A stretch of DNA of 64,000 nucleotides from Halobacillus salinarum (GTDB lineage: Bacteria; Bacillota; Bacilli; Bacillales; Halobacillaceae). The stretch is taken from NCBI RefSeq assembly GCF_022919095.1, contig NZ_CP095073.1, positions 3,906,001 to 3,970,000 on the forward strand, in the 5' to 3' direction. Both the position numbers and the translations under genes were made by a program. Positions 1 to 64,000 of this stretch are shown here, one piece after another; position 1 is the first letter of the stretch, and every line of letters begins with the position of its first letter. Under the pieces are notes generated by a model, which was not told the origin of the DNA, made no database searches, and was given only the letters and a program-made list of their open reading frames with translations.

Positions 1-576
1 GAAGTGGTTTGCAAGCTGTGGATCAAACCGTTTTAAAGATCGAAACATCCATTTCCCTTCCCCCATCCACTGCTGGTTTGTTCTCAAAATAAACTTGTGA
101 AGCTTTTCAGTAATTGCAGCTACAGTAAACAAATCTTCTTCTTTGCTGTGAGAGCCCTCCAAATCAGTTAGCAAATCAGTTAAGATATAGCGTTTCTCAT
201 TAATGGTCTGAACCGGCCACTTACCAGGTCCTTTTTGCAATAAATGCTGTGCTTCGGTAATCAGTTGATTCGCTTTCTTTTCTCCTTTAAGAATGAATCC
301 TTCCGCGACAATTCTCATGATTAAGGGCACCCCGTACTGTTCTTCAAGAAAATACGTGTACGATAAAGAGTCCTGATTATGCACAAAAACTTCAACCGGC
401 CAGCCTTTAAATTGATACGATTTTCGAAAAGATTGAGTGGACAGGATAAAAATATCTAAATCAGAAGAAGGTGTGTCTTCACCTCGAACCACACTTCCTG
501 ACAGCAGAGCAGCATCACAATCCATAAAATAATGGGTAACAAATTCTCGAGAATGATTTAAGGCATGCTGATTCAC
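1..576 (-). CDS. Nucleotidyltransferase-domain protein (partial, C-terminus beyond left edge)
   Basis: The minus strand is open from a GTG at 576 to the window edge, giving 192 codons. The GTG follows a strong ribosome binding site (TAAGGAGGGG). Residues 27-41 carry the polymerase-beta-like nucleotidyltransferase signature: Gly-Ser, then an Asp-x-Asp pair in SSDLDIF. This fold transfers nucleotidyl groups to small molecules or proteins, and includes aminoglycoside nucleotidyltransferases and MNT-type antitoxins. The rest is helical with no motif I recognise, and I see no HEPN partner in the visible part. The substrate cannot be assigned. The fold call is good; the specific function is unknown. 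Confidence 0.75.
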   Translation of the reverse strand, partial: MNQHALNHSREFVTHYFMDCDAALLSGSVVRGEDTPSSDLDIFILSTQSFRKSYQFKGWPVEVFVHNQDSLSYTYFLEEQYGVPLIMRIVAEGFILKGEKKANQLITEAQHLLQKGPGKWPVQTINEKRYILTDLLTDLEGSHSKEEDLFTVAAITEKLHKFILRTNQQWMGEGKWMFRSLKRFDPQLANHF

Positions 577-649
577 TCGACCCCTCCTTAAGCTGAGCCC
601 CTGATCGCTTGAATTATGTATTGTATGAAAGAAGACTAATAATTAGAAC

Positions 650-686
650 AAAAACGCCTTTCATTGATTAATTTGACGAAAGGCGA
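650..686 (-). terminator. Rho-independent terminator after the pyruvyltransferase gene
   Basis: An 8-bp stem (CGCCTTTC with GAAAGGCG, at 655-662 and 678-685) is followed on the minus strand by a T run. It lies 22 bases after the stop at 708. Confidence 0.75.
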
Positions 687-707
687 ATCAATATTTAGGT
701 TGATTAA

Positions 708-1825
708 TTAAGGAAGTGATTCTAAAAAGGGCTTCATTTTTTCCACCCACAGTTTGTCTACCTCTTCAAGGGTACGACAGGTGACTGGGTAACCTTCTTT
801 GACCTCTTTTTTAAACATCTCTACAGCCTGTAATGAAGGTGCTTCTTCCCTCATTTCCTTAATGAGCTTAGGATCAACTTCAACAATTTCATCAGCATTT
901 TTTAAAACTTTTTTTGAAGCAGCAGAGTATCCTAATCCCTTAACTGTATACAAATGGCTGAGTCCCCTGCCATCTTCTGCGATAAGAAGACTTGGCTTTC
1001 TATGTCTAAGAAACCAAATATGACCATGAAGTCTAAAACCTACGTGGACGTCGACATGTTTATAAAAAGATAATCGTCTATAGGAGCCTGATAAGTCTAT
1101 AACCTTAATGGCTTCACAAGTCCATTCTGGATCGATATGGTCACTTAATTTCCCATGATAGCCATGAAAAGTTAAATAGACGTAGCATGAGAATTCCTCC
1201 TTAAGCCTAAGAGCCAGTTGATAGGCCATTGGCCAATGTTCCTTTATATGGGGCATCGAAAGAGCTATGCTGTTAATTTTTTTCGGGAGTACCGGTTTCC
1301 TGAACAGAAGTTCTAAATCAAATAAAGCACAATCCCCGGTCGTCCCGAAACATTCCACGCCATTATTTTTCATCAATACTTCTGTGAATTTATCTCGGCA
1401 TGAAACAGCTCCCATACTTACCCCTTCATCATGCTCTCCAAAAATCCCCGACAACAGTTCACGTTCCTCTTTATCAAGTTCAAGTTGCTTTGCCTGCTTT
1501 ATAGTGCCTGGATAAGCATTCCATCCTGCCCGATAGCGTAAACGGGGACACCAAGATTAATAGCTTGTTTTAGTACGTCATTTCGCTTTGGAGGCGCCGC
1601 TTGATATCCTTGAAGGGTTGGACGAAGAGCAGGAAAAAGAATGGCTTTATACTTCTTTAAATTGGGGAGTGAAGACAGCTCTAGATCGACAAGACTCAAA
1701 ATATCTACTGTCGTGTGCCTTCCTTTAACTCCTTTTATTAGTTTTATCAGGCTTTTAGCAATGAGGTCATCTCCTGAGTTGCGTGAACCTTTTCCAGGGT
1801 AAGTGGATAGAATTAAATAGGACAA
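708..1825 (-). pseudogene. Polysaccharide pyruvyltransferase family protein, broken by a one-base frameshift
   Basis: Two minus-strand frames (1825 to 1499, and open from about 1532 to 708) join into one 372-residue protein. The N-terminal part has NSGDDLI near residue 16, as in polysaccharide pyruvyltransferases. The C-terminal part has the family's GFRLHGHIWFLRHRKPS stretch and EDGRG. Members add ketal pyruvate to exopolysaccharide or cell-wall sugars. The frame is lost at a CCC run (1529-1531). One more base there restores IGAGWNAYPG, a typical family stretch. The next gene is a sulfotransferase, suggesting a small surface-glycan modification group. The break may be a sequence error. The family call is good; acceptor unknown. 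Confidence 0.75.
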
Positions 1826-2020
1826 CTTAATCCTCCTTTCTTCAAAAATGCTGCTGTATTCTATATATTCAATTCTTTAATTATCTTCAAGGTAGAGTTC
1901 TGAATTTGTTAAAGTCATGCTCTTTATATTAGATGCAGCATTGTGGAAATGCGAGTGTGCTATAGAGGTCCATTTCTATAAAAAACAATAATTGCTAGAT
2001 TTTCATCGTTTACTCAAAGA

Positions 2021-2046
2021 AAAAAACGCTCTTAAAAGCGTTTTTT
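2021..2046 (-). terminator. Rho-independent terminator after the sulfotransferase gene
   Basis: Inverted repeat AAAAAACGCT / AGCGTTTTTT with a short loop, 19 bases beyond the stop at 2065. It reads as stem plus T run on the minus strand, though its symmetry could make it bidirectional. Confidence 0.75.
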
Positions 2047-2064
2047 CAGGAATTAACTAACCCT

Positions 2065-2790
2065 CTACCATTGTAAGTCTTTCTTCCATTGTTTAAGTTC
2101 CTGTTTAGATGAAGTATCCAGCTGATCTAACTTTTTCAAGAAAGCTTGTTTGGCCCACTGATACAATTCGATATCCGCCCGGTTACATTCTTTAATCCAT
2201 TGTATTGCTTCTGCAGGTATTTCGTTCAGCGGTTGTCTATGTGGAGTAACATTGGTTTTCACAGCAAAAGGCTTTATTTCCCACGGAAAGCACTTACTCA
2301 GTAAGTATAAGGATTCCACATACATATCTGTAAAACCTACAAAGGAAAAGTGATGTTCTATGTTCTGCTTAGCTATCTCCAAATGGTCCGGTTCCCCACC
2401 GGAAATATAGCGGGTTGCAAGGTTAGACGTACGGTATTTTATATTACGTATGTCTTCTGGCTGAGGATAAACTCGGTTTTGGATTTTCTCATCCTTCATA
2501 TAGGACAAAAACTGCTTGAGATCCATATCTTTGACCTTTGGATAGATCTTTGACTTTTCATAGCCATGTACATAATAATATGTGGAAACCACCCGATCGA
2601 TTGGATCCCGAAGCATCGTTAAATAAGTATATGGCTTATCAAATTTTTTAAAAAACATGCCGTGGCGGACCATAATATCCTCTTCTTGAGCTTTCAGCAC
2701 TGCCCATAGAGATTTGCCGCCGGTCTTTGGGATGTGTAAAAAACATACGTACCTCTCTAAATCATTTTTCTCCTGGTTCATAAATAACAT
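2065..2790 (-). CDS. Sulfotransferase family protein
   Basis: This 241-residue protein starts at an ATG with AGGAGGAG seven bases upstream. Near residues 17-28 it has FLHIPKTGGKSL, the 5'-phosphosulfate-binding loop of the PAPS-dependent sulfotransferase superfamily. Around residues 60-73 it has LRDPIDRVVSTYYY, the 3'-phosphate-binding Arg/Ser segment. The family moves sulfate from PAPS to sugar or other hydroxyl groups. No signal peptide is seen, so it is probably cytoplasmic. It stands alone between terminators but beside a pyruvyltransferase gene, which hints at modification of a surface glycan. The acceptor cannot be read from the sequence. Confidence 0.8.
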   Translation of the reverse strand: MLFMNQEKNDLERYVCFLHIPKTGGKSLWAVLKAQEEDIMVRHGMFFKKFDKPYTYLTMLRDPIDRVVSTYYYVHGYEKSKIYPKVKDMDLKQFLSYMKDEKIQNRVYPQPEDIRNIKYRTSNLATRYISGGEPDHLEIAKQNIEHHFSFVGFTDMYVESLYLLSKCFPWEIKPFAVKTNVTPHRQPLNEIPAEAIQWIKECNRADIELYQWAKQAFLKKLDQLDTSSKQELKQWKKDLQW

Positions 2791-2916
2791 AAGCTAACTC
2801 CTCCTCTAATCTATGTATTACCTTATGTTATTCCTGCTTCCTCCTTCACAGAAGTATAAGTAACGAACGTGGCGAGAATTCAAAACGGCACCGTTTCGTG
2901 CATCCATTTCAAACAT

Positions 2917-2953
2917 TAAAAACCCCTTTAGAATCACCTCCTAAAGGGGTTTT
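2917..2953 (-). terminator. Rho-independent terminator ending the aldouronate operon
   Basis: AACCCCTTTAG pairs with CTAAAGGGGTT around a 10-base loop. On the minus strand it is followed by a T run, directly after the aguA stop at 2959. Confidence 0.8.
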
Positions 2954-2958
2954 GCACC

Positions 2959-5036
2959 TCAATAAATTTTCCTATCTTCACGATCATTCATTCCAGACTT
3001 CCGGTAAAAATAAGTGTTAATAATATCCCGCCATTCTACTGCATTTTTCTTTTGCATATCAAACCGTTCCAATACATCGTAGAACCTCCGGTCGTCGATT
3101 TTCCCTCGCAGGCTGAGCCACCTGTCCCTTAAGTCCTCCACTTGTTCGACACCTTTAAAATGAGTATTGTAAATATGCTGAATGACCGTTTCCCCGGAAT
3201 GCAGCCGATGGGTGTAGGGAACATGGTGAAAGAAGAGAAGCAGTTCATCCGGACATGTGTCCAATGATTCAAATCGATCTTGATTTTCTTTAAAATATTG
3301 GGAGGTAAAACTCGTGCCACTTTCCATTGTTCTGTCAACACCTATTCCTTTCCAATCAGCAAAGTGATACGTTCCCCAAACCGAATATTCATATCCGTCT
3401 ACATTGGGTCCGTAATGATGGCCCGGGTTTACCATCCACCCAACTCCAAGAGGCGCGGTATAATTTTCATAGACTCTCCAGGAGTCTTCAAGAATTGTTG
3501 TAATCGTGTCCACCACTTGGGTGTCACTGCCGTACGTCCTCACTACCCACTCATAAGTAATCGTTTCCTCCTTCAGTTCAGGATTCCAGATGAGGCGTCC
3601 ATATCCGTAAAGATTGGCCTGCGCCAGAGGATGTCCCGTCCAATTTATGTTATCTCCGCTGTTGGATACTGCTGTAATGCCGCTATGTTTATTCTTGTAC
3701 AATTCCCCGCTGACTACTTTTTGGATGGTCGAACCTTTTCCTTTGGCATACGTATCAAATTCAAGAATTTCCTTCCACTGTGGGAGAAGATAGCACAGGT
3801 CTTTTTGCTGGCCCGTGTATTCTTGAGCAATTTGAAATTCCATTACCTGGTTGGTTGCTTCCATACCCCGATCAGCGGTGAGACCGGCTCCCTGACTTGA
3901 AAATCCATCGGTCCGTTTTTTATTTGTAAAATAACGTTATCTAAAAAGTGTCCGTCTAATGGTTTGAAGTTATCATAGGCTGCTCTGGCACGGTCGATGC
4001 TCCGGTCACGCCAATCCTGCAGGCAGTTATAGACGAAACATCTCCAGAAAACAAGTCCGCCAAAGGGCTGTAATGCTTCCGCCAATACATTTGCTCCATC
4101 TGCATGATTACGATCATACGTGAACGGACCGGGCCTATGTTCAGAATCCGCTTTTACGACAAATCCGCCAAAGTCCGGAATATAATCGAAAATTTCCTTT
4201 GTTTTTTCCTTCCACCAGGATCTTACTTGCTCATCAAGCGGATCTGCTGTATCCAGACCTCCGATTTGAATCGGGCTTGCGTAATTGATGCTCAAGTACG
4301 TTTTTATTCCATAACTGCTGAAAATTTCAGCAACCTGAGCTGTCTCAGGTAGAAAGGCCGATGTGATCAGGTTCGTCTCTACTTGATGAACATTTACATT
4401 ATTAATCGCAATACTATTAATTCCTACAGAAGCTAATAATCTCGCATAGTCTTTAATCCTTCCTAACTGTCCCGTAAATGAATTTTCCCTGTAGAAAAGC
4501 GAACCCCCGGCATATCCACGTTCAATACTGCCATCCATATTGTCCCATTCATTAAGCATTCTGATTTCATTAACAGGGTTCTCCATGATAGAGAGATTCT
4601 TTAATTCTTGTTTCATCTGCATGAATTTTAATAAATGAAAAGCAGCATACAGCAGGCCTTTTTCCCGCCTGCCGATGAGGTACAAGTAGTGGCTGCCCCC
4701 TTCTTCCCTCGACTGGATAACATACCCTTCCTCGTTGAGCTCAGAGGTAAGAGAACTTTCGGTCGTTAAAACAATCGAAGAATTTTCAGAGCGTTCATGA
4801 GATACAACAGGGGCAGCTCCAAGCATAGTCTCTATCCCTCTAGTCAGTTCCTCTTGCACGGAAGACATTATCTTTGATTGCGAGGGGATAATGACCTCTC
4901 TGCATACATTAAGGTACTGCTCTACTAGCTTTTGATCCTTCAGCTTTTGGTAGCCCAGCCAGCAGTCATAGCTCGTGCGATCTTCCGGATGAACCGCATA
5001 AGTTAAGTTTTGTATATTTTGTTTCAGTAGACTCAC
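2959..5036 (-). pseudogene. aguA: GH67 alpha-glucuronidase, broken by a one-base frameshift
   Basis: Frames 5036-3843 and 3864-2959 join into a 692-residue protein, the usual length of intracellular GH67 alpha-glucuronidases. These remove (4-O-methyl)glucuronic acid from the non-reducing end of xylo-oligosaccharides. The first frame has [10 protein letters not shown] with the presumed general-acid Glu near residue 300, and KNGPMDFQ near 378 with one presumed catalytic Asp. The second frame opens with [18 protein letters not shown], holding the presumed catalytic Glu. The break is at a C4 run (3866-3869 on the plus strand); a fifth base gives SPLIGGMEATNQ. Start is GTG 5036 after GAGGAGG. It ends the operon with the transporter and uxuA. 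It is nonfunctional as written, but may be intact in the organism. Confidence 0.9.
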
Positions 5037-5054
5037 AGTTCCTGCCTCCTCTTC

Positions 5055-6167
5055 TTATTTTTTACAGCCATGTTCGTAGTGAAACGGGTGCACGGGTACT
5101 CCGGCAGAGTGAAGGCTGTCCCATAGGCCTGACAAATACATCACGCCAAGGGCACGGTCATATAGACCATATCCAGGCCTAGCATCTTCATTCCATATCA
5201 TCCTGCCGTGATCAGGTCTCATATATCCAGTGAAGCCTGAATCATACAGTGCTTTGACTATTTCATAAAGGTCATTTGAGCCATCACAGCTTCGGTGCGC
5301 TGTTTCGTAGAAATCGCCATTGTCCAAAAGCTTGATGTTGCGTATGTGGACGAATGGGATGCGGTCACGACTGCAAAAATACTTAATCATTTCAGGCAGA
5401 TCATTTACGCGGTTAGCACCAAGAGAGCCTGTACAAAAGGTGATCCCATTATGCGGGCTGTCTACCATATTGACAATTCTCTCTAGATCATTCCGATTCT
5501 TAACAATTCTAGGAAGGCCAAACACAGACCAAGGTGGATCATCAGGGTGAATCGCCATCCTAACATCAAATTCCTCCGCAACAGGAATCACCTTTTCAAG
5601 AAAATACTGAAGATTAGCGAACAGGTCATCCTCTGTTAGCCCTTCATACATACGGAAAAGCTGTTTAAGGGTACTCAGCCTCTCCCGTTCCCATCCTGGA
5701 AGCGAAAATCCTTGTGAGGACTTTTCCATTTGGTCAAGCAGGATCATAGGATCGATATTCTCTATCTTCGCTTTTTCGTAGGCGAGCACGGTTGATCCAT
5801 CCGCTAATTCTTTGGCGAGATCTGACCTCGTCCAGTCAAAAACCGGCATGAAATTATAGCAGATGACTTTGATGCCGGCCTTTGCAAGATTTCGGATCGT
5901 ACGCTGGTAATTTTCAATATACGTATCCCGAGTGGGAAGCCCCAGTTTAATATCTTCGTGGATATTTACACTCTCAATTACTTCAAACCGTAACCCTTTG
6001 GAAGTGATTTGTTCCTTCAGCTCCACGATTCTGTTAAGCGGCCAAGCTTCCCCAACAGGTATGTCAGACAGTGCTGATACAACTCCGGTCATCCCGGGAA
6101 TTTGTTTGATCTGGTTTAACGTCACACTGTCATCGTCTTTGCCAAACCAGCGAAATGTGATTTTCAT
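5055..6167 (-). CDS. uxuA: D-mannonate dehydratase
   Basis: This 370-residue protein matches UxuA from its first residues (MKITFRWFGKDDDSVTL) to the C-terminus. UxuA dehydrates D-mannonate to 2-keto-3-deoxygluconate in cytoplasmic glucuronate catabolism and uses Mn2+/Fe2+. Visible probable metal-site residues are the His in AIHPDDPPW, the Cys in FCTGSLG, the His in PFVHIRN and the Asp-His in RPDHGR. It lies 18 bases before aguA and follows two sugar ABC permeases, so it probably shares their transcript. The enzymes after this step (KDG kinase and KDPG aldolase) and uronate isomerase UxaC are not in the window. Confidence 0.95.
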   Translation of the reverse strand: MKITFRWFGKDDDSVTLNQIKQIPGMTGVVSALSDIPVGEAWPLNRIVELKEQITSKGLRFEVIESVNIHEDIKLGLPTRDTYIENYQRTIRNLAKAGIKVICYNFMPVFDWTRSDLAKELADGSTVLAYEKAKIENIDPMILLDQMEKSSQGFSLPGWERERLSTLKQLFRMYEGLTEDDLFANLQYFLEKVIPVAEEFDVRMAIHPDDPPWSVFGLPRIVKNRNDLERIVNMVDSPHNGITFCTGSLGANRVNDLPEMIKYFCSRDRIPFVHIRNIKLLDNGDFYETAHRSCDGSNDLYEIVKALYDSGFTGYMRPDHGRMIWNEDARPGYGLYDRALGVMYLSGLWDSLHSAGVPVHPFHYEHGCKK

Positions 6168-6199
6168 TTTTCCGGGTGCTCCTTCATCTCAGTTTTGAA

Positions 6200-7090
6200 T
6201 TATTCTTTTTCTGCTCCTAGTACAATTCCCTTCACAAAATATCGTTGTATAAATGGATAGACAATCAGCATCGGTAAAGCGGCTATGAAGATCTGCGCCG
6301 CCTGTACAGTCCGCTGCGATAAATTCCTTAATGTCTCCGCGTCCACATTCATATTTGTAAAGTCCTGCTGGACAATCACGGTTTGAAGAAAGGTTGATAG
6401 TGGATAGTTGGATGCATCCGTCATATAGATCAACCCATCAAACCAGGAGTTCCAATGAAAGACCATTGTGAACAATGAAATAGTGGCAATAGCTGGAACC
6501 GAAATCGGCAGATAAATTCTTAAGAAAATCTGAAAATGGTTGGCTCCGTCAATAAATGCTGCTTCTTCCAATGATTTCGGCACTGAAGTACGAAAGAAGT
6601 TTAGAAGCAGAATCATATTAAAGGCGTTGATGGCATGCGGAAGCACCAATGCCCACATCGTATCTGTCAATCCTAATTTTGTAACAATAATATACGTAGG
6701 TACGAGCCCGCCATTAAAGAGCATCGTGAAAACAAAAAACCACGTATAGATTTTTCTTCCTTTAAATTCTTTATCTGTCTTCGACAATGGATAGGCAGCA
6801 CAAAGCATTAACCCCATAGATACAAGAGTCCCGAGAATGACCCGTGAGCAGGAAAGCATAAGGGAACGAATAAAGTTTTCGTTCCCTATCGTTTTGTCAT
6901 AAGCATCGAGCGTAAAATCTATCGGTATAAACCTTACTAGATTTCCTGCTGCCGCTGAACTTCCACTTAAAGAAACGGCAAGAATATGAATGAGCGGAAG
7001 GATACACAGCACGGCTGCTACAAATAAAAATCCATAGTTACAAATGGTAAAGATCCTATAAGCCTTCGTATTATAATGCACAAGGCGCAC
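6200..7090 (-). CDS. Sugar ABC transporter permease (LplC/AguG type)
   Basis: A 296-residue inner-membrane permease with about six hydrophobic segments. Its EAAFIDGANHFQIFLRIYLP is the cytoplasmic EAA loop that docks the ATPase. The C-terminus, FIQRYFVKGIVLGAEKE, is typical of the carbohydrate-uptake (CUT1, LplC/YtcP) family. It follows the partner permease by three bases and precedes uxuA, so it is probably the second permease of an aldouronate importer. No ATPase gene is present here; CUT1 systems in Bacillaceae often share a general MsmX-type ATPase encoded elsewhere. The AguG role is inferred from neighbours and not shown by the sequence alone. Confidence 0.9.
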   Translation of the reverse strand: MRLVHYNTKAYRIFTICNYGFLFVAAVLCILPLIHILAVSLSGSSAAAGNLVRFIPIDFTLDAYDKTIGNENFIRSLMLSCSRVILGTLVSMGLMLCAAYPLSKTDKEFKGRKIYTWFFVFTMLFNGGLVPTYIIVTKLGLTDTMWALVLPHAINAFNMILLLNFFRTSVPKSLEEAAFIDGANHFQIFLRIYLPISVPAIATISLFTMVFHWNSWFDGLIYMTDASNYPLSTFLQTVIVQQDFTNMNVDAETLRNLSQRTVQAAQIFIAALPMLIVYPFIQRYFVKGIVLGAEKE

Positions 7091-7093
7091 CTC

Positions 7094-8104
7094 CTAGAAA
7101 ATTCTGTAGTCCGCATATTTGTAAGCAAGCCGGTAACCGATTACGACAAGGATAAAGCTGATCACTGATTTAAACAGCCCCACCGCTGTACCATAGCTGA
7201 AATCTCCATTAATAAGACCTACTCGATAAACGTACGTATCAATAATATCTCCAGTTTGATAAACGAGCGGGTTATACAAGTTAAAGATTTGGTCAAAGCC
7301 GGCATTTAATATATTTCCAAGAGATAAAGTGGCCACAACAATAATAATTGGAAGCATGGCAGGTATTGTAATATAAAGCGTCTGCTTCCAGCGGTTCGCG
7401 CCATCCATAATGGCTGCTTCATAAAGAACAGGATTCACTGCCGTCACAGCCGCTAAGAACACAATCGTATTAAATCCCGTTTCCTTCCAAATATCACTAA
7501 TAATAATCGTCGGTCTGAACCATGTATTATCACCAAGGAAAAAGATCGGGTCAATGCCAATAAACCCTAGCATTTGGTTAATTAAACCACCATCAGGCGA
7601 GAGCATATCCATTAGGATTCCGCCTAAAATGACCCATGATAGGAAGTGAGGAAGGTAAATGATGGTTTGAATTGATTTCTTGAATGCCATTTTACGCACT
7701 TCATTTAACAGCAGAGCGAACATAAGCGGAACAGCCACTTGAAAGATAATTTTCAATAGTGAAATGACTAAAGTATTCCATATGACCTGACGCGCATCAT
7801 CGTACTCAAACATCGTTTTAAAATGTTGAAAACCTACCCATGGGGAATTCAGAAAGCCGAGCCAGGGCTTATAGTCTTGAAAAGCCATGATGAGCCCACC
7901 CATAGGGGCATACTGAAAAAACAGGGCTACGATGACAGCTGGGAGTACGAGGACGTGAAGCTGCCATGTCCTTTTAAAATTCCACTTTTGCTTTTTCTTC
8001 TTTGGTTTAGGATGTACGGGTTTCTTTTTGTTAAATTGTCTGCTTTGTTTGTCATTCAAACTGGACGTTTGCTCCTCTTGTGGCAGAGGCTGTCTGAGCG
8101 CCAT
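7094..8104 (-). CDS. Sugar ABC transporter permease (LplB/AguF type)
   Basis: A 336-residue permease with a lysine/proline-rich cytoplasmic N-terminus (about residues 1-45), then around six membrane spans. The EAA loop is YEAAIMDGANRWKQTLYIT. The C-terminus, GYRLAYKYADYRIF, is characteristic of the LplB/YteP class that pairs with large LipO-type binding proteins. It sits between the binding-protein gene and the second permease. I infer import of aldouronates (glucuronosyl-xylo-oligosaccharides) from the linked aguA and uxuA. Confidence 0.9.
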   Translation of the reverse strand: MALRQPLPQEEQTSSLNDKQSRQFNKKKPVHPKPKKKKQKWNFKRTWQLHVLVLPAVIVALFFQYAPMGGLIMAFQDYKPWLGFLNSPWVGFQHFKTMFEYDDARQVIWNTLVISLLKIIFQVAVPLMFALLLNEVRKMAFKKSIQTIIYLPHFLSWVILGGILMDMLSPDGGLINQMLGFIGIDPIFFLGDNTWFRPTIIISDIWKETGFNTIVFLAAVTAVNPVLYEAAIMDGANRWKQTLYITIPAMLPIIIVVATLSLGNILNAGFDQIFNLYNPLVYQTGDIIDTYVYRVGLINGDFSYGTAVGLFKSVISFILVVIGYRLAYKYADYRIF

Positions 8105-8176
8105 CTTGTTTCCTCCTTACGGCTTTTTAGCAAAAGCCCGAACAAAGGAAACAGTGCATTTGTCCGGGCCATTCAC

Positions 8177-9826
8177 TTATTGTTGTACAGATTCGTACCA
8201 CTCGTTGACTTCTTTTGTGATTTCCCCTCCACCAGAGTTCTTCCAGTTATTCACGAATTCATCAAAAGCATCTACTGGCTTGTTCCCATAGATAATATCC
8301 GCATAGACTTCCTGCTCCATCTTTTCCAGCAGTTCACCTTTTTCTTTTAACGTTTTAGTAGGCGGTCCATTAAAATCATTTTCAATGCGAATATCATTTT
8401 GCTGATTAACGATGGCTCCAGCTTCTATATATTCTTCGCTTTTTCCTGCCAGCCTGTATTCGTAAGGATTTTCCGGCTCTCTGCCAGTTTCATGGAATTG
8501 CTCCAATAAGTCATACAGCATGTAAGGAACTGTCGGCACATCTGTAGTTAAGAAGTATTTGCCAGGGTCAATCACTTCTTCACCTGTCACGTTTTCAATC
8601 ACTTTCTGATCATAGACAGGCTGCCCGTCCTTCATTACGTAGTCATAGTCTTCAAACATCCCTTTTTCAAAGAATTTTGAATCACCCAATGTATATCCAT
8701 AAATGGCGTCCCAGTACTCAAAGAATTTATCCATATGTTTAAAATCTTTACTGAATAAGAATTGACCCGTAGTTAATCCTTCTCCTCGACGGCCGATCTG
8801 GCCATTTTCTCCACTTGGAAGCGGATAAGGCTGGACATCAGCCCCTTTGTTGTTTTTCTCAGCATCAGCAATCGGCCATCCATCTGCCCATGGTGGAGCT
8901 GAAATGATCCCGGACTTTCCGGCTATAAAGCTTTCAATAGCCGCCTGCTCATCCAAAATACCAACCTCTTTATCTAAGTATCCTTTCGTGTACCAGTCAT
9001 GCAATTTCGATAAAGCTTTCTTCGCATTAGGCTGGATGGAACCATAAACCAGCTTACCTTCTTCATTTTCCGACCAGTATTTCGGCTCATAATCTCCTTC
9101 TGCTCCAAAAATGAAGCTGCCGTCTGCAAGCCAGGTCGCTAATCCATTTTTAGAAGCAAGAGTTAATCCAATCGTGTCGTCCTTACCATTCCCATCAGGG
9201 TCCTGGTTCGTAAATACGTCCATCACGTGCTCCAGTTCTTCCATCGTTTTAGGTGCTTTAAGATTGAATTTATCGAGCCAATCCTGGCGGACCCAAAGAA
9301 GCGAGTCCGAGCCATTTCCACCAGAGAAGCGAGGAAGCCCATACCGTTTCCCATCAACAGTACCAGGGTAAAAAGCTTTCGGGAACTTTTGGAAAATTTC
9401 TTTTAAACGAGGAGAGGCATACTGATCTATCGCTTCATCAATTTGCATCACTCGTCCAGATTCAATTAGATCAGAAATCAACTGATTATCTGAGACGAGA
9501 AAAACATCCGGAAGATCTTTTCCGGCAGACATGGCCAGACGGATTTTTGTATTATATTGTTCGTCACTTGGTACTGTCCAAAGAGTATCAAAGTCAATGT
9601 TCAACTCATCCTTAGCCCAATCTGTAACCACATTATCGTTGACGTCCTGCCCATCCTTAAACTTAGTATCATCCTTGAGTGTTCGAACGGTGGTGATCTT
9701 TGTTACCCCTGAATCGTCTGTAGCTGAGGCTTCTTCCTCTCCGCTTGAAGGCTTCTGCATACAGCCGCTGACCAAACTAATTGAAAGAATAATGACAAAC
9801 AAAGTAAACAAACGTTTTCTCATCAT
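8177..9826 (-). CDS. Extracellular sugar-binding lipoprotein of the ABC transporter (LipO/AguE type)
   Basis: A 549-residue solute-binding protein. The N-terminus is a lipoprotein signal (hydrophobic stretch then SLVSGCMQ, lipobox Cys at about residue 22), so it should be anchored outside the membrane. The mature part contains the DPDGNGKDDTIGLT motif common in large LipO/YtcQ-type proteins, which bind oligosaccharides. It starts at one of two adjacent ATGs after AAAGGAGGAG. It is the first gene of the run transporter, uxuA, aguA. Upstream are two cre-like sites and a 15-bp dyad, fitting carbon-source control. Ligand inferred: aldouronic oligosaccharide. Confidence 0.88.
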   Translation of the reverse strand: MMRKRLFTLFVIILSISLVSGCMQKPSSGEEEASATDDSGVTKITTVRTLKDDTKFKDGQDVNDNVVTDWAKDELNIDFDTLWTVPSDEQYNTKIRLAMSAGKDLPDVFLVSDNQLISDLIESGRVMQIDEAIDQYASPRLKEIFQKFPKAFYPGTVDGKRYGLPRFSGGNGSDSLLWVRQDWLDKFNLKAPKTMEELEHVMDVFTNQDPDGNGKDDTIGLTLASKNGLATWLADGSFIFGAEGDYEPKYWSENEEGKLVYGSIQPNAKKALSKLHDWYTKGYLDKEVGILDEQAAIESFIAGKSGIISAPPWADGWPIADAEKNNKGADVQPYPLPSGENGQIGRRGEGLTTGQFLFSKDFKHMDKFFEYWDAIYGYTLGDSKFFEKGMFEDYDYVMKDGQPVYDQKVIENVTGEEVIDPGKYFLTTDVPTVPYMLYDLLEQFHETGREPENPYEYRLAGKSEEYIEAGAIVNQQNDIRIENDFNGPPTKTLKEKGELLEKMEQEVYADIIYGNKPVDAFDEFVNNWKNSGGGEITKEVNEWYESVQQ

Positions 9827-9870
9827 ATTGCTCCTCCTTTATTGAATGAGTAATACCAATTTGTAAACCA

Positions 9871-9885
9871 ATTAGTTTAACTAAT
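9871..9885. promoter_or_regulatory. Perfect 7-1-7 dyad, candidate operator of the transporter operon
   Basis: ATTAGTT and AACTAAT flank a single central T, about 45 bases upstream of the binding-protein start. The same half-sites TTAGTT/AACTAA recur, wider apart, at 14248-14268 before the sister operon. A regulator-binding role is inferred. Confidence 0.45.
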
Positions 9886-9900
9886 AAACAAACAAAGTAT

Positions 9901-9914
9901 ATAAAGCGCTTTCA
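9901..9914 (-). promoter_or_regulatory. cre-like site (CcpA), first of two
   Basis: TGAAAGCGCTTTAT on the minus strand matches the cre consensus TGWNANCGNTNWCA at 12 of 14 positions. It lies 75 bases upstream of the binding-protein gene. Confidence 0.5.
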
Positions 9915-9962
9915 AATAAGACCATTTTCTTTCCCCTCCTTGTTGGTCTCCAAGTTCTTTGT

Positions 9963-9976
9963 TGATAGCGCTTACA
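9963..9976 (+). promoter_or_regulatory. cre site (CcpA), second of two
   Basis: TGATAGCGCTTACA matches TGWNANCGNTNWCA at all 14 positions. It is 62 bases from the first site and between the GntR gene and the transporter operon, so CcpA repression of aldouronate uptake is likely. Confidence 0.6.
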
Positions 9977-10010
9977 TAATAAATGCTATGAAACTCATGT
10001 CTTAAACTCT

Positions 10011-10694
10011 TTACTTAAAGTAATCAGGGTACGCATCCATTAAAGTATTTTTTTCAATAGCTACCAATTGCAAATGGTCGGCCATCGCTTGTTCAGCTTC
10101 TGCTTCCTCTTTGTTCGTTATACGGTCAAAAATCGCTTTGTGCTGTGATACGATTACATTCCAATTGAGATTTGAACCCACTCTGAGTACACGCAGCCGG
10201 ATAAAATGATTGTTCATTTGCTGAATGGTCTCCCACACTCTCATTTTGCTGCAGCCGGCAAATAAAATTTTATGGAACTCTTCATCAAGCTCCAGCAGAG
10301 TCGAATAGTTGTCACGCTTCACACACATTTCCTGCATCGTGATATTCGTCTCGAGTTCAAAAAGCTGCTCTTTAGTAAACGTGCTGCAGGCTAGTCGGAC
10401 AATGGCCCGCTCTACGCTTTCCCTCATGAACCTTGCCTCTTCCACATGATCCAGATCAATTAAAGAGACGAATGTGCCTCTCTGAGGGTAAATTTCAAGA
10501 AGCTCCTCCTGAGCTAGTTTTAGAAAAGCTTCACGAATTGGAGTACGGCTGACACCCAGTTTCTGAGACATATCTTTCTCAGAAATTTTCTTCCCTGGTT
10601 CAATCTCAAGCGTTAAGATTTTTTCCTTTAAGACCTCGTATGTATAATCTCTCGTCGATTGCTTCATCCGTTTTTTATCTTCATTAACGGCCAA
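10011..10694 (-). CDS. GntR-family regulator, FCD (FadR) subfamily
   Basis: A 227-residue regulator. Residues about 10-80 are a GntR winged helix (KISEKDMSQKLGVSRTPIRE). The rest is an all-helical FCD ligand domain beginning near EEARFMRESVERAIV and with metal-site-type residues such as DEEFHKILF. FCD/GntR proteins often sense uronates or other sugar acids. The start is TTG 10694, with GAGGTGA six bases upstream. Flanked by glucuronate genes on both sides, it is the probable repressor of the locus. A 17-bp motif 29 bases before its start is repeated before the Gfo-led operon, suggesting autoregulation and shared control. The effector is unknown. Confidence 0.9.
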   Translation of the reverse strand: MAVNEDKKRMKQSTRDYTYEVLKEKILTLEIEPGKKISEKDMSQKLGVSRTPIREAFLKLAQEELLEIYPQRGTFVSLIDLDHVEEARFMRESVERAIVRLACSTFTKEQLFELETNITMQEMCVKRDNYSTLLELDEEFHKILFAGCSKMRVWETIQQMNNHFIRLRVLRVGSNLNWNVIVSQHKAIFDRITNKEEAEAEQAMADHLQLVAIEKNTLMDAYPDYFK

Positions 10695-10722
10695 TGTCGT
10701 TCACCTCAAGTTGTATATTAGA

Positions 10723-10739
10723 ATACTAGTATGGTAGTT
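10723..10739 (+). promoter_or_regulatory. 17-bp motif, candidate GntR operator (copy 1)
   Basis: ATACTAGTATGGTAGTT, containing the palindrome ATACTAGTAT, lies 29 bases upstream of the GntR gene. An identical copy is at 14132-14148. Confidence 0.55.
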
Positions 10740-10869
10740 GCAAATTTATTATATTACATCAAAATTAGACATTCAATATAATTTTCAAAAAATTCTATTT
10801 TTTATAACGCTAGAATGACCCATCTTCAGTGCGCTCAATGTTAATTGAAGCCTGAATGGATCCCGGCCA

Positions 10870-11589
10870 TTACTCCTTCCGGAATGCAGGTGAAGAAGTC
10901 ACCATTTGCTTTTTCACTTTTGTTAGCTGTTCATTTCCTTGAACGTTGACGTCTTTTTCAGCTGTTTTGTTCTTCTGCTTAGCAGCAATAGCAGCAAAGC
11001 TTCTCAGACTGCCCCACATCAATACGAAGGCAAATACAGGGCCGGAAAAAAACGGGATCAGTCCTTGGATATTCAAAAACAGCAAATAGCACCCGGCAGC
11101 TCCTCCAGCCATTAATATAGTGATCAACGGATTCGCTATGCCTATAAAAAGGGAGTGTGTCATATATTGCTTAAATGCTAATCGATAGTGAACAAAAACC
11201 GGCACAAGATACATGAGCATGATCAAATAAAGAAGCAGGAGGATGGTTAATAACACCATAGCAGCGAAGTACATCAGGCCCTCCAATCGGCTGACATACT
11301 GGTAATCAATATAAAGAATGAAGCCTGCAGCTCCGATGAGCAGCCCCAGCCCGTTTGCTGCTGCAAACTCCTTCTTAAATGTAGTGGCAAAGGTCCTAAA
11401 TACAGGTAGATTTGTATCGTTCATCAGCCACTTTCGTATGACCGAGAACATACTTATCGTTGATGGCATAAACCCAAAGATGACTAAGCCGGCCAGCGAA
11501 AATAAAAGCCAGAGCAGCTGAAGGTAAGCAAGCTTCGTTATCCACTCAATGACTTGATAAATTTTTCCTGCTGAACCATCGGACTTCAT
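10870..11589 (-). CDS. DUF624 (YesL-family) membrane protein
   Basis: A 239-residue protein with about five hydrophobic segments and a family-typical N-terminus (LQLLWLLFSLAGLVIFGFMP, then SMFSVIRKW). The family is found beside sugar ABC transporters and uronate or pectin genes in Bacillaceae, but its job is not established. It starts at ATG 11589 after AAAGGAGTAG and ends the four-gene run Gfo, VOC, SDR, DUF624. A paralogue lies at 45134-45781 beside another sugar transporter. Its charged C-terminal tail is probably cytoplasmic. Possible roles are transporter accessory or membrane sensor; neither is shown here. Confidence 0.85.
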   Translation of the reverse strand: MKSDGSAGKIYQVIEWITKLAYLQLLWLLFSLAGLVIFGFMPSTISMFSVIRKWLMNDTNLPVFRTFATTFKKEFAAANGLGLLIGAAGFILYIDYQYVSRLEGLMYFAAMVLLTILLLLYLIMLMYLVPVFVHYRLAFKQYMTHSLFIGIANPLITILMAGGAAGCYLLFLNIQGLIPFFSGPVFAFVLMWGSLRSFAAIAAKQKNKTAEKDVNVQGNEQLTKVKKQMVTSSPAFRKE

Positions 11590-11622
11590 AGCTCTACTCC
11601 TTTCTAAGCAAAATGCATTCCT

Positions 11623-12468
11623 CTAGACACCTGAATAAGACATAAATCCCCCGTCTACTGGAACACTAATCCCAGTCACAAATCCGCTTGTCTCTTCATC
11701 CACCAGCCAAAGCAGAGTACCCAGCAGATCCTCAGGCTTTCCGAGTCTTCGCATAGGTGTGTGGGCTAAAATCTTCTCTGTCCGTTCAGTATAGGAACCA
11801 TCTTCTTTTTGAAGCATAGCCTTGTTCTGTTTCGTTAGGAAAAAACCCGGGGCAATGGCATTTACTCGGATACCGGTTTCAGCCATGTGGACAGCTACCC
11901 ACTGGGTGAAATTTTCAATACCAGATTTCGCTGCGCTATAAGCCGGAACCTTCGTCATGGGACTTGGCGCACTCATAGAGGAAATATTAATAATTGTCCC
12001 ACCGCTTTCTACCATATGCCTGGAGAACACCTGTGTAGGCAGGAGAGTCCCAATAATGTTTAAATTGAATACAAAATCAAATCCTTTACGCGTCAGGTCA
12101 AAAAATGTGGTGATTTCTTCGTTTTCAAGGTCGGATAAGTGAAAGTTTTCCTTGGTTGTATTTCCTTCCGGATGATTTCCCCCCGCCCCGTTAATCAATA
12201 CATCACAAGCTCCGTAATTATTCATCACTTCGCTTTCCGCCTTCTTTAACTGTTCCATATCAAGCACATCACATTGGATCGCCATGGCTTCCCCATTTTG
12301 CTTCCTAATTTCATTCGCTACTGCCTCCGCTTTTTCATAGGTTCGATTCAATAGAGCAACTTTCATCCCTTGCCTTGCCAGCTCCTGTGCCATACACCCG
12401 CACAGGACCCCTCCACCGCCGGTAATTACGGCAACTTTTCCTTTTAAAGTATCATGAATAGGGAGCAT
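11623..12468 (-). CDS. uxuB: SDR-family D-mannonate oxidoreductase (fructuronate reductase)
   Basis: A 281-residue short-chain dehydrogenase. It has the Rossmann motif TGGGGVLCG near residues 17-25, NGAGG, the catalytic Ser in NISSMS and YSAAKSG with catalytic Tyr and Lys. Length and the insert around [15 protein letters not shown] match the YjmF/UxuB-like SDRs that interconvert fructuronate and mannonate with NAD(P)H. This is the step before UxuA. The start follows AAAGGAGGTAACGAACG. The uronate context supports the assignment, though SDR specificity cannot be proved from motifs. It is unrelated in fold to the E. coli UxuB long-chain dehydrogenase. Confidence 0.82.
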
Positions 12469-12503
12469 CGTTCGTTACCTCCTTTATGTAATCTTCCCTT
12501 CCA

Positions 12504-12896
12504 CTACAGCAATGCAGCTTGCGGGACATTAAATTCGATTAAATTGCCATCTGGGTCTGCACAAAAAATTTGCGCAAAACCGCTTTTACTTGTGGGCTTT
12601 TCAAGTATTTCAATGCCTGCCTGCAGCAAATGCTGTTTCGTTGCTTCATAGCTCTCCACACGGAAAGCGACATGGCCATCTTTAGATTCCAGTTCAGTCG
12701 TTGATCTCAGCGTTTCAGCCTTCTCAAAAACGATGAGATGCAGCTGCTGGCTTCCAATCTGATACCAGGCACCTGGAAAATCAAAATCAGGACGCTTCAG
12801 TTCTGTAAACCCAAGCTTCTCACCATAAAACTCTTTCGCTTTTTCTAAATGAGTGACTGCTAAACTTACATGATGTATGCTCGTTAACTGAATCAT
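12504..12896 (-). CDS. VOC (glyoxalase/dioxygenase fold) protein
   Basis: A 130-residue single-domain VOC protein. Metal-ligand candidates are the His in SIHHVSLAV, the His in QLHLIVFE and the Glu in NLIEFNVP, giving the usual two-beta-alpha-beta-beta-beta-unit metalloenzyme layout. ATG 12896 is preferred, with GAGGG upstream. It lies between the SDR and Gfo genes of the uronate operon. VOC members include glyoxalases, epimerases, dioxygenases and thiol transferases, and the sequence does not say which. A role in detoxifying or isomerising a uronate intermediate is only a guess. Confidence 0.85.
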   Translation of the reverse strand: MIQLTSIHHVSLAVTHLEKAKEFYGEKLGFTELKRPDFDFPGAWYQIGSQQLHLIVFEKAETLRSTTELESKDGHVAFRVESYEATKQHLLQAGIEILEKPTSKSGFAQIFCADPDGNLIEFNVPQAALL

Positions 12897-12912
12897 AAAC
12901 AACCCTCTTCTT

Positions 12913-14070
12913 TTAATATTCGCCGCCGGTAGAAATAGTAGAATCCGTGAAGTTGTCTATTGATTTATGCTTCTCGTGGAAATGTTCCGCATACTTCAAC
13001 ACGTTCTCCCGCTTATAAAAAAGACTTTCTTCATCTAACGGGAGTGTCACTTTTTCTCCTAGACTTGCCGCCTCATAGATTGCCATAATCAACTCTAATG
13101 TTTTTCTTCCTTGAACACCATCGACTAAGAGCTTCTCATTTCCAGTCATAGCTTGAAGAAAATTAGAAATCTGGCCGCTGTGTCCTTCATGTTCTAAAGA
13201 AGGAAAACGCTGGTAGGCATCATCTATTTTGGCTATCAAGGATTCATTCTTCTGTTTCGTTGGAAATCCATTTTCACTCGATTGTTCGGCTCTTACCTTC
13301 CATGGGATTGAGACTCTGGCATCTCTTCCTTGAAAAATCAACTGTTGTTCTTCCCCATGGTGCACAACAGAGCTTGTGATTTGTCCGAGAGCTCCCGTTG
13401 AATATTTTAATAAGGCCGTTGATAAATCCTCCACTTCTGCATTGTCATGCAGACGATTGCTGCAAAGGGCAACCACTTCCTCAGGCAGTCCCATCATCCA
13501 TTGCAGCATATCAATATGATGGACCGCATGGTTTAACGTACAGCCTCCCCCTTCTTTTTCCCACGTTCCTCTCCACCATAGATCATAATAGCTCTTCCCC
13601 CTCCACCAGAAAGAATCCACCTGCACATGAGCAACCGGGCCAATCATCTGGTGATCAAGGACATACTTCAATCCCATCACCGACGTCTTAAAACGGTTTT
13701 GGGCCACGACCGATAGAATTCTTCCACTATCTTCTGCCGCTGCGTTCATCTCGTCACATTCATGAAGGGAAGATGCCATCGGTTTTTCGACGAGTACATG
13801 CTTACCGGCTCGCAATGCAGCTACGGTGATTTCACTATGAGTATAAGGAGGCGTACAAACGGATACAGCATCTATGGAGGAGTCTTGTAAAACTTCTCGA
13901 TAATCAGAAAAAATTCGTGCGTTCAACTCATGTTTTTCTGCTAAAGCTTTTGCCTTCTCCGGATAAATATCTACAAGGGCAGCTATCTTACATTTCTCGC
14001 TAAATGCCAAATACCCTTCTGCGTGGAGACTGGAAATCGCACCCGTTCCAATAATTGCAACCTTAATCAT
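12913..14070 (-). CDS. Gfo/Idh/MocA-family NAD(P)-dependent oxidoreductase
   Basis: A 385-residue protein with an N-terminal Rossmann domain (IKVAIIGTGAISSLHAEGY), the family's catalytic EKP in HVLVEKPMASS, and a C-terminal domain with GGGCTLNHAVHHIDMLQWMMG, where His-x-x-x-Asp residues usually act on the substrate. I prefer ATG 14070 over upstream in-frame ATGs because AAGGA is correctly spaced. It is the first gene of the run with VOC, uxuB and DUF624. Family members oxidise or reduce sugars at a ring hydroxyl. A role on glucuronate or methylglucuronate is plausible but not shown. Confidence 0.88.
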   Translation of the reverse strand: MIKVAIIGTGAISSLHAEGYLAFSEKCKIAALVDIYPEKAKALAEKHELNARIFSDYREVLQDSSIDAVSVCTPPYTHSEITVAALRAGKHVLVEKPMASSLHECDEMNAAAEDSGRILSVVAQNRFKTSVMGLKYVLDHQMIGPVAHVQVDSFWWRGKSYYDLWWRGTWEKEGGGCTLNHAVHHIDMLQWMMGLPEEVVALCSNRLHDNAEVEDLSTALLKYSTGALGQITSSVVHHGEEQQLIFQGRDARVSIPWKVRAEQSSENGFPTKQKNESLIAKIDDAYQRFPSLEHEGHSGQISNFLQAMTGNEKLLVDGVQGRKTLELIMAIYEAASLGEKVTLPLDEESLFYKRENVLKYAEHFHEKHKSIDNFTDSTISTGGEY

Positions 14071-14131
14071 TTCAGCCATCCTTTCCTTATATAAATCTTT
14101 AATAAATCGTCGTTCCCGTCGGTTTTTCACT

Positions 14132-14148
14132 ATACTAGTATGGTAGTT
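14132..14148 (+). promoter_or_regulatory. 17-bp motif, candidate GntR operator (copy 2)
   Basis: Identical to 10723-10739 and in the same orientation, 62 bases before the Gfo/Idh/MocA start that heads the uronate operon. Confidence 0.55.
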
Positions 14149-14307
14149 TAATTAAAAAAAGAAACTCCTTTCTCAAGGGGATCTTGGCCATTTCAATGTC
14201 ATTTAGTTATTATGTAAGGGCTTTCAATAAATTATAACAACTTTCACTTAGTTTATCCAGTGAACTAACTAAATTTTTAAAAATTACCGAGAAAGAAACT
14301 TAGACCA

Positions 14308-14338
14308 ATAAAAAAGGAAGGAGAGCTCCTTCCTTTCA
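14308..14338 (-). terminator. Rho-independent terminator of the gas-vesicle operon
   Basis: A near-perfect hairpin, AAAGGAAGGAG with CTCCTTCCTTT, is followed by a T run on the minus strand. It lies about 105 bases beyond the gvpU stop. Confidence 0.8.
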
Positions 14339-14441
14339 GCTTGTAGAGAAACCCAATGTTTTTCTGTAAGCTGGCTATTATGCCCCGGGGGAATATCACT
14401 TCGCTCTTCCACAGACCAACGCCCAGTTTCTTTCTTTATTA

Positions 14442-14813
14442 TTACTTATCATCTACTGATATTTTCCCTAGAAAAAAACCGTCGACTTCCTCAATTTTTC
14501 CCCTCCAATGAAATTCACTGTCAGAAGGGGTAGGCTGAGAATCACCATTGTATACCTGAGCATTCTTCAAATGAATGAAAGCTGCCGTGTCTTCTCCATT
14601 TTCTTTTGCCGACTGACTGGAAGCACTCAATTTTTCCCCTATCGCTTGAGATACTTCATTTCCTTCTTCAAATACATTTGAGAGAGATTCCAAATAGCGC
14701 TGTGCTGAAATCGTTGTGCCCGAAATCAATGCCCCATTAATATTAAGAGTGATATCAAGAGAAAAATCATGCTGGTTTGCGGCCTTCACAAACGTCAATA
14801 ATAAATCATCCAT
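14442..14813 (-). CDS. gvpU: Gas vesicle protein GvpU
   Basis: A 123-residue protein, last in the operon, in the GvpU position of the B. megaterium cluster. It starts at ATG 14813 (MDDLLLTFVK) after AAAGGAGA, just beyond the gvpT stop at 14840. The N-terminal half looks like a small beta-rich domain (DITLNINGALISGTTIS). GvpU family members are accessory; one is reported to influence vesicle clustering. The protein has no membrane segment. Identification rests on position plus family resemblance, so the role is less certain than for the structural genes. Confidence 0.8.
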   Translation of the reverse strand: MDDLLLTFVKAANQHDFSLDITLNINGALISGTTISAQRYLESLSNVFEEGNEVSQAIGEKLSASSQSAKENGEDTAAFIHLKNAQVYNGDSQPTPSDSEFHWRGKIEEVDGFFLGKISVDDK

Positions 14814-14839
14814 CTGTCTGTCTCCTTTCAATCTAGCGG

Positions 14840-15478
14840 TCAATTCGAAGTATCATCATCATTGGATAAGGTGGTTTTTACTTCTTCGTTAGTGGATGTA
14901 GACGGCTTCGGTTTTTGCTTTTTCTTCGTTTCATTTTTTAAAAATGCTGGTTTTTGCTTTTTGTCTTTCTTTTGTTTATTTTCAGTCGCTGCGGCTGCTT
15001 CCTTTTCCGCAAGAGAAGCTTCTGATTTTTGCTTCGTATCCTCATTCTTTACAGCCTGCGTTTGATTGGAAATATCTTGTTCCTTCTGTTCTGACTCGTT
15101 ATTTTTCGACTGCGTCCGGGAGTGTTGTTCTTCTTTTTCTTTTGATGGAGATTGTTTTTCATCATCTTTATCAGGTGTTACCTTTTGAACCGTCTGTTTG
15201 GATTTTTCTTTTGTTTTCTCTTTTAAACTAGACAAACCAGAACCTGCTTTTTCACTTATGCTTCTGCCCTTTTCTTTCAGACGCGCTCTTTTTGATTGAT
15301 TTGTATGGGGTGCTTCTGATGGGGGTGCACCTGAACCTTCGGATGGCCCGCCTGCTGAGCTATTTTCCGATCGTTTATCTTTATTTGAATCCGGCTTAAG
15401 CAGAAAACCTGCAGCAGTTCCGATGATTCCTCCTAAGATGGCTCTTCTCATTTTATTATTTCTTGATTTGTCACTCAT
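14840..15478 (-). CDS. gvpT: Gas vesicle protein GvpT, low-complexity
   Basis: A 212-residue protein in the GvpT position. Residues about 11-28 form a single glycine-rich hydrophobic segment (RRAILGGIIGTAAGFLLKP), like the YtxH family. The remainder is highly charged and low in complexity (Lys, Glu, Ser, Gln, Thr), probably disordered or coiled coil. This tail makes similarity searches unreliable. It lies between gvpJ and gvpU with short gaps and its own ribosome binding site. GvpT is accessory; its exact role in assembly is not known. Confidence 0.82.
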   Translation of the reverse strand: MSDKSRNNKMRRAILGGIIGTAAGFLLKPDSNKDKRSENSSAGGPSEGSGAPPSEAPHTNQSKRARLKEKGRSISEKAGSGLSSLKEKTKEKSKQTVQKVTPDKDDEKQSPSKEKEEQHSRTQSKNNESEQKEQDISNQTQAVKNEDTKQKSEASLAEKEAAAATENKQKKDKKQKPAFLKNETKKKQKPKPSTSTNEEVKTTLSNDDDTSN

Positions 15479-15501
15479 ACGTAAATCGCTCCTTTACTTA
15501 G

Positions 15502-15816
15502 TTAGACAAGCCTGTTTGTTCCATGTTTCTTTTCGAGCTCCTCTATCCGCTTCTGCAGCTCTTTGTTCTGCTTTTCCAATTCTTCATTGCTTTGCTCTGC
15601 TGCCTTGGAATTTAAATAGGGATCCGTTTCCCACCAGTCCATGCCAATTTCCTTAGCCTTATCAACAGAAGCAATAATCAGACGGATCTTGATTGTCAGG
15701 AGCTCTACATCGGCTAAACCAACCCGGATATCTCCTGCAATGACGACCCCTTTATCGAGAACCGTCTCCAATACATCTACTAAACTGTTGGATTCCGCAG
15801 GGTGTTCTACAGCCAT
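15502..15816 (-). CDS. gvpJ: Gas vesicle protein GvpJ (GvpA-fold minor protein)
   Basis: A 104-residue protein. Its N-terminal part (about 11-60) is a GvpA-fold domain, including LVDVLETVLDKGVVIAGDI and LLTIKIRLIIASVD. The C-terminal tail is a heptad-rich coiled coil (NEELEKQNKELQKRIEELEK). ATG 15816 follows AAAGGAGTGA. GvpJ is a minor, essential assembly protein thought to help nucleate or cap the vesicle. It is one of three GvpA-fold proteins in this cluster, with GvpB and GvpS. Confidence 0.92.
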   Translation of the reverse strand: MAVEHPAESNSLVDVLETVLDKGVVIAGDIRVGLADVELLTIKIRLIIASVDKAKEIGMDWWETDPYLNSKAAEQSNEELEKQNKELQKRIEELEKKHGTNRLV

Positions 15817-15832
15817 CGATCTCACTCCTTTG

Positions 15833-16132
15833 CTATAGTAGATTACCTAATGGGCCAAGATCGATATTTAAGTCTTCCTCTTCCAACTCAAAAATCTCCT
15901 TCAGCTCATCCATTTTGACTTCTAAATTCATGAGAGCAAGTCCAAGCTGCTCAATCTCTTCTTCCGAGAGCGTCCCTCCGTCAACACGCCGCAGGGCCTG
16001 GCGCTCCACGAGCTGTCTTAACAATTCAATGACTGTAAGAACAAGCTGAGCCAGCCCTTGTTCTGCACCCTCCGGATCTAAATTAATTCTTCCGCTTTTA
16101 GAGGGCTGCTCGTTAAGTGTGCTCTGTTGCAT
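15833..16132 (-). CDS. gvpK: Gas vesicle protein GvpK
   Basis: A 99-residue protein matching GvpK: RINLDPEGAEQGLAQLVLTV, then ELLRQLVERQALRRVDGG and LSEEEIEQLGLALMNLE. GvpK is a small, conserved, helical assembly factor found in nearly all gas-vesicle clusters. It overlaps the end of gvpS by 20 bases, indicating translational coupling. Confidence 0.95.
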   Translation of the reverse strand: MQQSTLNEQPSKSGRINLDPEGAEQGLAQLVLTVIELLRQLVERQALRRVDGGTLSEEEIEQLGLALMNLEVKMDELKEIFELEEEDLNIDLGPLGNLL

Positions 16133-16379
16133 GCGTTAAATCCTCCTTTTCCCGTTCAAACTGTTGAGAAGATATTGCTGCGGAATCTCTGTTGGATTGG
16201 ACTAAAGTTTCCACAGCAGTAATCAGGATCTTTAAATCCAAGTAGACTAAGTCAATTCCAGCAATAGAGATCATAATGTCGCCTTTGATCGCCACTCCTT
16301 TATCCAGCACTGTATCCAAAATATCTATTAAAGCAATTTGTTTATTTTCATAGTTTTCGCGTTCCGTCATAGCCTTCAT
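16113..16379 (-). CDS. gvpS: Gas vesicle protein GvpS (GvpA-fold)
   Basis: About 88 residues with the GvpA fold: IALIDILDTVLDKGVAIKGD, ISIAGIDLVYLDLKILITAV and a short acidic tail. In B. megaterium-type clusters, GvpS is a GvpA/GvpJ paralogue between gvpL and gvpK, as here. The start is uncertain: ATG 16379 or 16370 fit after the gvpL stop at 16388, with only a weak GCGAGG site. The longer reading frame to 16421 would overlap gvpL and is less likely. Confidence 0.9.
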   Translation of the reverse strand: MKAMTERENYENKQIALIDILDTVLDKGVAIKGDIMISIAGIDLVYLDLKILITAVETLVQSNRDSAAISSQQFEREKEDLTHATEHT

Positions 16380-16387
16380 GCCTCGCT

Positions 16388-17191
16388 TTAAGAGAGATTC
16401 ACAAAATGATAAGCCGGCCACGGCCCAGTGGCTTCAAAGTTCCAGCCAGCTTCCCCATTCTCCTCATTAGCCTTTGTGATTTCTTTAAGAAAAGGTTCAA
16501 CTTGCTCCATCGGCAAAAGATAAGCACAGTTCCAGCACATTTCTTCACTTTTTCCAGTAACGTCCTTGTTCCAATTCTTTTTAATCTCTTCTTGATTACT
16601 GTACTGGCTGATCAGATTGTGAAATCCCCGGCTAAAATCAGTAAGTTCCTTCTCCACTTCTTGTTCAATCAGGTTGTCGAGCTTTTTAGTTTCTAAATAT
16701 TTTCTGCCTTTCGACATTCCTGCAATTTCTTTACGCTTTTCTTCTATAGTTAAATTGTCTTCGGCCACTTTCTCAAAGAGCTTGTCCCGAACACAATAAA
16801 TTTTCAAATTCCACTCTTCCTTGCCCTTTAACTGAGATAATAGTTGGTGCAAGGTATCTTCTTTTGCTTCTATTAAACTCCGTAAGCTGTCTTCACTTTG
16901 GTAAATCGTACAGAACTTCATCGGAATAACCGTGGAATGAGCATGGAGCTTTAGGAGCGCCTCATGATGGTGGAAGGCTTTTTCCTGAACCCATTCCATA
17001 TTCTGCGTTTTTTTGTTAATTTGTTCTTCCCCGTATTCTTGTTCATTAAGTTCGCAAACGATCGCAGCTAACCTGCCGTACTCTTTTTTAAACACGTAAT
17101 GCTGATCATCGATGCCTTTGAATGGTAATACTGAGTCTAGTTCTTCTGTATCTGCTTGGACAATTCCGTATAAATAGAGCAAATTGTTCAT
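16388..17191 (-). CDS. gvpL: Gas vesicle protein GvpL (GvpF/L family)
   Basis: A 267-residue GvpF/GvpL-family protein. Its start (LLYLYGIVQ), the EKAFHHHEALLKLH and TVIPMKFCTIYQSEDSL stretches, and the terminal GPWPAYHFVNL are family hallmarks. F/L proteins interact with GvpA and other accessory proteins during vesicle nucleation. ATG 17191 is favoured by AGGGGTG upstream. Its paralogue gvpF lies two genes away. Confidence 0.95.
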   Translation of the reverse strand: MNNLLYLYGIVQADTEELDSVLPFKGIDDQHYVFKKEYGRLAAIVCELNEQEYGEEQINKKTQNMEWVQEKAFHHHEALLKLHAHSTVIPMKFCTIYQSEDSLRSLIEAKEDTLHQLLSQLKGKEEWNLKIYCVRDKLFEKVAEDNLTIEEKRKEIAGMSKGRKYLETKKLDNLIEQEVEKELTDFSRGFHNLISQYSNQEEIKKNWNKDVTGKSEEMCWNCAYLLPMEQVEPFLKEITKANEENGEAGWNFEATGPWPAYHFVNLS

Positions 17192-17206
17192 AGATAAAGG
17201 CACCCC

Positions 17207-17458
17207 TTAACGTTTCGTCAACTCTTCCCATTGTTCCATCTCGAGCTTTTTGGCAATTTCATACCTCGTAAGCAGTTCTTCTTCTTTAGCTTTGTACACC
17301 TCTTCTGAAACTTCATCCAGTTCGTACATCATTTGCAGCTGGACAAGCTTTTTTTGGATATGCTCCAAATCATACAATTCCTTATCCACTTCTTCTTTCA
17401 CTTTTTCCCCTACTTTAACGACGAGGTTGAATGGGGAAGTGAATAATTTATGAATCAT
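17207..17458 (-). CDS. gvpG: Gas vesicle protein GvpG
   Basis: An 83-residue, highly charged helical protein: IHKLFTSPFNLVVKVGEKVK, then an acidic/basic coiled coil ending KLEMEQWEELTKR. This matches the small GvpG family located between gvpF and gvpL. It overlaps the gvpF end by four bases, indicating translational coupling. GvpG is essential for vesicle formation in other systems. Confidence 0.93.
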   Translation of the reverse strand: MIHKLFTSPFNLVVKVGEKVKEEVDKELYDLEHIQKKLVQLQMMYELDEVSEEVYKAKEEELLTRYEIAKKLEMEQWEELTKR

Positions 17459-18228
17459 GGATTTTCCTCTACTTTCAGCTGGATATTAATGAAGTTATAA
17501 GCCGGCCATGGGCCAGTATATTTAAAATCGACGCGATCTTTCCATTCCTCATGCAGTTCATTTACCTTTTCATCAAATTGGCTTTCTTTATCCCTATCGA
17601 TCAGATACGAACCATTGATCAGCATTTTTTCACCGATTGGTTCATTGGCTTTCGCCGATTCAGCTAAATCTGTTAATGGCAGGTGTATCGCTTTTTCCAA
17701 ATCCTTTTGCAAGGATATAAAAAAGTTCTGTGCCATTTCTCCAAGTTTGATCCTGTCAAAATATCCCGCTTCTTTTGATTTCTGTGACACTGTCTCTTGC
17801 TGTTCCTGAACTCCCGGCTGTTTCGCCACCTTTTCCTTCAGCCAGTCCCGCTTTCCGACTACCTTTAGACCAAGCTCGATCTTATTTCTAATCTCGGGAA
17901 AGAGTTTGGCTAACTGAGGATAGAGGTTTTTCAACAGGACTTCAACATCTTCTTTGGATTGAAACACATTCCCAAAACTAATCGGAACGACAGTTTCTTC
18001 GTTACCCATAACAGCAGAAATTACTTCTTGATGAACTAAAATATTATCCTTATTAGGATGATAAATTTTCATAGGAACCTCTGCTGCAACCATCGCCGCA
18101 TCTTCATAATGAATTGTAAATGTTTCGCGTTCCTTACCGTCAAAGGTAATCTTCCCAAAATCTTTCGGTTCTTCTGTCTGAATTACACAAAAAATATAAA
18201 CACCTGTTTCCTGTTCCACACTCATCAT
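17455..18228 (-). CDS. gvpF: Gas vesicle protein GvpF
   Basis: A 257-residue GvpF/GvpL-family protein. It starts with GVYIFCVIQ, contains VVPISFGNVFQSKEDVEVLL, and ends with GPWPAYNFINIQ, the same C-terminal signature as GvpL. Either of two adjacent ATGs (18228, 18225) could be used. It sits directly after gvpN. GvpF is a chaperone-like protein that binds GvpA and is found in the vesicle or at its nucleus. Confidence 0.95.
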   Translation of the reverse strand: MMSVEQETGVYIFCVIQTEEPKDFGKITFDGKERETFTIHYEDAAMVAAEVPMKIYHPNKDNILVHQEVISAVMGNEETVVPISFGNVFQSKEDVEVLLKNLYPQLAKLFPEIRNKIELGLKVVGKRDWLKEKVAKQPGVQEQQETVSQKSKEAGYFDRIKLGEMAQNFFISLQKDLEKAIHLPLTDLAESAKANEPIGEKMLINGSYLIDRDKESQFDEKVNELHEEWKDRVDFKYTGPWPAYNFINIQLKVEENP

Positions 18229-18231
18229 CCT

Positions 18232-19152
18232 CTATATGCTTTTGCATTTTTCTAAGATTTTATTTTCAAGTTCTTCCAGTTCCTCGGTTTGTACGCATCT
18301 CTGCAAAGGAAACACAGTGACATCCAAGCAGATATCCTGAAATTCTTCATTGTCCCCGTCTACTTTCAAGTTATAGCGTTGAACAACTTGAGCAATCATC
18401 AGCGAAGCTCTAAGGCTTAAGCTATGCTCCCGCATGGACTTGTCACATAAGCTTCTTACTTCATTGACGAACTGCACGATTGACTTCGCTTTCTTTTCTT
18501 CAATATTTGTCTGGTTTACTACAATTGTTATTTCCGTATCTTCGTTAAGTGGATGAAGGGGGATCGTGACGATTCGGTCGAGTAAGGCATCCTGCAGCTT
18601 GTAAACGCCTGTATATTCATTTGGATTGCTTGTAAAGATAACGGAGAAATCCGGATGAACGTCCAAAAAGGATTCTGTCCTTTTAGTCCCGTACAATGGA
18701 AGGATATTCTCTTCTAATATAGAGAGAAATAAATTATTAACTTCTGGCTTTGAACGGGTAAATTCATCATAGACGACCGTATATCCGTTCTTCACGGCTT
18801 CGTAAAGCCTCCCATTCGTCCATTCTTCTGAAATATCTTCTTCTATTTTATGAACAGTACGAACGAAGTTGTCATTAAGCTTCTTACGCTTATAGCCTGT
18901 ATAAGCACCAATTAAATCCTCGTTTGATAACTCCGTATTCCCGCTTATTAATATAATCGGGCGCTTTTGTTTTTTGGCCACCTGCAAAGCCAAGGTCGTT
19001 TTCCCTACTCCGGAGGGACCGGTAAAATGAACAGGATAACCACTGGAAAGATAGCGGAGCGAGCGCTTTACAATTTTCTTTAGATCAGGCTCGTTAAAAG
19101 CCTCTTTGCTGCTTCTTAATGAAGGTTGGGAAACTTCTGTTAAACTAGTCAT
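18232..19152 (-). CDS. gvpN: Gas vesicle protein GvpN (MoxR-type AAA+ ATPase)
   Basis: A 306-residue AAA+ ATPase. It has Walker A GPSGVGKTTLAL, Walker B TVVYDEFTRSKPE, sensor-1 FTSNPNEYTGVYKLQDALLD and an arginine-finger-like LLDRIVTIPLHP. ATG 19152 is chosen, with AGGTGAG nine bases upstream; the longer open frame to 19221 overlaps gvpO/R. GvpN is thought to use ATP to enlarge or remodel the growing vesicle. It lies between gvpO/R and gvpF. Confidence 0.96.
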   Translation of the reverse strand: MTSLTEVSQPSLRSSKEAFNEPDLKKIVKRSLRYLSSGYPVHFTGPSGVGKTTLALQVAKKQKRPIILISGNTELSNEDLIGAYTGYKRKKLNDNFVRTVHKIEEDISEEWTNGRLYEAVKNGYTVVYDEFTRSKPEVNNLFLSILEENILPLYGTKRTESFLDVHPDFSVIFTSNPNEYTGVYKLQDALLDRIVTIPLHPLNEDTEITIVVNQTNIEEKKAKSIVQFVNEVRSLCDKSMREHSLSLRASLMIAQVVQRYNLKVDGDNEEFQDICLDVTVFPLQRCVQTEELEELENKILEKCKSI

Positions 19153-19168
19153 GCTCTGCTCACCTGCC

Positions 19169-19435
19169 TTACGTTTCCTGTTCCTCAAGCTGACTCCTGA
19201 ACCGTAAGCTCTGCCTGGCAAACTCTGTTACTTCCTGACTGCTGTCAAGAAACACTTCATATAAACCAATCATTTCATCGTGTGCATACTTTTTCATGTA
19301 ACCCTTTTCTTCAATCACTTCCACTAAAACGCGCCAGCCTTCTTCTTGTTTTTTGACTGAGATGATTTTATGAGGCGGTGCGATATTTTCTGAAAAAAAT
19401 TCGTTGACGACATCCATGATCTTCATAAAGTCCAT
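19169..19435 (-). CDS. gvpR: Gas vesicle protein GvpO family (GvpR of B. megaterium clusters)
   Basis: An 88-residue protein of the GvpO type: FFSENIAPPHKIISVKKQEE, then GWRVLVEVIEEKGYMKKY, a small alpha/beta domain. In Bacillus-type clusters this position is called gvpR. Start ATG 19435 follows AAGGAAGGTG, 53 bases after the gvpB stop. GvpO proteins in haloarchaea affect expression and assembly; the Bacillus role is not well defined. Confidence 0.88.
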   Translation of the reverse strand: MDFMKIMDVVNEFFSENIAPPHKIISVKKQEEGWRVLVEVIEEKGYMKKYAHDEMIGLYEVFLDSSQEVTEFARQSLRFRSQLEEQET

Positions 19436-19488
19436 ACACCTTCCTTTAAGAAAACAGAGGGACAGAGAATAACCCCTGCCCTCGTCCA

Positions 19489-19779
19489 TTAAATACTGAA
19501 TTCACTTCGTTCATTAGATTGCTGCGGCTGAGAACGATCTTGATCTCCGATACGGTTTCCAAGTCCTTCTTCTTCTACTTCATCGCGCAGCAGACCTACC
19601 GCTTCTGCGTAGCGAAGCCACGTGTCCACACTAGCGATGACGACACGAGCTTCTACAGTTATTAACTCAATTCCTACTACGGACACACGTGCAAATGCGT
19701 CAATTACGATCCCTTTATCCAAAATACGGTCAATCACTTCGGCTAATCCTGAACTATCCGTTGACTTTTGTACTGCCAT
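19489..19779 (-). CDS. gvpB: Gas vesicle structural protein GvpB/GvpA
   Basis: A 96-residue major shell protein. The core, [20 protein letters not shown] then [20 protein letters not shown] and [14 protein letters not shown], is nearly invariant in GvpA/B. The shell forms from this hydrophobic protein alone, as stacked ribs. A polar tail ([20 protein letters not shown]) follows. ATG 19779 with GGAGAG is preferred to TTG 19785. Only this one GvpA-type gene is present; B. megaterium has an additional gvpA with gvpP upstream. Confidence 0.97.
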
Positions 19780-19802
19780 AATCAATCTCTCCTTTCAGAT
19801 AA

Positions 19803-20378
19803 TTAAGAACTTAACGTGTTAATATTTGAAATCCCTTTTATATTTTCAGGTCCCTTAATATCTTCGGCACCTTTTATATCAGCATAGCTTTTTAAGTTGG
19901 CTGCACTTTTAATATCCTGGACACCGTTTAATCTCGCAGAGCTGTTTTTACTGCCTGAACTCATTGACTCGTCAATCTTTTCCTGCAATTCCTGTCCGGA
20001 TTCCTTAAAGGAAGCTACACCTTTACGGAGCTTTAATAAATTTTTCTGAAGCTGCTCCTTGGCTTCCCGCGCCTTAGAATGCACTTTCTCTGCATTCTTT
20101 TCCTTCTTTTCCTGCAGGTTTTCTGATAACTCCTCAGCTTCAGATTGCAGCTGTTCTTTGAATTGATGGCGGATTTGATCTCCAATTTCGTCTCTGATTT
20201 CTTCCGTGGCATATTCTTTTGCTTCTTTAGGATCGTCTGATTTCTTAATTACTCGGGTAAGACGCGGCACCGTCTTCTTCACTGCCTTGGCTGATTTTTT
20301 TACTCCTTTTTCGACAAAATCTTTTGCATTTCCAATCGGATGACTGGAGTGTTTTTCTTTCTTAATGGTTGTACTCAA
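19803..20378 (-). CDS. gvpQ: Gas vesicle protein GvpQ with a C-terminal hexapeptide repeat
   Basis: About 191 residues, first gene of the operon, in the GvpQ position. The first 150 residues are a charged helical/coiled-coil region (EAEELSENLQEKKEKNAEKV). The tail has six consecutive hexapeptides of the form x-[DN]-[IL]-[KN]-[GST]-x (QDIKSA, ANLKSY, ADIKGA, EDIKGP, ENIKGI, SNINTL). I prefer TTG 20378, with GAAGGTGG upstream, over TTG 20402, which lacks a site. GvpQ is accessory; its function is unknown, and the repeat is discussed separately. Confidence 0.82.
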   Translation of the reverse strand: MSTTIKKEKHSSHPIGNAKDFVEKGVKKSAKAVKKTVPRLTRVIKKSDDPKEAKEYATEEIRDEIGDQIRHQFKEQLQSEAEELSENLQEKKEKNAEKVHSKAREAKEQLQKNLLKLRKGVASFKESGQELQEKIDESMSSGSKNSSARLNGVQDIKSAANLKSYADIKGAEDIKGPENIKGISNINTLSS

Positions 20379-20451
20379 TATTCCACCACCTTCTAAAAGC
20401 AAACTATATTATTTACTTTGATACTTACCTTCCCATATGCACACGCTTCAA

Positions 20452-20470
20452 ACCCTTGAATTGAAGGGAT
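20452..20470. promoter_or_regulatory. Inverted repeat in the gas-vesicle leader, possible operator
   Basis: Arms CCCTT and AAGGG surround GAATTG, just after the predicted transcription start of the gvp operon. A regulatory role is inferred from position. Confidence 0.35.
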
Positions 20471-20485
20471 TAGAGAGTTTTTGTC

Positions 20486-20515
20486 ATAATATCCTTCAAT
20501 TATTACAATGCTCAA
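20486..20515 (-). promoter_or_regulatory. Predicted sigma-A-type promoter of the gvp operon
   Basis: On the minus strand, TTGAGC (20515-20510) and TATTAT (20491-20486) are separated by 18 bases. Each hexamer has near-consensus bases, about 110 bases before the gvpQ start. Confidence 0.4.
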
Positions 20516-20745
20516 TTTACAAAAGTTCTCATTTAATAAGGTTTTACTACGTGTGAGCAAATCAAATATTACAAATGTTACTAAAACATTATTTTAAAAA
20601 AATTTACGAAAAGCGAGTTCTCCTTCTTCACTTTTCTCTTTTTGAAAACGAGATCGATTGTTTTCACGATTTAATAAATCTTTCCGTTTATGGACATATA
20701 CGAAGGGAATAAATCACTGTAGATGACTATTAAGGAGGTATCATG

Positions 20746-21795
20746 ATGCCAACGACCGAAGAATTGTTAGGAAATGAAGCCGAGGATTTACTGAACCACG
20801 AGTGCAGTACAATTTCAAAAGAGCAGCTCTATGTCCCTAGCCCCGATTTTGTAGATAAAGTCTACAAGTCCACAGATCGTTCTCCTGTTGTACTTAGAAA
20901 CCTGCAGAGCATGTTTGACCACGGAAGGCTGAGTGGAACGGGGTACCTTTCCATTCTTCCAGTGGACCAGGGAATTGAGCATTCCGCCGGTGCTTCATTT
21001 GCTCCAAATCCTATTTATTTCGATCCGGAAAACATTATCCAGTTAGCGATTGAAAGCGATTGTAACGCTGTCGCATCCACTGTTGGTGTGCTTGGATCTG
21101 TAGCGAGAGACTACGCTCATAAAATTCCGTTCATCGCGAAGCTTAACCACAACGAACTGCTGACATATCCGAATACTCATGATCAGATCATGTTTGGGTC
21201 TGTAGAACAAGCCTATAATATGGGTGCTGCAGCGGTCGGGGCTACCATTTACTTTGGTTCTGAGGAAAGTGATCGTCAAATTCAGGAAGTAGCACAGGCT
21301 TTCCAATACGCACATGAACTCGGTATGGCCACCATACTATGGGCCTACCTGCGCAATCCTGCTTTTAAAACGGACGGCGATGACTATCACCTGGCCTCTG
21401 ATTTAACAGGCCAGGCCATTCACCTCTCTGCCAGTCTGCAAGCTGATATCGTCAAGCAGAAACTACCAAAAACGAACGGCGGCTATACAGCTGTTAACTT
21501 TGGCAAAACGCACGATAAGGTTTATTCTGAACTCACGACCGATCACCCCATTGACCTCACCCGCTATCAAGTAGTCAATTCCTATATGGGAAGAGCCGGG
21601 TTAATTAATTCAGGCGGTGGTTCAGCGGAACGAGACTTAAATGAAGCGGTTAAAACAGCCGTGATCAACAAACGCGCAGGCGGAATGGGACTGATCATGG
21701 GGCGGAAAGCCTTCCAGCGACCAATGAAAGAAGGAGTTGAAATCATTCAGGCCGTCCAGGAAGTATACGCCGATGAGTCCATTACGCTCGCTTAA
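20746..21795 (+). CDS. fbaB: Class I fructose-bisphosphate aldolase (FbaB/DhnA type)
   Basis: A 349-residue aldolase. The N-terminal half has [18 protein letters not shown], as in bacterial class I (DhnA-type) enzymes. The putative Schiff-base Lys is in ADIVKQKLP near residue 230, and the phosphate-binding part is [13 protein letters not shown] with [12 protein letters not shown]. The enzyme cleaves fructose-1,6-bisphosphate to two trioses in glycolysis, or runs in reverse in gluconeogenesis. ATG 20746 is preferred over 20743 because AAGGAGGT (20732-20739) is better spaced. It is transcribed away from gvp and is followed by a rhodanese gene. Confidence 0.93.
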
Positions 21796-21852
21796 CCGTG
21801 AGTGAAGCGAAATAATGTGAAATGAATACAAGGGATGTAAGGAGATGATCTA

Positions 21853-22149
21853 GTGGCTGAAACAATAAAACCTGAAGAAGTGGAACGAAAAAGAAAGTCT
21901 GAAAATGTAAGCATTATTGATGTAAGAACGGCGGAGGAAGTGACACAAGGAAAGATCCCTAATGCCATTCACATTCCAGTTGACCAAATTGAGCAGAGAT
22001 TAATAGATCTCGATAAGACCAAAGAGTACATTACAGTCTGCCGCTCCGGAAGACGAAGCGATAAAGCTGCGGATATTATGAACGAAAAAGGATTACAAGC
22101 AGAAAATATGGAAGGTGGGATGGAAGCCTGGAAAGGTGAAGTCCGCTAA
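21853..22149 (+). CDS. Rhodanese-like domain protein
   Basis: A 98-residue single-domain rhodanese with IDVRTAEEVTQGKIPNAIHI and active-site loop CRSGRRS (Cys near residue 68). It carries sulfane sulfur or acts in thiol chemistry, most likely in the cytoplasm. The start is GTG 21853 after AAGGAGATG. It follows the aldolase by 57 bases and could share its transcript. A terminator follows at 22160. Confidence 0.93.
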   Translation: MAETIKPEEVERKRKSENVSIIDVRTAEEVTQGKIPNAIHIPVDQIEQRLIDLDKTKEYITVCRSGRRSDKAADIMNEKGLQAENMEGGMEAWKGEVR

Positions 22150-22159
22150 GCTCTTCTTT

Positions 22160-22191
22160 AGCTCACGTAAACGACGTGGGCTATTCTTTTT
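22160..22191 (+). terminator. Rho-independent terminator after the rhodanese gene
   Basis: AGCTCACGT pairs with ACGTGGGCT (one G:T pair) at 22160-22182, followed by a T-rich tail, 10 bases beyond the stop. Confidence 0.75.
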
Positions 22192-22439
22192 GCCTGCCAC
22201 AGCTGGACTGAAAGAAGGGCACTTAAACCGAGTTCTATTTTTAACTGCATCTAACATTACATGAGGGTAAGTGGTAGTCCATTTTTCTCAAACAACTAAA
22301 AAGAGGTTTACTGCTGCCAAAATCCGTCAATTTAGTAACAGTAACCAAAAGGGGACCAGCAAACAACTTCAACCATAAACATCTATAGAAATGCCTGCTC
22401 GTATTAAAGAAGCAGGTTAACAGAAGGAGTGAACCTTTC

Positions 22440-22631
22440 ATGCGGTCAAAAAAATTTATTTACGGGTTATTTGCCGTACTCTACTTGGGAGTTACCATCT
22501 TTGGTCTTGGACCCGTGTTTTTCTCAGATGGTCCAAACAAATATCGAATGTACACGCTTACGTGGGTGATTTTTATCTATATAGCGCTCGCTGTCATTCT
22601 TTTGATTTTTAATAAAAAAAGGAAAAAGTAA
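22440..22631 (+). CDS. Small membrane protein, unknown function
   Basis: A 63-residue protein with two hydrophobic stretches (about residues 5-26 and 40-57) and a basic tail (NKKRKK). It starts at ATG 22440 after AGAAGGAG. No family recognised. It stands alone, with a hairpin region after it, and is a plausible two-span membrane peptide. Confidence 0.7.
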   Translation: MRSKKFIYGLFAVLYLGVTIFGLGPVFFSDGPNKYRMYTLTWVIFIYIALAVILLIFNKKRKK

Positions 22632-22684
22632 GACCTCCTCGTTCTGCTCACTGTCCAAAGTATAGATAGAAGTCTCACTCCCTG

Positions 22685-22756
22685 AAAAAATCCGAATGCT
22701 GGTGAAATTTTATCATAACAATTTCGCCAGCATTCGGATCTTATAAAGACTAAAAC
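22685..22756 (-). repeat. Hairpin repeat copy 1, also a likely terminator of the opp-ggt-chr operon
   Basis: A 19-bp stem starts TCCGAATGCTGG and closes with CCAGCATTCGGA. On the minus strand the stem ends with a T6 run, about 55 bases past the stop of the last operon gene. It resembles the hairpin at 38184-38253 base for base across most of its length. Confidence 0.65.
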
Positions 22757-22793
22757 AATGTTGCTCCAGCTGGATCATATCTTGAAAGTGCTT

Positions 22794-23084
22794 TCAAACC
22801 TGATCCAACCCAAGTACGATTAGGACAGCAGCTAAATGAGCACCCGTGAGGACGATGATCGTCCATCCCGGCATTCCAAAGTGGAATACAATCGCAGTAG
22901 CAGAGACCATGATTACAAAACCATACACCATCACGATTGCACCTATCCTGCCGGCAAGCTTCCTCTCATTCTTAGGACAAAACACCTCTCCTTTACCTGT
23001 GAGGAAAGCCGTACTTTTATTCTTCCTTATTTGGGTCCCTGTCCAAATGATTACTATTCCTGCAAAGAATAAAAACACCTTCAT
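22794..23084 (-). CDS. Small membrane protein at the end of the chr genes
   Basis: About 96 residues with three hydrophobic segments: MKVFLFFAGIVIIWTG, a central GAIVMVYGFVIMVSA, and ALIVLGLD-like tail residues. The loop CPKNERKLAG is basic. ATG 23084 is favoured, although GTG 23093 also fits the upstream GGAGG. It is 23 bases after chrA2 and last before the hairpin terminator. No family recognised; a DUF3784-like small membrane protein is possible. Confidence 0.7.
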   Translation of the reverse strand: MKVFLFFAGIVIIWTGTQIRKNKSTAFLTGKGEVFCPKNERKLAGRIGAIVMVYGFVIMVSATAIVFHFGMPGWTIIVLTGAHLAAVLIVLGLDQV

Positions 23085-23107
23085 CACGGCCACCTTTCCT
23101 CCGTTGA

Positions 23108-23638
23108 TCAGCTGAGAAAAACGGCTCCATAGATGAGAGAGCCTAAAATCACAAAAGCCGGATGCAGTTTTACCTTTTCTAACAGGAGAAAGCTGACCAG
23201 GATAAGTCCAGCCGTTTGCATCCAGCCTGCCGTGTCATAGGAATTATAAAAAAATTGAAAAGCCATGATTCCTAATAAAATAGCAATGACTGGACGAATT
23301 AAATTGGTCATCGTTTTCACTCGAGGAGAATCTTTAAATTTATATAACAGGCTTAGAAGGACAATCATTAATAGCAGCGAAGGGCCGACAGTAGCGATCA
23401 CTCCAACAAAAGAACCGAGAATACCTCCCTGCTGGTATCCGATAAAGCCAGCCATCTTTGTCGCAATCGGTCCGGGCAATGCATTTGCCATTGCCAGCAT
23501 TTCACTGAATTCAGAGACGTTCATCCAGTGAAAACGGTCCACCACTTCATTTTCTACTAGAGGAATAGAAGCAGGTCCTCCTCCATAACCGACAATTCCA
23601 GGTATAAAAAAAGCGATAAATATTTTCCACAAATTCAT
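23108..23638 (-). CDS. chrA: Chromate transporter half, ChrA-like (second)
   Basis: A 176-residue CHR-domain membrane protein. It has the CHR motifs GYGGGPASIPLVENEVV and ALPGPIATKMAGFIGYQQGG. Single-domain CHR proteins work as pairs, the two halves inserting in opposite orientation, to move chromate or possibly a related oxyanion. The start ATG overlaps the first half's stop by four bases, so the two are translationally coupled. It matches its partner over most of its length. Confidence 0.9.
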   Translation of the reverse strand: MNLWKIFIAFFIPGIVGYGGGPASIPLVENEVVDRFHWMNVSEFSEMLAMANALPGPIATKMAGFIGYQQGGILGSFVGVIATVGPSLLLMIVLLSLLYKFKDSPRVKTMTNLIRPVIAILLGIMAFQFFYNSYDTAGWMQTAGLILVSFLLLEKVKLHPAFVILGSLIYGAVFLS

Positions 23639-24210
23639 GATGATTGCTCCTGTTGGTTAATAGGCGTTGTTTCTTTTCGTCTCATTGGCCTTACTAATGC
23701 ATAGAGAAGAAGGGCAAAAATAATGATTCCCGGATGTACGCCAGCCCATTCAATCAATAAAAGCGAAGCGGTTCCTATGAGAATGGTCACAATCCATCCT
23801 AGTTGTATTTTTGCCTTTTTAAAGAAGTCATACGTGAGCTTGGCAAGCATGACCCCAACAACAGGAACAACTGCTTGAGTCATTCCAGCCACCCATGGCT
23901 GATCCCTAAGGTTATTCAAGGAAGTAATCAGGACAATCATGATAATAATGGTCGGGAGAATCGTAGCGAGTACTGCATTCATCATTCCAATAACTCCCGA
24001 AACACGGTATCCGATATACCCGGCCATTTTGGTTGCAATCGGTCCGGGTAGAGAATTTCCCAAAGCCAGAATATCTCCAAAATCGTCGTCCGACAGCCAT
24101 TTGTATTTCTCCACCACTTCTTTGTGAACAAGTGGAATAGAGGAAGGTCCTCCCCCATAACCTAGCATTCCTACTCGGAAGAAGGCGCTAAAGAGATTCC
24201 ATTGCTGCAT
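23635..24210 (-). CDS. chrA: Chromate transporter half, ChrA-like (first)
   Basis: A 191-residue CHR-domain membrane protein with GYGGGPSSIPLVHKEVV and SLPGPIATKMAGYIGYR, the same motifs as the next gene. It starts 24 bases after the gamma-glutamyltransferase stop with AAAGGAGATG upstream. This spacing places it in the opp-ggt transcript rather than under its own promoter. CHR pairs are named for chromate resistance, but many chromosomal copies have unproven substrates and chromate is a sulfate mimic. Confidence 0.9.
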   Translation of the reverse strand: MQQWNLFSAFFRVGMLGYGGGPSSIPLVHKEVVEKYKWLSDDDFGDILALGNSLPGPIATKMAGYIGYRVSGVIGMMNAVLATILPTIIIMIVLITSLNNLRDQPWVAGMTQAVVPVVGVMLAKLTYDFFKKAKIQLGWIVTILIGTASLLLIEWAGVHPGIIIFALLLYALVRPMRRKETTPINQQEQSS

Positions 24211-24234
24211 GCAGCTTCATCTCCTTTCCTTTAA

Positions 24235-25851
24235 CTAATAAGCTGAAATCGTGCCATCCGTACGAGCTTCAGTCCCTCCGTAAAGAACGCCCGATTCAGG
24301 ATCCCGCCAAATAATCTGGCCTCTTCCAAAAGCTCCGGTTTCCAGTTGGACTTCAACCTTATGACCTCTTCGGCTTAGAGCTTCGGCGATATGTTTTGGA
24401 AAATCAGGCTCCACCCAAACCGTCTTGTCTTTCATCCACTGCCACCTTGGTGCATCAAGCGAAGCCTGAGGATTTAAATGAAAGTCAATGGTATTCATGA
24501 GGACCTGCACATGGCCTTGAGGCTGCATAAATCCACCCATGACACCGAAAGGTCCGACAGCTTGGTTGTTCCTAGTTAAGAAACCTGGAATAATCGTATG
24601 GTATGACCTCTTGTTACCCGCCAGGCAGTTCGGATGAGTCCTGTCCATTGAAAAGTTATGCCCTCTGTTTTGCAGGGCAATTCCTGTGTCCGGAACGACG
24701 AGTCCAGAACCAAATCCCATATAATTGCTCTGAATAAATGAAACCATGTTTCCTTCTCGATCCGCGGCTGCTAAGTACACAGTTCCGCCTTTAGGAGGCT
24801 CTCCAGCTGCCGGCATACTCGCTCGTTCGCTGATTAACCTTCTTCTACTATCAGCATACGCTTCGTTCAATAAGTCCCCGGAAGTAAATTCCATAGCAGC
24901 TGAATCCGCTACGAACTGCTGTCCGTCAGCAAAGGCAAGCTTAAGTGCTTCGATTTGTTTGTGATATGTATCCACATTTTCTTTTTCAGTAACCTTCAGT
25001 CCATTTAATATATTTAAGGCAGATAAGGCGACAATGCCTTGACCATTAGGCGGAATTTCCCAAACATCAAATCCCCGGTAGTTGACATGGATCGGATCGA
25101 CCCATTCCGGTTCATATTTTTCTAAATCACTCTTCCGAAGAAACCCTCCGTATCCCGAAGAAAAACGATCCATTTTATCCGCGAGCTCGCCATGATAAAA
25201 ACTTTCAGCCTTAGTCTCCGCAATTTCTCTCAGCGTATCGGCATGACCCTTCGACGACCAGATCTCACCAGCCTTTGGCGCCCTTCCATCCGGAGCAAAT
25301 GTTTCAAACCAGTGGACGAATTCTTCCCCGTCCAACGTCTGTTTAAACTTCTCAGCTGCTGATTTCCAGAACTTCCCTAAAACCGGAGTGACTGGATAAC
25401 CTTCCTCCGCATAACGAATCGCCGGCGATAAAAGATCTTTAAAAGGAAGTTTCCCAAACCTCCGTGATAACTCAGCCCACGCCCCTGGTGCCCCTGGAAC
25501 GTTCACTGGTGTAAACCCATATTTAGGGATTTCATTCAAGCCCCTTTCATGGAGAGCATCAATAGAAATAGAGGCAGGAGAACGCCCGCTTCCATTCAAT
25601 CCATACAGCTTATCTTTCACCCAGACGAGCGCAAACGCGTCCCCTCCAATACCATTGGAAGTTGGTTCTACCACTGTTAATGCTGCAGCTGTGGCAATGG
25701 CCGCGTCGACCGCGTTTCCCCCTTGCTGCAGGATCGTCAGGCCGGCTTGAGCTGCCAGCGGCTGAGAAGTAGCTACCATACCATTTCTGGACATAGTTGT
25801 ATTCCTAGTCTTTTCATATGGGTTGTATAAGTAATCTAATTCTAAGTCCAT
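24235..25851 (-). CDS. ggt: Gamma-glutamyltransferase, cytoplasmic (YwrD-like)
   Basis: A 538-residue gamma-glutamyltransferase. These split gamma-glutamyl peptides such as glutathione after self-cleavage before a Thr. Here that Thr is in PKGGTVYLAAADREG, near residue 354. The N-terminal TSQPLAAQAGLTILQQGGN and NGIGGDAFALV are typical. No signal peptide is visible (the start is MDLELDYLYNPYEKTRNT), so it is probably cytoplasmic, unlike secreted Ggt. It follows the peptide ABC transporter genes by about 70 bases. Imported gamma-glutamyl peptides would be a logical substrate; this is inferred from the operon. Confidence 0.9.
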   Translation of the reverse strand: MDLELDYLYNPYEKTRNTTMSRNGMVATSQPLAAQAGLTILQQGGNAVDAAIATAAALTVVEPTSNGIGGDAFALVWVKDKLYGLNGSGRSPASISIDALHERGLNEIPKYGFTPVNVPGAPGAWAELSRRFGKLPFKDLLSPAIRYAEEGYPVTPVLGKFWKSAAEKFKQTLDGEEFVHWFETFAPDGRAPKAGEIWSSKGHADTLREIAETKAESFYHGELADKMDRFSSGYGGFLRKSDLEKYEPEWVDPIHVNYRGFDVWEIPPNGQGIVALSALNILNGLKVTEKENVDTYHKQIEALKLAFADGQQFVADSAAMEFTSGDLLNEAYADSRRRLISERASMPAAGEPPKGGTVYLAAADREGNMVSFIQSNYMGFGSGLVVPDTGIALQNRGHNFSMDRTHPNCLAGNKRSYHTIIPGFLTRNNQAVGPFGVMGGFMQPQGHVQVLMNTIDFHLNPQASLDAPRWQWMKDKTVWVEPDFPKHIAEALSRRGHKVEVQLETGAFGRGQIIWRDPESGVLYGGTEARTDGTISAY

Positions 25852-25921
25852 TGCACTTACAAGCTCCTTTTCTAAAAAATTGGCGCTTCCTTCCTATCAT
25901 AAAGGAAAGAGTTTTTGACTG

Positions 25922-26896
25922 TTAAACTTCATGGCAGGCAACAAAATGACCGTCTTTTACTTCTCTCCATTCCGGTCGTTCCTTTCTACAGCGCTCATGA
26001 GCAAGCGGGCAGCGGGTATGGAACGGGCAGCCGCTTGGATAATCCGCTGGATTGGGAAGCTCTCCCTGAAGCTTTATCCGCTCTCTTCTTTTACCCGGAA
26101 CAGGCCTTGGGATGGCAGATAATAACGCTTTAGTGTATGGATGAAGAGGTTCTGAAAACAATTTTTCTGCAGATGCCAGTTCTGCTGAAGCTCCCAAATA
26201 CATGACAAGAACGCGATCGCACGTATGGCGAACGACACCTAAATCGTGGGAAATAAATAAATAAGTCAATTGATGGGAGGTTTGCAGTTCTTTCAGAAGC
26301 TGGATAATTTGAGCCTGTACCGATACATCAAGTGCTGAGACGGCTTCATCACAAACAATGAAAGAAGGATTTAAAGAAATCGCCCTCGCAATCCCGATAC
26401 GCTGCCTTTGGCCTCCACTGAATTCATGCGGGTACCGATCCACATGTTCCTCTTTCAGCCCAACTTCTACTAACAGCTTTTTAACTCTTTCTCTTCGTTC
26501 CTTTTTACTCAACTTCGTATGAATAATAAAGGCTTCTTCAAGAGCATCACCAATACGCTGTCTGGGGTTTAATGACGCAAAGGGATCTTGAAAGATCATT
26601 TGCATTTCTTTTTTATATTTTATAAATTGGCGGTCAGACAGCCCCCCTATTTCTTCTCCTCGGAATTGGATAGATCCAGCCGTCAGGCTTTCCAATCCTA
26701 GAATTGTCCGTCCAAATGTGGATTTACCACACCCGGACTCTCCTACCACACCAAGGGTTTCCCCTTCCATGACGTCTATGGATATATTTTCGACAGCTTG
26801 AACGTTTGAAATTGTTCTTTTTAAGAAGCTGCTTTTGACAGGATAATATTTTTTTACATCACTTACTTTAAGAATAGGCTCTGCCTTTGGCATCAT
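25922..26896 (-). CDS. oppF: Oligopeptide ABC transporter ATPase (OppF type)
   Basis: A 324-residue ATPase with Walker A GESGCGKSTFGR, signature SGGQRQRIGIARA, Walker B VCDEAVSALDVS and the C-terminal oligopeptide motif GCPFHTRCPLA, whose cysteines may bind an iron-sulfur cluster. It powers peptide import with OppD. Its start overlaps the end of oppD by 29 bases (26868-26896), with AGGAGGTG upstream. It is the last transporter gene before ggt. Confidence 0.93.
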   Translation of the reverse strand: MMPKAEPILKVSDVKKYYPVKSSFLKRTISNVQAVENISIDVMEGETLGVVGESGCGKSTFGRTILGLESLTAGSIQFRGEEIGGLSDRQFIKYKKEMQMIFQDPFASLNPRQRIGDALEEAFIIHTKLSKKERRERVKKLLVEVGLKEEHVDRYPHEFSGGQRQRIGIARAISLNPSFIVCDEAVSALDVSVQAQIIQLLKELQTSHQLTYLFISHDLGVVRHTCDRVLVMYLGASAELASAEKLFSEPLHPYTKALLSAIPRPVPGKRRERIKLQGELPNPADYPSGCPFHTRCPLAHERCRKERPEWREVKDGHFVACHEV

Positions 26897-27872
26897 TGAC
26901 CTTCACCTCCTGCTGAAGCCAGCACTTCGAAAGATGCTGGCTGGAAATCTTAAATTGGGGTGGATCTTCCTGACTGCATTGCTCCATCGCATAAGGACAG
27001 CGAGGATGAAAACGACAACCAGTTATCTTTTCATTTAAGTTGGGAAGCGAACCTGGAATAGCTTGAAGCTTGGCATCAGCGTCATCCACATTCGGTACTG
27101 AAGCAAGCAGCCCTTGAGTATAGGGATGTTCAGGGCTTGAGAATATTTCTTCAACAGTCCCAGTTTCGACAACATCACCGGCATACATGACCATAACTCG
27201 ATCCGCTACTTCAGCTACGACTCCCATATCATGGGTGACCATAATCACTCCCATGCCTAACTCTTCTTTGAGACTGTCTATTAAATCGAGAATCTGCGCC
27301 TGTATCGTAACATCCAATGCAGTTGTCGGCTCATCAGCAATTAACAGCGAAGGATTGCATGCAAGGGCCATGGCGATCATCACTCGCTGCCTCATCCCGC
27401 CGCTCAACTCATGAGGGTATTGCTTCAAGCGTTTATCAGGATTGGAAATGCCCACTTGAGCTAACAATTCCACGGCCCTGCTGCGCGCTTCTTTTTTATT
27501 CAGTCTTAAATGCAGCTTAAGCGGCTCGATGATTTGATAGCCAATTGTAAAAACTGGATTTAGGGCGGTCATTGGTTCCTGAAAAATCATTGAAATTTCA
27601 TTTCCCCTGAGCCTTCTCATTTGTTCTGATTTTTTCGTTGTCAGTTCTTCTCCTTTATATTGGATCGATCCGCTGGTAATTTCTCCATTAGCAGGAAGAA
27701 GCCCCATCACAGACAGGGTCGTGATGCTCTTTCCGCATCCTGATTCCCCGACAATACACAAGGTTTCTCCTTTATTAACTGAGAAGGAGACCCCCCGAAC
27801 AGCAGAGACCTTACCCGCTGCTGTTCGAAAGGAAGTCACTAAATCATTCACATTTAATAGTTGTTCATCCAT
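26868..27872 (-). CDS. oppD: Oligopeptide ABC transporter ATPase (OppD type)
   Basis: A 334-residue ATPase with Walker A GESGCGKSITTL, signature LSGGMRQRVMIAMAL, Walker B IADEPTTALDVT and C-terminal CRFHPRCPYAMEQC. ATG 27872 (MDEQLLNVNDL) is preferred: AGGGG lies upstream and the longer frame would overlap the binding-protein gene. It lies directly after the binding protein. Confidence 0.93.
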   Translation of the reverse strand: MDEQLLNVNDLVTSFRTAAGKVSAVRGVSFSVNKGETLCIVGESGCGKSITTLSVMGLLPANGEITSGSIQYKGEELTTKKSEQMRRLRGNEISMIFQEPMTALNPVFTIGYQIIEPLKLHLRLNKKEARSRAVELLAQVGISNPDKRLKQYPHELSGGMRQRVMIAMALACNPSLLIADEPTTALDVTIQAQILDLIDSLKEELGMGVIMVTHDMGVVAEVADRVMVMYAGDVVETGTVEEIFSSPEHPYTQGLLASVPNVDDADAKLQAIPGSLPNLNEKITGCRFHPRCPYAMEQCSQEDPPQFKISSQHLSKCWLQQEVKVNDAKGRAYS

Positions 27873-27879
27873 GCTACCC

Positions 27880-29424
27880 CTACTCTCTATGGACTTTATA
27901 CAGGGACCATTGTCCAGTCGGGTCAATCTGCAATCCTTTCACGGATTGATCGTAAGCCGCTGTCACAACACCATGGTGCATAGGAATCCAGACCGCGTCT
28001 TTAACCGCAATCATGTTCGCTTCACTTAGCTTTTGTTTACGAACATCCTGGTCGACTGTAACCCTGGACTCATTGACGAGTTTGTCGAATTCTTTATTGT
28101 TATAAGCCATTCGGTTGGAAGACCCGATGTTATCTGAATGAAGGTTCGGATAAAGCAGTTCGCTGCCGTCGGCTGTACTGTTCGACCAGCCTAGGAACGT
28201 CATTTCAAAATCTCCTTTTGATGTAGTATCAAGAAATGTGCCCCATTCCATCGTTTCAATTTCAACATTAAGCCCTGCTTCCGTCAGCTGGGACTGGACG
28301 ATTTCAGCCATCTTCATATACATATCCCGGTTGGCGGCCAAGAGTGTAATTTTCTGACCTTTAAATCCATTATCTTCAATCATTTGTTTCGCTTTTTCAG
28401 GATCATAGCTGTAACCTGCATCCGCAGCTTCTTCATCATATCCGAACACTTTTGGTCCGATGATGCTTTCATTTTTTATCCCTAACCCTTTAAGCTGCTT
28501 TACATAAGCCTCACGGTCGATCGCATAAGACACAGCTTTTCTAAAGTTCAAGTCATTAAACGGAGCCTTATTCATATTAAACCCAAGATAATAAACAGGC
28601 GTACCTTCTTTTTGCTGAGTTTCTACACTTTTAATGGACTCAATTCTAGGGAGCTGTTCAGTAGGGATCGCATCAATAAACTGAACTTCACCTGTCTGAA
28701 GCATGGAAACAGCGGTGGAATATTCCGGAACGACTTTCATCGTTACTTTCTCCAGCTTCGGTGCACCCTGCCAGTAGTCATCATTTTTTCTTAATGAAAC
28801 GTGATCGCCCTGAACCCATTCTTCAAATACAAACGGTCCCGTTCCAACGGGATTCTTATTCAGTTTGCCGGATTTGTCTGCTTCAGGACTCACGATTGAC
28901 GCGTTCGTGTGGCATAATGCAGCTAATAAAGGTCCATACGGTTCCTTTGTTTTGATAACTACGGTATGTTCATCCTTAGCCTCTATCGATTCTACAGGTT
29001 CAAGCAGAGAAGCCCGCGGAGCCGCCCGCTCTTCGCTTTTAAACTGTTCAAATGTATATTTAACAGCTTCTGCATTAAAAGGTGTGCCATCGTGGAATTT
29101 AATTCCTTCTTTCAAGTGGATGATCCACGTTTTATCATCCGGGTTCTCATACGATTCAGCGAGCAATGGTTTAATCTCCATCGTTTCAGGATCACGGGTA
29201 AACAAGGTTTCATAAACTTGCTCGATCATGGCTGAGGAAACAGAATCATTTGTATCAATTGGGGAGAGTCCCACAACATCAGAAGTTGTCGCATAAGTAA
29301 GCTCCTGTTCCACATTGGTTTTTCCTGAGTCACTTTCTTCTGTGGAAGAACTGCTGCTACACCCCGCTAAAGCAAACACCACTAGTAAAAAAGCTGTAAA
29401 CCAAGCCCATTTGCATGATTTCAT
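27880..29424 (-). CDS. oppA: Peptide-binding lipoprotein (OppA/DppA family, SBP_bac_5)
   Basis: A 514-residue solute-binding protein. The first 20 residues are a lipoprotein signal (AFLLVVFALAGCSS). GIKFHDGTPFNAEAVKYTFE and the NPVGTGPFVFEEW stretch are hallmarks of the family, which binds peptides, glutathione or nickel. ATG 29424 follows AGGAGG and avoids the overlap with the upstream permease that a longer frame would need. The linked ggt suggests a gamma-glutamyl peptide or glutathione ligand, but this is inferred. Confidence 0.92.
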   Translation of the reverse strand: MKSCKWAWFTAFLLVVFALAGCSSSSSTEESDSGKTNVEQELTYATTSDVVGLSPIDTNDSVSSAMIEQVYETLFTRDPETMEIKPLLAESYENPDDKTWIIHLKEGIKFHDGTPFNAEAVKYTFEQFKSEERAAPRASLLEPVESIEAKDEHTVVIKTKEPYGPLLAALCHTNASIVSPEADKSGKLNKNPVGTGPFVFEEWVQGDHVSLRKNDDYWQGAPKLEKVTMKVVPEYSTAVSMLQTGEVQFIDAIPTEQLPRIESIKSVETQQKEGTPVYYLGFNMNKAPFNDLNFRKAVSYAIDREAYVKQLKGLGIKNESIIGPKVFGYDEEAADAGYSYDPEKAKQMIEDNGFKGQKITLLAANRDMYMKMAEIVQSQLTEAGLNVEIETMEWGTFLDTTSKGDFEMTFLGWSNSTADGSELLYPNLHSDNIGSSNRMAYNNKEFDKLVNESRVTVDQDVRKQKLSEANMIAVKDAVWIPMHHGVVTAAYDQSVKGLQIDPTGQWSLYKVHRE

Positions 29425-29446
29425 CAATAAAAAACCTCCTAATAGA

Positions 29447-30355
29447 TTAATTCTCCAATTCCATATTTGGGTCCAAGGCGTCTCGTAAACCGTCACCAAC
29501 AACATTAAAAGCAAACACGACCAGCATAATCGCAATACCAGGAATAATCGTTAAGTGAGGAGAAGTAAACATGAAATCCTGTCCGGTGGCAATCATGGCT
29601 CCCCATTCCGGCGTAGGCGGCTGGGCACCTAATCCGAGAAAACTGAGAGCAGCAGTAGAAAGGATTGCTGTTGCCATACGCATGGTTGCAAATACGATTA
29701 TGGGAGCCGTACAGTTAGGGAGGATATGCTTAAGAAGGATTCTCGTATGGCTTGCACCAAGCGACTTCATAGCTAATATGTACTCCTCATTTTTGACAGA
29801 CAACACGCTCCCTCTGACAATACGGGCACATGTTGGAACCGACCAAATACTGATAGCGATCACGACGTTGAGCAAGCTCGTTCCCAGCATCGCGATAATT
29901 AGCATCGCCAATAGAATGCCTGGAAAAGCAAATAACAGATCTACAATTCTCATGATGACAGCATCCAGCTTTTTAAAATACCCGGATAACAGTCCGAGCG
30001 TGATCCCGCCAATTAGTCCTAGTGTGACGGACGCTATTCCTACAATGAGTGAAATTCTTGCCCCAAAGACGAGTCTTGTCCACACATCTCTTCCATAATT
30101 GTCTGTCCCCAGCCAGTGCCCATCTGAACCGATGCCAAGCTCCGCACTCGCTAAATCTTGTTTGACGGGATCATAGGCTGAAAACCACGGTGCAAAAACG
30201 GCCAGAATGACTTGTACAGTAATGATGATCAGCCCGAAAACAGCTAGTCGGTTTTTCAATAATCTTTTTAATGTTGTAAATACAATCTTCTCTTTCGATT
30301 GATCAGCTGTTGACGACTGAATGCGTTCTTCTGACATAGAACTTGTACCAGCCAT
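29447..30355 (-). CDS. oppC: Peptide ABC transporter permease (OppC/DppC type)
   Basis: A 302-residue permease with a cytoplasmic N-terminus (about 30 residues), six predicted spans and the family stretches HWLGTDNYGRDVWTRLVFGA, and the C-terminal GDGLRDALDPNME. It follows oppB by 17 bases. Its position between oppB and oppA differs from the E. coli opp order but is common in Gram-positives. Confidence 0.93.
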   Translation of the reverse strand: MAGTSSMSEERIQSSTADQSKEKIVFTTLKRLLKNRLAVFGLIIITVQVILAVFAPWFSAYDPVKQDLASAELGIGSDGHWLGTDNYGRDVWTRLVFGARISLIVGIASVTLGLIGGITLGLLSGYFKKLDAVIMRIVDLLFAFPGILLAMLIIAMLGTSLLNVVIAISIWSVPTCARIVRGSVLSVKNEEYILAMKSLGASHTRILLKHILPNCTAPIIVFATMRMATAILSTAALSFLGLGAQPPTPEWGAMIATGQDFMFTSPHLTIIPGIAIMLVVFAFNVVGDGLRDALDPNMELEN

Positions 30356-30372
30356 GCTTCAACCTCTCCCTT

Positions 30373-31314
30373 CTACTCATAATTAATTCTTGGATCAATG
30401 AATGCATATACGATATCAACGACCAAGTTCACCACCACAAACAAGGTTGCAACGAGTAAGACTGTCCCTTGAACTATAGGAAAATCCCGGGCAGCGATCG
30501 CATCAATCATCAACCTGCCGACTCCATTTATCGCAAATACTTGTTCCGTTATAATTGTCCCGCCTAAAAGAAAGCCGAAATTTAAGCCAATAACAGTAAT
30601 GACAGGAATCATGGCATTTCTTAAGGCGTGTACCCAGATCACAGTTTTGCCTTTTACACCTTTTGCCCTGGCTGTTCGAATATAATCCGCACGAATCACT
30701 TCAAGCATCGCGGATCTGCTCATTCGTGCAATCATGGCAGCAGACGCTGTACCTAACGTGATAGCTGGAAGAATCAGCTGTTTCAACCCTTCTATTGTCC
30801 AAATCGGAGCATTCAGTCCACCTACAGGCAGCCATTGAAGATTTACTGAAAAAATTAAAATCAGCATTGCACCAAGCCAGAAATTAGGGATGGAGATTCC
30901 AGCAAGCGCAACCGTCGTACTGGAAAAATCAAACCAGGAATTTTGTTTGATGGCAGAAATAATTCCTGCAGGGACACCGATAAGGATGGCAACAATCATA
31001 CTGGCAACAGCTAAATTTAATGTCTGTGGAAAACGAGTCGCAATCGCATCACTGACTGCCTGGTGGTTTTGGAAGGAATAACCTAGATCCCCCTGCAGTA
31101 CCCCTCCTAAGTAGTCGAAATACTGTACAAGAACCGGCTTGTCTAATCCCAGCTCCACTCTAATGGCTGCCAGATCTGATTCTGTTGCTGTCGGACCGCC
31201 AATAATGGTGGCCGGATCTCCTGGTGCAATATACATACTCATAAAGACAAGAAACGAAATCCCAAACAACAAAAGCAGGAGCTGCAAAAATCGTTTTACG
31301 ATTAAACCCGCCAT
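30373..31314 (-). CDS. oppB: Peptide ABC transporter permease (OppB/DppB type)
   Basis: A 313-residue permease, first gene of the operon. It has the N-terminal span (VKRFLQLLLLLFGISFLVF), APGDPATIIGG, the RTARAKGVKGKTVIWVHALRN loop and FAINGVGRL at its end, all typical of OppB. The start has AAAGGAGGTTGG upstream. Divergent from the Lrp/AsnC gene across 308 bases with an inverted repeat. Confidence 0.93.
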   Translation of the reverse strand: MAGLIVKRFLQLLLLLFGISFLVFMSMYIAPGDPATIIGGPTATESDLAAIRVELGLDKPVLVQYFDYLGGVLQGDLGYSFQNHQAVSDAIATRFPQTLNLAVASMIVAILIGVPAGIISAIKQNSWFDFSSTTVALAGISIPNFWLGAMLILIFSVNLQWLPVGGLNAPIWTIEGLKQLILPAITLGTASAAMIARMSRSAMLEVIRADYIRTARAKGVKGKTVIWVHALRNAMIPVITVIGLNFGFLLGGTIITEQVFAINGVGRLMIDAIAARDFPIVQGTVLLVATLFVVVNLVVDIVYAFIDPRINYE

Positions 31315-31622
31315 TTCACCAACCTCCTTTCTCTTAGAATCAAGCTTTTAAATTTTAACTAAGAAAGTCAAAATTCGTGATAACACTTACAAAAGTTAAT
31401 TAAAATTCTGTTTTTAATTAACAAACGGTAATTCTATAGTTGTAGATTATAAGCGAATCCCCATCAAAATGAAACCCCTTTTTGCTAAAAATTTTTATTT
31501 TTCGTTATTTTCTAACTATTTTCGCTTTGAATTTGAAACCCTTCTCTAAAAGTGCTAAAATCTTGACGAATAACATTGCTTTTTAAACAAAATCTGGAAA
31601 TCGATTTTAAAGGAGGGTAACG
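31315..31622. promoter_or_regulatory. Divergent promoter region of the opp operon and the Lrp regulator
   Basis: Very A/T-rich, with no gene. It holds a perfect inverted repeat at 31395-31422. Upstream of the regulator is a TTGACG hexamer (31563-31568), but no convincing -10 follows. Confidence 0.5.
31395..31422. promoter_or_regulatory. Perfect 11-bp inverted repeat, candidate Lrp/AsnC operator
   Basis: Arms GTTAATTAAAA and TTTTAATTAAC flank a 6-base spacer, 81 bases upstream of oppB. The neighbouring gene is an Lrp/AsnC regulator, so autoregulation plus operon control is the likely use. Confidence 0.55.
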
Positions 31623-32090
31623 ATGCAGGAACAAACAAAATCAAAAATCGATGAGATAGATAAAAAAATTATTCAATTATTGATAGATGATGGCCGTATT
31701 TCTTATGCAGATATCGGAAAAGAATTGGGTCTCTCACGTGTAGCCGTGCGTTCAAGAGTCAACCAGTTAATCGACTGTGGAGTTATAGAAAAATTCACAG
31801 CTGTGATTAACAGCGAAAAAGTAGGCAAACAAGTATCTGCCTTTTTTGAGGTGGATTGCGAACCCCGTTCACTAGTGGAAGTCGCCGAAAATTTGGCGAA
31901 CAACCCCTATGTAGCCAGCTGCTACCAAATGACCGGTCCAAGCACGCTTCATATGCATGTATTAGTGGAAGACTTTAAAGAATTAGAATCGTTCATTAAC
32001 AACGAACTTTATGCTTTAGAAGGAATTACCCGGGTTGAGAGCCACACCCTGTTACGAAGATTCAAAAGCCGCAGCGGTTTAAAACTATAA
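31623..32090 (+). CDS. Lrp/AsnC-family transcriptional regulator
   Basis: A 155-residue Lrp/AsnC regulator: an N-terminal HTH domain (IDEIDKKIIQLLIDDGRISY, then GKELGLSRVAVRSRVNQL) and a C-terminal RAM ligand-binding/oligomer domain (about residues 70-145). Members sense amino acids and control their transport and use. Divergent from the opp-ggt operon, it probably responds to an amino acid released from imported peptides. AAAGGAGGG lies before ATG 31623. Confidence 0.93.
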   Translation: MQEQTKSKIDEIDKKIIQLLIDDGRISYADIGKELGLSRVAVRSRVNQLIDCGVIEKFTAVINSEKVGKQVSAFFEVDCEPRSLVEVAENLANNPYVASCYQMTGPSTLHMHVLVEDFKELESFINNELYALEGITRVESHTLLRRFKSRSGLKL

Positions 32091-32132
32091 AAAGGACAAG
32101 GCCCCCGAGGAACGGGACCTTGTCCTTTTATT
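32091..32132 (+). terminator. Rho-independent terminator after the Lrp gene
   Basis: AAGGACAAGG pairs with CCTTGTCCTT, extended by C/G pairs, and is followed by TTTATTT; it begins right at the stop codon. Confidence 0.8.
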
Positions 32133-32362
32133 TAGCTGCAATGATGCTAGGCTTCTTTAGTAATAAGCGTTATGTGAAAGTCCATAAAAAATTCTCTCTT
32201 CCTCTATTTTCCTCTACTTCTCTTCTCCAAGGTTTTCAAACAACCGTCGATCTTCTCATTAATTTCAATTATCCATGACCCATACCTGCTAAAGCAGCGG
32301 AATCTATTTTTCCCAAGGATCACGAAGCAAAGCAACTAAAAATTTGTTAGTTCCGAGGATTG

Positions 32363-33505
32363 TCACTTCGGAATTCTCAAAACTGATCCCCTAATGATAA
32401 GTGCAGGGTTCGCAATGTGATTGGAGGCAGCAAGAAATTCCACACTCGTCCCAAACCTTTTTGCGAGACTGTAAAGCGTATCTCCCGGTTTCACGGTATA
32501 TAGAAATGATGAAGAAGGAATCCATAACACTTGTCCCACGGAAATATAACTGACATCAGCAAGCTGGTTCAGCTCGGCAATCTCTTTTACCGAAACCCCA
32601 TACTTTACAGCAATCCGATAAAGAGTATCCCCACGTTGAACTGTATAGCGTGAAAATTTCTGAGAAGAGAACGGGATCGTTAGCATTTGTCCGACTTGAA
32701 TGACGCTTGGATTTAAAATATGATTCTCTTCTGCCAGCTGCCTGACTGTCAATCCATACATTCCAGCAATGCCGTATAAAGTATCACCGGATTTTACCGT
32801 ATAAATCATTACGTCTTCCCTCATAGTTAGAAGCTGTCCGACGGTGACGAATTGGTACCCCCGGCCCTCAAGGTCATGGATGATACCAGGCAAAGCAGCC
32901 GGAGTTCCTTGTGCACCTGCGCCAGTGTGCATGAGAACAATCGCACCGGGTTGAATCCCTGAAAAAATCCGGTTTGAAATCTGTTCAGAGGATAGACCTT
33001 TCCAATCAAGCGTATCAATGGTCCATTGAATGGTAAAAGCATATCCTGCACTACCAACTTCATTCAATACAGAAGCATTCACGGAACCATAAGGGGCGCG
33101 AAACAACGGCTTCGTCGTATGGCCTGTAATATGGTTAACAGCCGCTTCCGCTCCATTTAATTCTTGTTTGATTTCCGTATTATTCAGGGTGGAAAAATCA
33201 GCGTGGGAATAAGAGTGGTTGCCTATTTCATGACCTGCGTCGGCAATATCTCTTACAGAATGAGGGTGGTTTTCAGTACCTTGGCCAGTGAGAAAGAAAG
33301 TTGCCGGAACTTGGTACCGGTCTAGAACATCTAAGATGAGATGGATATTCGCACCGTCTGCTCCATCATCAAAGGTCAAAGCAGCAACTTTGTTTGACGT
33401 GCTTCCTTTTGTAATCAACTGAGAACTAGCTGCGAAAGTGGCAAACGGAAAACTGAAGATAACTGCGGCTGTCACTAGAAGAACGAAAGGTCCATTTTTT
33501 CTCAT
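32363..33505 (-). CDS. Secreted polysaccharide deacetylase (CE4) with three LysM repeats
   Basis: About 380 residues: signal peptide (PFVLLVTAAVIFSFPFATFAA), NodB/CE4 deacetylase domain (TFDDGADGANI, HEIGNHSYSH, RAPYGSVN, and the catalytic Asp/His motifs), then three LysM domains of about 45 residues (IYTVKSGDTLYGIA, RYTVQRGDTLYRIA, LYTVKPGDTLYSLA). It should bind peptidoglycan or chitin-like glycans through LysM and remove N-acetyl groups. ATG 33505 is favoured by GAGGTGA; an upstream in-frame GTG at 33514 is possible. Confidence 0.93.
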   Translation of the reverse strand: MRKNGPFVLLVTAAVIFSFPFATFAASSQLITKGSTSNKVAALTFDDGADGANIHLILDVLDRYQVPATFFLTGQGTENHPHSVRDIADAGHEIGNHSYSHADFSTLNNTEIKQELNGAEAAVNHITGHTTKPLFRAPYGSVNASVLNEVGSAGYAFTIQWTIDTLDWKGLSSEQISNRIFSGIQPGAIVLMHTGAGAQGTPAALPGIIHDLEGRGYQFVTVGQLLTMREDVMIYTVKSGDTLYGIAGMYGLTVRQLAEENHILNPSVIQVGQMLTIPFSSQKFSRYTVQRGDTLYRIAVKYGVSVKEIAELNQLADVSYISVGQVLWIPSSSFLYTVKPGDTLYSLAKRFGTSVEFLAASNHIANPALIIRGSVLRIPK

Positions 33506-33807
33506 ATCACTCACCTCTTCTGTAATGTCATGCTACAAAAATTTGTAAGCTTGCTGACTGATAGGAGAGTCTACGAAAAAGAAGCTATACTTTCATTTCA
33601 TAGTTCTATTATACCTCTTTTTTTCATAGTTTTATACGAAACATTATAATGAACACTTGATATTTTCAACAAAATATTAAAGGTCCATATAAGGACGTGT
33701 TAAATAATGACAAATTATAGTATATTTTTACTTGCCATTATATAAAAACGATGAAAGGGGGATAGGAATAAACAACTAAAAAAAGAGAAAACAGGATGTG
33801 AGGAACT
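33506..33807. other. Divergent intergenic region between deacetylase and GH18-like genes
   Basis: A/T-rich, about 300 bases, with no coding frame. I see no clear operator or convincing promoter pair. Confidence 0.4.
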
Positions 33808-36584
33808 ATGTGGCGAAAAAAAAGTTTATTTATCTTGGTCGTGCTGCTTACTCTTTTTGCTGCCTCAGGCTTTCTGAATAATTCCGTCTTCGCGGAGCCT
33901 TCCTTAAGTATTGATTCTCCTAAGGACGGAGCTGAACTCGAAGGAAAAATCGTCCGCATCTCCGGCTCTTATCATGAAGTTACAAATATACAATTAATCA
34001 TCAATGCCTCTGATACTGTACAAGTGCAATCAGAAGCTGCGAATGATCAATCAGGAACCTGGTATTACGATCTTGACACTTCAAAATATGATGGCAATGT
34101 GGAAATTCTTGCTACCGGCACTAATACCGCTACCCGATATACAATTTGGTCGAATCGAATCAACATAACCATTAACAATCCCCGCTCTTCCAGACCTGAA
34201 GTTATTATAAAAAATCCAAAAGACGGCGAGCAGTTAACGAGAAACAGCAGGTTGGACATTGATGTAGAGAGTGAAAATTCTATTAGAAAAGTAGAAATAC
34301 GTATCAATGGCTCCCGCTGGTTACCAGTTCGGGAAAAATATCGAAATCGTCGTTTTGAATGGCGCAGTAATTTTATGAAAGGATTATGGAAAGACCAAAC
34401 GATTAGTTTGGAAGCACGAGCCACAGACGTTTACGGTAACACAGGCTACAGCATGACAACCTACGTGGATATTGGTAAAGGATCAGATGAAACTACAGAA
34501 TTTGTAAAGCAGGATCGGGCGATGTGGATTTGGGAAAATGCATCGTATAATCTCCTCTATAATAAAGGATCCCGCACGGTGCTTGACGCAATGGCCAAGG
34601 ACACCAAAACTTTCGGTCAGGATCCCGTCACCACCTTATATTTAGGAGTAGACCGCTACTTCGGCGTTGATATGCTCGAAGATGAAAGAGAAAAAGTACG
34701 AGACCTAGTCAGCTGGGCGCATGAAAAAGGTTATAAAATACAAGCGCTTATTGCGGGAGGCACAACCCCCCTTTCTTTGGCGCCTATGAACAATACCACC
34801 AGCTTGCTATCAAAGAATTCGAAAATATCTTGAATTACAACATCTCATCTAAAGAGAATGAGAGATTTGATGGCGTAAATATTGATATTGAACCTTATAT
34901 TGCACCTGAGTTTAAAACCAAGAAACCTTCCTTGCAGCGCCAATATTTAGACCTGCTTCAGACTTTTATGGACCGCAAAAAAGCGGCAGGTTCTGGAATC
35001 TATGTAGGAGCTGCCATCCCTAGATGGTATGATTCTTCATCTTACGCGGAAAACATAACTTGGGGAAAAAGTGGTCAGGAAACAACAAAATGGCTCTCCC
35101 AGCATGTTCAGGACATTGTTGATTATATTTCCATTATGGATTACCGCGACCAAGCTGAGGGATCTGCTGGAATTATTGCCCAGGCGCAGGGAGAAATTGA
35201 CTATGCAAAAGAAATCGGTAAACCTAACTCTGTTGTACTAGGTGTAGAAACGAAGGATATAGCTGACGGCGGAGATCCGGAAGTGATCAGCTTCCGAGAA
35301 GAAGGGCGAAGCTATATGGAACAGGAGCTTGACAAAGTTGAAAACGCTTTCGGAAATGATGCTGCTTACGGAGGTATTGCTCTGCACCATTATGACACGA
35401 TTCGTTATCTTCCCTCCGAATGGAGTTCTGATGCGGTCTATTGGAAGCCGCCTGCCGACTCCAAGCCACCGACCAGGATAACCGGTCGCTTAAGCGCTGT
35501 ACCTTTCGATTACCAAAGCGTTACCCTAACCTACGGAAGAGCCTATGATAATCAGGAAGTGGAAGAATATCGGATTTACCGCAGTACTACACCTTGGTTT
35601 TTCCCTAACGAAGAAAACTATGCCGGTTCTTCCAGAGGTCTTGATTTTAACGACACCGGGTTATTGCCTGATACGACTTATTTTTATAAAGTAGCTGCTG
35701 TGGACGTCAACGGCAATACTGGGCCAGTTTCATTTTTAGCCCGAGCAACAACGAAAAGCACCGAACTAAAACCAATGATTATCCATAGTGCGTCCTTGGA
35801 GTTTGATGGCTCGAAAGGAAACGTCCAGTTAAAAGTCGTGGATAAAGAAACGAACGAAGGTTTGAAAGCTGATGTAGGCGGACGTTTCACAATGCTGAGC
35901 GGAAAATATGTAAATATTAATACCGAGCCTTCTGGAGAGGCAGCCTTTAGTTCAGAATCTTTAGGGAACAAAAAAGGCAAGCTTGGCTTCAAAGTAAACA
36001 ACGTTAACAAACCAGGTTATTATTGGGCTTCCGCCTATGACGAGAACAAAGAATTAACTACAGAATGGAGTAAGCAAACAACTCCGATCGCAGAAGACTC
36101 TTACGTCCGGAGCGGTGCGAATGGTGATGAAAATTACGGAAGCTCCACACTGCTGGAAATAAAGGACGTGCTTGATTCCATCAGCAGCCAATACGACCGT
36201 GTTTCTCTATTAAAATTTAACCTCAACTCTATGACTCAATCGAATGTCACCCATGCCTCCCTTCACTTTTACGTCGACAGAAGTGTTACAGACAGCACTG
36301 TTTCAAAGGTTCCTGTCACCCTAACCGGTCTAACAGGCGACCAATGGAGTGAGGAGACGGTCACCTGGAATACCAGGCCCGCTGTAACTGAAGAAGCAAG
36401 TCCTATCGGAACGATGGACATTACTAGTAAAGGCTGGTACACCATTGATATTACAGATTATGTGAATAAAGAAATGGACGATAAAATAATAACTCTTCAA
36501 CTTTCAGATACTAATGGAACAGACAGGAGCGTAAAGGTGCACAGCAAAGAAAATGACAATCCAGCTTACGTTGAGTGGTATTAA
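33808..36584 (+). pseudogene. Large secreted GH18-like multidomain protein, broken by a one-base frameshift
   Basis: Frames 33808-34833 and 34830-36584, joined at the C6 run (34766-34771), give about 925 residues. Order: signal peptide (LFILVVLLTLFAASGF), two Ig-like domains (starting SIDSPKDGAELEG and IIKNPKDGEQLT), a barrel domain with DGVNIDIEPY matching the GH18 DxxDxE motif, an Fn3 domain (DNQEVEEYRIYRSTTPWF), and a C-terminal DNRLRE/CBM-like domain (EDSYVRSGANGDENYG). One more C restores GGTTPPFFGAYEQYH. It is probably a secreted glycan-active enzyme; the substrate is unknown. Terminator follows at 36587. Confidence 0.7.
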
Positions 36585-36586
36585 TA

Positions 36587-36623
36587 AAAAGCCATCCTCT
36601 TTGATAGGAGGATGGCTTTTTAG
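36587..36623 (+). terminator. Rho-independent terminator after the GH18-like gene
   Basis: AAAGCCATCCTC pairs with GAGGATGGCTTT around an 8-base loop, followed by T's. Confidence 0.85.
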
Positions 36624-36665
36624 ATTTCTAATCCTATTCTATTTTAATTAAGTGTGATCCCTATT

Positions 36666-36842
36666 TTAAGAACAAACCTTTTCTATCTCCAAATGATAAG
36701 TTCTTGGCAGTACATCTTTCGATTTTATATCATCCAAAAAAAGTTGGGCCTTGGCTTGAGTGTTAAAGAAACATTCCTCGTTCCGCTGGCAGAAAATTAA
36801 CTGGGAGTCTTTTTCCAAACTGCCCACTACTCGATATTTCAC
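36666..36842 (-). CDS. Small ORF, 58 residues, unknown
   Basis: GTG 36842 opens a 58-residue frame ending at TAA 36666, with GAGGG seven bases upstream. The product (VKYRVVGSLEKDSQLI at the start, DDIKSKDVLPRTYHLEIE later) looks like a compact alpha/beta peptide with two Cys and no hydrophobic span. It sits between two terminated or separate genes. Codon use looks ordinary. No family recognised. Confidence 0.5.
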   Translation of the reverse strand: MKYRVVGSLEKDSQLIFCQRNEECFFNTQAKAQLFLDDIKSKDVLPRTYHLEIEKVCS

Positions 36843-37034
36843 TCAATTACCCTCGTCATCACATTGCTAATTTACAGAATTACTTTTACCGAAGTGTTAA
36901 TAATATTCTGCAATAATGTGACTGCTTCAAGTATAACATCACACATGTGTTTTCCAACTCATTTAAGCAAAAAAATGGGAAAAATAATGCCTTTTCGTCA
37001 TGGCTTCATCCCAGTAGTGCCAACAATCTTCAAC

Positions 37035-37805
37035 TTACAACAGCGACTCTGCCCCATCGACAAAAACCTCTGTACCGGTGACATGACTTGCTTTTTCAGA
37101 AACTAAATAACAGACTAGATCGGCCACTTGTTCAGGTGATCCTGGTCCATTTTCCAGCGGCTGTTTTCCATCTGGATATTCAACCGGAATTTCCACTTCT
37201 TCCAGATGGCCTTTCTTCTCTGTATTTTGATCAATATTTGTACGGATCGCTCCTGGACAGATGGCATTCACACGAATTTTATAAGCAGCAAGTTCAAGCG
37301 CTGCCATTTTCATAAAAGCGGCTTGTCCTGCTTTAGAGGTGCTATAAGCAGACATCCCTATATTAGAAAAGGTGCGTGTTCCATTTACAGAGCTCGTAAT
37401 AACAATGCTTCCTCCACGTTGTTTTAAGTAGGGAATACTGTGTTTGACCATAAGAAAAGTACCTTTTAAATTAATCTGTATGGTTTTTTCCCATTCTTCT
37501 GCCCCAAGCTCTTCAATAGGAGCAAATGTACCGTTAATCCCGGCATTTTCAAACACTACATCCAGCCTGCCCCAGTGCTTATTCACTTCTTCCAGCCCTG
37601 CAATCACTCTTTGTTCATCAGACACATCAAGATCTATGGCCATGGCTTCTCCACCAAGACTTACAATCTTGTCTTGAACATCCATTGCGCGGTGTTCTTT
37701 TACATCCATAATGCCTACCCGAAAGCCTTCTTCTGCTAGACGGAGCGCAGATGCTTTACCGATTCCAGAACCGCCTCCTGTAACAATGGCTACCTTTTTA
37801 TCCAT
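37035..37805 (-). CDS. Short-chain dehydrogenase/reductase (SDR)
   Basis: A 256-residue classical SDR. TGGGSGIGKA near residues 9-18 binds NAD(P); NAGING; the Ser in ITSSVNG; YSTSKAG gives catalytic Tyr and Lys. ATG 37805 after AAGGAGGAACAAA is chosen; a longer open frame reaches 38030 but has no support. It stands alone. Specificity is not readable from motifs. Confidence 0.9.
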   Translation of the reverse strand: MDKKVAIVTGGGSGIGKASALRLAEEGFRVGIMDVKEHRAMDVQDKIVSLGGEAMAIDLDVSDEQRVIAGLEEVNKHWGRLDVVFENAGINGTFAPIEELGAEEWEKTIQINLKGTFLMVKHSIPYLKQRGGSIVITSSVNGTRTFSNIGMSAYSTSKAGQAAFMKMAALELAAYKIRVNAICPGAIRTNIDQNTEKKGHLEEVEIPVEYPDGKQPLENGPGSPEQVADLVCYLVSEKASHVTGTEVFVDGAESLL

Positions 37806-38183
37806 TTTGTTCCTCCTTGAAAGTATTGAGTTTCCCATACCCCATATCCAGAAAAATATGCATAAGATAAGGGACGGGGACATAATTAAAAACCTTTCCT
37901 CTAAAGACGAACAATGAAGGGGAGAGAAATTCCTAGTCTGACTAAATAATCGCTTCCTTTGCTTCGTTTTCACCCGATTGAAATGCGAAGAATTCAGCAG
38001 AAACGGCACATCAGAAGTCCTCGTAAACAAGCGATTTCTGCTTTATGGAAGAGTTCATGGAAAGGAAGTTTGATTAAAACCGGCATGTCCTGTGCCACAT
38101 TTAACTGCCTTGCGGAAATGGAAATCTTCTGTCGGTGAGGCCTTGCTCCCACTACCTTACAAGAAGTGGAAGTTCAACTAACC
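37806..38183. other. Long intergenic region without a supported gene
   Basis: About 380 bases between the SDR gene and the hairpin after the TRAP operon. A plus-strand 51-codon frame starting near 37982 lacks a ribosome binding site. I see nothing else that I can name. Confidence 0.5.
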
Positions 38184-38253
38184 TAAAAATCCGAACGATG
38201 GTGAAGTTATCGTAAAAAGTACACCTTCATTCGGATTTTATATGGGCTAAGAC
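38184..38253 (-). repeat. Hairpin repeat copy 2, also a likely terminator of the TRAP operon
   Basis: Imperfect 15-bp stem ATCCGAACGATGGTG / CACCTTCATTCGGAT; on the minus strand followed by T5. It aligns with 22685-22756, including the flanking bases (CTAAGAC versus CTAAAAC). Confidence 0.6.
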
Positions 38254-38282
38254 TCTTTATACCCAGCCCCTTTTCTTAAAGT

Positions 38283-39338
38283 TCACTTTTGGGATTCAGT
38301 CTCTTTTTCAGCTTGTTGAATATCTTTTTTCAGCTGCTCAAGAATTGCTTTCCCATCCTTACCGACTCTCTCTACATATTCCTTTTGAACAGACTGAGCC
38401 TTCTCTTTAAATGTTTTTCTCTGCCTTTCTGACAATTCATTAATTTTAATGGAACTGTTCTTTTTAATTGCTTTTAGTGCTTTTTGGTTATAATCCTTTT
38501 GAATCTCAAAAGATTCACCCTTCATTTCCTCTATCGTTTCATCAATCATGTTCTGCACATTAGACGGAAGACGTTCATAACGCTCCTTGTTGACAACAGT
38601 GCTTGTCGTATACAACGAATGACGGGAAAGGGTGAGATGACTTTGGACTTCATAAAATTTCATCTGTTCGATTGCAAAAAGTGGATTCGTCTCCCCATCA
38701 ATCATGCCTAATTGAAGACCACTGTATACCTGCTCATAAGGAACAGGTGTTGGATTCGCCCCATAAGCTTGATAAGATGAAACAATTAAGGGTGACGGCA
38801 TCGTTCGGAATTTTACTCCTTCGAAGTCTTGAGGTTGCTGCATCTGCTTATTAGACGTCCAGTCGTTAAAACCTTCTGTCCAATAAGACATTGGCTTTAC
38901 TCCTTTTTCTTCAAACTTTTTTGATAATAAATCATACAATGCCGGACTTTCATTTAATACTTTTCTATTCACATCCATGTTATCGGAAAAAAGGAAGTTT
39001 AATAACAATACCTGTGACTCCGGTACAAAGGTTCCAATATTTCCTGGAGAAACAATCGCGAAATCAACGGCCCCCATTTGCACGAGTTCAAATTGAGTAA
39101 CCGCATTTCCTAACTGCCCTACGGGATAAATATCGACTGCAATTTCTCCATTTGATTTTTCCTCCAGTTTTTTCTTAAATTCTTCCACGTAAGAGTTTTG
39201 GACGGATGAGGGGGATTCCTCATGGACAAATCGAAATACATACTTCGGGGAATCCTCCCCTCTTGTTGTTTCCGACCCGCCGCTGCCACAGCCTGCTAGA
39301 AGCATGGCTGTTGAAAGGAAGACTAGCAATATCCTCAT
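38283..39338 (-). CDS. dctP: TRAP transporter substrate-binding lipoprotein (DctP family)
   Basis: A 351-residue DctP-type protein. It begins with a lipoprotein signal (LLVFLSTAMLLAGCGSGG), so it is probably membrane-anchored. VKFRTMPSPLIVSSYQAYG with the conserved Arg (here within FRTMPS) usually pairs the ligand carboxylate. It is third in the run dctQ, dctM, dctP. TRAP systems import carboxylates, sugar acids and related solutes, driven by a sodium or proton gradient. Ligand not identified. Confidence 0.9.
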   Translation of the reverse strand: MRILLVFLSTAMLLAGCGSGGSETTRGEDSPKYVFRFVHEESPSSVQNSYVEEFKKKLEEKSNGEIAVDIYPVGQLGNAVTQFELVQMGAVDFAIVSPGNIGTFVPESQVLLLNFLFSDNMDVNRKVLNESPALYDLLSKKFEEKGVKPMSYWTEGFNDWTSNKQMQQPQDFEGVKFRTMPSPLIVSSYQAYGANPTPVPYEQVYSGLQLGMIDGETNPLFAIEQMKFYEVQSHLTLSRHSLYTTSTVVNKERYERLPSNVQNMIDETIEEMKGESFEIQKDYNQKALKAIKKNSSIKINELSERQRKTFKEKAQSVQKEYVERVGKDGKAILEQLKKDIQQAEKETESQK

Positions 39339-39352
39339 GAACGCTTCCCTCC

Positions 39353-40633
39353 CTATTCGGTGTAAAAAATTTGATAAGACGTAAGAATTTCTGGAAACAA
39401 GATAAACAATGCTGAAGCTAGCAATAAGAGAATCATATAAGGCCAGATCCCTTTTATGATTTCTTTATAAGGCCGTTGAAAAACAGCAATGGCCGTGAAA
39501 ATATCCACTCCAAAGGGAGGAGTAGCTGAACCAATAGCTGCCTGCAGCGTAATAATAACTCCCAGAGCAACAGGGTCAATGCCCGCATTCATTGCTACTG
39601 GATAAAAAATCGGCGTTAAAATAATAATGACGACAAGTGGATCGACAAACATGCAGCCCAAAAAGAAAAACACGGCAACAATAAACAGGACATACGTTTG
39701 TGACGGATCACTGCCGAGTACGGCTTGAGTAATTTCCTGCGGGAGTTTCGCATACGCAAGCATCCAGCTGAGTGCCGTACCGGAAGCAACAAGGATAAAA
39801 ACTGCAGCCGTTACAATAGCCGTAGATTCAGCAATTTGAAAGAGCTGTTTAATTTTCACATCTTTATAAATAAAAACTTCCAGAACAATTGCATACAATA
39901 CGGATACTGCGGCGGCTTCTGTCGGACTGAATACACCAGCGTAAATCCCTCCGATAATTAACACGGGAAACCCAAGTGGAAGCAAAGCATTTTTTGTTGC
40001 CGTTACCCGTTCCTTCCAAGTCGCTTTCTGTTGTATGCCGAGCTTTTGGACTCGAGCAAGTGTGTAGCTGTAAATCGCAAACATGAAAAAGATAATTAAA
40101 CCAGGGATGACACCCGCAATAAACATTTCACCTACGGACGTTCCAGATACAACTCCGTAAACAATCATCGCAATACTCGGTGGAACAATAAGCGCGAGGT
40201 CACTGGCATTGATAATCAGGGGAATCGCCTGTTTATCTTTATAGCCGACTTCAAGAAGGCGCTCTCTCATTGGTTTTCCAACTGCGACAACGGTGGCCTG
40301 AGTCGAGCCGGAAATGGAACCAAATAACGTACATGCGGCCGCTGTAGTGATCGCATACCCTCCTCGTAAATGACCGAGGAAGCTTCCTACAAAATCTAAT
40401 AACCGTCTTGACGTCCGGCCGGAAGCCATAATGTCAGCGGCATAGATAAACATAGGGACTGCCAAAAGGACAAATGTTTTGATTCCTAAAGTGAACTGCT
40501 GAATCATTACCATGAGATCCAGCTCAGGGAAAAAGACTAGTCCGACGATAAGCGGACCTAAAAAGAGCGGAACCATCATCGGATAACCGAGGAATAAAAA
40601 AAGAAACATGATACCAAGTAGCAGCCAAAGCAT
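39353..40633 (-). CDS. dctM: TRAP transporter large permease (DctM family)
   Basis: A 426-residue polytopic membrane protein with about 12 spans. It has GYPMMVPLFLGPLIVGL, SGSTQATVVAVGKPM, DLALIVPPSIAMIVYGVVSG and AAIGSATPPFGVDIFT, all diagnostic of DctM. It is the ion-coupled large permease. Its start overlaps the dctQ stop by one base, and dctP follows after 14 bases. Confidence 0.93.
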   Translation of the reverse strand: MLWLLLGIMFLFLFLGYPMMVPLFLGPLIVGLVFFPELDLMVMIQQFTLGIKTFVLLAVPMFIYAADIMASGRTSRRLLDFVGSFLGHLRGGYAITTAAACTLFGSISGSTQATVVAVGKPMRERLLEVGYKDKQAIPLIINASDLALIVPPSIAMIVYGVVSGTSVGEMFIAGVIPGLIIFFMFAIYSYTLARVQKLGIQQKATWKERVTATKNALLPLGFPVLIIGGIYAGVFSPTEAAAVSVLYAIVLEVFIYKDVKIKQLFQIAESTAIVTAAVFILVASGTALSWMLAYAKLPQEITQAVLGSDPSQTYVLFIVAVFFFLGCMFVDPLVVIIILTPIFYPVAMNAGIDPVALGVIITLQAAIGSATPPFGVDIFTAIAVFQRPYKEIIKGIWPYMILLLLASALFILFPEILTSYQIFYTE

Positions 40634-41166
40634 TAGTTCCCCTCCTTTTCCTCGGGAAAAATTGCAAGCGTACCGTCTATCATACGATTTGCGTAACGAA
40701 TATTTAAGTACCCTTCATACGCATATTGAACCGCACCAAAAAATAACCCAAGCGGAACAAATAACATGATGAGATAAAGCGGAAAGCGTAAAGCCGGTGT
40801 TACACGTTCGACATCATAGAGGAACCACGTGTAGCGAACGCCATAATACGTAAGAAAAAATAGCAGACCCGACGTTGAAAATGTGGTGAAAATAACTAAG
40901 TATTTTCTGAATCGAAATGGAAGCATCTCTACGAATGCCGTCATTTTCAGATGCCTTCCATTCCTGGCACAGTAGCTTAACCCAACAAAAGTGACAAGGA
41001 TTAAAAAGAATTGTCCCACTTCTTCCGCATAGGTCAGACTATTGCCAAGAAAAGACCTGGCGATGACATTCGCTAACAGCACTACTGTCATGCCGATGAT
41101 AGACCAGCTGATAATCCACTTTTCAACGAGGGTCTGGCCTCTGTCCCATTTTTTTAGCCACTCCAT
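40633..41166 (-). CDS. dctQ: TRAP transporter small permease (DctQ family)
   Basis: A 177-residue protein with four hydrophobic spans, including IISWSIIGMTVVLLANVIAR and EVGQFFLILVTFVGLSYCAR. It is the small membrane subunit that partners DctM. First gene of the TRAP operon, with AAAGGAGGAAG before the ATG. Confidence 0.9.
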   Translation of the reverse strand: MEWLKKWDRGQTLVEKWIISWSIIGMTVVLLANVIARSFLGNSLTYAEEVGQFFLILVTFVGLSYCARNGRHLKMTAFVEMLPFRFRKYLVIFTTFSTSGLLFFLTYYGVRYTWFLYDVERVTPALRFPLYLIMLFVPLGLFFGAVQYAYEGYLNIRYANRMIDGTLAIFPEEKEGN

Positions 41167-41371
41167 TTCACTTCCTCCTTTTATATTTCCATCGAGTTAC
41201 AAATATCCGCTCATTTTATCATTCAAACATAATATTTTTAAAAAAATAGTTATTTTCCCCCGTTATTTGAGTTTATTTTACAATAATATACATTTTATTA
41301 GTATAATTTAAAAAGCAGTGAATTCGTATATCTTTAGAAGAACAGAGAAGGATGGAAACGGGGATAAAACC

Positions 41372-41411
41372 AAAAAAACATCCCTTCTTTTCATGAAAAG
41401 AAGGGATGTTT
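41372..41411 (-). terminator. Rho-independent terminator after the nitroreductase gene
   Basis: A strong hairpin (ACATCCCTTCTTTTC with GAAAAGAAGGGATGT) lies just after the stop and runs into T7 on the minus strand. Confidence 0.85.
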
Positions 41412-41417
41412 AGAAGG

Positions 41418-41975
41418 CTATTTCTTTTTATAAATACTGAGCTTGTTTTCCACAGCCGTACGATCTTTAGCTTTTGGTTTTGTGTCAAAGTAACCGAGAT
41501 GCAGAAAGCCGACTATTTTTTCGCCTGGTTCTACACCTAAAAGCTCACGAACGCGAGGTTCGTGAATTTGAGGATTGGTTTTCCAAACCACTCCAAGCTT
41601 CCGCTCCCAGGCAAGAAGCTGGAAGTTTTGAATCATGCAGCTGATCGCTCCGAAATTTTCTTCCCACTGTTTCTGGCGTGGGTCCTCCTGCATAACAGCA
41701 ATAAGGAAAGCAGCGGGCTGACTGAAGTAGTTTCTGCGGTTTTCCTGCATGTCACGAGGAAAGGTTTGGACTAAGTCTTCCACAAAATCCCCGGTTTCAG
41801 CTGTCGGTACAAAGATAAACCGCCACGGCTCACGAAGGCCATGTGTCGGTGCCCAGCGTGCATCATCGAGCAGTTCAATAATCAACTCTTCTGGAACTTC
41901 TTTATCCAAGTAGCCTTTTTTAATGGATCTCCGTTCACGAATAATTCTAGCAAGCTCTGTTTTTGTATTTTCCAT
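41418..41975 (-). CDS. Nitroreductase-family NAD(P)H oxidoreductase (YfhC-like)
   Basis: A 185-residue nitroreductase: ERRSIKKGYLDKEV at the N-terminus binds FMN phosphate, DDARWAPTHGLREPWRF is the FMN-binding stretch, and the C-terminus has EKIVGFLHLGYF. Cytoplasmic flavoprotein; the natural substrate in this class is usually unknown. A 16/19 match to a Fur box lies 36 bases before the start, and the B. subtilis homologue yfhC belongs to the Fur regulon. It therefore may be induced by iron limitation. Confidence 0.88.
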   Translation of the reverse strand: MENTKTELARIIRERRSIKKGYLDKEVPEELIIELLDDARWAPTHGLREPWRFIFVPTAETGDFVEDLVQTFPRDMQENRRNYFSQPAAFLIAVMQEDPRQKQWEENFGAISCMIQNFQLLAWERKLGVVWKTNPQIHEPRVRELLGVEPGEKIVGFLHLGYFDTKPKAKDRTAVENKLSIYKKK

Positions 41976-42010
41976 GTATTTTCACCTACATTTTTGGAAT
42001 GTCAGTTCAT

Positions 42011-42029
42011 GATAATGATAATTGTTCTC
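42011..42029 (-). promoter_or_regulatory. Fur box upstream of the nitroreductase gene
   Basis: GATAATGATAATTGTTCTC matches the 19-bp consensus GATAATGATAATCATTATC at 16 positions. It lies 36 bases upstream of ATG 41975. Confidence 0.7.
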
Positions 42030-42129
42030 AATCAATGTGTCAAATGCATTTTGCCATATATTTTACCAGTGTATGTTTGAGCTTAACTATGAATGATTAC
42101 TTTTTCTCCTGCCACCTTTATACAATGCA

Positions 42130-43194
42130 CTATTCAGTGACTACTAAACTTGTCGGATGCTGGGATGTAAATTTATCTTTCCACTGCACACTTAGACGTT
42201 CCCACCTGTCATCCTCTGCGCTCAGGCGAAACAATCCAAGGTTATTCATCGCATAAAATATGCCGTTTTCCACAGGATCGGCTGCAAGCGTGTGAATGTA
42301 AGCCCCTTCTTTTGGAAGTCCTTCCGCAGCTTCCTTCCAAACCTGCTCCCCTTTTTTACGGTATATCGTTGAATATAAGGAGGACTGATGAGCTTTAAGC
42401 GGACTTTCAGCTGCTGATACTAAGCGATCTTCCGGGTCATTTGAATGGAGTACCATATTGTACAAATAAGGATGGTTCTCCAATCCTTCACTCTTATACG
42501 TCCACGTCTTCCCTTCGTCTTCACTTTCTGAATAAGAATGACCGGCTGCCATAAAGCCATCGCCGCAAGCCGCATACAGTTGTCCAGGACGTTCAGGGTG
42601 CGCCAGAATCGTATGGGCGTCAAGCGGACTAAGGAATGAACGGTCTTCCCAAGTTTCTCCATGATTGGCAGTACGGATGACCGCCCCGAATTCAACGGAA
42701 GCAGTTAAATGGTTTTCATCCACAAAGCCAGGAGTAATCCAACGGATGTGACTGGTAAATGGACGCGGTGGAAATTGCCAATTTGCCTTTGAAGGCAGAT
42801 TCTGTACTCCCTTGAATTCTGTCCAGCTTTCTCCGTGATCTTCTGAAAAATAGAGGGCACTCGGCTCCGTACCCGCATATACAATATGATTTCCATTCTT
42901 CTTTTTATAAGGGTGGACAGCCACAGCAGATAAATGCGCTGATTTAATTCCTTGCCCTTTCATCGGTTCATGGTAAGAATTCACCTGGCCGATGGCATGA
43001 AAACTATTGCCGCCGTCTTCACTCTTCCACAAGCCATGACCGTAAGTAGCGCAGTAGACCCTGTTTTTGTTCCCGGGATCTACTGCGATTCTAATCGGCT
43101 CGGTGCCTTCTAGTCTTGAGTATTGATTATATCCTTGATCAGTCTCCTCTATAATAAATAATTCGTCCTGCATCCCTAAAAAGAATTTTCTCAT
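42130..43194 (-). CDS. BNR/Asp-box repeat protein (sialidase-like propeller)
   Basis: A 354-residue protein with repeated Asp-box motifs (SEDGGNSFHAIG, SEDHGESWTEFKG, TANHGETWEDRSF, SEDEGKTWTYKS), spaced about 60-80 residues, as in VPS10/YCF48/sialidase beta-propellers. No signal peptide is visible. The propeller may bind or cleave glycans or act as a scaffold. No operon partner is obvious. Activity cannot be stated from the sequence. Confidence 0.85.
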   Translation of the reverse strand: MRKFFLGMQDELFIIEETDQGYNQYSRLEGTEPIRIAVDPGNKNRVYCATYGHGLWKSEDGGNSFHAIGQVNSYHEPMKGQGIKSAHLSAVAVHPYKKKNGNHIVYAGTEPSALYFSEDHGESWTEFKGVQNLPSKANWQFPPRPFTSHIRWITPGFVDENHLTASVEFGAVIRTANHGETWEDRSFLSPLDAHTILAHPERPGQLYAACGDGFMAAGHSYSESEDEGKTWTYKSEGLENHPYLYNMVLHSNDPEDRLVSAAESPLKAHQSSLYSTIYRKKGEQVWKEAAEGLPKEGAYIHTLAADPVENGIFYAMNNLGLFRLSAEDDRWERLSVQWKDKFTSQHPTSLVVTE

Positions 43195-43418
43195 TATAAA
43201 ACTCCTTTTCTATGTTCTTGTCCTATGTATCTCATTCCTTTTTTATTTCTTAAGGAAACTAAAAGTAATTTGTCCTCGTCTCTTTTAGCTAACATCACTT
43301 ATCCAAATAGTTAGGTAATGAATCACTAGAAGAAGAATTACTTATCGTCCGGGTGCAGAAAGGAAAGTAAGGAAGCCAGCACAATACCAGGTTTCATTAA
43401 AAAAGGGCGGCTTTGAAT

Positions 43419-43460
43419 TAAAAAAGTTCCCAACTGACACTAGGTCAATGGGAACTTTTA
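43419..43460 (-). terminator. Rho-independent terminator after the 85-residue protein gene
   Basis: AAAGTTCCCA pairs with TGGGAACTTT around a loop, with T run on the minus strand, 17 bases past the stop. Confidence 0.8.
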
Positions 43461-43476
43461 TTAGTCAAGGGGCGGG

Positions 43477-43731
43477 TCAGCCCATTTTTAAACCCTGATA
43501 CTGTGGTTTCACCGATTCGCTGACATATTTTCTGCAAACTCTCTTAAATTTCTTTTCATCATTTCCAACTTCCGGGCTTACAAGCTCGTCGATATCCTTT
43601 CCGTTTCGATCTACACGGATGACATCTTCACGATTCATCTTCGTAAAAGTATAGCGATTCGCCGTAATCGGACATTGGTAGGCATACTCCATTGTGTGAT
43701 TCTTGTTTAATTTGTTAAGAAACTTGAACAT
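43477..43731 (-). CDS. Hypothetical protein, 84 residues
   Basis: A charged small protein (NKLNKNHTMEYAYQCPI, VCRKYVSESVKPQYQ) with two Cys and no hydrophobic span, starting at ATG 43731 after AAGGAGAG. Family not recognised. Own terminator after it, so likely a single-gene unit. Confidence 0.75.
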   Translation of the reverse strand: MFKFLNKLNKNHTMEYAYQCPITANRYTFTKMNREDVIRVDRNGKDIDELVSPEVGNDEKKFKRVCRKYVSESVKPQYQGLKMG

Positions 43732-43824
43732 CAAAAACTCTCCTTACGTTAAAAAAATCTCTCTTCAAGCTATATCGTATAAATAAGCGTTTTCTTTAGC
43801 GGTTCACTAAAATTCATCACGAAA

Positions 43825-43863
43825 AAATGCCTTCTGGAATTTAATGAGAGTCCAGAAGACATT
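43825..43863 (-). terminator. Terminator of the sugar operon after the DUF2264 gene
   Basis: TTCTGGA pairs with TCCAGAA around a 14-base loop, followed by GCATTTTTT on the minus strand. It lies about 120 bases past the stop at 43984. Confidence 0.65.
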
Positions 43864-43983
43864 GAGCTATCTTATTTAACCAAAAAGGAAGTTCCGCCGA
43901 CACTTGATCGTTTCACAGCGGCCCTGGTTTCCACGTGGATGTTTTACACCCTATTGCTAGCTGCTTCTGTGTATCATTATCTA

Positions 43984-45141
43984 TCAATCGTACACTTGCT
44001 CTTCTTTCCACGCCTTATCTATCTGGAATGCCTGTCCGCCCCATGCTTTCTTCGCCGTCCAATCCATATTGTCACCTGTCCAGAACTCGTGATAATAAGG
44101 AAGTCCTAGCGGAAGAAATACTGCCGTACACAAATAGACACTTCCTGTAGATATGTATCGTTCGCCGATCCCCGGCTGATGCCCGGAAAATCCAATAGTA
44201 AGCCAGTTATCATGAGTAAATGTTCCGGGTGCACCCAATGACTTTCGAATAACAGCCGTTAATGCGCTGCGTACTTGGGCCGGTGCAAGCTCCTCAGGCA
44301 GGTCGTCCTTCCAAGCATGCCGGGCAAGGCTTTGAAAGGCACCACAGCGATAAGCAATTGAGCGGCCGACAGGAGGAAAAGTACCATCTGGCGAAATGAG
44401 TCTTTCCTGAATAGCGGCGTATCGCTTCGACCTTCCTTGTATCTTTCTTTTTTCCTCTTCCCAGTCCGGGTATTCACTTCCTATCGTTTCGATAAGATCT
44501 AACAGCATTGGATGGATAACAAAACTATTATAGGCATCATAGTGGAATGCAGGACCATCACTGTAAATGCCATCGCCTAAGTACCAATGATCAAATTGTT
44601 TTAAGGCATAATCGATTCTCATCCGGTCCCAATCTGCTTCTCCCACTTTAAACAAGGCGGCCTCAATGATGGCAGAGAACAACAGCCAATTGGAGAAGAC
44701 TGGTTTTTTCGCCCTCGTCTCTTTAAGCGCATGGATCACGTTATCCTTGACCCGACTCTCAAGCTTCTGCCATAACTCGTCAGGGGCTCTTAAAAGGGCT
44801 TGAGCGAGAAACGCGGTGTCTACAAGCGTCTGTCCTCCTTCAGTAAAATTCATAAAGTCTTCTGAATCAGAATCCGTTGCTGCATCGATGGCCTCTCTTG
44901 CTAAATGGCAGTAAGACAATCTAAGCTCTTCTTCGTTCCTTTCAACCGAAGCTTCGAGCCATGGAGCCATTCCAACGAGCAGCCTGGCCAATGCTTCTAA
45001 ATAAGTAAAATCTTCACGATTTGTTCCTTCGATCATTTCAACAGGCATGACTTTCTTTAATTTCTGTTCTTTTAATGCATGAAGAACAGGATCCGCTATT
45101 TTCAGCATCATAGAAAGCCATTCTGTCCGCTCCTCATTCAT
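43984..45141 (-). CDS. DUF2264-family protein, (alpha/alpha)6-type
   Basis: A 385-residue DUF2264 protein. Recognisable stretches are EDFTYLEALARLLVGMAPWL, FHYDAYNSFVIHPML, and FPPVGRSIAYRCGAFQSLAR. The family is predicted to be an alpha/alpha-barrel, related to unsaturated glucuronyl hydrolases (GH88/GH105) and heparinases. No signal peptide, so cytoplasmic. It overlaps the end of the DUF624 gene by eight bases. It probably acts on an imported saccharide, but no activity is known to me for this member. Confidence 0.85.
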   Translation of the reverse strand: MNEERTEWLSMMLKIADPVLHALKEQKLKKVMPVEMIEGTNREDFTYLEALARLLVGMAPWLEASVERNEEELRLSYCHLAREAIDAATDSDSEDFMNFTEGGQTLVDTAFLAQALLRAPDELWQKLESRVKDNVIHALKETRAKKPVFSNWLLFSAIIEAALFKVGEADWDRMRIDYALKQFDHWYLGDGIYSDGPAFHYDAYNSFVIHPMLLDLIETIGSEYPDWEEEKRKIQGRSKRYAAIQERLISPDGTFPPVGRSIAYRCGAFQSLARHAWKDDLPEELAPAQVRSALTAVIRKSLGAPGTFTHDNWLTIGFSGHQPGIGERYISTGSVYLCTAVFLPLGLPYYHEFWTGDNMDWTAKKAWGGQAFQIDKAWKEEQVYD

Positions 45142-45781
45142 TTTTCTTCCCCGCTTCCGTGTAACCAGATTTCAACTCAATTCTCTTAAACGCGCAATGA
45201 GCAAACCACATAGCCGTAAAGCTTAAGCAGCTGCCGGTCAATACGGGGATAACCCCTGGCACTGCCATGCTGATCAAATAATACAAAACTGCACTTAGTA
45301 CGATCATAACCGTCATTAATGGAGATGAAAAACCCACAAGAAATGCGAATTTGATGCAGTCGAGAACCTTTACTTTGTAATGGGAATAAACGGGGAAAAT
45401 ATAGAGCAGGATCATTCCATAAATAAAGCTGATAAACAGCAGAAGATAGGATAGAACCTGACCAGTGAAAGTGTTCATCGCTCCTGCTATCCGGTAATTC
45501 ATAATTAATAGAATCCCAAAAGCAGTCAGCACCAGACCCAGGAGATTCGCTTTTATAAAGCTAGCTTTATACTCTTTCCAGAACGTTTGAAAAATCGGAA
45601 GATCCTCCTGGCCCCTGATCCATTTTCTTTCGACAGCAAACATGGAGGCGGTCGCCGGAAAGAAACCAAAGAGGACTAATCCTAAAAGCGTAAAGACAAT
45701 CCATAATAGGTTAAGCCAGGCAAAACGCATGATCCAAACACAAATTTTGTATATCCCACCTGAAAAGCCTGCATCCATCAT
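45134..45781 (-). CDS. DUF624 (YesL-family) membrane protein, second paralogue
   Basis: A 215-residue paralogue of the protein at 10870-11589. It shares LLWIVFTLLGLVLFGFFP and the following SMFAVERKWI pattern, with about five hydrophobic segments. It lies between the sugar-binding lipoprotein and DUF2264, overlapping the latter. Function of the family unknown; its recurrence beside ABC sugar systems suggests an accessory role in them. Confidence 0.85.
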   Translation of the reverse strand: MMDAGFSGGIYKICVWIMRFAWLNLLWIVFTLLGLVLFGFFPATASMFAVERKWIRGQEDLPIFQTFWKEYKASFIKANLLGLVLTAFGILLIMNYRIAGAMNTFTGQVLSYLLLFISFIYGMILLYIFPVYSHYKVKVLDCIKFAFLVGFSSPLMTVMIVLSAVLYYLISMAVPGVIPVLTGSCLSFTAMWFAHCAFKRIELKSGYTEAGKKNE

Positions 45782-45849
45782 TCATCCTCCTATATTCGTA
45801 TAAAAAGGAAGAAGAAGGAGGATCATATCCCCTTCTTATCCGTCCTTTT

Positions 45850-47211
45850 TTATCGATTTTCCAGCCATTCGGTGCTTTCCTTCTGTGCCTTATCCAAAGC
45901 TGCCTGAGCATCCCGCTTACCCGTCAATGCCGATTCAATTTCTGAAGTTAAGATAAAGCGAGGCTGGGCAGATCCCCATGGATATCTTGGTGTCCAAGGA
46001 GTTTTCATTGCATCAAAGACAGGAAGCATTAAATCCTGCTCCTTCACACTATCCCATTCCAAAGCGGAATTCACAGATGGGACAAGACCCATTTCTTCAA
46101 ACACATATTTCTGTGCAAAATCACTTGTTGCGAATTTCAGCCATTCCCAAGCAAGATCTTTATGCTTACTATCCTTTGCGATAGCCACTGGACTACCGGC
46201 AAATAAACCACCCCGTCCTTCATCGTTTTTAAACTCCTGAGCAATTCCGATACGGTCCTCCAGTCCTTGAGCATAGGCTGGCTTTACTGTATCTCCAGGA
46301 CCCTGATTAAGCATAATCGCAATATTATTATCCTTTGTCATCCAGTTCTCACTGCCCTGATTGCTGACTAATCCTTTCGGGGCGTAGTCCTGCATATCCA
46401 GCAGCCAGTTCAAACCATTAACCATTTCTTTGGAATTAAATTCGAATTTAATTTCATCCCAAGCAAAGCCTGTTCCCCAGCGTCCGTTCTGTCCTTCAGC
46501 TGTATCAATCAGTGTAAATGCAGATGACCAGTCGCCTCTAAACCAGATCCCGTAATTCTGTTCACCTGTTTCCGGGTTTTTACCAGTCATCTTCTTCGCC
46601 TTTTCGGCTACTTCGTCCATCGTAGGATGGTCTGATAAATAGTCGACACCCCACTGGTCAAACAATTTCTTATCATAAGCAATGAACCTGGCATCGCCCA
46701 AGAAAGGAAGTCCATAAATCTTTAATTCATCGCTGTCTGGCCCAAGCGCTTTCCATCCTTCTACCTGGTTCTCAATAAAGATATCCAAATTGAAATCCTC
46801 ATCTTTTTCAATATACGGAGCAAGCGGTTCTAACACACCTTGCGGAGCAAAATCTGCTACCCCGGGCATCTGGTAAACATCGGCTTCCCCGGAGGTCAGC
46901 ATCGCCTGGGTTTTTTCGGTGTATCCTTCCCAAGGCATAAGAATGAATTCAACCTTTGCCCCCGGATGCTGCTTTTCAAATTCTTCTTTTAACACATGGA
47001 CGCCTTTTGTCTTTTCTCCTGTAATTGGATCCGTGGAGTCTTCCATCGCAAAGTCACCGATCATTTGTACTTTAATGGTTTGACCGGCCCATTTGCCATC
47101 GCCTCCTGATTCTCCAGAAGAATTTTCACTACAGCCGGCAAGACCCGCAACAACGACCATCAAGAAAGCAAGCATTAAGAAAAAACTTTTGGAACTTCGG
47201 ACTCTACCCAT
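45850..47211 (-). CDS. Extracellular sugar-binding lipoprotein (CUT1 ABC)
   Basis: About 453 residues: lipoprotein signal (FFLMLAFLMVVVAGLAGCSE), then a type-1 solute-binding fold (EFEKQHPGAKVEFILMPWEG). ATG 47211 follows AGGGGGT. It pairs with the two permeases just upstream. Members bind mono- or oligosaccharides outside the cell; the ligand here is unknown. No ATPase gene is adjacent. Confidence 0.9.
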   Translation of the reverse strand: MGRVRSSKSFFLMLAFLMVVVAGLAGCSENSSGESGGDGKWAGQTIKVQMIGDFAMEDSTDPITGEKTKGVHVLKEEFEKQHPGAKVEFILMPWEGYTEKTQAMLTSGEADVYQMPGVADFAPQGVLEPLAPYIEKDEDFNLDIFIENQVEGWKALGPDSDELKIYGLPFLGDARFIAYDKKLFDQWGVDYLSDHPTMDEVAEKAKKMTGKNPETGEQNYGIWFRGDWSSAFTLIDTAEGQNGRWGTGFAWDEIKFEFNSKEMVNGLNWLLDMQDYAPKGLVSNQGSENWMTKDNNIAIMLNQGPGDTVKPAYAQGLEDRIGIAQEFKNDEGRGGLFAGSPVAIAKDSKHKDLAWEWLKFATSDFAQKYVFEEMGLVPSVNSALEWDSVKEQDLMLPVFDAMKTPWTPRYPWGSAQPRFILTSEIESALTGKRDAQAALDKAQKESTEWLENR

Positions 47212-47272
47212 GTTTTTACCCCCTAAAATTTTTAGTAACCCAAACTTTCGAAGTTCTGCTTCCAAACGCTGG

Positions 47273-48127
47273 TTATTCTCCTTTCACCCCACTCAAAGCA
47301 ATGCTTTGAATAATGTAGCGCTGTAAAAATAAGTACACAACGACGATTGGCAGGATACTTACCGTGGCCAACGCCATCGTTAAGCCGCCGAGGCTTGTGC
47401 CGTTTTCTAAGGAAAAGCTGGCTAAATAAAGCGGAACGGTGTGGAGCTCTTGATCATTCAGGACAACGAGCGGCCACATAAAATCATTCCAGCTCCAAAT
47501 GAAGGCTAAAATCACCATCGTAGCGGCAATCGGTCCGGATAATGGAAAGTACACCTTAAAGAAAATTTTAAACTCTCCGGCCCCGTCAATCTGTGCGGCT
47601 TCCCTAAGCGTGTCGGGGAGCTGGTCAAAAAACTGTTTGCATAAAAAGATCAGCATGCCGTTGATTATCGGTGGCAGAATTAACGGCCAAAACGTGTTTA
47701 ACAGATCTACACTATTAAACAATTTGTACAGAGGAATTAAGCGTGGTTCCATCGGAATCATTAACGTACAGAGCACTAGAATAAATAGAAATTTCTTTCC
47801 TTTAAACGTTCCTTTGGAAAAGGCGTAGCCGGCCATTAACGAGGCTGACACACTAATCAAAACTGAACTGACCGTCACAATCGCTGAATTCATATACGAT
47901 TGGATCAGCCGTCCATTTTCAAAAACAATCCCATAGTTAAAGCCTGAGATTTGTTCTGGAATCAGCTTTGGCGGAAACGGCATGGTAACGTTTGCCGTCT
48001 TATCGAACCCGACACTAATCATCCAGACAAACGGAGCAATCAGCAAAGCACCAAATACGAGCAGAATAATAAATTTGAACCAGGTGGAGATCCGTTCCAT
48101 TTTCTTGTGGGACATGGTGGTTTTCAT
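47273..48127 (-). CDS. Sugar ABC transporter permease (MalG type)
   Basis: A 284-residue CUT1 permease with six spans. EAAQIDGAGEFKIFFKVYFP is the ATPase-coupling loop, and it ends FLQRYIIQSIALSGVKGE, typical of MalG-class proteins. It lies between the partner permease (17 bases) and the binding protein (62 bases). Confidence 0.93.
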   Translation of the reverse strand: MKTTMSHKKMERISTWFKFIILLVFGALLIAPFVWMISVGFDKTANVTMPFPPKLIPEQISGFNYGIVFENGRLIQSYMNSAIVTVSSVLISVSASLMAGYAFSKGTFKGKKFLFILVLCTLMIPMEPRLIPLYKLFNSVDLLNTFWPLILPPIINGMLIFLCKQFFDQLPDTLREAAQIDGAGEFKIFFKVYFPLSGPIAATMVILAFIWSWNDFMWPLVVLNDQELHTVPLYLASFSLENGTSLGGLTMALATVSILPIVVVYLFLQRYIIQSIALSGVKGE

Positions 48128-48143
48128 AAGCCGTCTCCTTTCC

Positions 48144-49088
48144 TCACAATTTCATATTGGATATTTTTAAATTCAGAAACGTAAAGATGAGAATGATGAC
48201 GAACATAATGTACGTAGCTGCGGAAGCAATGCCGAACTCAAAGCCGGTAAAACCACGCTCATAGATGAAGGCCCCCATGGTTTGGATCGACCTCGCCGGG
48301 CTTCCGTTCGGTCCGCCGAGAACATATACTTCGTTAAACCGCTGCATCGCACCGATCCAGCCGGTAATTAATAGAAAAGCAAAGGTGCCGGCCATATTCG
48401 GGATGGTGATGAAAAGCCATTGCTGGAGGCCGCTCGCTCCGTCAATTTTGGCTGCTTCATACATTTCTGGTGAGATCGCTTGAAGATTCGCGAGGCAGAT
48501 AATGATAACAAAGCCTATCCAGTGCCAGACGGCAAGCAGGATCACGCCCCATTTAGCTGTCGAAGGCTCGGACAGCCAGCTCGGTGTTGGAAGACCCGCT
48601 GCATCAAGCAGATAGTTGACAATCCCCATTTCCGGGTGCAATACAAAGGCGAAGATCATGGCAGCAGCGACAATCGATGTGACGTTCGGCAGGAAGTAAA
48701 TTACTTTAAAGAAGTTCTGTCCTTTTGGCGTTGAATTAATAAGTGAGGCAAAGATAAATCCTAAAGGGATGGTAATGATGATCTGAAAGATTCCGATAAA
48801 AAACGTGTTCCAAACTGAATTCCAGAAAGGCCCTGAGGTAAGTACCGTCTTAAAGTTGTCAAGTCCGGTAAAATTCTCGATCGTGCCGTTTGATTGATAA
48901 AAGCTTAAGCGAAGCGATTCAAAGATTGGATAAGCCATAAAAAGCAAAATACCTAGAAAACTGGGAATTAAAAAAATGTACCACGTCAGCTGAGACTTGC
49001 GCTTCTTCTGTTTAATCGATTGCACGTCCCGGTTCGCATGACTCTTCGCCCCTGGACCAACATTGATATCCAAACTATCTTTGGCCAT
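48144..49088 (-). CDS. Sugar ABC transporter permease (MalF type)
   Basis: A 314-residue CUT1 permease with a basic N-terminus followed by about six spans; YEAAKIDGASGLQQWLFITI is the EAA loop. ATG 49088 is chosen, with GGAGA upstream, over the longer frame to 49136. A perfect cre site lies 34 bases upstream, suggesting a promoter for the transporter part. Confidence 0.92.
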   Translation of the reverse strand: MAKDSLDINVGPGAKSHANRDVQSIKQKKRKSQLTWYIFLIPSFLGILLFMAYPIFESLRLSFYQSNGTIENFTGLDNFKTVLTSGPFWNSVWNTFFIGIFQIIITIPLGFIFASLINSTPKGQNFFKVIYFLPNVTSIVAAAMIFAFVLHPEMGIVNYLLDAAGLPTPSWLSEPSTAKWGVILLAVWHWIGFVIIICLANLQAISPEMYEAAKIDGASGLQQWLFITIPNMAGTFAFLLITGWIGAMQRFNEVYVLGGPNGSPARSIQTMGAFIYERGFTGFEFGIASAATYIMFVIILIFTFLNLKISNMKL

Positions 49089-49121
49089 AGTAGTCTCCTT
49101 TCCTAAATCTTCTCCCCCTGA

Positions 49122-49135
49122 TGACAACGCTTTCA
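49122..49135 (-). promoter_or_regulatory. cre site (CcpA) before the sugar transporter genes
   Basis: TGAAAGCGTTGTCA on the minus strand matches TGWNANCGNTNWCA at all 14 positions, between the AraC gene and the permease gene. Confidence 0.6.
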
Positions 49136-49157
49136 AAACAAATTACTATTTCCAGCA

Positions 49158-50048
49158 TCACGGAACACTGTGCGAGTGGTACCTTCCTGCTTTCTGATTG
49201 CGGTATTCAGTAGGAGTAATGTTTACGTGTTTCCGGAAATACCGGCTGAAATGGGAGGAATTATCAAATCCGGATTCCACTGCAACGTCAAGAATAGATT
49301 TTGCTGGATAAATTTCAAGTAGATACTTCGCATGATTAAGACGACAGTTCATTATGTAGCGCATGATAGTATAGCCAGTACTGTCTTTAAAAGTACGCGC
49401 CATGTAATATTTACTGATGTTAAGGCTGGCTGCGATTTTATCGAGAGTTAAGGCCTTTTGGAAATGATCATCAATCCACGTACGGATTCGGTTGACATGA
49501 TCACTTTTTTCCGAGGAATGGGAAGGTGTTTCGACAAGCCTGAGTTTACTTAATTCATAGATCTTAAAGAGCAGCTGAACAAGCAGCGCTGAGGCTTCTC
49601 CTTCCTTCAACCGTGCGTCTAGACTGTTTTTCTTACGATCCAGACTGTTAATATCGAGCAGAGTAATATTTTTAATCAGCGTTTTAATTTCATTCACGTC
49701 TTTTTCAGCTACGCCGCGAAACAACGGATAACTTAACGTTTTAAATGGGGTTAACAATTCCGGCACATTCAAATGGTTTAAAACCGGTTTAACCCACTCT
49801 GCTGAGAATTCAATCACACTGCGGACATAGGTTGTGCCCGGCTGTGGTTTCGGACAATGCAGAGTCAGCCCGTTCATGATGATCAGATCGTTTTCCTGCA
49901 AATGATGAACTTTATTGCCAATCAAGTATTTACAATGACCGGTATGAAAAAAGTAAATCTCAAAACGGTCATGGGAGTGGTACCGGAAATTATGCTGGGA
50001 TCCTACATCATCCGTAACCCGGTAAAACGCCCTCATCTTTTCATTCAT
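49158..50048 (-). CDS. AraC-family regulator with N-terminal cupin
   Basis: A 296-residue regulator. The first ~150 residues form a cupin ligand domain (YHSHDRFEIYFFHTGHCKY). The last 100 hold two HTH motifs (TLDKIAASLNISKYYMARTF and ILDVAVESGFDNSSHFSRYF). AraC regulators with this layout usually activate sugar genes. It lies inside the locus it probably controls, between the isomerases and the transporter. Confidence 0.92.
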   Translation of the reverse strand: MNEKMRAFYRVTDDVGSQHNFRYHSHDRFEIYFFHTGHCKYLIGNKVHHLQENDLIIMNGLTLHCPKPQPGTTYVRSVIEFSAEWVKPVLNHLNVPELLTPFKTLSYPLFRGVAEKDVNEIKTLIKNITLLDINSLDRKKNSLDARLKEGEASALLVQLLFKIYELSKLRLVETPSHSSEKSDHVNRIRTWIDDHFQKALTLDKIAASLNISKYYMARTFKDSTGYTIMRYIMNCRLNHAKYLLEIYPAKSILDVAVESGFDNSSHFSRYFRKHVNITPTEYRNQKAGRYHSHSVP

Positions 50049-50072
50049 CGGTTACCCTCCTCTGAACTTCGT

Positions 50073-50852
50073 TCAGATTTTTGTCTTGTTAAAGCAATCA
50101 TGCAGAAACTCTCCGGCTGCTTTTACTTCCTGTTCAAACTCCCCCCACTTGCATTCGACTGAAATTCTGCCTTCATAATTGGACCAGTCAAGACAGCTGA
50201 TGAACTTGTTATAAGGGTATTTCCCCGTCCCAGGGGCGCGGCGATTAGTATCAGCAACATGAACATGTTTAATATAATTCTTATAGGTTACGAGATGCTC
50301 TAAAGCCTCACGCTCCTCTTCCATATGGTAAAAATCAGCAAGCACTTGGATGGAATTTCGATTGATCTTTTCAGCCATACCCACTGCTTCCGGGATGGTA
50401 TTCATTATATTGCTTTCTTTTTCATTCAGTGGTTCGATGACGATCGTAAGACCAAGGGATTCTGCGTAATCAGCAGCTGTGTTTAAAAAACGGATAATCT
50501 GTTCCTCGCCTTTTTCATAGGAAAAATTCTCTGGCAGGGACCGTGCTGCACCGCTCCCAAAAACGATGGTATCTGCTCCAATTTGTTTTACCCGCGGCAT
50601 TGCTTTCTCCAAATACCTTTGGATAGCACTCTCATCTACAGATTCACCAACAATCTTTAAGGAGCCCGGCAGAAAAATATTGCATACCTCCACCGGAAGA
50701 ACACTTTCTTCGTAAGCGCGAAGAATTGATTCAAACTCTTCCTCTTTCTCAGGCATTAATGACACTACCGTACATTCAAGAAAATCAAATCCAGCTTCAC
50801 GGACAACAGGAGCATTGGCAACCTCTGTGCAGCATCCGAATTTCATCTTCAT
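50073..50852 (-). CDS. Sugar phosphate isomerase/epimerase-family protein (AP2Ec barrel)
   Basis: A 259-residue TIM-barrel protein. Metal-ligand candidates: Glu in IVIEPLNEKES, Asp in QVLADFYHMEEE, His in HVHVADTNRRAPG and Glu in SVECKWGEF. HVADTNRRAPGTG with E is shared by xylose-isomerase-like barrels that isomerise or cleave keto-sugars. It is 20 bases after the other isomerase-like gene and before the AraC gene. Confidence 0.88.
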   Translation of the reverse strand: MKMKFGCCTEVANAPVVREAGFDFLECTVVSLMPEKEEEFESILRAYEESVLPVEVCNIFLPGSLKIVGESVDESAIQRYLEKAMPRVKQIGADTIVFGSGAARSLPENFSYEKGEEQIIRFLNTAADYAESLGLTIVIEPLNEKESNIMNTIPEAVGMAEKINRNSIQVLADFYHMEEEREALEHLVTYKNYIKHVHVADTNRRAPGTGKYPYNKFISCLDWSNYEGRISVECKWGEFEQEVKAAGEFLHDCFNKTKI

Positions 50853-50871
50853 CTGTCCTTTCCTTTACTCA

Positions 50872-51744
50872 TTATGATTGAACACTATATACTTCAGCTA
50901 ACAGCTGCTTTAACGAACTCATATGGTGCGCAAGCGAATCGCGTGTCGACAGTTCACCACTGAAATCCTCAATTCCAATAGTGCCATCGTAGCCAACGGA
51001 TCGTAAGTCGGCTAAGACCTGCTTCCAATCAACGATACCTTTTTCAAGTAACGTCCAACGGGCTTCCCAATCTACTGTGCCATCAGGATGCTTATCTGCC
51101 TCATGCCAGCTCGCATTCTTCACGTGAACATGACCGAGATAATCCCCAAGCAGTTCCATGCCCATCCGATAATTTTCATAGCCTTCATGAACCATATTTC
51201 CCGGGTCATACAACACACCGATATGATCAGGATTAAAGCCATTTACTAGTCTATGAGCAAGCCCTGCACTTGGGGCAATGGTCAAATGATGAGTTTCGAC
51301 CAGTCCTTTAATTCCATACTGCTGACACATCGGTTCCACTTCATGTAGATAGTCAACAGCTGTTTTATACAAATCATTGTAATTTTGTGAACGGTCATAT
51401 TTCGGAACACCTAGACGGATTGCAGAAGCCCCAAGCTTCTGCGCTACTTGCAGCACATGCTCTGTGGAAACAAGGTCTCCTGCTGTTAAATAAGGGGTTA
51501 CGCTTGTAACTTCAATCCCATGCTGATTCGTGAGCTTTTTCAAAGCAGTCAGTTCTTCTTCTGTAGCGTCTGGAGCAAGTGTACACAGATTATTTCGCCA
51601 AAAGCTTGGTTCTTCTTGTTTCATGGCTTCCGGTGTCTCCTTAAACCGCCACTCTACTCCATCGTAGCCCGTTTCGTTCAAGATTCGGACAAGTTCTTCC
51701 GGCGTAGTATCCGGGGCCATTACGGTAAAAACGGAAAATTTCAT
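50872..51744 (-). CDS. Sugar phosphate isomerase/epimerase-family protein (second barrel)
   Basis: About 290 residues of the same TIM-barrel family. Metal candidates are Glu in GLVETHHLT, Asp in GVLYDPGNM, His in GHVHVKNASW and Glu in GIEDFSGELS. ATG 51744 is chosen to avoid overlap with the upstream gene (stop 51770). The two barrels are not close copies. Such pairs form heterodimers in some 3-keto-glycoside pathways. Confidence 0.87.
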   Translation of the reverse strand: MKFSVFTVMAPDTTPEELVRILNETGYDGVEWRFKETPEAMKQEEPSFWRNNLCTLAPDATEEELTALKKLTNQHGIEVTSVTPYLTAGDLVSTEHVLQVAQKLGASAIRLGVPKYDRSQNYNDLYKTAVDYLHEVEPMCQQYGIKGLVETHHLTIAPSAGLAHRLVNGFNPDHIGVLYDPGNMVHEGYENYRMGMELLGDYLGHVHVKNASWHEADKHPDGTVDWEARWTLLEKGIVDWKQVLADLRSVGYDGTIGIEDFSGELSTRDSLAHHMSSLKQLLAEVYSVQS

Positions 51745-51769
51745 CGCCTTTCCCACCTTTAATAAATTT

Positions 51770-52843
51770 TTATTCGACTTTAATTGCAGCTTCCTGAGCA
51801 ATTAAGCAAAGCTCTGCAGCTTTAAATGCGTGTTTCTGAGTCATGGCATGCTCTGTCCGGTGCAGGCAGTCAAGAATGAGCTGTCCAAAGAAAGGAAAGC
51901 CGACTTCCCCATTAACATCAAAGTGCTTCTCACCATCCTGGTTCACGACGTAGACATGATTTCCTGTCTCTTCTTTAGCCACATCAATGTATTTGCGGAT
52001 CTCAATATATCCGTCTGTTCCCACAATGAATGTACGGCCATCGCCCCATGTTCCAAGACCATCAGGCGTAAACCAGTCGACTCTGAAATACTGGGTGGCG
52101 CCATTGACGCCAACGAGGGTAGCATCCCCATAATCTTCAAGCTCGGGATAATCCTTGTTGTTGTAATTAGCCACCTTGCTCGCAAGTACACGCGCATCTT
52201 CATTGTTTGTGTAATAAAGAAATTGCTCAATCTGATGGCTTCCAATATCACAAAGAATACCGCCATACTGTTCTTTATTAAAAAACCAATCAGGTCTGGA
52301 CGGAGCATTCAGCCTATGCGGGCCGAAACCGGTGATTTGGATGACCCGGCCGATCGCTCCCTCCTCGATCAGCTGCCCTGCAAAAACAGCTCCTTCGACA
52401 TGCAGTCTTTCACTGTAGTACACCATATACTTCCGGCCTGTTTCCTTGTGCTTCTGCTTTGCTTGTTCAAGCTGCTCCAGCGTAGTAAACGGGGTTTTAT
52501 CAGTAAAATAATCCTTTTTATGATCCATCACCCGCAAACCAAGTTCACACCGTTTCGAAGGGACAGCGGCCGCAGCCACCAACATAACTTCGTCATCGTT
52601 TAACACTTCTTCTTCGGAGCTTGCTACTTTCACATCTGGAAAAGCCTCTTTAAACTTCGCCACCTTCTCATGATCGGGGTCATATACCCACTTCAATGTA
52701 GCTCCAGCCTCGATCAGACCGTTACACATACCGTAAATATGACCATGATCTAAGGCAACAGCCGCAAAAGGAAAATCCCCTTCACCTACTACTTTATTGA
52801 CCTGGCCTTTGGGAGCATAATTCATTCCGTCCTGTCGACTCAT
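51770..52843 (-). CDS. Gfo/Idh/MocA oxidoreductase with unusual cofactor motif
   Basis: A 357-residue Gfo/Idh/MocA family protein with atypical key motifs: FPFAAVALDHGHIYGMCNGL lacks the usual GxGxxG, and DKTPF takes the place of EKP. GGILCDIGSHQIEQFLYY is the family's substrate-side motif. ATG 52843 has AAAGGA upstream. It follows another family member by 35 bases. Confidence 0.85.
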   Translation of the reverse strand: MSRQDGMNYAPKGQVNKVVGEGDFPFAAVALDHGHIYGMCNGLIEAGATLKWVYDPDHEKVAKFKEAFPDVKVASSEEEVLNDDEVMLVAAAAVPSKRCELGLRVMDHKKDYFTDKTPFTTLEQLEQAKQKHKETGRKYMVYYSERLHVEGAVFAGQLIEEGAIGRVIQITGFGPHRLNAPSRPDWFFNKEQYGGILCDIGSHQIEQFLYYTNNEDARVLASKVANYNNKDYPELEDYGDATLVGVNGATQYFRVDWFTPDGLGTWGDGRTFIVGTDGYIEIRKYIDVAKEETGNHVYVVNQDGEKHFDVNGEVGFPFFGQLILDCLHRTEHAMTQKHAFKAAELCLIAQEAAIKVE

Positions 52844-52878
52844 ACCATAACGATCCTTTCCCTTTGAGTAAAAATAGT

Positions 52879-54042
52879 TTAATAGGTTCCTTCTACGTCG
52901 AGTGCCACACTTCCTGCGGATTTCTTAACAGTTGAGGATTCAATTTTTTCTAGTAAATGCTTATAATAGAGATCTTCATCAATCGGCAGTTCGACCCAGT
53001 TATCAATCCATGTAGAAAGCTGCATCGCATTGGAAAGCATAAGGCCGTTTATTCCTTCTTCTCCTGGCGCTAAGAGCGGCGTCCCTTTCCTGACAGCGTT
53101 TACAAAATTTTGGGTTATTCCTGCATGAGCTGTTTCTTCTCCTTCAATCGGAACGTCCACTTTCCAGCATTCTGGCGCTCCAAAACCACCCTTATATTCA
53201 CGGTTAAACTCCGGTTCTGAAACCCTTAACCGCCAGAAATCCAGCTTTCCATTCTCGACAACGACCTTCCCTCTGTCACCAGCAATTTCAAGCCGGTTCG
53301 TTCCCGGTGCTTCTCCTGTTGTTGTAATAAACACACCTGTTGCCCCGTTCTCATATTCGGCATATGCGGTCACGTCATCTTCAACCTCAATATCCCGGTG
53401 TTTTCCAAAAAAGCAGAAAGCCCGCATCCTCTTAGGCATCATTCCTGTCATCCACTGCCACAAATCGAGCTGATGAGGACACTGATTAATAAGTACGCCT
53501 CCACCTTCTCCAGACCACGTGGCTCGCCAGCCACCCGAATCATAATAACTTTGCGAACGGTACCAATTAGTAATCAGCCAATTGATGCGTCTGATTTCTC
53601 CTAATTCTCCAGTCTGAATTAAATCACGCAGTTTTTGATAGAGGGGGTTGGTGCGCTGGTTAAACATCATGGAAAAGACTTTCCCACTTTTTGCTGCCCC
53701 TTCATTCATTTGGCGCACCTGCTTCGTATAGACTCCTGCCGGTTTTTCACATAATACATGCAGCCCTTGTTCAAAGGCACGAACAGCAAGCTTCGGGTGA
53801 TCATAATGTGGTGTAGCAATAATAACGGCATCTACAAGACCTGATTCAAGGAAAGCTTCAACATCCGTAAACACTTGCACGCTTTCATCTAAGTTTTCTT
53901 CCAGCCACTTCGCACGATCCTCATCTATATCAACTACTGCCGTCAACTCAGCTCCATTGATCTTTCTTTGCTGCAAGTATTGAGCGTGAGCGGTACCCAT
54001 TGTACCAACTCCGATGATACCGATTCTAAGGAGATTATCCAT
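52879..54042 (-). CDS. Gfo/Idh/MocA oxidoreductase (canonical)
   Basis: A 387-residue protein with GIIGVGTMGTAHAQYL, the catalytic VLCEKPAGVYT, and GGGVLINQCPHQLDLWQWMTG (the substrate-side His/Asp motif). It is the first gene of the long run to 43984. A cre-like site lies 54 bases upstream. It probably oxidises or reduces a sugar or keto-sugar hydroxyl. Confidence 0.9.
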   Translation of the reverse strand: MDNLLRIGIIGVGTMGTAHAQYLQQRKINGAELTAVVDIDEDRAKWLEENLDESVQVFTDVEAFLESGLVDAVIIATPHYDHPKLAVRAFEQGLHVLCEKPAGVYTKQVRQMNEGAAKSGKVFSMMFNQRTNPLYQKLRDLIQTGELGEIRRINWLITNWYRSQSYYDSGGWRATWSGEGGGVLINQCPHQLDLWQWMTGMMPKRMRAFCFFGKHRDIEVEDDVTAYAEYENGATGVFITTTGEAPGTNRLEIAGDRGKVVVENGKLDFWRLRVSEPEFNREYKGGFGAPECWKVDVPIEGEETAHAGITQNFVNAVRKGTPLLAPGEEGINGLMLSNAMQLSTWIDNWVELPIDEDLYYKHLLEKIESSTVKKSAGSVALDVEGTY

Positions 54043-54095
54043 GAATACTAACCCCTTCCTCTGTTAAATGTCCGATATTTTTTAATATTCTTAAT

Positions 54096-54109
54096 TTTAA
54101 ACGCTTTCA
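54096..54109 (-). promoter_or_regulatory. cre-like site (CcpA) before the sugar catabolic run
   Basis: TGAAAGCGTTTAAA matches TGWNANCGNTNWCA at 13 of 14 positions, 54 bases upstream of ATG 54042. Confidence 0.55.
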
Positions 54110-54204
54110 TGATAAAAGTCTTGTTAATTTAGGAACACTTTTCTCAAATTCGGAACACAAGCCGAAATTCCTACATCCTTAGTTAATATTCCTTCAATTT
54201 CGAC

Positions 54205-55254
54205 TTAAGAAATTGTAGTGCTTGCACTGTTGTTTAATAAAATTGTTTTTCCATCCTTAGAAGATTCATAAATGGCCAGGATTGCCCTCACAGCATTCAA
54301 TCCTGCTTCAAGAGGAATGTATGGATTTCTGTCCTCATGAAGTGATTGGATAAAGTCCTTCACTACATGCTTATGGCCATCTCCATAAACACTTGGTGGG
54401 TCTGCCTTCTGCTGATTCAGCATCGTTTGCTCTTCCAAAGTAAAATCCTCTGAAAAACGCCATTTTTCTATACGATTCACGGCATTTCCACCTATACAGA
54501 CCGTACCTTTCTCGCCAAACAAATGCAGGCTTGCCCCGAGGTCGTCAGGATAAACCGTTACGGTTCCGTCGAGGATCGCAACAGCTCCACTTTCAAATTC
54601 AAAAATGGCCGTCCCTATGTCCTCCATTTCTATATTTCTCAGCTTCGTAAGCACTTTTCCGCTTATCCTTTTCACCGGTCCCATCATCCAAATAAGCAGG
54701 TCTATAGTATGAATGCCTTGATTCATCAATGCGCCATCAGCCATTTTCCTCGTACCGCGCCACGCATCCTGGTTATAATAACCTTGGCTTCTATGCCAGC
54801 GAATACTAGCAGCCCCATAAGAAAGTGCACCAAAACGATCTTTCTCGAGAGCTTTACGTGTGGTTTGTATGGCTTGATTGAAGCGATTCTGATGGACTAC
54901 CGTCGCTTTCACACGACATTCCCTGGCGGTTTGAATAATTTGCGACGCATCCTTTACCGTCGTTGCCAGCGGTTTTTCAATGATGACGTGTTTCCCCTTT
55001 TTCATTGCCAACACAGCCATTTCAGCATGAAGCCCATTCGGTGTGCAAATATTAATCACGTCAATGTCTGGATCACCAGCCATTGCTTCAAACTGATCGA
55101 AGATTTGAGTAACTTCGTAAGCTTCTGCAAAATGTGAGAGCCTCGCAGGATTAATATCACATAGCGCAAACAATTCGGCATGTTCCGATTCGTGAATGGC
55201 TTCTGCGTGAACCTTTGCTACCCTCCCGCAGCCGACGATCCCAAATTTGATCAT
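54205..55254 (-). CDS. Gfo/Idh/MocA oxidoreductase (third)
   Basis: A 349-residue protein with GIVGCGRVAKVHAEAI, catalytic HVIIEKPLATTVKD, and GALMNQGIHTIDLLIWMMG. It starts at ATG 55254 after GAGGAGG, and is separated by 160 bases from the next gene, which has its own cre. It could be a neighbour with its own transcript. Substrate unknown. Confidence 0.9.
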   Translation of the reverse strand: MIKFGIVGCGRVAKVHAEAIHESEHAELFALCDINPARLSHFAEAYEVTQIFDQFEAMAGDPDIDVINICTPNGLHAEMAVLAMKKGKHVIIEKPLATTVKDASQIIQTARECRVKATVVHQNRFNQAIQTTRKALEKDRFGALSYGAASIRWHRSQGYYNQDAWRGTRKMADGALMNQGIHTIDLLIWMMGPVKRISGKVLTKLRNIEMEDIGTAIFEFESGAVAILDGTVTVYPDDLGASLHLFGEKGTVCIGGNAVNRIEKWRFSEDFTLEEQTMLNQQKADPPSVYGDGHKHVVKDFIQSLHEDRNPYIPLEAGLNAVRAILAIYESSKDGKTILLNNSASTTIS

Positions 55255-55386
55255 AAAGGCTCCTCCTCATCCCTTTTCCATAGAAAACTTCAAGCTTCTC
55301 TATAGTATAAGACAGAACCTGCCGCCATTCTTTATCGGGGTTGCTCTAACTAAAGAATGAATTTTCTTATCTTGCTGTCCATAAAT

Positions 55387-55410
55387 AAATCCCGGCCTCG
55401 GCCGGGATTA
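55387..55410 (-). terminator. Rho-independent terminator after yndM
   Basis: AATCCCGGCC pairs with GGCCGGGATT, five bases past the stop, then T-rich bases on the minus strand. Confidence 0.75.
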
Positions 55411-55414
55411 CAAG

Positions 55415-55852
55415 TTATGAATCGTCATTATCCTTGTATGGAAACAGCTCCTCTGAGGACTCTGTTCCCAGGTTCACAGCTCCCGTACGGCTCTGATCCA
55501 TTGAATCATCAAAATCCAATTGATCGGCCGCATATTTATGGAACATCATTTCAAAGACTGCGATAACGATCGCAGAAAACAGCGCAGGAATAAACAAATT
55601 AAGACCTGTTGATAAAGCCGCACTCATCAAATAAATCACTACAAAACCAAAGAAAAAATCTGCCACAGTAGCAACGGTATTATTGGTTCTTGGCAGGATC
55701 AATAAGTCACCAATTGCAAAAGATACGATGCTTAAGACGAGCGTGATTAAAAAGACATTACCTAATACCGTGTCGAAAGCGATACCTAAAATTAGATAAA
55801 GGATGCTGAATGATATGATAAATTTAAGAGCGATAACCTTTACATATTCCAT
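55415..55852 (-). CDS. yndM: YndM-family (DUF2512) membrane protein
   Basis: A 145-residue protein with four hydrophobic segments in the first 105 residues and a polar tail (DSMDQSRTGAVNLGTE), matching YndM/DUF2512 proteins of Bacilli. Function unknown; commonly found as a single gene. ATG 55852 follows AGGTGGG. Confidence 0.88.
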   Translation of the reverse strand: MEYVKVIALKFIISFSILYLILGIAFDTVLGNVFLITLVLSIVSFAIGDLLILPRTNNTVATVADFFFGFVVIYLMSAALSTGLNLFIPALFSAIVIAVFEMMFHKYAADQLDFDDSMDQSRTGAVNLGTESSEELFPYKDNDDS

Positions 55853-56011
55853 ACAAACCCACCTTTTTACTTAGGTTTTGTTAAAATTTCTTGAACTATT
55901 CAATTAAGAAAAGACGAATTAAAATGCCCTTCCCAAGTTTGTAAGAATCCGTTAGCTGGACACTCATTTCCTTTCGAAAAAGCAAGCTTTCTCTTCTGAG
56001 AGCAAACTGAA

Positions 56012-57457
56012 TTAATTACACTTCCTTTTATGCAAATGAACCCCAATAAACTTGATTTCAGTCATCTCTTCAATCGCATATTTGACTCCTTCTCTTCCTA
56101 CTCCGCTCTGTTTCACTCCACCATACGGGTGGTTATCCTGCCGGTAGGTTGAAATTTCATTAATCCATACGCCTCCCATTTCGAGTTGATCCGCTACCCG
56201 GAGCGCACGGTTAAGATCATTTGTAAAGACCCCTGCCTGCAGGCCGTATATGGAATCATTGGAAAGCTTCACGGCTTCTTCTTCCGTGTCGAATGGTATG
56301 ACTGAAACGATCGGAGCAAAGACTTCTTCTGCGATAACTTTCATATCACTTTTCACGTGGGTCATGATGGTTGGAGCAAGAAGCGTTCCCTCAAGCTTCC
56401 CTCCTGTTTCAACCTGCGCCCCATTTGAGACGGCATCATCAATCCAAAGCTTGGCTCTTTCTGCTGCTTCCTTATTGATCATCGGGCCGAAGTCCGTCTC
56501 TTCGTCGAGGGGATTTCCAATTTTCAGGGATTCCGTCTTCCTGATGTATTCGTTTAGAAAAGAGTCATAGATGGACTTTTGGACATAGATTCTTTGGGCA
56601 GAGATACAAACCTGCCCGGAAAAAGCAAAGGCTCCTTTGACTAAGTCGTTTACGACATCTCCTACCTCCACGTCCTCAAACAAAATATTGGGTGAATTAG
56701 AGCCTAGCTCCAAGGTAACTTTCTTAAATCCCGCCTTCTCACGAATATGCTTTCCGACAGGCAGGCTGCCGGTAAACGTCACTTTATGAACTTGATCATG
56801 AGTAATCAGAGGATCCCCCAGTTCTTCCCCTGTTCCGATAACAAGATTAAGTGCACCTTGTGGAAGTCCCGCTTCATGTAAAAGTTTAACGAGCATATAA
56901 GCTGAAACAGGGGTTTTCTCTGCAGGCTTAAACACGACTGTATTGCCTACTGCTATCGCCGGTGCTATTTTGTGAAGCGATAAATTTAACGGAAAATTAA
57001 AAGGCGTAATCGCTGCAACGACCCCTAGCGGTACTCTCTTTGTAAATCCAAGCCGGTTTTCACCACCAATGGCAGCATCCATCGGAATCACTTCACTCGT
57101 AAGATCTTTGGCGTTCTCTGAAGCAAATTTTAACAACTGCACCGCACGCTCGACTTCTCCGCGGCTGTATTTGAGTGGTTTCCCTGCTTCTTTTGCAATC
57201 ATCTCAGCAAAGGATTCCTTCCGCTCCAGTAACAGATCTGCTGCATTTCTTAGGATATCGGAACGTTCGTAAGCCGGCATTTTTTTCATTTTCTTGTGGA
57301 AGGTTTGATAGCTTTGTTCCACCGCTTTATTTACATCCTTTTCTGTCGCCAAAGCTAATTCAGCTACGAGTTCCTGAGTAAAAGGATTCCGCACTTCCAT
57401 CCTTTCCCGGGTTTCTTCTTTAAATTCCCTGCCATTAATAATAGAGCCAATTCTCAT
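56012..57457 (-). CDS. NAD(P)-dependent aldehyde dehydrogenase
   Basis: A 481-residue aldehyde dehydrogenase. It has ITPFNFPLNLSLHKIAPAIA, FTGSLPVGKHI (cofactor), ELGSNSPN, and the catalytic Cys in FSGQVCISAQR; GGVKQSGVGREG is near the C-terminus. ELGSNSPN rather than ELGGN marks a subgroup near lactaldehyde-type enzymes. Nine bases after the acetolactate-synthase-like gene, so probably co-transcribed. Aldehyde unknown. Confidence 0.9.
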   Translation of the reverse strand: MRIGSIINGREFKEETRERMEVRNPFTQELVAELALATEKDVNKAVEQSYQTFHKKMKKMPAYERSDILRNAADLLLERKESFAEMIAKEAGKPLKYSRGEVERAVQLLKFASENAKDLTSEVIPMDAAIGGENRLGFTKRVPLGVVAAITPFNFPLNLSLHKIAPAIAVGNTVVFKPAEKTPVSAYMLVKLLHEAGLPQGALNLVIGTGEELGDPLITHDQVHKVTFTGSLPVGKHIREKAGFKKVTLELGSNSPNILFEDVEVGDVVNDLVKGAFAFSGQVCISAQRIYVQKSIYDSFLNEYIRKTESLKIGNPLDEETDFGPMINKEAAERAKLWIDDAVSNGAQVETGGKLEGTLLAPTIMTHVKSDMKVIAEEVFAPIVSVIPFDTEEEAVKLSNDSIYGLQAGVFTNDLNRALRVADQLEMGGVWINEISTYRQDNHPYGGVKQSGVGREGVKYAIEEMTEIKFIGVHLHKRKCN

Positions 57458-57466
57458 GCTGCCACC

Positions 57467-59107
57467 TCATTCACACGTAATGTCTTTTAGTTTCTCAGTT
57501 AATTTCATATTTTCCCGGTAATCGACAGGACAATCGATCAATACCGGCTTGTGAAGTCCAATTGCTCTTTTCAAGGCTGGCTTGAGCTCCTCTGCTGATT
57601 CGATTCTTATTCCCGCAAACCCGTATGATTCCGCGAGCTGCACGAAGTCCGGATTTCCAAATCGGATATGGGAAGGACGCTGAAATTTTTTCAACTGGTG
57701 CCATTCGATTAACCCGTATCCTTCATCGCGCCACAGCAAAATAATAATGGGGAGATTCAGCCTGGCAGCCGTTTCAAGTTCAGCTCCTGTCATTAAAAAA
57801 GAACCATCTCCGCAAACAGCTACGACATTCTTGTCAGGGTGCACCATTTTTGCGGCAATCGCAGACGGAACGGCAACTCCCATGGAAGCAAGACCGTTTG
57901 AAATCAGGCACGTATTAGGCAGGGCTGTATGATACATGCGCGCCATCCACATTTTATGAGCGCCCACATCAGAAATGGCGATATCGTCTTCTTTTAAAAC
58001 CGCACGGAGATCGTAAATAATTTTTTGCGGCTTGACCGGGAATCCTTGGTCTTCTCTGAACATGTCCAGTTCCGCCAGAGCCTGACTTCGTATCGCACGC
58101 GCCCAGTCAAGCTCCCGTTCTTTTTCGGGCAGTACATGAATCAGCTGATCCAGATTTTCTTTGATATCACCCACTACATTTAACGCTACAGGGTAATGAT
58201 CATCGATCTCAGCTTCTTCCGTGTCCATATGCAAAATAGGAGTCTTCCCATCTGGATTCCAATTCTCCGGCGGCGTTTCGGCCATATCGAAACCGATGGT
58301 AATGATCAGATCCGATTGTTTAAAACCACACGTTATATAATCTTTTCCACTTAAACCTGCAGTCAGTAAGCTCAACTCATTTTCCCAGGAGACTGCTCCT
58401 TTCCCCATAAAAGAATGCACGACAGGGATGTTGGTTTTTTGGACAAATTGGCGCAGCCGTTCTGCGGCCCCGCCTCTCGTGATGCCATTGCCTGCAAGAA
58501 TCAAAGGGTAAGAGGCATTCGAAATTAACGCAGCCGCCTTTTCGATGATGGTCTCGTCAGCCTGTGGCAGCGAATGACCTGTAATTTCAAGAGGGAGGGC
58601 ATCGACTTCCATGCCTGCTACGTCTTCAGGGAGATCAATATGAGTAGCCCCGGGCTTTTCCTGCATCGCTAGTTGATAAGCTTTTCTAACGACCTCCGGA
58701 ATGATGTCTGCGGTTTTAATTTGGGCGTTCCACTTCGTCACAGGTTCATAAATATTAACAAGATCGTAGTACTGGTGTGAAATTTTATGCTGACGGTTTA
58801 ATCCTGCCTGTCCTGTAATCGCAATTAGTGGACAGTGATCCATATTCGCGTTCGCAACTCCGGTAAGCAAGTTGGTCGCACCTGGTCCAAGAGTAGATAA
58901 ACAGACACCCGGTCTTCCGGTCAGCCTTCCATAAGTGCCCGCCATAAAAGCAGCACTCGTCTCGTGACGGGTCACAATAAATTCAATGTTCGAATTAAGA
59001 ACAGCATCCATTAAATCGATATTCTCTTCTCCCGGAACACCGAATATGTACTTCACTCCTTCTTTTTCCAAACACTTAATCAACAATTCTGCAGCTTTCA
59101 ATTTCAT
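57467..59107 (-). CDS. Thiamine-diphosphate enzyme, acetolactate-synthase-like (AlsS type)
   Basis: A 546-residue TPP enzyme. It has FGVPGEENIDLMDAV (catalytic Glu), TLGPGATNLLTGVANA, and the GDGSFLMTGAELETAARLN Mg-TPP motif, with the D of LWRDEGYG, as in catabolic AlsS. ATG 59107 is favoured by AGGAGG upstream. No alsD or alsR is seen. It is paired with an aldehyde dehydrogenase. AlsS is one option; a related carboligase is another. Confidence 0.82.
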   Translation of the reverse strand: MKLKAAELLIKCLEKEGVKYIFGVPGEENIDLMDAVLNSNIEFIVTRHETSAAFMAGTYGRLTGRPGVCLSTLGPGATNLLTGVANANMDHCPLIAITGQAGLNRQHKISHQYYDLVNIYEPVTKWNAQIKTADIIPEVVRKAYQLAMQEKPGATHIDLPEDVAGMEVDALPLEITGHSLPQADETIIEKAAALISNASYPLILAGNGITRGGAAERLRQFVQKTNIPVVHSFMGKGAVSWENELSLLTAGLSGKDYITCGFKQSDLIITIGFDMAETPPENWNPDGKTPILHMDTEEAEIDDHYPVALNVVGDIKENLDQLIHVLPEKERELDWARAIRSQALAELDMFREDQGFPVKPQKIIYDLRAVLKEDDIAISDVGAHKMWMARMYHTALPNTCLISNGLASMGVAVPSAIAAKMVHPDKNVVAVCGDGSFLMTGAELETAARLNLPIIILLWRDEGYGLIEWHQLKKFQRPSHIRFGNPDFVQLAESYGFAGIRIESAEELKPALKRAIGLHKPVLIDCPVDYRENMKLTEKLKDITCE

Positions 59108-59218
59108 AACCTCTTTTCCTCCTACTGACCATCTATCGTTATATTGCGTTAACGACACGAATCTTATGAATAAAAAAGCTTACAGAACCTTCCCGGGATT
59201 CATTGTTTCAATCGACCA

Positions 59219-59254
59219 TAAAAAACCCCTGCTATTTTTTAAATAAAATAACAG
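59219..59254 (-). terminator. Rho-independent terminator after the STAS-like gene
   Basis: CCCCTG pairs with CAGGGG, extended by A/T pairs, and followed by a T run on the minus strand, ten bases past the stop. Confidence 0.75.
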
Positions 59255-59263
59255 GGGCTTTTG

Positions 59264-59611
59264 CTACTTAATCCAGTTCCATTCATCCTCTATAGTTTCA
59301 AAATGCTTAATCGACACTCCGGGCAGAAAGTTTCCCGCTTTCGAAGATAACTCTATCCAATTCTTGTCACTTACTATCGCACACTTTTCGAACTGATCCC
59401 ACCGTTTAGCATCAACCTTGGACGCTTCAATAACCCCTTTCACTGAGGTTTGGCCAATATCATGGACCACTGCCAGAATATTGAAAGGTTTTTCATCGCC
59501 AAAGGCCGTTTGCAAGTGCTGATCAAGCTTTTCCGCATCTTCTTCCTTTACATCTCCGTTGATCTCAACAGCAATTGTGGAACGATCTTCACTAGGAAGC
59601 AAGGTAAACAT
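59264..59611 (-). CDS. SpoIIAA-like STAS-fold protein
   Basis: A 115-residue SpoIIAA-like (PF11964-type) protein: TIAVEINGDVKEEDAEKLDQ and FNILAVVHDIGQTSVKGVIE. The C-terminus ends with FETIEDEWNWIK, typical. Members share the STAS/SEC14-like fold; role unknown, often in stress contexts. Strong AGGAGG before ATG 59611. Confidence 0.87.
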   Translation of the reverse strand: MFTLLPSEDRSTIAVEINGDVKEEDAEKLDQHLQTAFGDEKPFNILAVVHDIGQTSVKGVIEASKVDAKRWDQFEKCAIVSDKNWIELSSKAGNFLPGVSIKHFETIEDEWNWIK

Positions 59612-59657
59612 CAGTAACCTCCTGATTTAACGGTTTAGTTAACATTTTCCCTGGACA

Positions 59658-60719
59658 TCACTCTTTAAACTTTATCCGGTCACACACTTCCCTCGCTACT
59701 TCAACGGTAGAGGAATCCCCTCCAATATCCTGAGTTTTAATTCCAGCGGCTGTCGTTGACTCAATTGCATCAAGAATGCTTTCCCCCATCTTAAATTCTC
59801 CAAGATGATCCAGCATCATTTTTGCCGTCCAAATCTGTCCAAGAGGGTTGGCAATGCCTTGTCCATATATATCGGGAGCTGATCCATGCACAGGTTCAAA
59901 CATAGATGGATGATCCCCGTTCGTATTCAAGTTGGCGGCCGGCGCAATTCCTATACTGCCCATGATTGCTCCTCCAAGATCTGTTAGAATATCTCCAAAC
60001 AAGTTACTGGCAACAATGACGTCAAATTCATGGGGCTTCGAAACCATAAAAGCTGCTAAAGCATCTATGTGCTGCTGAGTCGCCTCCACATTTGGAAATT
60101 CCTGACTGACTTCTTTAAAAATTTCATCCCAAAACGGCATGGAATGTACAATGCCATTCGATTTTGTAGCACTCGTTAACTTTCCCTTTCGTTCTCCTGC
60201 CAGCTGATATCCATAACGGATCGCGCGTTCTGAAGCTTTCCGGGTAAAAACTGCATTTTGAATAGCAAGTTCATCTTGACCTCTATGTATGCGTCCGCCT
60301 GCTTCACTGTATTCACCCTCACTATTTTCTCTTACAACCATAATGTCGAAATCCCGTGGATCGGCAAGCGGAGAAGCCAGTCCTTTAAAAAATTTTGCAG
60401 GGCGGATGTTCAACGACTGTTCCATAGACCGGCGGATCTTAATCAATAATCCCCATAACGATATATGATCGGGGACGCGTTCAGGATCTCCCACCGCCCC
60501 TAATAAAATCGCATCGAATTCCTCCAGCTGCTCTATGCCGTCATCATCCATCATCTTTCCATGCTCCAGGTAATAATCACATCCCCAGGGAAACTCCGTA
60601 AAAGTAAAGGCTGCATCTTGAAAACACTCGGCTGCATGGTTAAGTACATCCATCGTCACTGGAACGACTTCTTTTCCAATTCCGTCACCAGGAATCACTG
60701 CAATTTTATAGTTTCTCAT
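59658..60719 (-). CDS. Tartrate dehydrogenase-like beta-decarboxylating dehydrogenase (TtuC/YcsA)
   Basis: About 353 residues, of the isocitrate/isopropylmalate dehydrogenase superfamily. It has AVIPGDGIGKEVVPVTMDVL, LLGAVGDPERVPDHISLWG, VVRENSEGEYSEAGG and MFEPVHGSAPDIYG. WGLLIKIRRSMEQSLNIRP and GRIHRGQ match the tartrate dehydrogenase/D-malate (YcsA, DmlA) group rather than LeuB. ATG 60719 follows AGGAGGAACG. Acts on tartrate or D-malate with NAD. Confidence 0.85.
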   Translation of the reverse strand: MRNYKIAVIPGDGIGKEVVPVTMDVLNHAAECFQDAAFTFTEFPWGCDYYLEHGKMMDDDGIEQLEEFDAILLGAVGDPERVPDHISLWGLLIKIRRSMEQSLNIRPAKFFKGLASPLADPRDFDIMVVRENSEGEYSEAGGRIHRGQDELAIQNAVFTRKASERAIRYGYQLAGERKGKLTSATKSNGIVHSMPFWDEIFKEVSQEFPNVEATQQHIDALAAFMVSKPHEFDVIVASNLFGDILTDLGGAIMGSIGIAPAANLNTNGDHPSMFEPVHGSAPDIYGQGIANPLGQIWTAKMMLDHLGEFKMGESILDAIESTTAAGIKTQDIGGDSSTVEVAREVCDRIKFKE

Positions 60720-60811
60720 ACGTTCCTCCTTTGAACACTTGGGCCTTTCTGCCAATTATTACTCTCATTCGAGATGAATCGTCATTATCCTTCCTCTTTC
60801 ATTTGAAACAA

Positions 60812-60855
60812 TAAAAAATCAGGATGCCGAGACTTACCTCGACAACCTGAAATTA
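60812..60855 (-). terminator. Terminator of the ars-trxB run
   Basis: An imperfect stem pairs CAGGATGCCGAG with CTCGACAACCTG around a short loop, followed by T6 on the minus strand, 22 bases past the stop. Confidence 0.75.
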
Positions 60856-60876
60856 TTTCTGTTTCATTTTTAAACC

Positions 60877-61833
60877 TTATTTGTTTAAGGTTTCACTCCA
60901 ATCAATAGATGCTTCGCCTTCAAGGAAGCGTTCTGTATCCATTGCAGCCATGCATCCTGTACCAGCCGCAGTAATGGCTTGGCGGTATTTCTGGTCCTGT
61001 ACATCTCCGCAGGCAAAAACGCCGGGGACATTCGTATCCGTCGTGCCCGGATCCACAAGAATATACCCTTTCTCATCCATGTTGAGCTTTCCTTTCAGGA
61101 ATTCTGTGTTCGGATTATGTCCGATAGCGACGAAAATACCGTCAGTCTCTAACAGTTCTTCTTCACCACTATCATTATCTTTGACCTTAAGACCGGAAAT
61201 TTTCATTCCGTCAGAAACCATTTCAACAGGGGTTTTATTGAGGGCCCACGTGATTTTTTCATTGGCCTTCGCCCGGTCCTGCATAATTTTAGAGGCTCGC
61301 AGTTCATGACGTCGGTGGACAATTTGGACTTCGCTTGCGAATTTAGTTAAGAAGTTCGCCTCTTCCATAGCAGAATCGCCTCCACCGATAATGACCACTT
61401 TTTTGCCTCTAAAGAAAAATCCGTCACAAGTGGCACAGGTACTCACGCCTTTGCCGATATTTTCTTTTTCCCCTGGTATTTCCAGCAGCTTGGCAGAAGC
61501 CCCGGTAGACACAATCAACGTTTGCGTTTCCAGCTCTCCTAATCCATCTACACTTAGTCTAAATGGACGGTGATCTACATTTACATCTGTGACCCATCCC
61601 CTTTTAAAAGAGGCACCGAATCGCTCGGCTTGTTTTTTCATATTATCCATAAGCTCCGGGCCCATGATTCCATCGGGGAAGCCTGGAAAGTTTTCCACTT
61701 CTGTAGTTAATGTCAACTGCCCGCCTGGTTCAGGTCCTTCAATGACAAGCGGCTCCATATTTGCTCTCGCCAAGTACACAGCTGCTGTCAATCCGGCTGG
61801 ACCGGTTCCAAGAATAATTGATTTGTGAATCAT
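60877..61833 (-). CDS. trxB: Thioredoxin reductase
   Basis: A 318-residue FAD enzyme: FAD-binding GTGPAGLTAAVYLARA, active site CATCDGFFF near residue 135, NADPH-binding GGGDSAMEEANFL, and the C-terminal GVFACGDVQD. It reduces thioredoxin with NADPH. Here it is 78 bases after arsC, which needs thioredoxin, so a linked role is likely. AGGAGG precedes the ATG. Confidence 0.95.
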   Translation of the reverse strand: MIHKSIILGTGPAGLTAAVYLARANMEPLVIEGPEPGGQLTLTTEVENFPGFPDGIMGPELMDNMKKQAERFGASFKRGWVTDVNVDHRPFRLSVDGLGELETQTLIVSTGASAKLLEIPGEKENIGKGVSTCATCDGFFFRGKKVVIIGGGDSAMEEANFLTKFASEVQIVHRRHELRASKIMQDRAKANEKITWALNKTPVEMVSDGMKISGLKVKDNDSGEEELLETDGIFVAIGHNPNTEFLKGKLNMDEKGYILVDPGTTDTNVPGVFACGDVQDQKYRQAITAAGTGCMAAMDTERFLEGEASIDWSETLNK

Positions 61834-61911
61834 ATCATCAACCTCCTCATTTCATTGCCTGGTAATTGAGCTCTCAATTTTCTATCCTTAGTGTGGTTCA
61901 ATGCACGTCAA

Positions 61912-62334
61912 TTATTTCTGTTCTTTTGCAAATAATTGTATACGAGCAGCGATCTCATCGCGGACTCTTTGAAAGACTTCCCATTTTTCTTCTTCCGTTC
62001 CCTCCGCTTTTGCAGGGTCATCAAACCCCCAATGAAACCTTGTCACGTGAGGCGGAGTCATCGGACATTTATCATTCGCATCTCCGCAAAGCGTAATCGC
62101 GTATGCCGCGTTGTTCAATATGTCGCGATCAATCACAGAAGACTCCTGATCGCTGATGGCCACATCCACTTCTTCCATGGCCTTGACAGCGTTAGGATTC
62201 AGGCCATGAGCCTCAATCCCTGCTGAGAGTACTTCAAATTGGTCACCTAAATATTTTTTTCCAAATCCTTCGGCCATCTGGCTACGACAGGAATTCCCTG
62301 TACATAGAAAATAAATTACTGGTTTGTCGGTCAT
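61912..62334 (-). CDS. arsC: Arsenate reductase, thioredoxin-coupled
   Basis: A 140-residue low-molecular-weight phosphatase-type ArsC. The nucleophile is Cys in [15 protein letters not shown], and the redox pair is [15 protein letters not shown] (Cys 82/89 in S. aureus/B. subtilis numbering). It turns arsenate into arsenite for export by ArsB. ATG 62334 follows AAAGGAG. 26 bases after arsB. Confidence 0.96.
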
Positions 62335-62360
62335 CTTCAATTCTCCTTTATCATGTCATG

Positions 62361-63656
62361 TTATAGAATGGTCAGCCATAGGTATAAGCCTGTTAATGTG
62401 ATAAACAACGTCGGAACAGTAAGAAGAATTCCGATTTTAAAATAATAACCCCAGGAAATTCGGACACCTTTCATAGATAAAACATGCAGCCACAGAAGTG
62501 TAGCCAGGGAACCAATAGGGGTGATTTTCGGTCCAAGATCCGAGCCAATCACATTCGCATAAATTAATGCCTCTCTCATTGTTCCATTAGTATGTGTACC
62601 CGAAATAGCCAGGGCATCAATCATAACTGTCGGCATATTATTCATCACAGAAGACAGGATTGCCGCAATAAAGCCCATGGATATTGTCGCTGCAAACAAC
62701 CCTTGTTCAGAAGTCCACTGGATCACCTGAGCCAGCACGTCCGTCAATCCTGCGTTACGCAGTCCGTAAACGACCACGTACATTCCCAGTGAGAAAAACA
62801 CGATCGCCCATGGAGCCCCTTTAACAACGTCTGCTGTTTTAACAGCCGCACTTCTCCTGGCCATCAGCAAGAAAAAGACGACTACGAGCCCAGCAATGAT
62901 TGATACAGGGATTCCTAACGGTTCACTAGCAAAATAACCAATTAACAGAATCGCAAGCACGAACCAAGAAAATCGAAACATCCGGTGATCCTTTATCGCT
63001 TCACCTGGACTTTTTAGCTGGGACAATTCATAGTGATCAGGGATACTCTTTTTGAAGAAAAGAAACAACACAAGAATACTTGCAGCTAAAGAAAATAAAT
63101 TGGGGACGATCATTCGTGAAGCATATTCAATAAACCCAATATTAAAGAAATCTGCTGAAACGATATTGACTAAGTTACTAACGATGAGCGGAAGCGAAGT
63201 TGTATCCGCTATAAAACCGCTCGCCATTATAAACGGGAGAATCATCGCTTCTTTGAATTTTAAATTTCTAACCATCGCAAGTACGATGGGAGTGAGAATT
63301 AAGGCGGCTCCGTCATTAGCAAATAAAGCGGCCACAACCGCCCCGAGCAGAGTGACATAAACGAACATACGCTTTCCGTCCCCTTTGGCCACTCTTGCCA
63401 TGTGAAGGGCGGCCCATTCAAAGAAGCCAATTTCATCAAGGATTAAAGAAATCATAATAATTGCGATAAATGCGAGCGTGGCGTTCCAAACAATATCTGC
63501 CACCGCCCACACATCATGCATATTGACGACCCCGAAGATCAAGGCAATTACCGCCCCTCCACAGGCCGACCAGCCAATCCCAAGATTCCTTGGCTGCCAA
63601 ATCACAAACACTAACGTAAGTATAAAAATCACTGTTGCTAAAATAGCCAAATCCAC
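62361..63656 (-). CDS. arsB: Arsenite efflux permease ArsB
   Basis: A 431-residue membrane protein of the ArsB/NhaD class with about 12 spans: [39 protein letters not shown] and [14 protein letters not shown]. It exports arsenite (and antimonite). GTG 63656 follows GGGAGG. 12 bases after arsR. Confidence 0.95.
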
Positions 63657-63668
63657 TAAACCTCCCTG

Positions 63669-64000
63669 CTATTCACACCGGATGCGCAGCCCGGCTTTCT
63701 CCAATGCCGCTAATTTTTCTCTCTGATCAGGTAAATGTTCTAATACTTGCTCTACAATAGGGTAAGCGGCATGAGATGTATTCAATGAATAAAAGATCCA
63801 CTGCCCTTTCCTTTTTTCTTTGACCAGTTTCGTATCTCTTAATTTTCTCAAATGCTGACTAATCGAAGGCTGACTCATATTCAAAACTTCAACAAACTCA
63901 CAGACACAGCATTCATTGTCTTTAAGAAGACCCACAATCGTTAACCGTGTTTTGTCTCCTAATAGCTTGAGCGTCTGCGCCGCTTCTTCTATTTCAATAA
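63669..64000 (-). CDS. arsR: ArsR-family arsenic-sensing repressor (partial, start beyond right edge)
   Basis: The minus strand is open to the edge, beginning IEIEEAAQTLKLLGDKTRLT and continuing through ECCVCEF and the winged helix MSQPSISQHLRKLRDTKLVK. ELCVCEL-type Cys residues bind arsenite, releasing DNA. About 110 residues are visible. It heads the operon arsR-arsB-arsC-trxB. The start codon should be just right of the edge. Confidence 0.95.
   Translation of the reverse strand, partial: IEIEEAAQTLKLLGDKTRLTIVGLLKDNECCVCEFVEVLNMSQPSISQHLRKLRDTKLVKEKRKGQWIFYSLNTSHAAYPIVEQVLEHLPDQREKLAALEKAGLRIRCE

Follow-up and report, generated by a model that had tools for sequence, protein, structure and literature searches.

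The gas-vesicle cluster of the window and the C-terminal repeat of GvpQ

The window, a stretch of 64,000 nucleotides of the Halobacillus salinarum genome, contains a gas-vesicle cluster on its minus strand with the gene order gvpQ, gvpA/B, gvpO, gvpN, gvpF, gvpG, a second gvpF/L, gvpS, gvpK, gvpJ, gvpT, and gvpU (Table 1). gvpT is only weakly assigned (16.9 bits; cut-off 80), and gvpS and gvpJ, two further Gas_vesicle-family genes, presumably correspond to the genes of those names in the B. megaterium gene order. The first gene was identified in the first-pass annotation as gvpQ, and we reached the same identification: its product scored 142.1 bits against NF041670 (cut-off 100), with residues 42-183 aligned to profile positions 5-137 of 137. 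A terminator-like hairpin was observed just past gvpA and before gvpO (19481-19458, minus strand). Such a hairpin could limit read-through and lead to gvpA being made in excess; it may also be a chance occurrence, because the scan returned 5 such sites against 4.7 expected.

Table 1. Features of the gas-vesicle cluster discussed in the text (positions in the window)
Feature	Position	Strand	Basis
gvpU, accessory gene	14442..14813	-	NF041667, 168.7 bits
gvpA/gvpB, shell gene directly after gvpQ	19489..19779	-	PF00741; NF006874, 120.6 bits
Acidic C-terminal extension of GvpA, ending EFSI, net charge -5	19492..19590	-	Translation of the window's own gene (L028)
gvpQ, with two candidate TTG starts giving 199 aa (first TTG) or 191 aa (next TTG, at 20378)	19803..20402	-	Open reading frame and NF041670
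Tail repeat of GvpQ, six hexads: QDIKSA, ANLKSY, ADIKGA, EDIKGP, ENIKGI, SNINTL	19812..19919	-	Translation, shuffles, conservation, selection in relatives
First four residues (LNGV) of a degenerate seventh unit, LNGVQD, which runs into the first hexad	19920..19931	-	Loose rule only
GvpQ core, three predicted helices (residues 19-46, 50-92, and 102-140 in the 191-aa reading)	19959..20324	-	AlphaFold2, pLDDT about 46-63 per block

Six consecutive units of the form x-[DN]-[IL]-[KN]-[GST]-x had been reported at the C-terminus of this protein. In the minus-strand translation, all six hexads fit this form, and they are followed only by two serines and the stop codon (19803-19805). We defined a loose unit rule in which [ILVM] is followed by K, R, or N every six residues. 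Under this rule, the run in the window's GvpQ comprised 7 units when LNGVQD was included, and 5 if only Ile or Leu followed by Lys was accepted. When periods from 2 to 15 were scanned with the loose rule, the proposed period of six proved to be the best, with a run of 7, followed by its multiple 12 with a run of 4, while all others gave 1 or 2. Shuffling the whole protein 200,000 times and the tail alone (last 42 residues) another 200,000 times gave a longest run of 5 (2 and 1 cases, respectively), with no shuffle reaching 6 or 7. At the DNA level, the repeat was much poorer than in the protein (TRF: 18-bp period, 2.7 copies, 75% match). The units differ in the synonymous codons used for Ile (ATT/ATA), Lys (AAA/AAG), and Gly (GGT/GGA/GGG), and Ser codons vary as well; the repeat is therefore not a fresh duplication.

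Conservation, selection, and distribution of the tail

To compare the C-termini of GvpQ relatives, we searched for NF041670 at a threshold of E 0.001. Matches were found in 36 of the 44 genomes of the window's family (35 above the cut-off) and in 104 of the 397 genomes of its order (76 above the cut-off), some of the weak ones not being GvpQ (L115 and L118 had no frame, and L117 had no tail). From 120 loci, 118 GvpQ-like frames were obtained with our own profile, 116 of them distinct, the window's gene being represented twice (L001 and L028). One of these, L117/L194, was rejected as GvpQ on the grounds of a weak core match, the lack of a tail, and the lack of gvp neighbours in 19.5 kb, and remains inside the counts of 118. 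Runs of at least four hexads were present in 114 of the 118 frames and runs of at least five in 109. The longest runs had 9 units (6 frames) or 8 (1 frame), most had 7 (33), 6 (49), or 5 (20), and the remainder had 4 (5), 3 (2), 2 (1), or 1 (1). At eight loci (L017, L020, L026, L090, L104-L106, and L111), the loose rule gave totals of 11-14 units in more than one block, although these totals may count chance pairs within the core.

The consensus unit, derived from 687 units in the 109 proteins with runs of at least five, was [SVAYP]-x-[DN]-[IVL]-K-[SG]. Position 1 was Ser, Val, Ala, Tyr, or Pro, position 3 was Asp (38%) or Asn (21%), position 4 was Ile (70%), Val (15%), or Leu (12%), and position 6 was Ser (41%) or Gly (39%). 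Position 5 was Lys in 97% of the units; the rule used to select units covered positions 4 and 5, but it admitted K, R, or N and did not impose the preference for Lys over Arg and Asn. A second scan of 57 named loci, 29 of which were sequence-identical to a member of the first set, revealed runs of 5 to 8 units in all 57. These loci came from Rossellomorea, Pseudalkalibacillus, Metabacillus, Halobacillus, Thalassobacillus, Gracilibacillus, Domibacillus, Staphylococcus simulans, and others. The expectation that the repeat is kept across the GvpQ family was thus borne out.

Two side observations concern individual loci. In S. simulans (L174, L175), a gvp cluster with a GvpQ tail is accompanied by a GvpA whose C-terminal tail ends in KYSV. 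A contig labelled as a Clostridiales metagenome-assembled genome (L162) carries a Bacillus-type gvp cluster that falls among Bacilli on the gvp tree and may be misbinned.

We further estimated selection along the gene. As the window's own genus is represented by a single genome, these figures come from other loci. Across 10 Rossellomorea-type loci, pN/pS was 0.143 in the N-terminal part, 0.067 in the core, 0.386 in the linker, and 0.076 in the tail, where pS was 0.53. Across 6 loci of the window's family, it was 0.154 in the core, 0.394 in the linker, and 0.158 in the tail. Purifying selection on the tail is as strong as on the core, unlike on the linker, and the tail is therefore selected rather than a free spacer. 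That it is nonetheless a neutral low-complexity spacer is hardly credible: the number of units varies, but strong purifying selection has acted amid many silent changes, and the units use different codons. The tail repeat is real, conserved, and selected, and it marks GvpQ across Bacilli.

Next, we investigated where else the tail occurs. A tail profile of 30 positions, applied to the 397 genomes of the order at E 0.01, yielded 135 matches in 95 genomes. Of these matches, 131 lay at GvpQ loci and 3 beside gvpA, namely a GvpQ-like frame in G169 and the gvpQ slot in G337 and G394. The single match elsewhere (G267, L196; E 0.0024) had no gvp match in 19.9 kb and was taken as chance. PF00741, representing gvpA, matched 113 of the 397 genomes; 94 of the 95 genomes with a tail-profile match also had gvpA, and 19 genomes had gvpA only (Fisher 1e-70, ignoring ancestry). 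Eight of these 19 belong to one genus (g15) and match the GvpQ model, with tails that the tail profile missed; the five that were read (L092, L093, L096, L097, L098) were all decayed, with several units lacking Lys.

In 11 of the 113 gvpA genomes, no GvpQ match was found at E 0.001, indicating that a gvp cluster can exist without GvpQ. Nine of these 11 loci were inspected: in L199-L206, none of the frames examined ahead of gvpA was GvpQ, and in L207, gvpK and gvpJ were the only gvp genes seen. Some of these clusters have peculiarities of their own. L203 (5157-5915) and L204, both on the minus strand, have GvpA frames of 252 and 298 residues with a long low-complexity C-terminal extension, and in L205 (minus strand), a cluster without a GvpQ match, gvpN is split into two separate frames as if interrupted.

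In all 57 named loci and in all 16 divergent loci, the first gvp gene to follow gvpQ was gvpA, in the same orientation. The divergent loci (L179-L193 and L195) were taken from 20 stretches, of which the other four are L194, L196, L197, and L198. In L197 (8829-10004) and L198 (8858-10012), from G394 and G337, respectively, the gvpQ slot beside gvpA is occupied by an acidic protein of 385-392 residues. This protein did not match the GvpQ profile, and its C-terminus, GVKTSSDIKGANDIKNV, consists of two GvpQ-type units, suggesting that the tail may be portable.

Across the 397 order genomes to which the tail profile was applied, the tail is nearly confined to gas-vesicle loci, and this gene context supports the vesicle-related role that the first-pass annotation had proposed. 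Among viral contigs, we found no GvpQ relative, and among phages, no tail match. The one plasmid match, at E 0.05, lay antisense to a gene annotated as hypothetical, in a neighbourhood of spore-coat and exosporium genes, and was taken as chance. A phylum-wide probe with a 40-residue tail hit 1 of 398 genomes, the window's own; since the GvpQ-bearing G123 was missed, this negative result means little.

Predicted structure and possible roles of GvpQ

We modelled GvpQ with AlphaFold2 using alignments of 43 and 49 rows. In both models, the core was helical and the tail was irregular apart from three-residue helical turns, with no strand. Confidence was low (mean pLDDT 52.5 and 57.1; pTM 0.22 and 0.19), leaving room for structure formed on binding or assembly. 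These low-confidence models suggest a helical core with an unstructured tail. On a Uversky plot of mean hydropathy and charge, the window's tail fell slightly on the folded side (H 0.454 against 0.413) and the core on the disordered side, which speaks against plain disorder of the tail.

One possible explanation, to which we assign a probability of about 0.43, is that GvpQ is a helical rod with a flexible, multivalent array of short motifs acting at the gas vesicle. In this model, the rod would bear at its C-terminus an array of [small]-x-[DN]-[IVL]-K-[GS], one unit every six residues. Each unit would serve as a weak sticker that offers one aliphatic side chain beside one lysine, and, in combination, the units would bind with avidity to a partner at the gas vesicle that is itself repetitive. 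GvpQ would then decorate, space, or bridge vesicles rather than build their wall. The varying number of units is what an additive motif array would allow. An accessory role also fits the omission of gvpQ from working minimal clusters: according to the available text of PMC11264329 and PMC11223475, the shortened B. megaterium cluster with which E. coli forms vesicles lacks gvpA, gvpP, and gvpQ. From these patterns, we infer that the motif array binds, that its target is the vesicle surface, and that it has a role in spatial organisation. Because a conserved and selected array is nearly confined to gvp loci, the GvpQ tail is expected to do something specific in its natural hosts, and this job is probably vesicle organisation. 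Against the model stand the gvp clusters without GvpQ, the g15 tails in which several units lack Lys, and the position of the window's tail on the Uversky plot. Nor does charge attraction explain the pattern: the tails are net positive on average, but the window's own tail is neutral, and the C-terminal tails of GvpA (charges of -3 to -6 in 6 loci) are acidic whether or not GvpQ has a tail.

A more specific proposal is that the tail takes part in gathering vesicles by acting specifically with GvpU and with the acidic C-terminal tail of GvpA, which ends in a hydrophobic motif (FSI or LNFA). In the available parts of PMC10903477, gvpU is reported to mediate vesicle clustering, and GvpU and GvpT to aggregate vesicles via the extended GvpA C-terminus, whereas the available text of PMC11223475 states that the effect of GvpU on clustering could not be confirmed. 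We searched for gvpU (NF041667) in all 113 gvp genomes, treating it as linked when it lay within 15 kb. It was linked in 82 of the 94 tail-bearing genomes and in none of the 19 tail-less ones (p 8e-14). Of these 19, 12 had no GvpU match and 6 had one that was either about 100 kb distant or on a different contig. The remaining genome, G081, had a partial match of uncertain position relative to gvpA and was counted as unlinked (p 4e-12 if linked). Counted by genus, with mixed genera counted twice, the ratio with and without gvpU was 26/7 for tail-bearing and 0/6 for tail-less genera (p 5e-4). The GvpA terminal motif showed a similar pattern, being present in 108 of 114 tail genomes and in none of the 13 tail-less genomes read (31/4 against 0/5 by genus, p 2e-4); the motif expression was written post hoc, a hit in whichever GvpA copy of the stretch was accepted, and L084, which ends in AFGI, was scored as lacking the motif.

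The gvpU match begins less than 1 kb from the gvpQ tail match in 9 genomes. In families f25 and f2, gvpU lies at the start of the cluster, less than 1 kb from gvpQ, and not at the far end (L179, L180, L181, L186, L187, L190, L191, L193, L195). A GvpU-like protein scoring about 70-78 bits was also seen far from the gvp genes in G097, G132, G160, G186, G341, and G417, while G052, G210, G259, G322, and G361 have such a distant protein plus a strong, cluster-linked gvpU.

These associations were evaluated on a tree of GvpF, GvpK, GvpJ, and GvpG from 70 clusters, on which a cluster was labelled as tail-bearing when it had a run of at least 4 units with Lys (L192, L197, and L198 scored 0). The tree required 4 changes for the tail label and 6 for the motif (70 clusters), and 4 for GvpU (44 rows). 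On well-supported branches, it provided 3 independent pairs, a number that cannot reach significance: the motif was concordant with the tail in about 2, discordant in 0, and without difference in about 1, and GvpU was concordant in about 1.5 and discordant in 0. The decayed-tail g15 genomes L209-L212 group with L197/L198, apart from their tail-bearing congeners L213-L215, and the contrast within this genus is therefore not a loss within one lineage. The co-occurrence of the tail with GvpU and the GvpA motif does not survive correction for ancestry, and much of the raw association may be due to shared cluster ancestry. Moreover, tails persist without both GvpU and the motif in L216, L217, and L218, and without GvpU alone in L182-L185, L188, and L189. 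The acidic extension of GvpA is not specific either, as it is also present in L199, which has no GvpQ, and in L092, which has a decayed tail. Joint action of the tail with GvpU and the GvpA terminus is accordingly doubtful.

The tail might instead bind to itself, with the tails of several GvpQ molecules stacking to surround vesicles with a scaffold of cross-beta or condensate type. A period of six would place all Ile residues on one face of an extended strand, and both the hydropathy of the tail and the varying number of units are consistent with such stacking; the absence of predicted strands in both models speaks against it, and we regard this arrangement as rather improbable. Tethering of vesicles to the membrane, the nucleoid, or the division machinery appears improbable to a still greater degree. 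The tails are net positive on average (+4.3 in the last 42 residues over 118 frames) and the core has an apolipoprotein-like match, at 22.4 bits far under the Pfam cut-off of 90, but the net charge of the window's tail is 0 and no Pfam anchor family reached its cut-off for GvpQ.

The first-pass annotation had suggested that the repeats form a small beta-solenoid. The exact period of six, with one Ile/Leu-type aliphatic residue per unit, stood up to examination and is shared with the hexapeptide repeat of the left-handed beta-helix, and the Uversky plot, which places the window's tail marginally among folded sequences, points the same way. The strands expected of such a fold were absent from both low-confidence models, in which the tail appeared unstructured. 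The rule for the left-handed helix is [LIV]-[GAED]-x2-[STAV]-x, and it does not fit the tail, because 97% of units have Lys directly behind the aliphatic residue. None of 31 tails matched the hexapeptide or pentapeptide families of Pfam at E 1, and a search of solved structures found no relative of the tail, the best match being a guanylate kinase at E 0.94. In addition, 102 of the 118 tails have only 5-7 units in a run, corresponding to about two coils of 18 residues. A beta-solenoid or hexapeptide ladder is thus very unlikely, and the flexible motif array remains our preferred reading.

Comparison with known systems

The first-pass annotation knew of no description of the repeat, and our search of the open literature on GvpQ and gas vesicles, a scope that does not take in the GvpU study, likewise found no account of a six-residue repeat. 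The available text of PMC11267810 merely lists GvpQ, and no function of GvpQ is stated there or in the available text of PMC11264329 and PMC11223475. The tail residues themselves already lie inside a known family model. NF041670, the NCBIfam equivalog for GvpQ, covers most of the tail with its end, and further matches to its positions 107-137 occur in longer tails, for example those of G003, G006, and G007. Its entry gives the family name only and states neither a repeat nor a role, so that the repeat as such is apparently undescribed. According to the available text of PMC11264329, the B. megaterium clusters engineered to serve as acoustic reporters lack gvpQ. For control of how vesicles are spaced or clustered, the tail would be a short genetic handle.

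Among gas-vesicle proteins, a parallel is offered by GvpC of cyanobacteria and haloarchaea, which, like GvpQ, is a repetitive accessory protein and which, in the available parts of PMC10903477, is described as removable without loss of the vesicle. The GvpC repeats are described there as 33 (32-38) residues long and helical, with Arg, Leu, and Phe on one face. In contrast, the GvpQ repeat spans six residues, is not predicted to be helical, and has neither Arg nor Phe in its consensus, and GvpC had no Pfam match to GvpQ at E 0.1.

A second parallel lies outside gas vesicles. CsoS2 of alpha-carboxysomes is a disordered scaffold in which VTG and Y motifs recur, as described in the available text of PMC11365436. 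By analogy only, its multivalent use of a repeated short motif in a disordered region at a protein shell resembles what is proposed for the GvpQ tail. The GvpQ tail has the repeat and its conservation; two low-confidence models show it as unstructured, yet the window's tail plots with folded sequences by the Uversky criterion. The two also differ in that CsoS2 is required for carboxysomes, whereas gvpQ is dispensed with in working minimal clusters. A bolder and in our view unlikely extension of this analogy is that the tail is a portable sticker ladder, the gas-vesicle counterpart of CsoS2. In that case, each IK unit would engage one GvpA C-terminal tail, about every 12 A along the rib, the GvpA spacing given in the available parts of PMC10903477, and the number of units, alone or with GvpU, would set how tightly vesicles are bundled.
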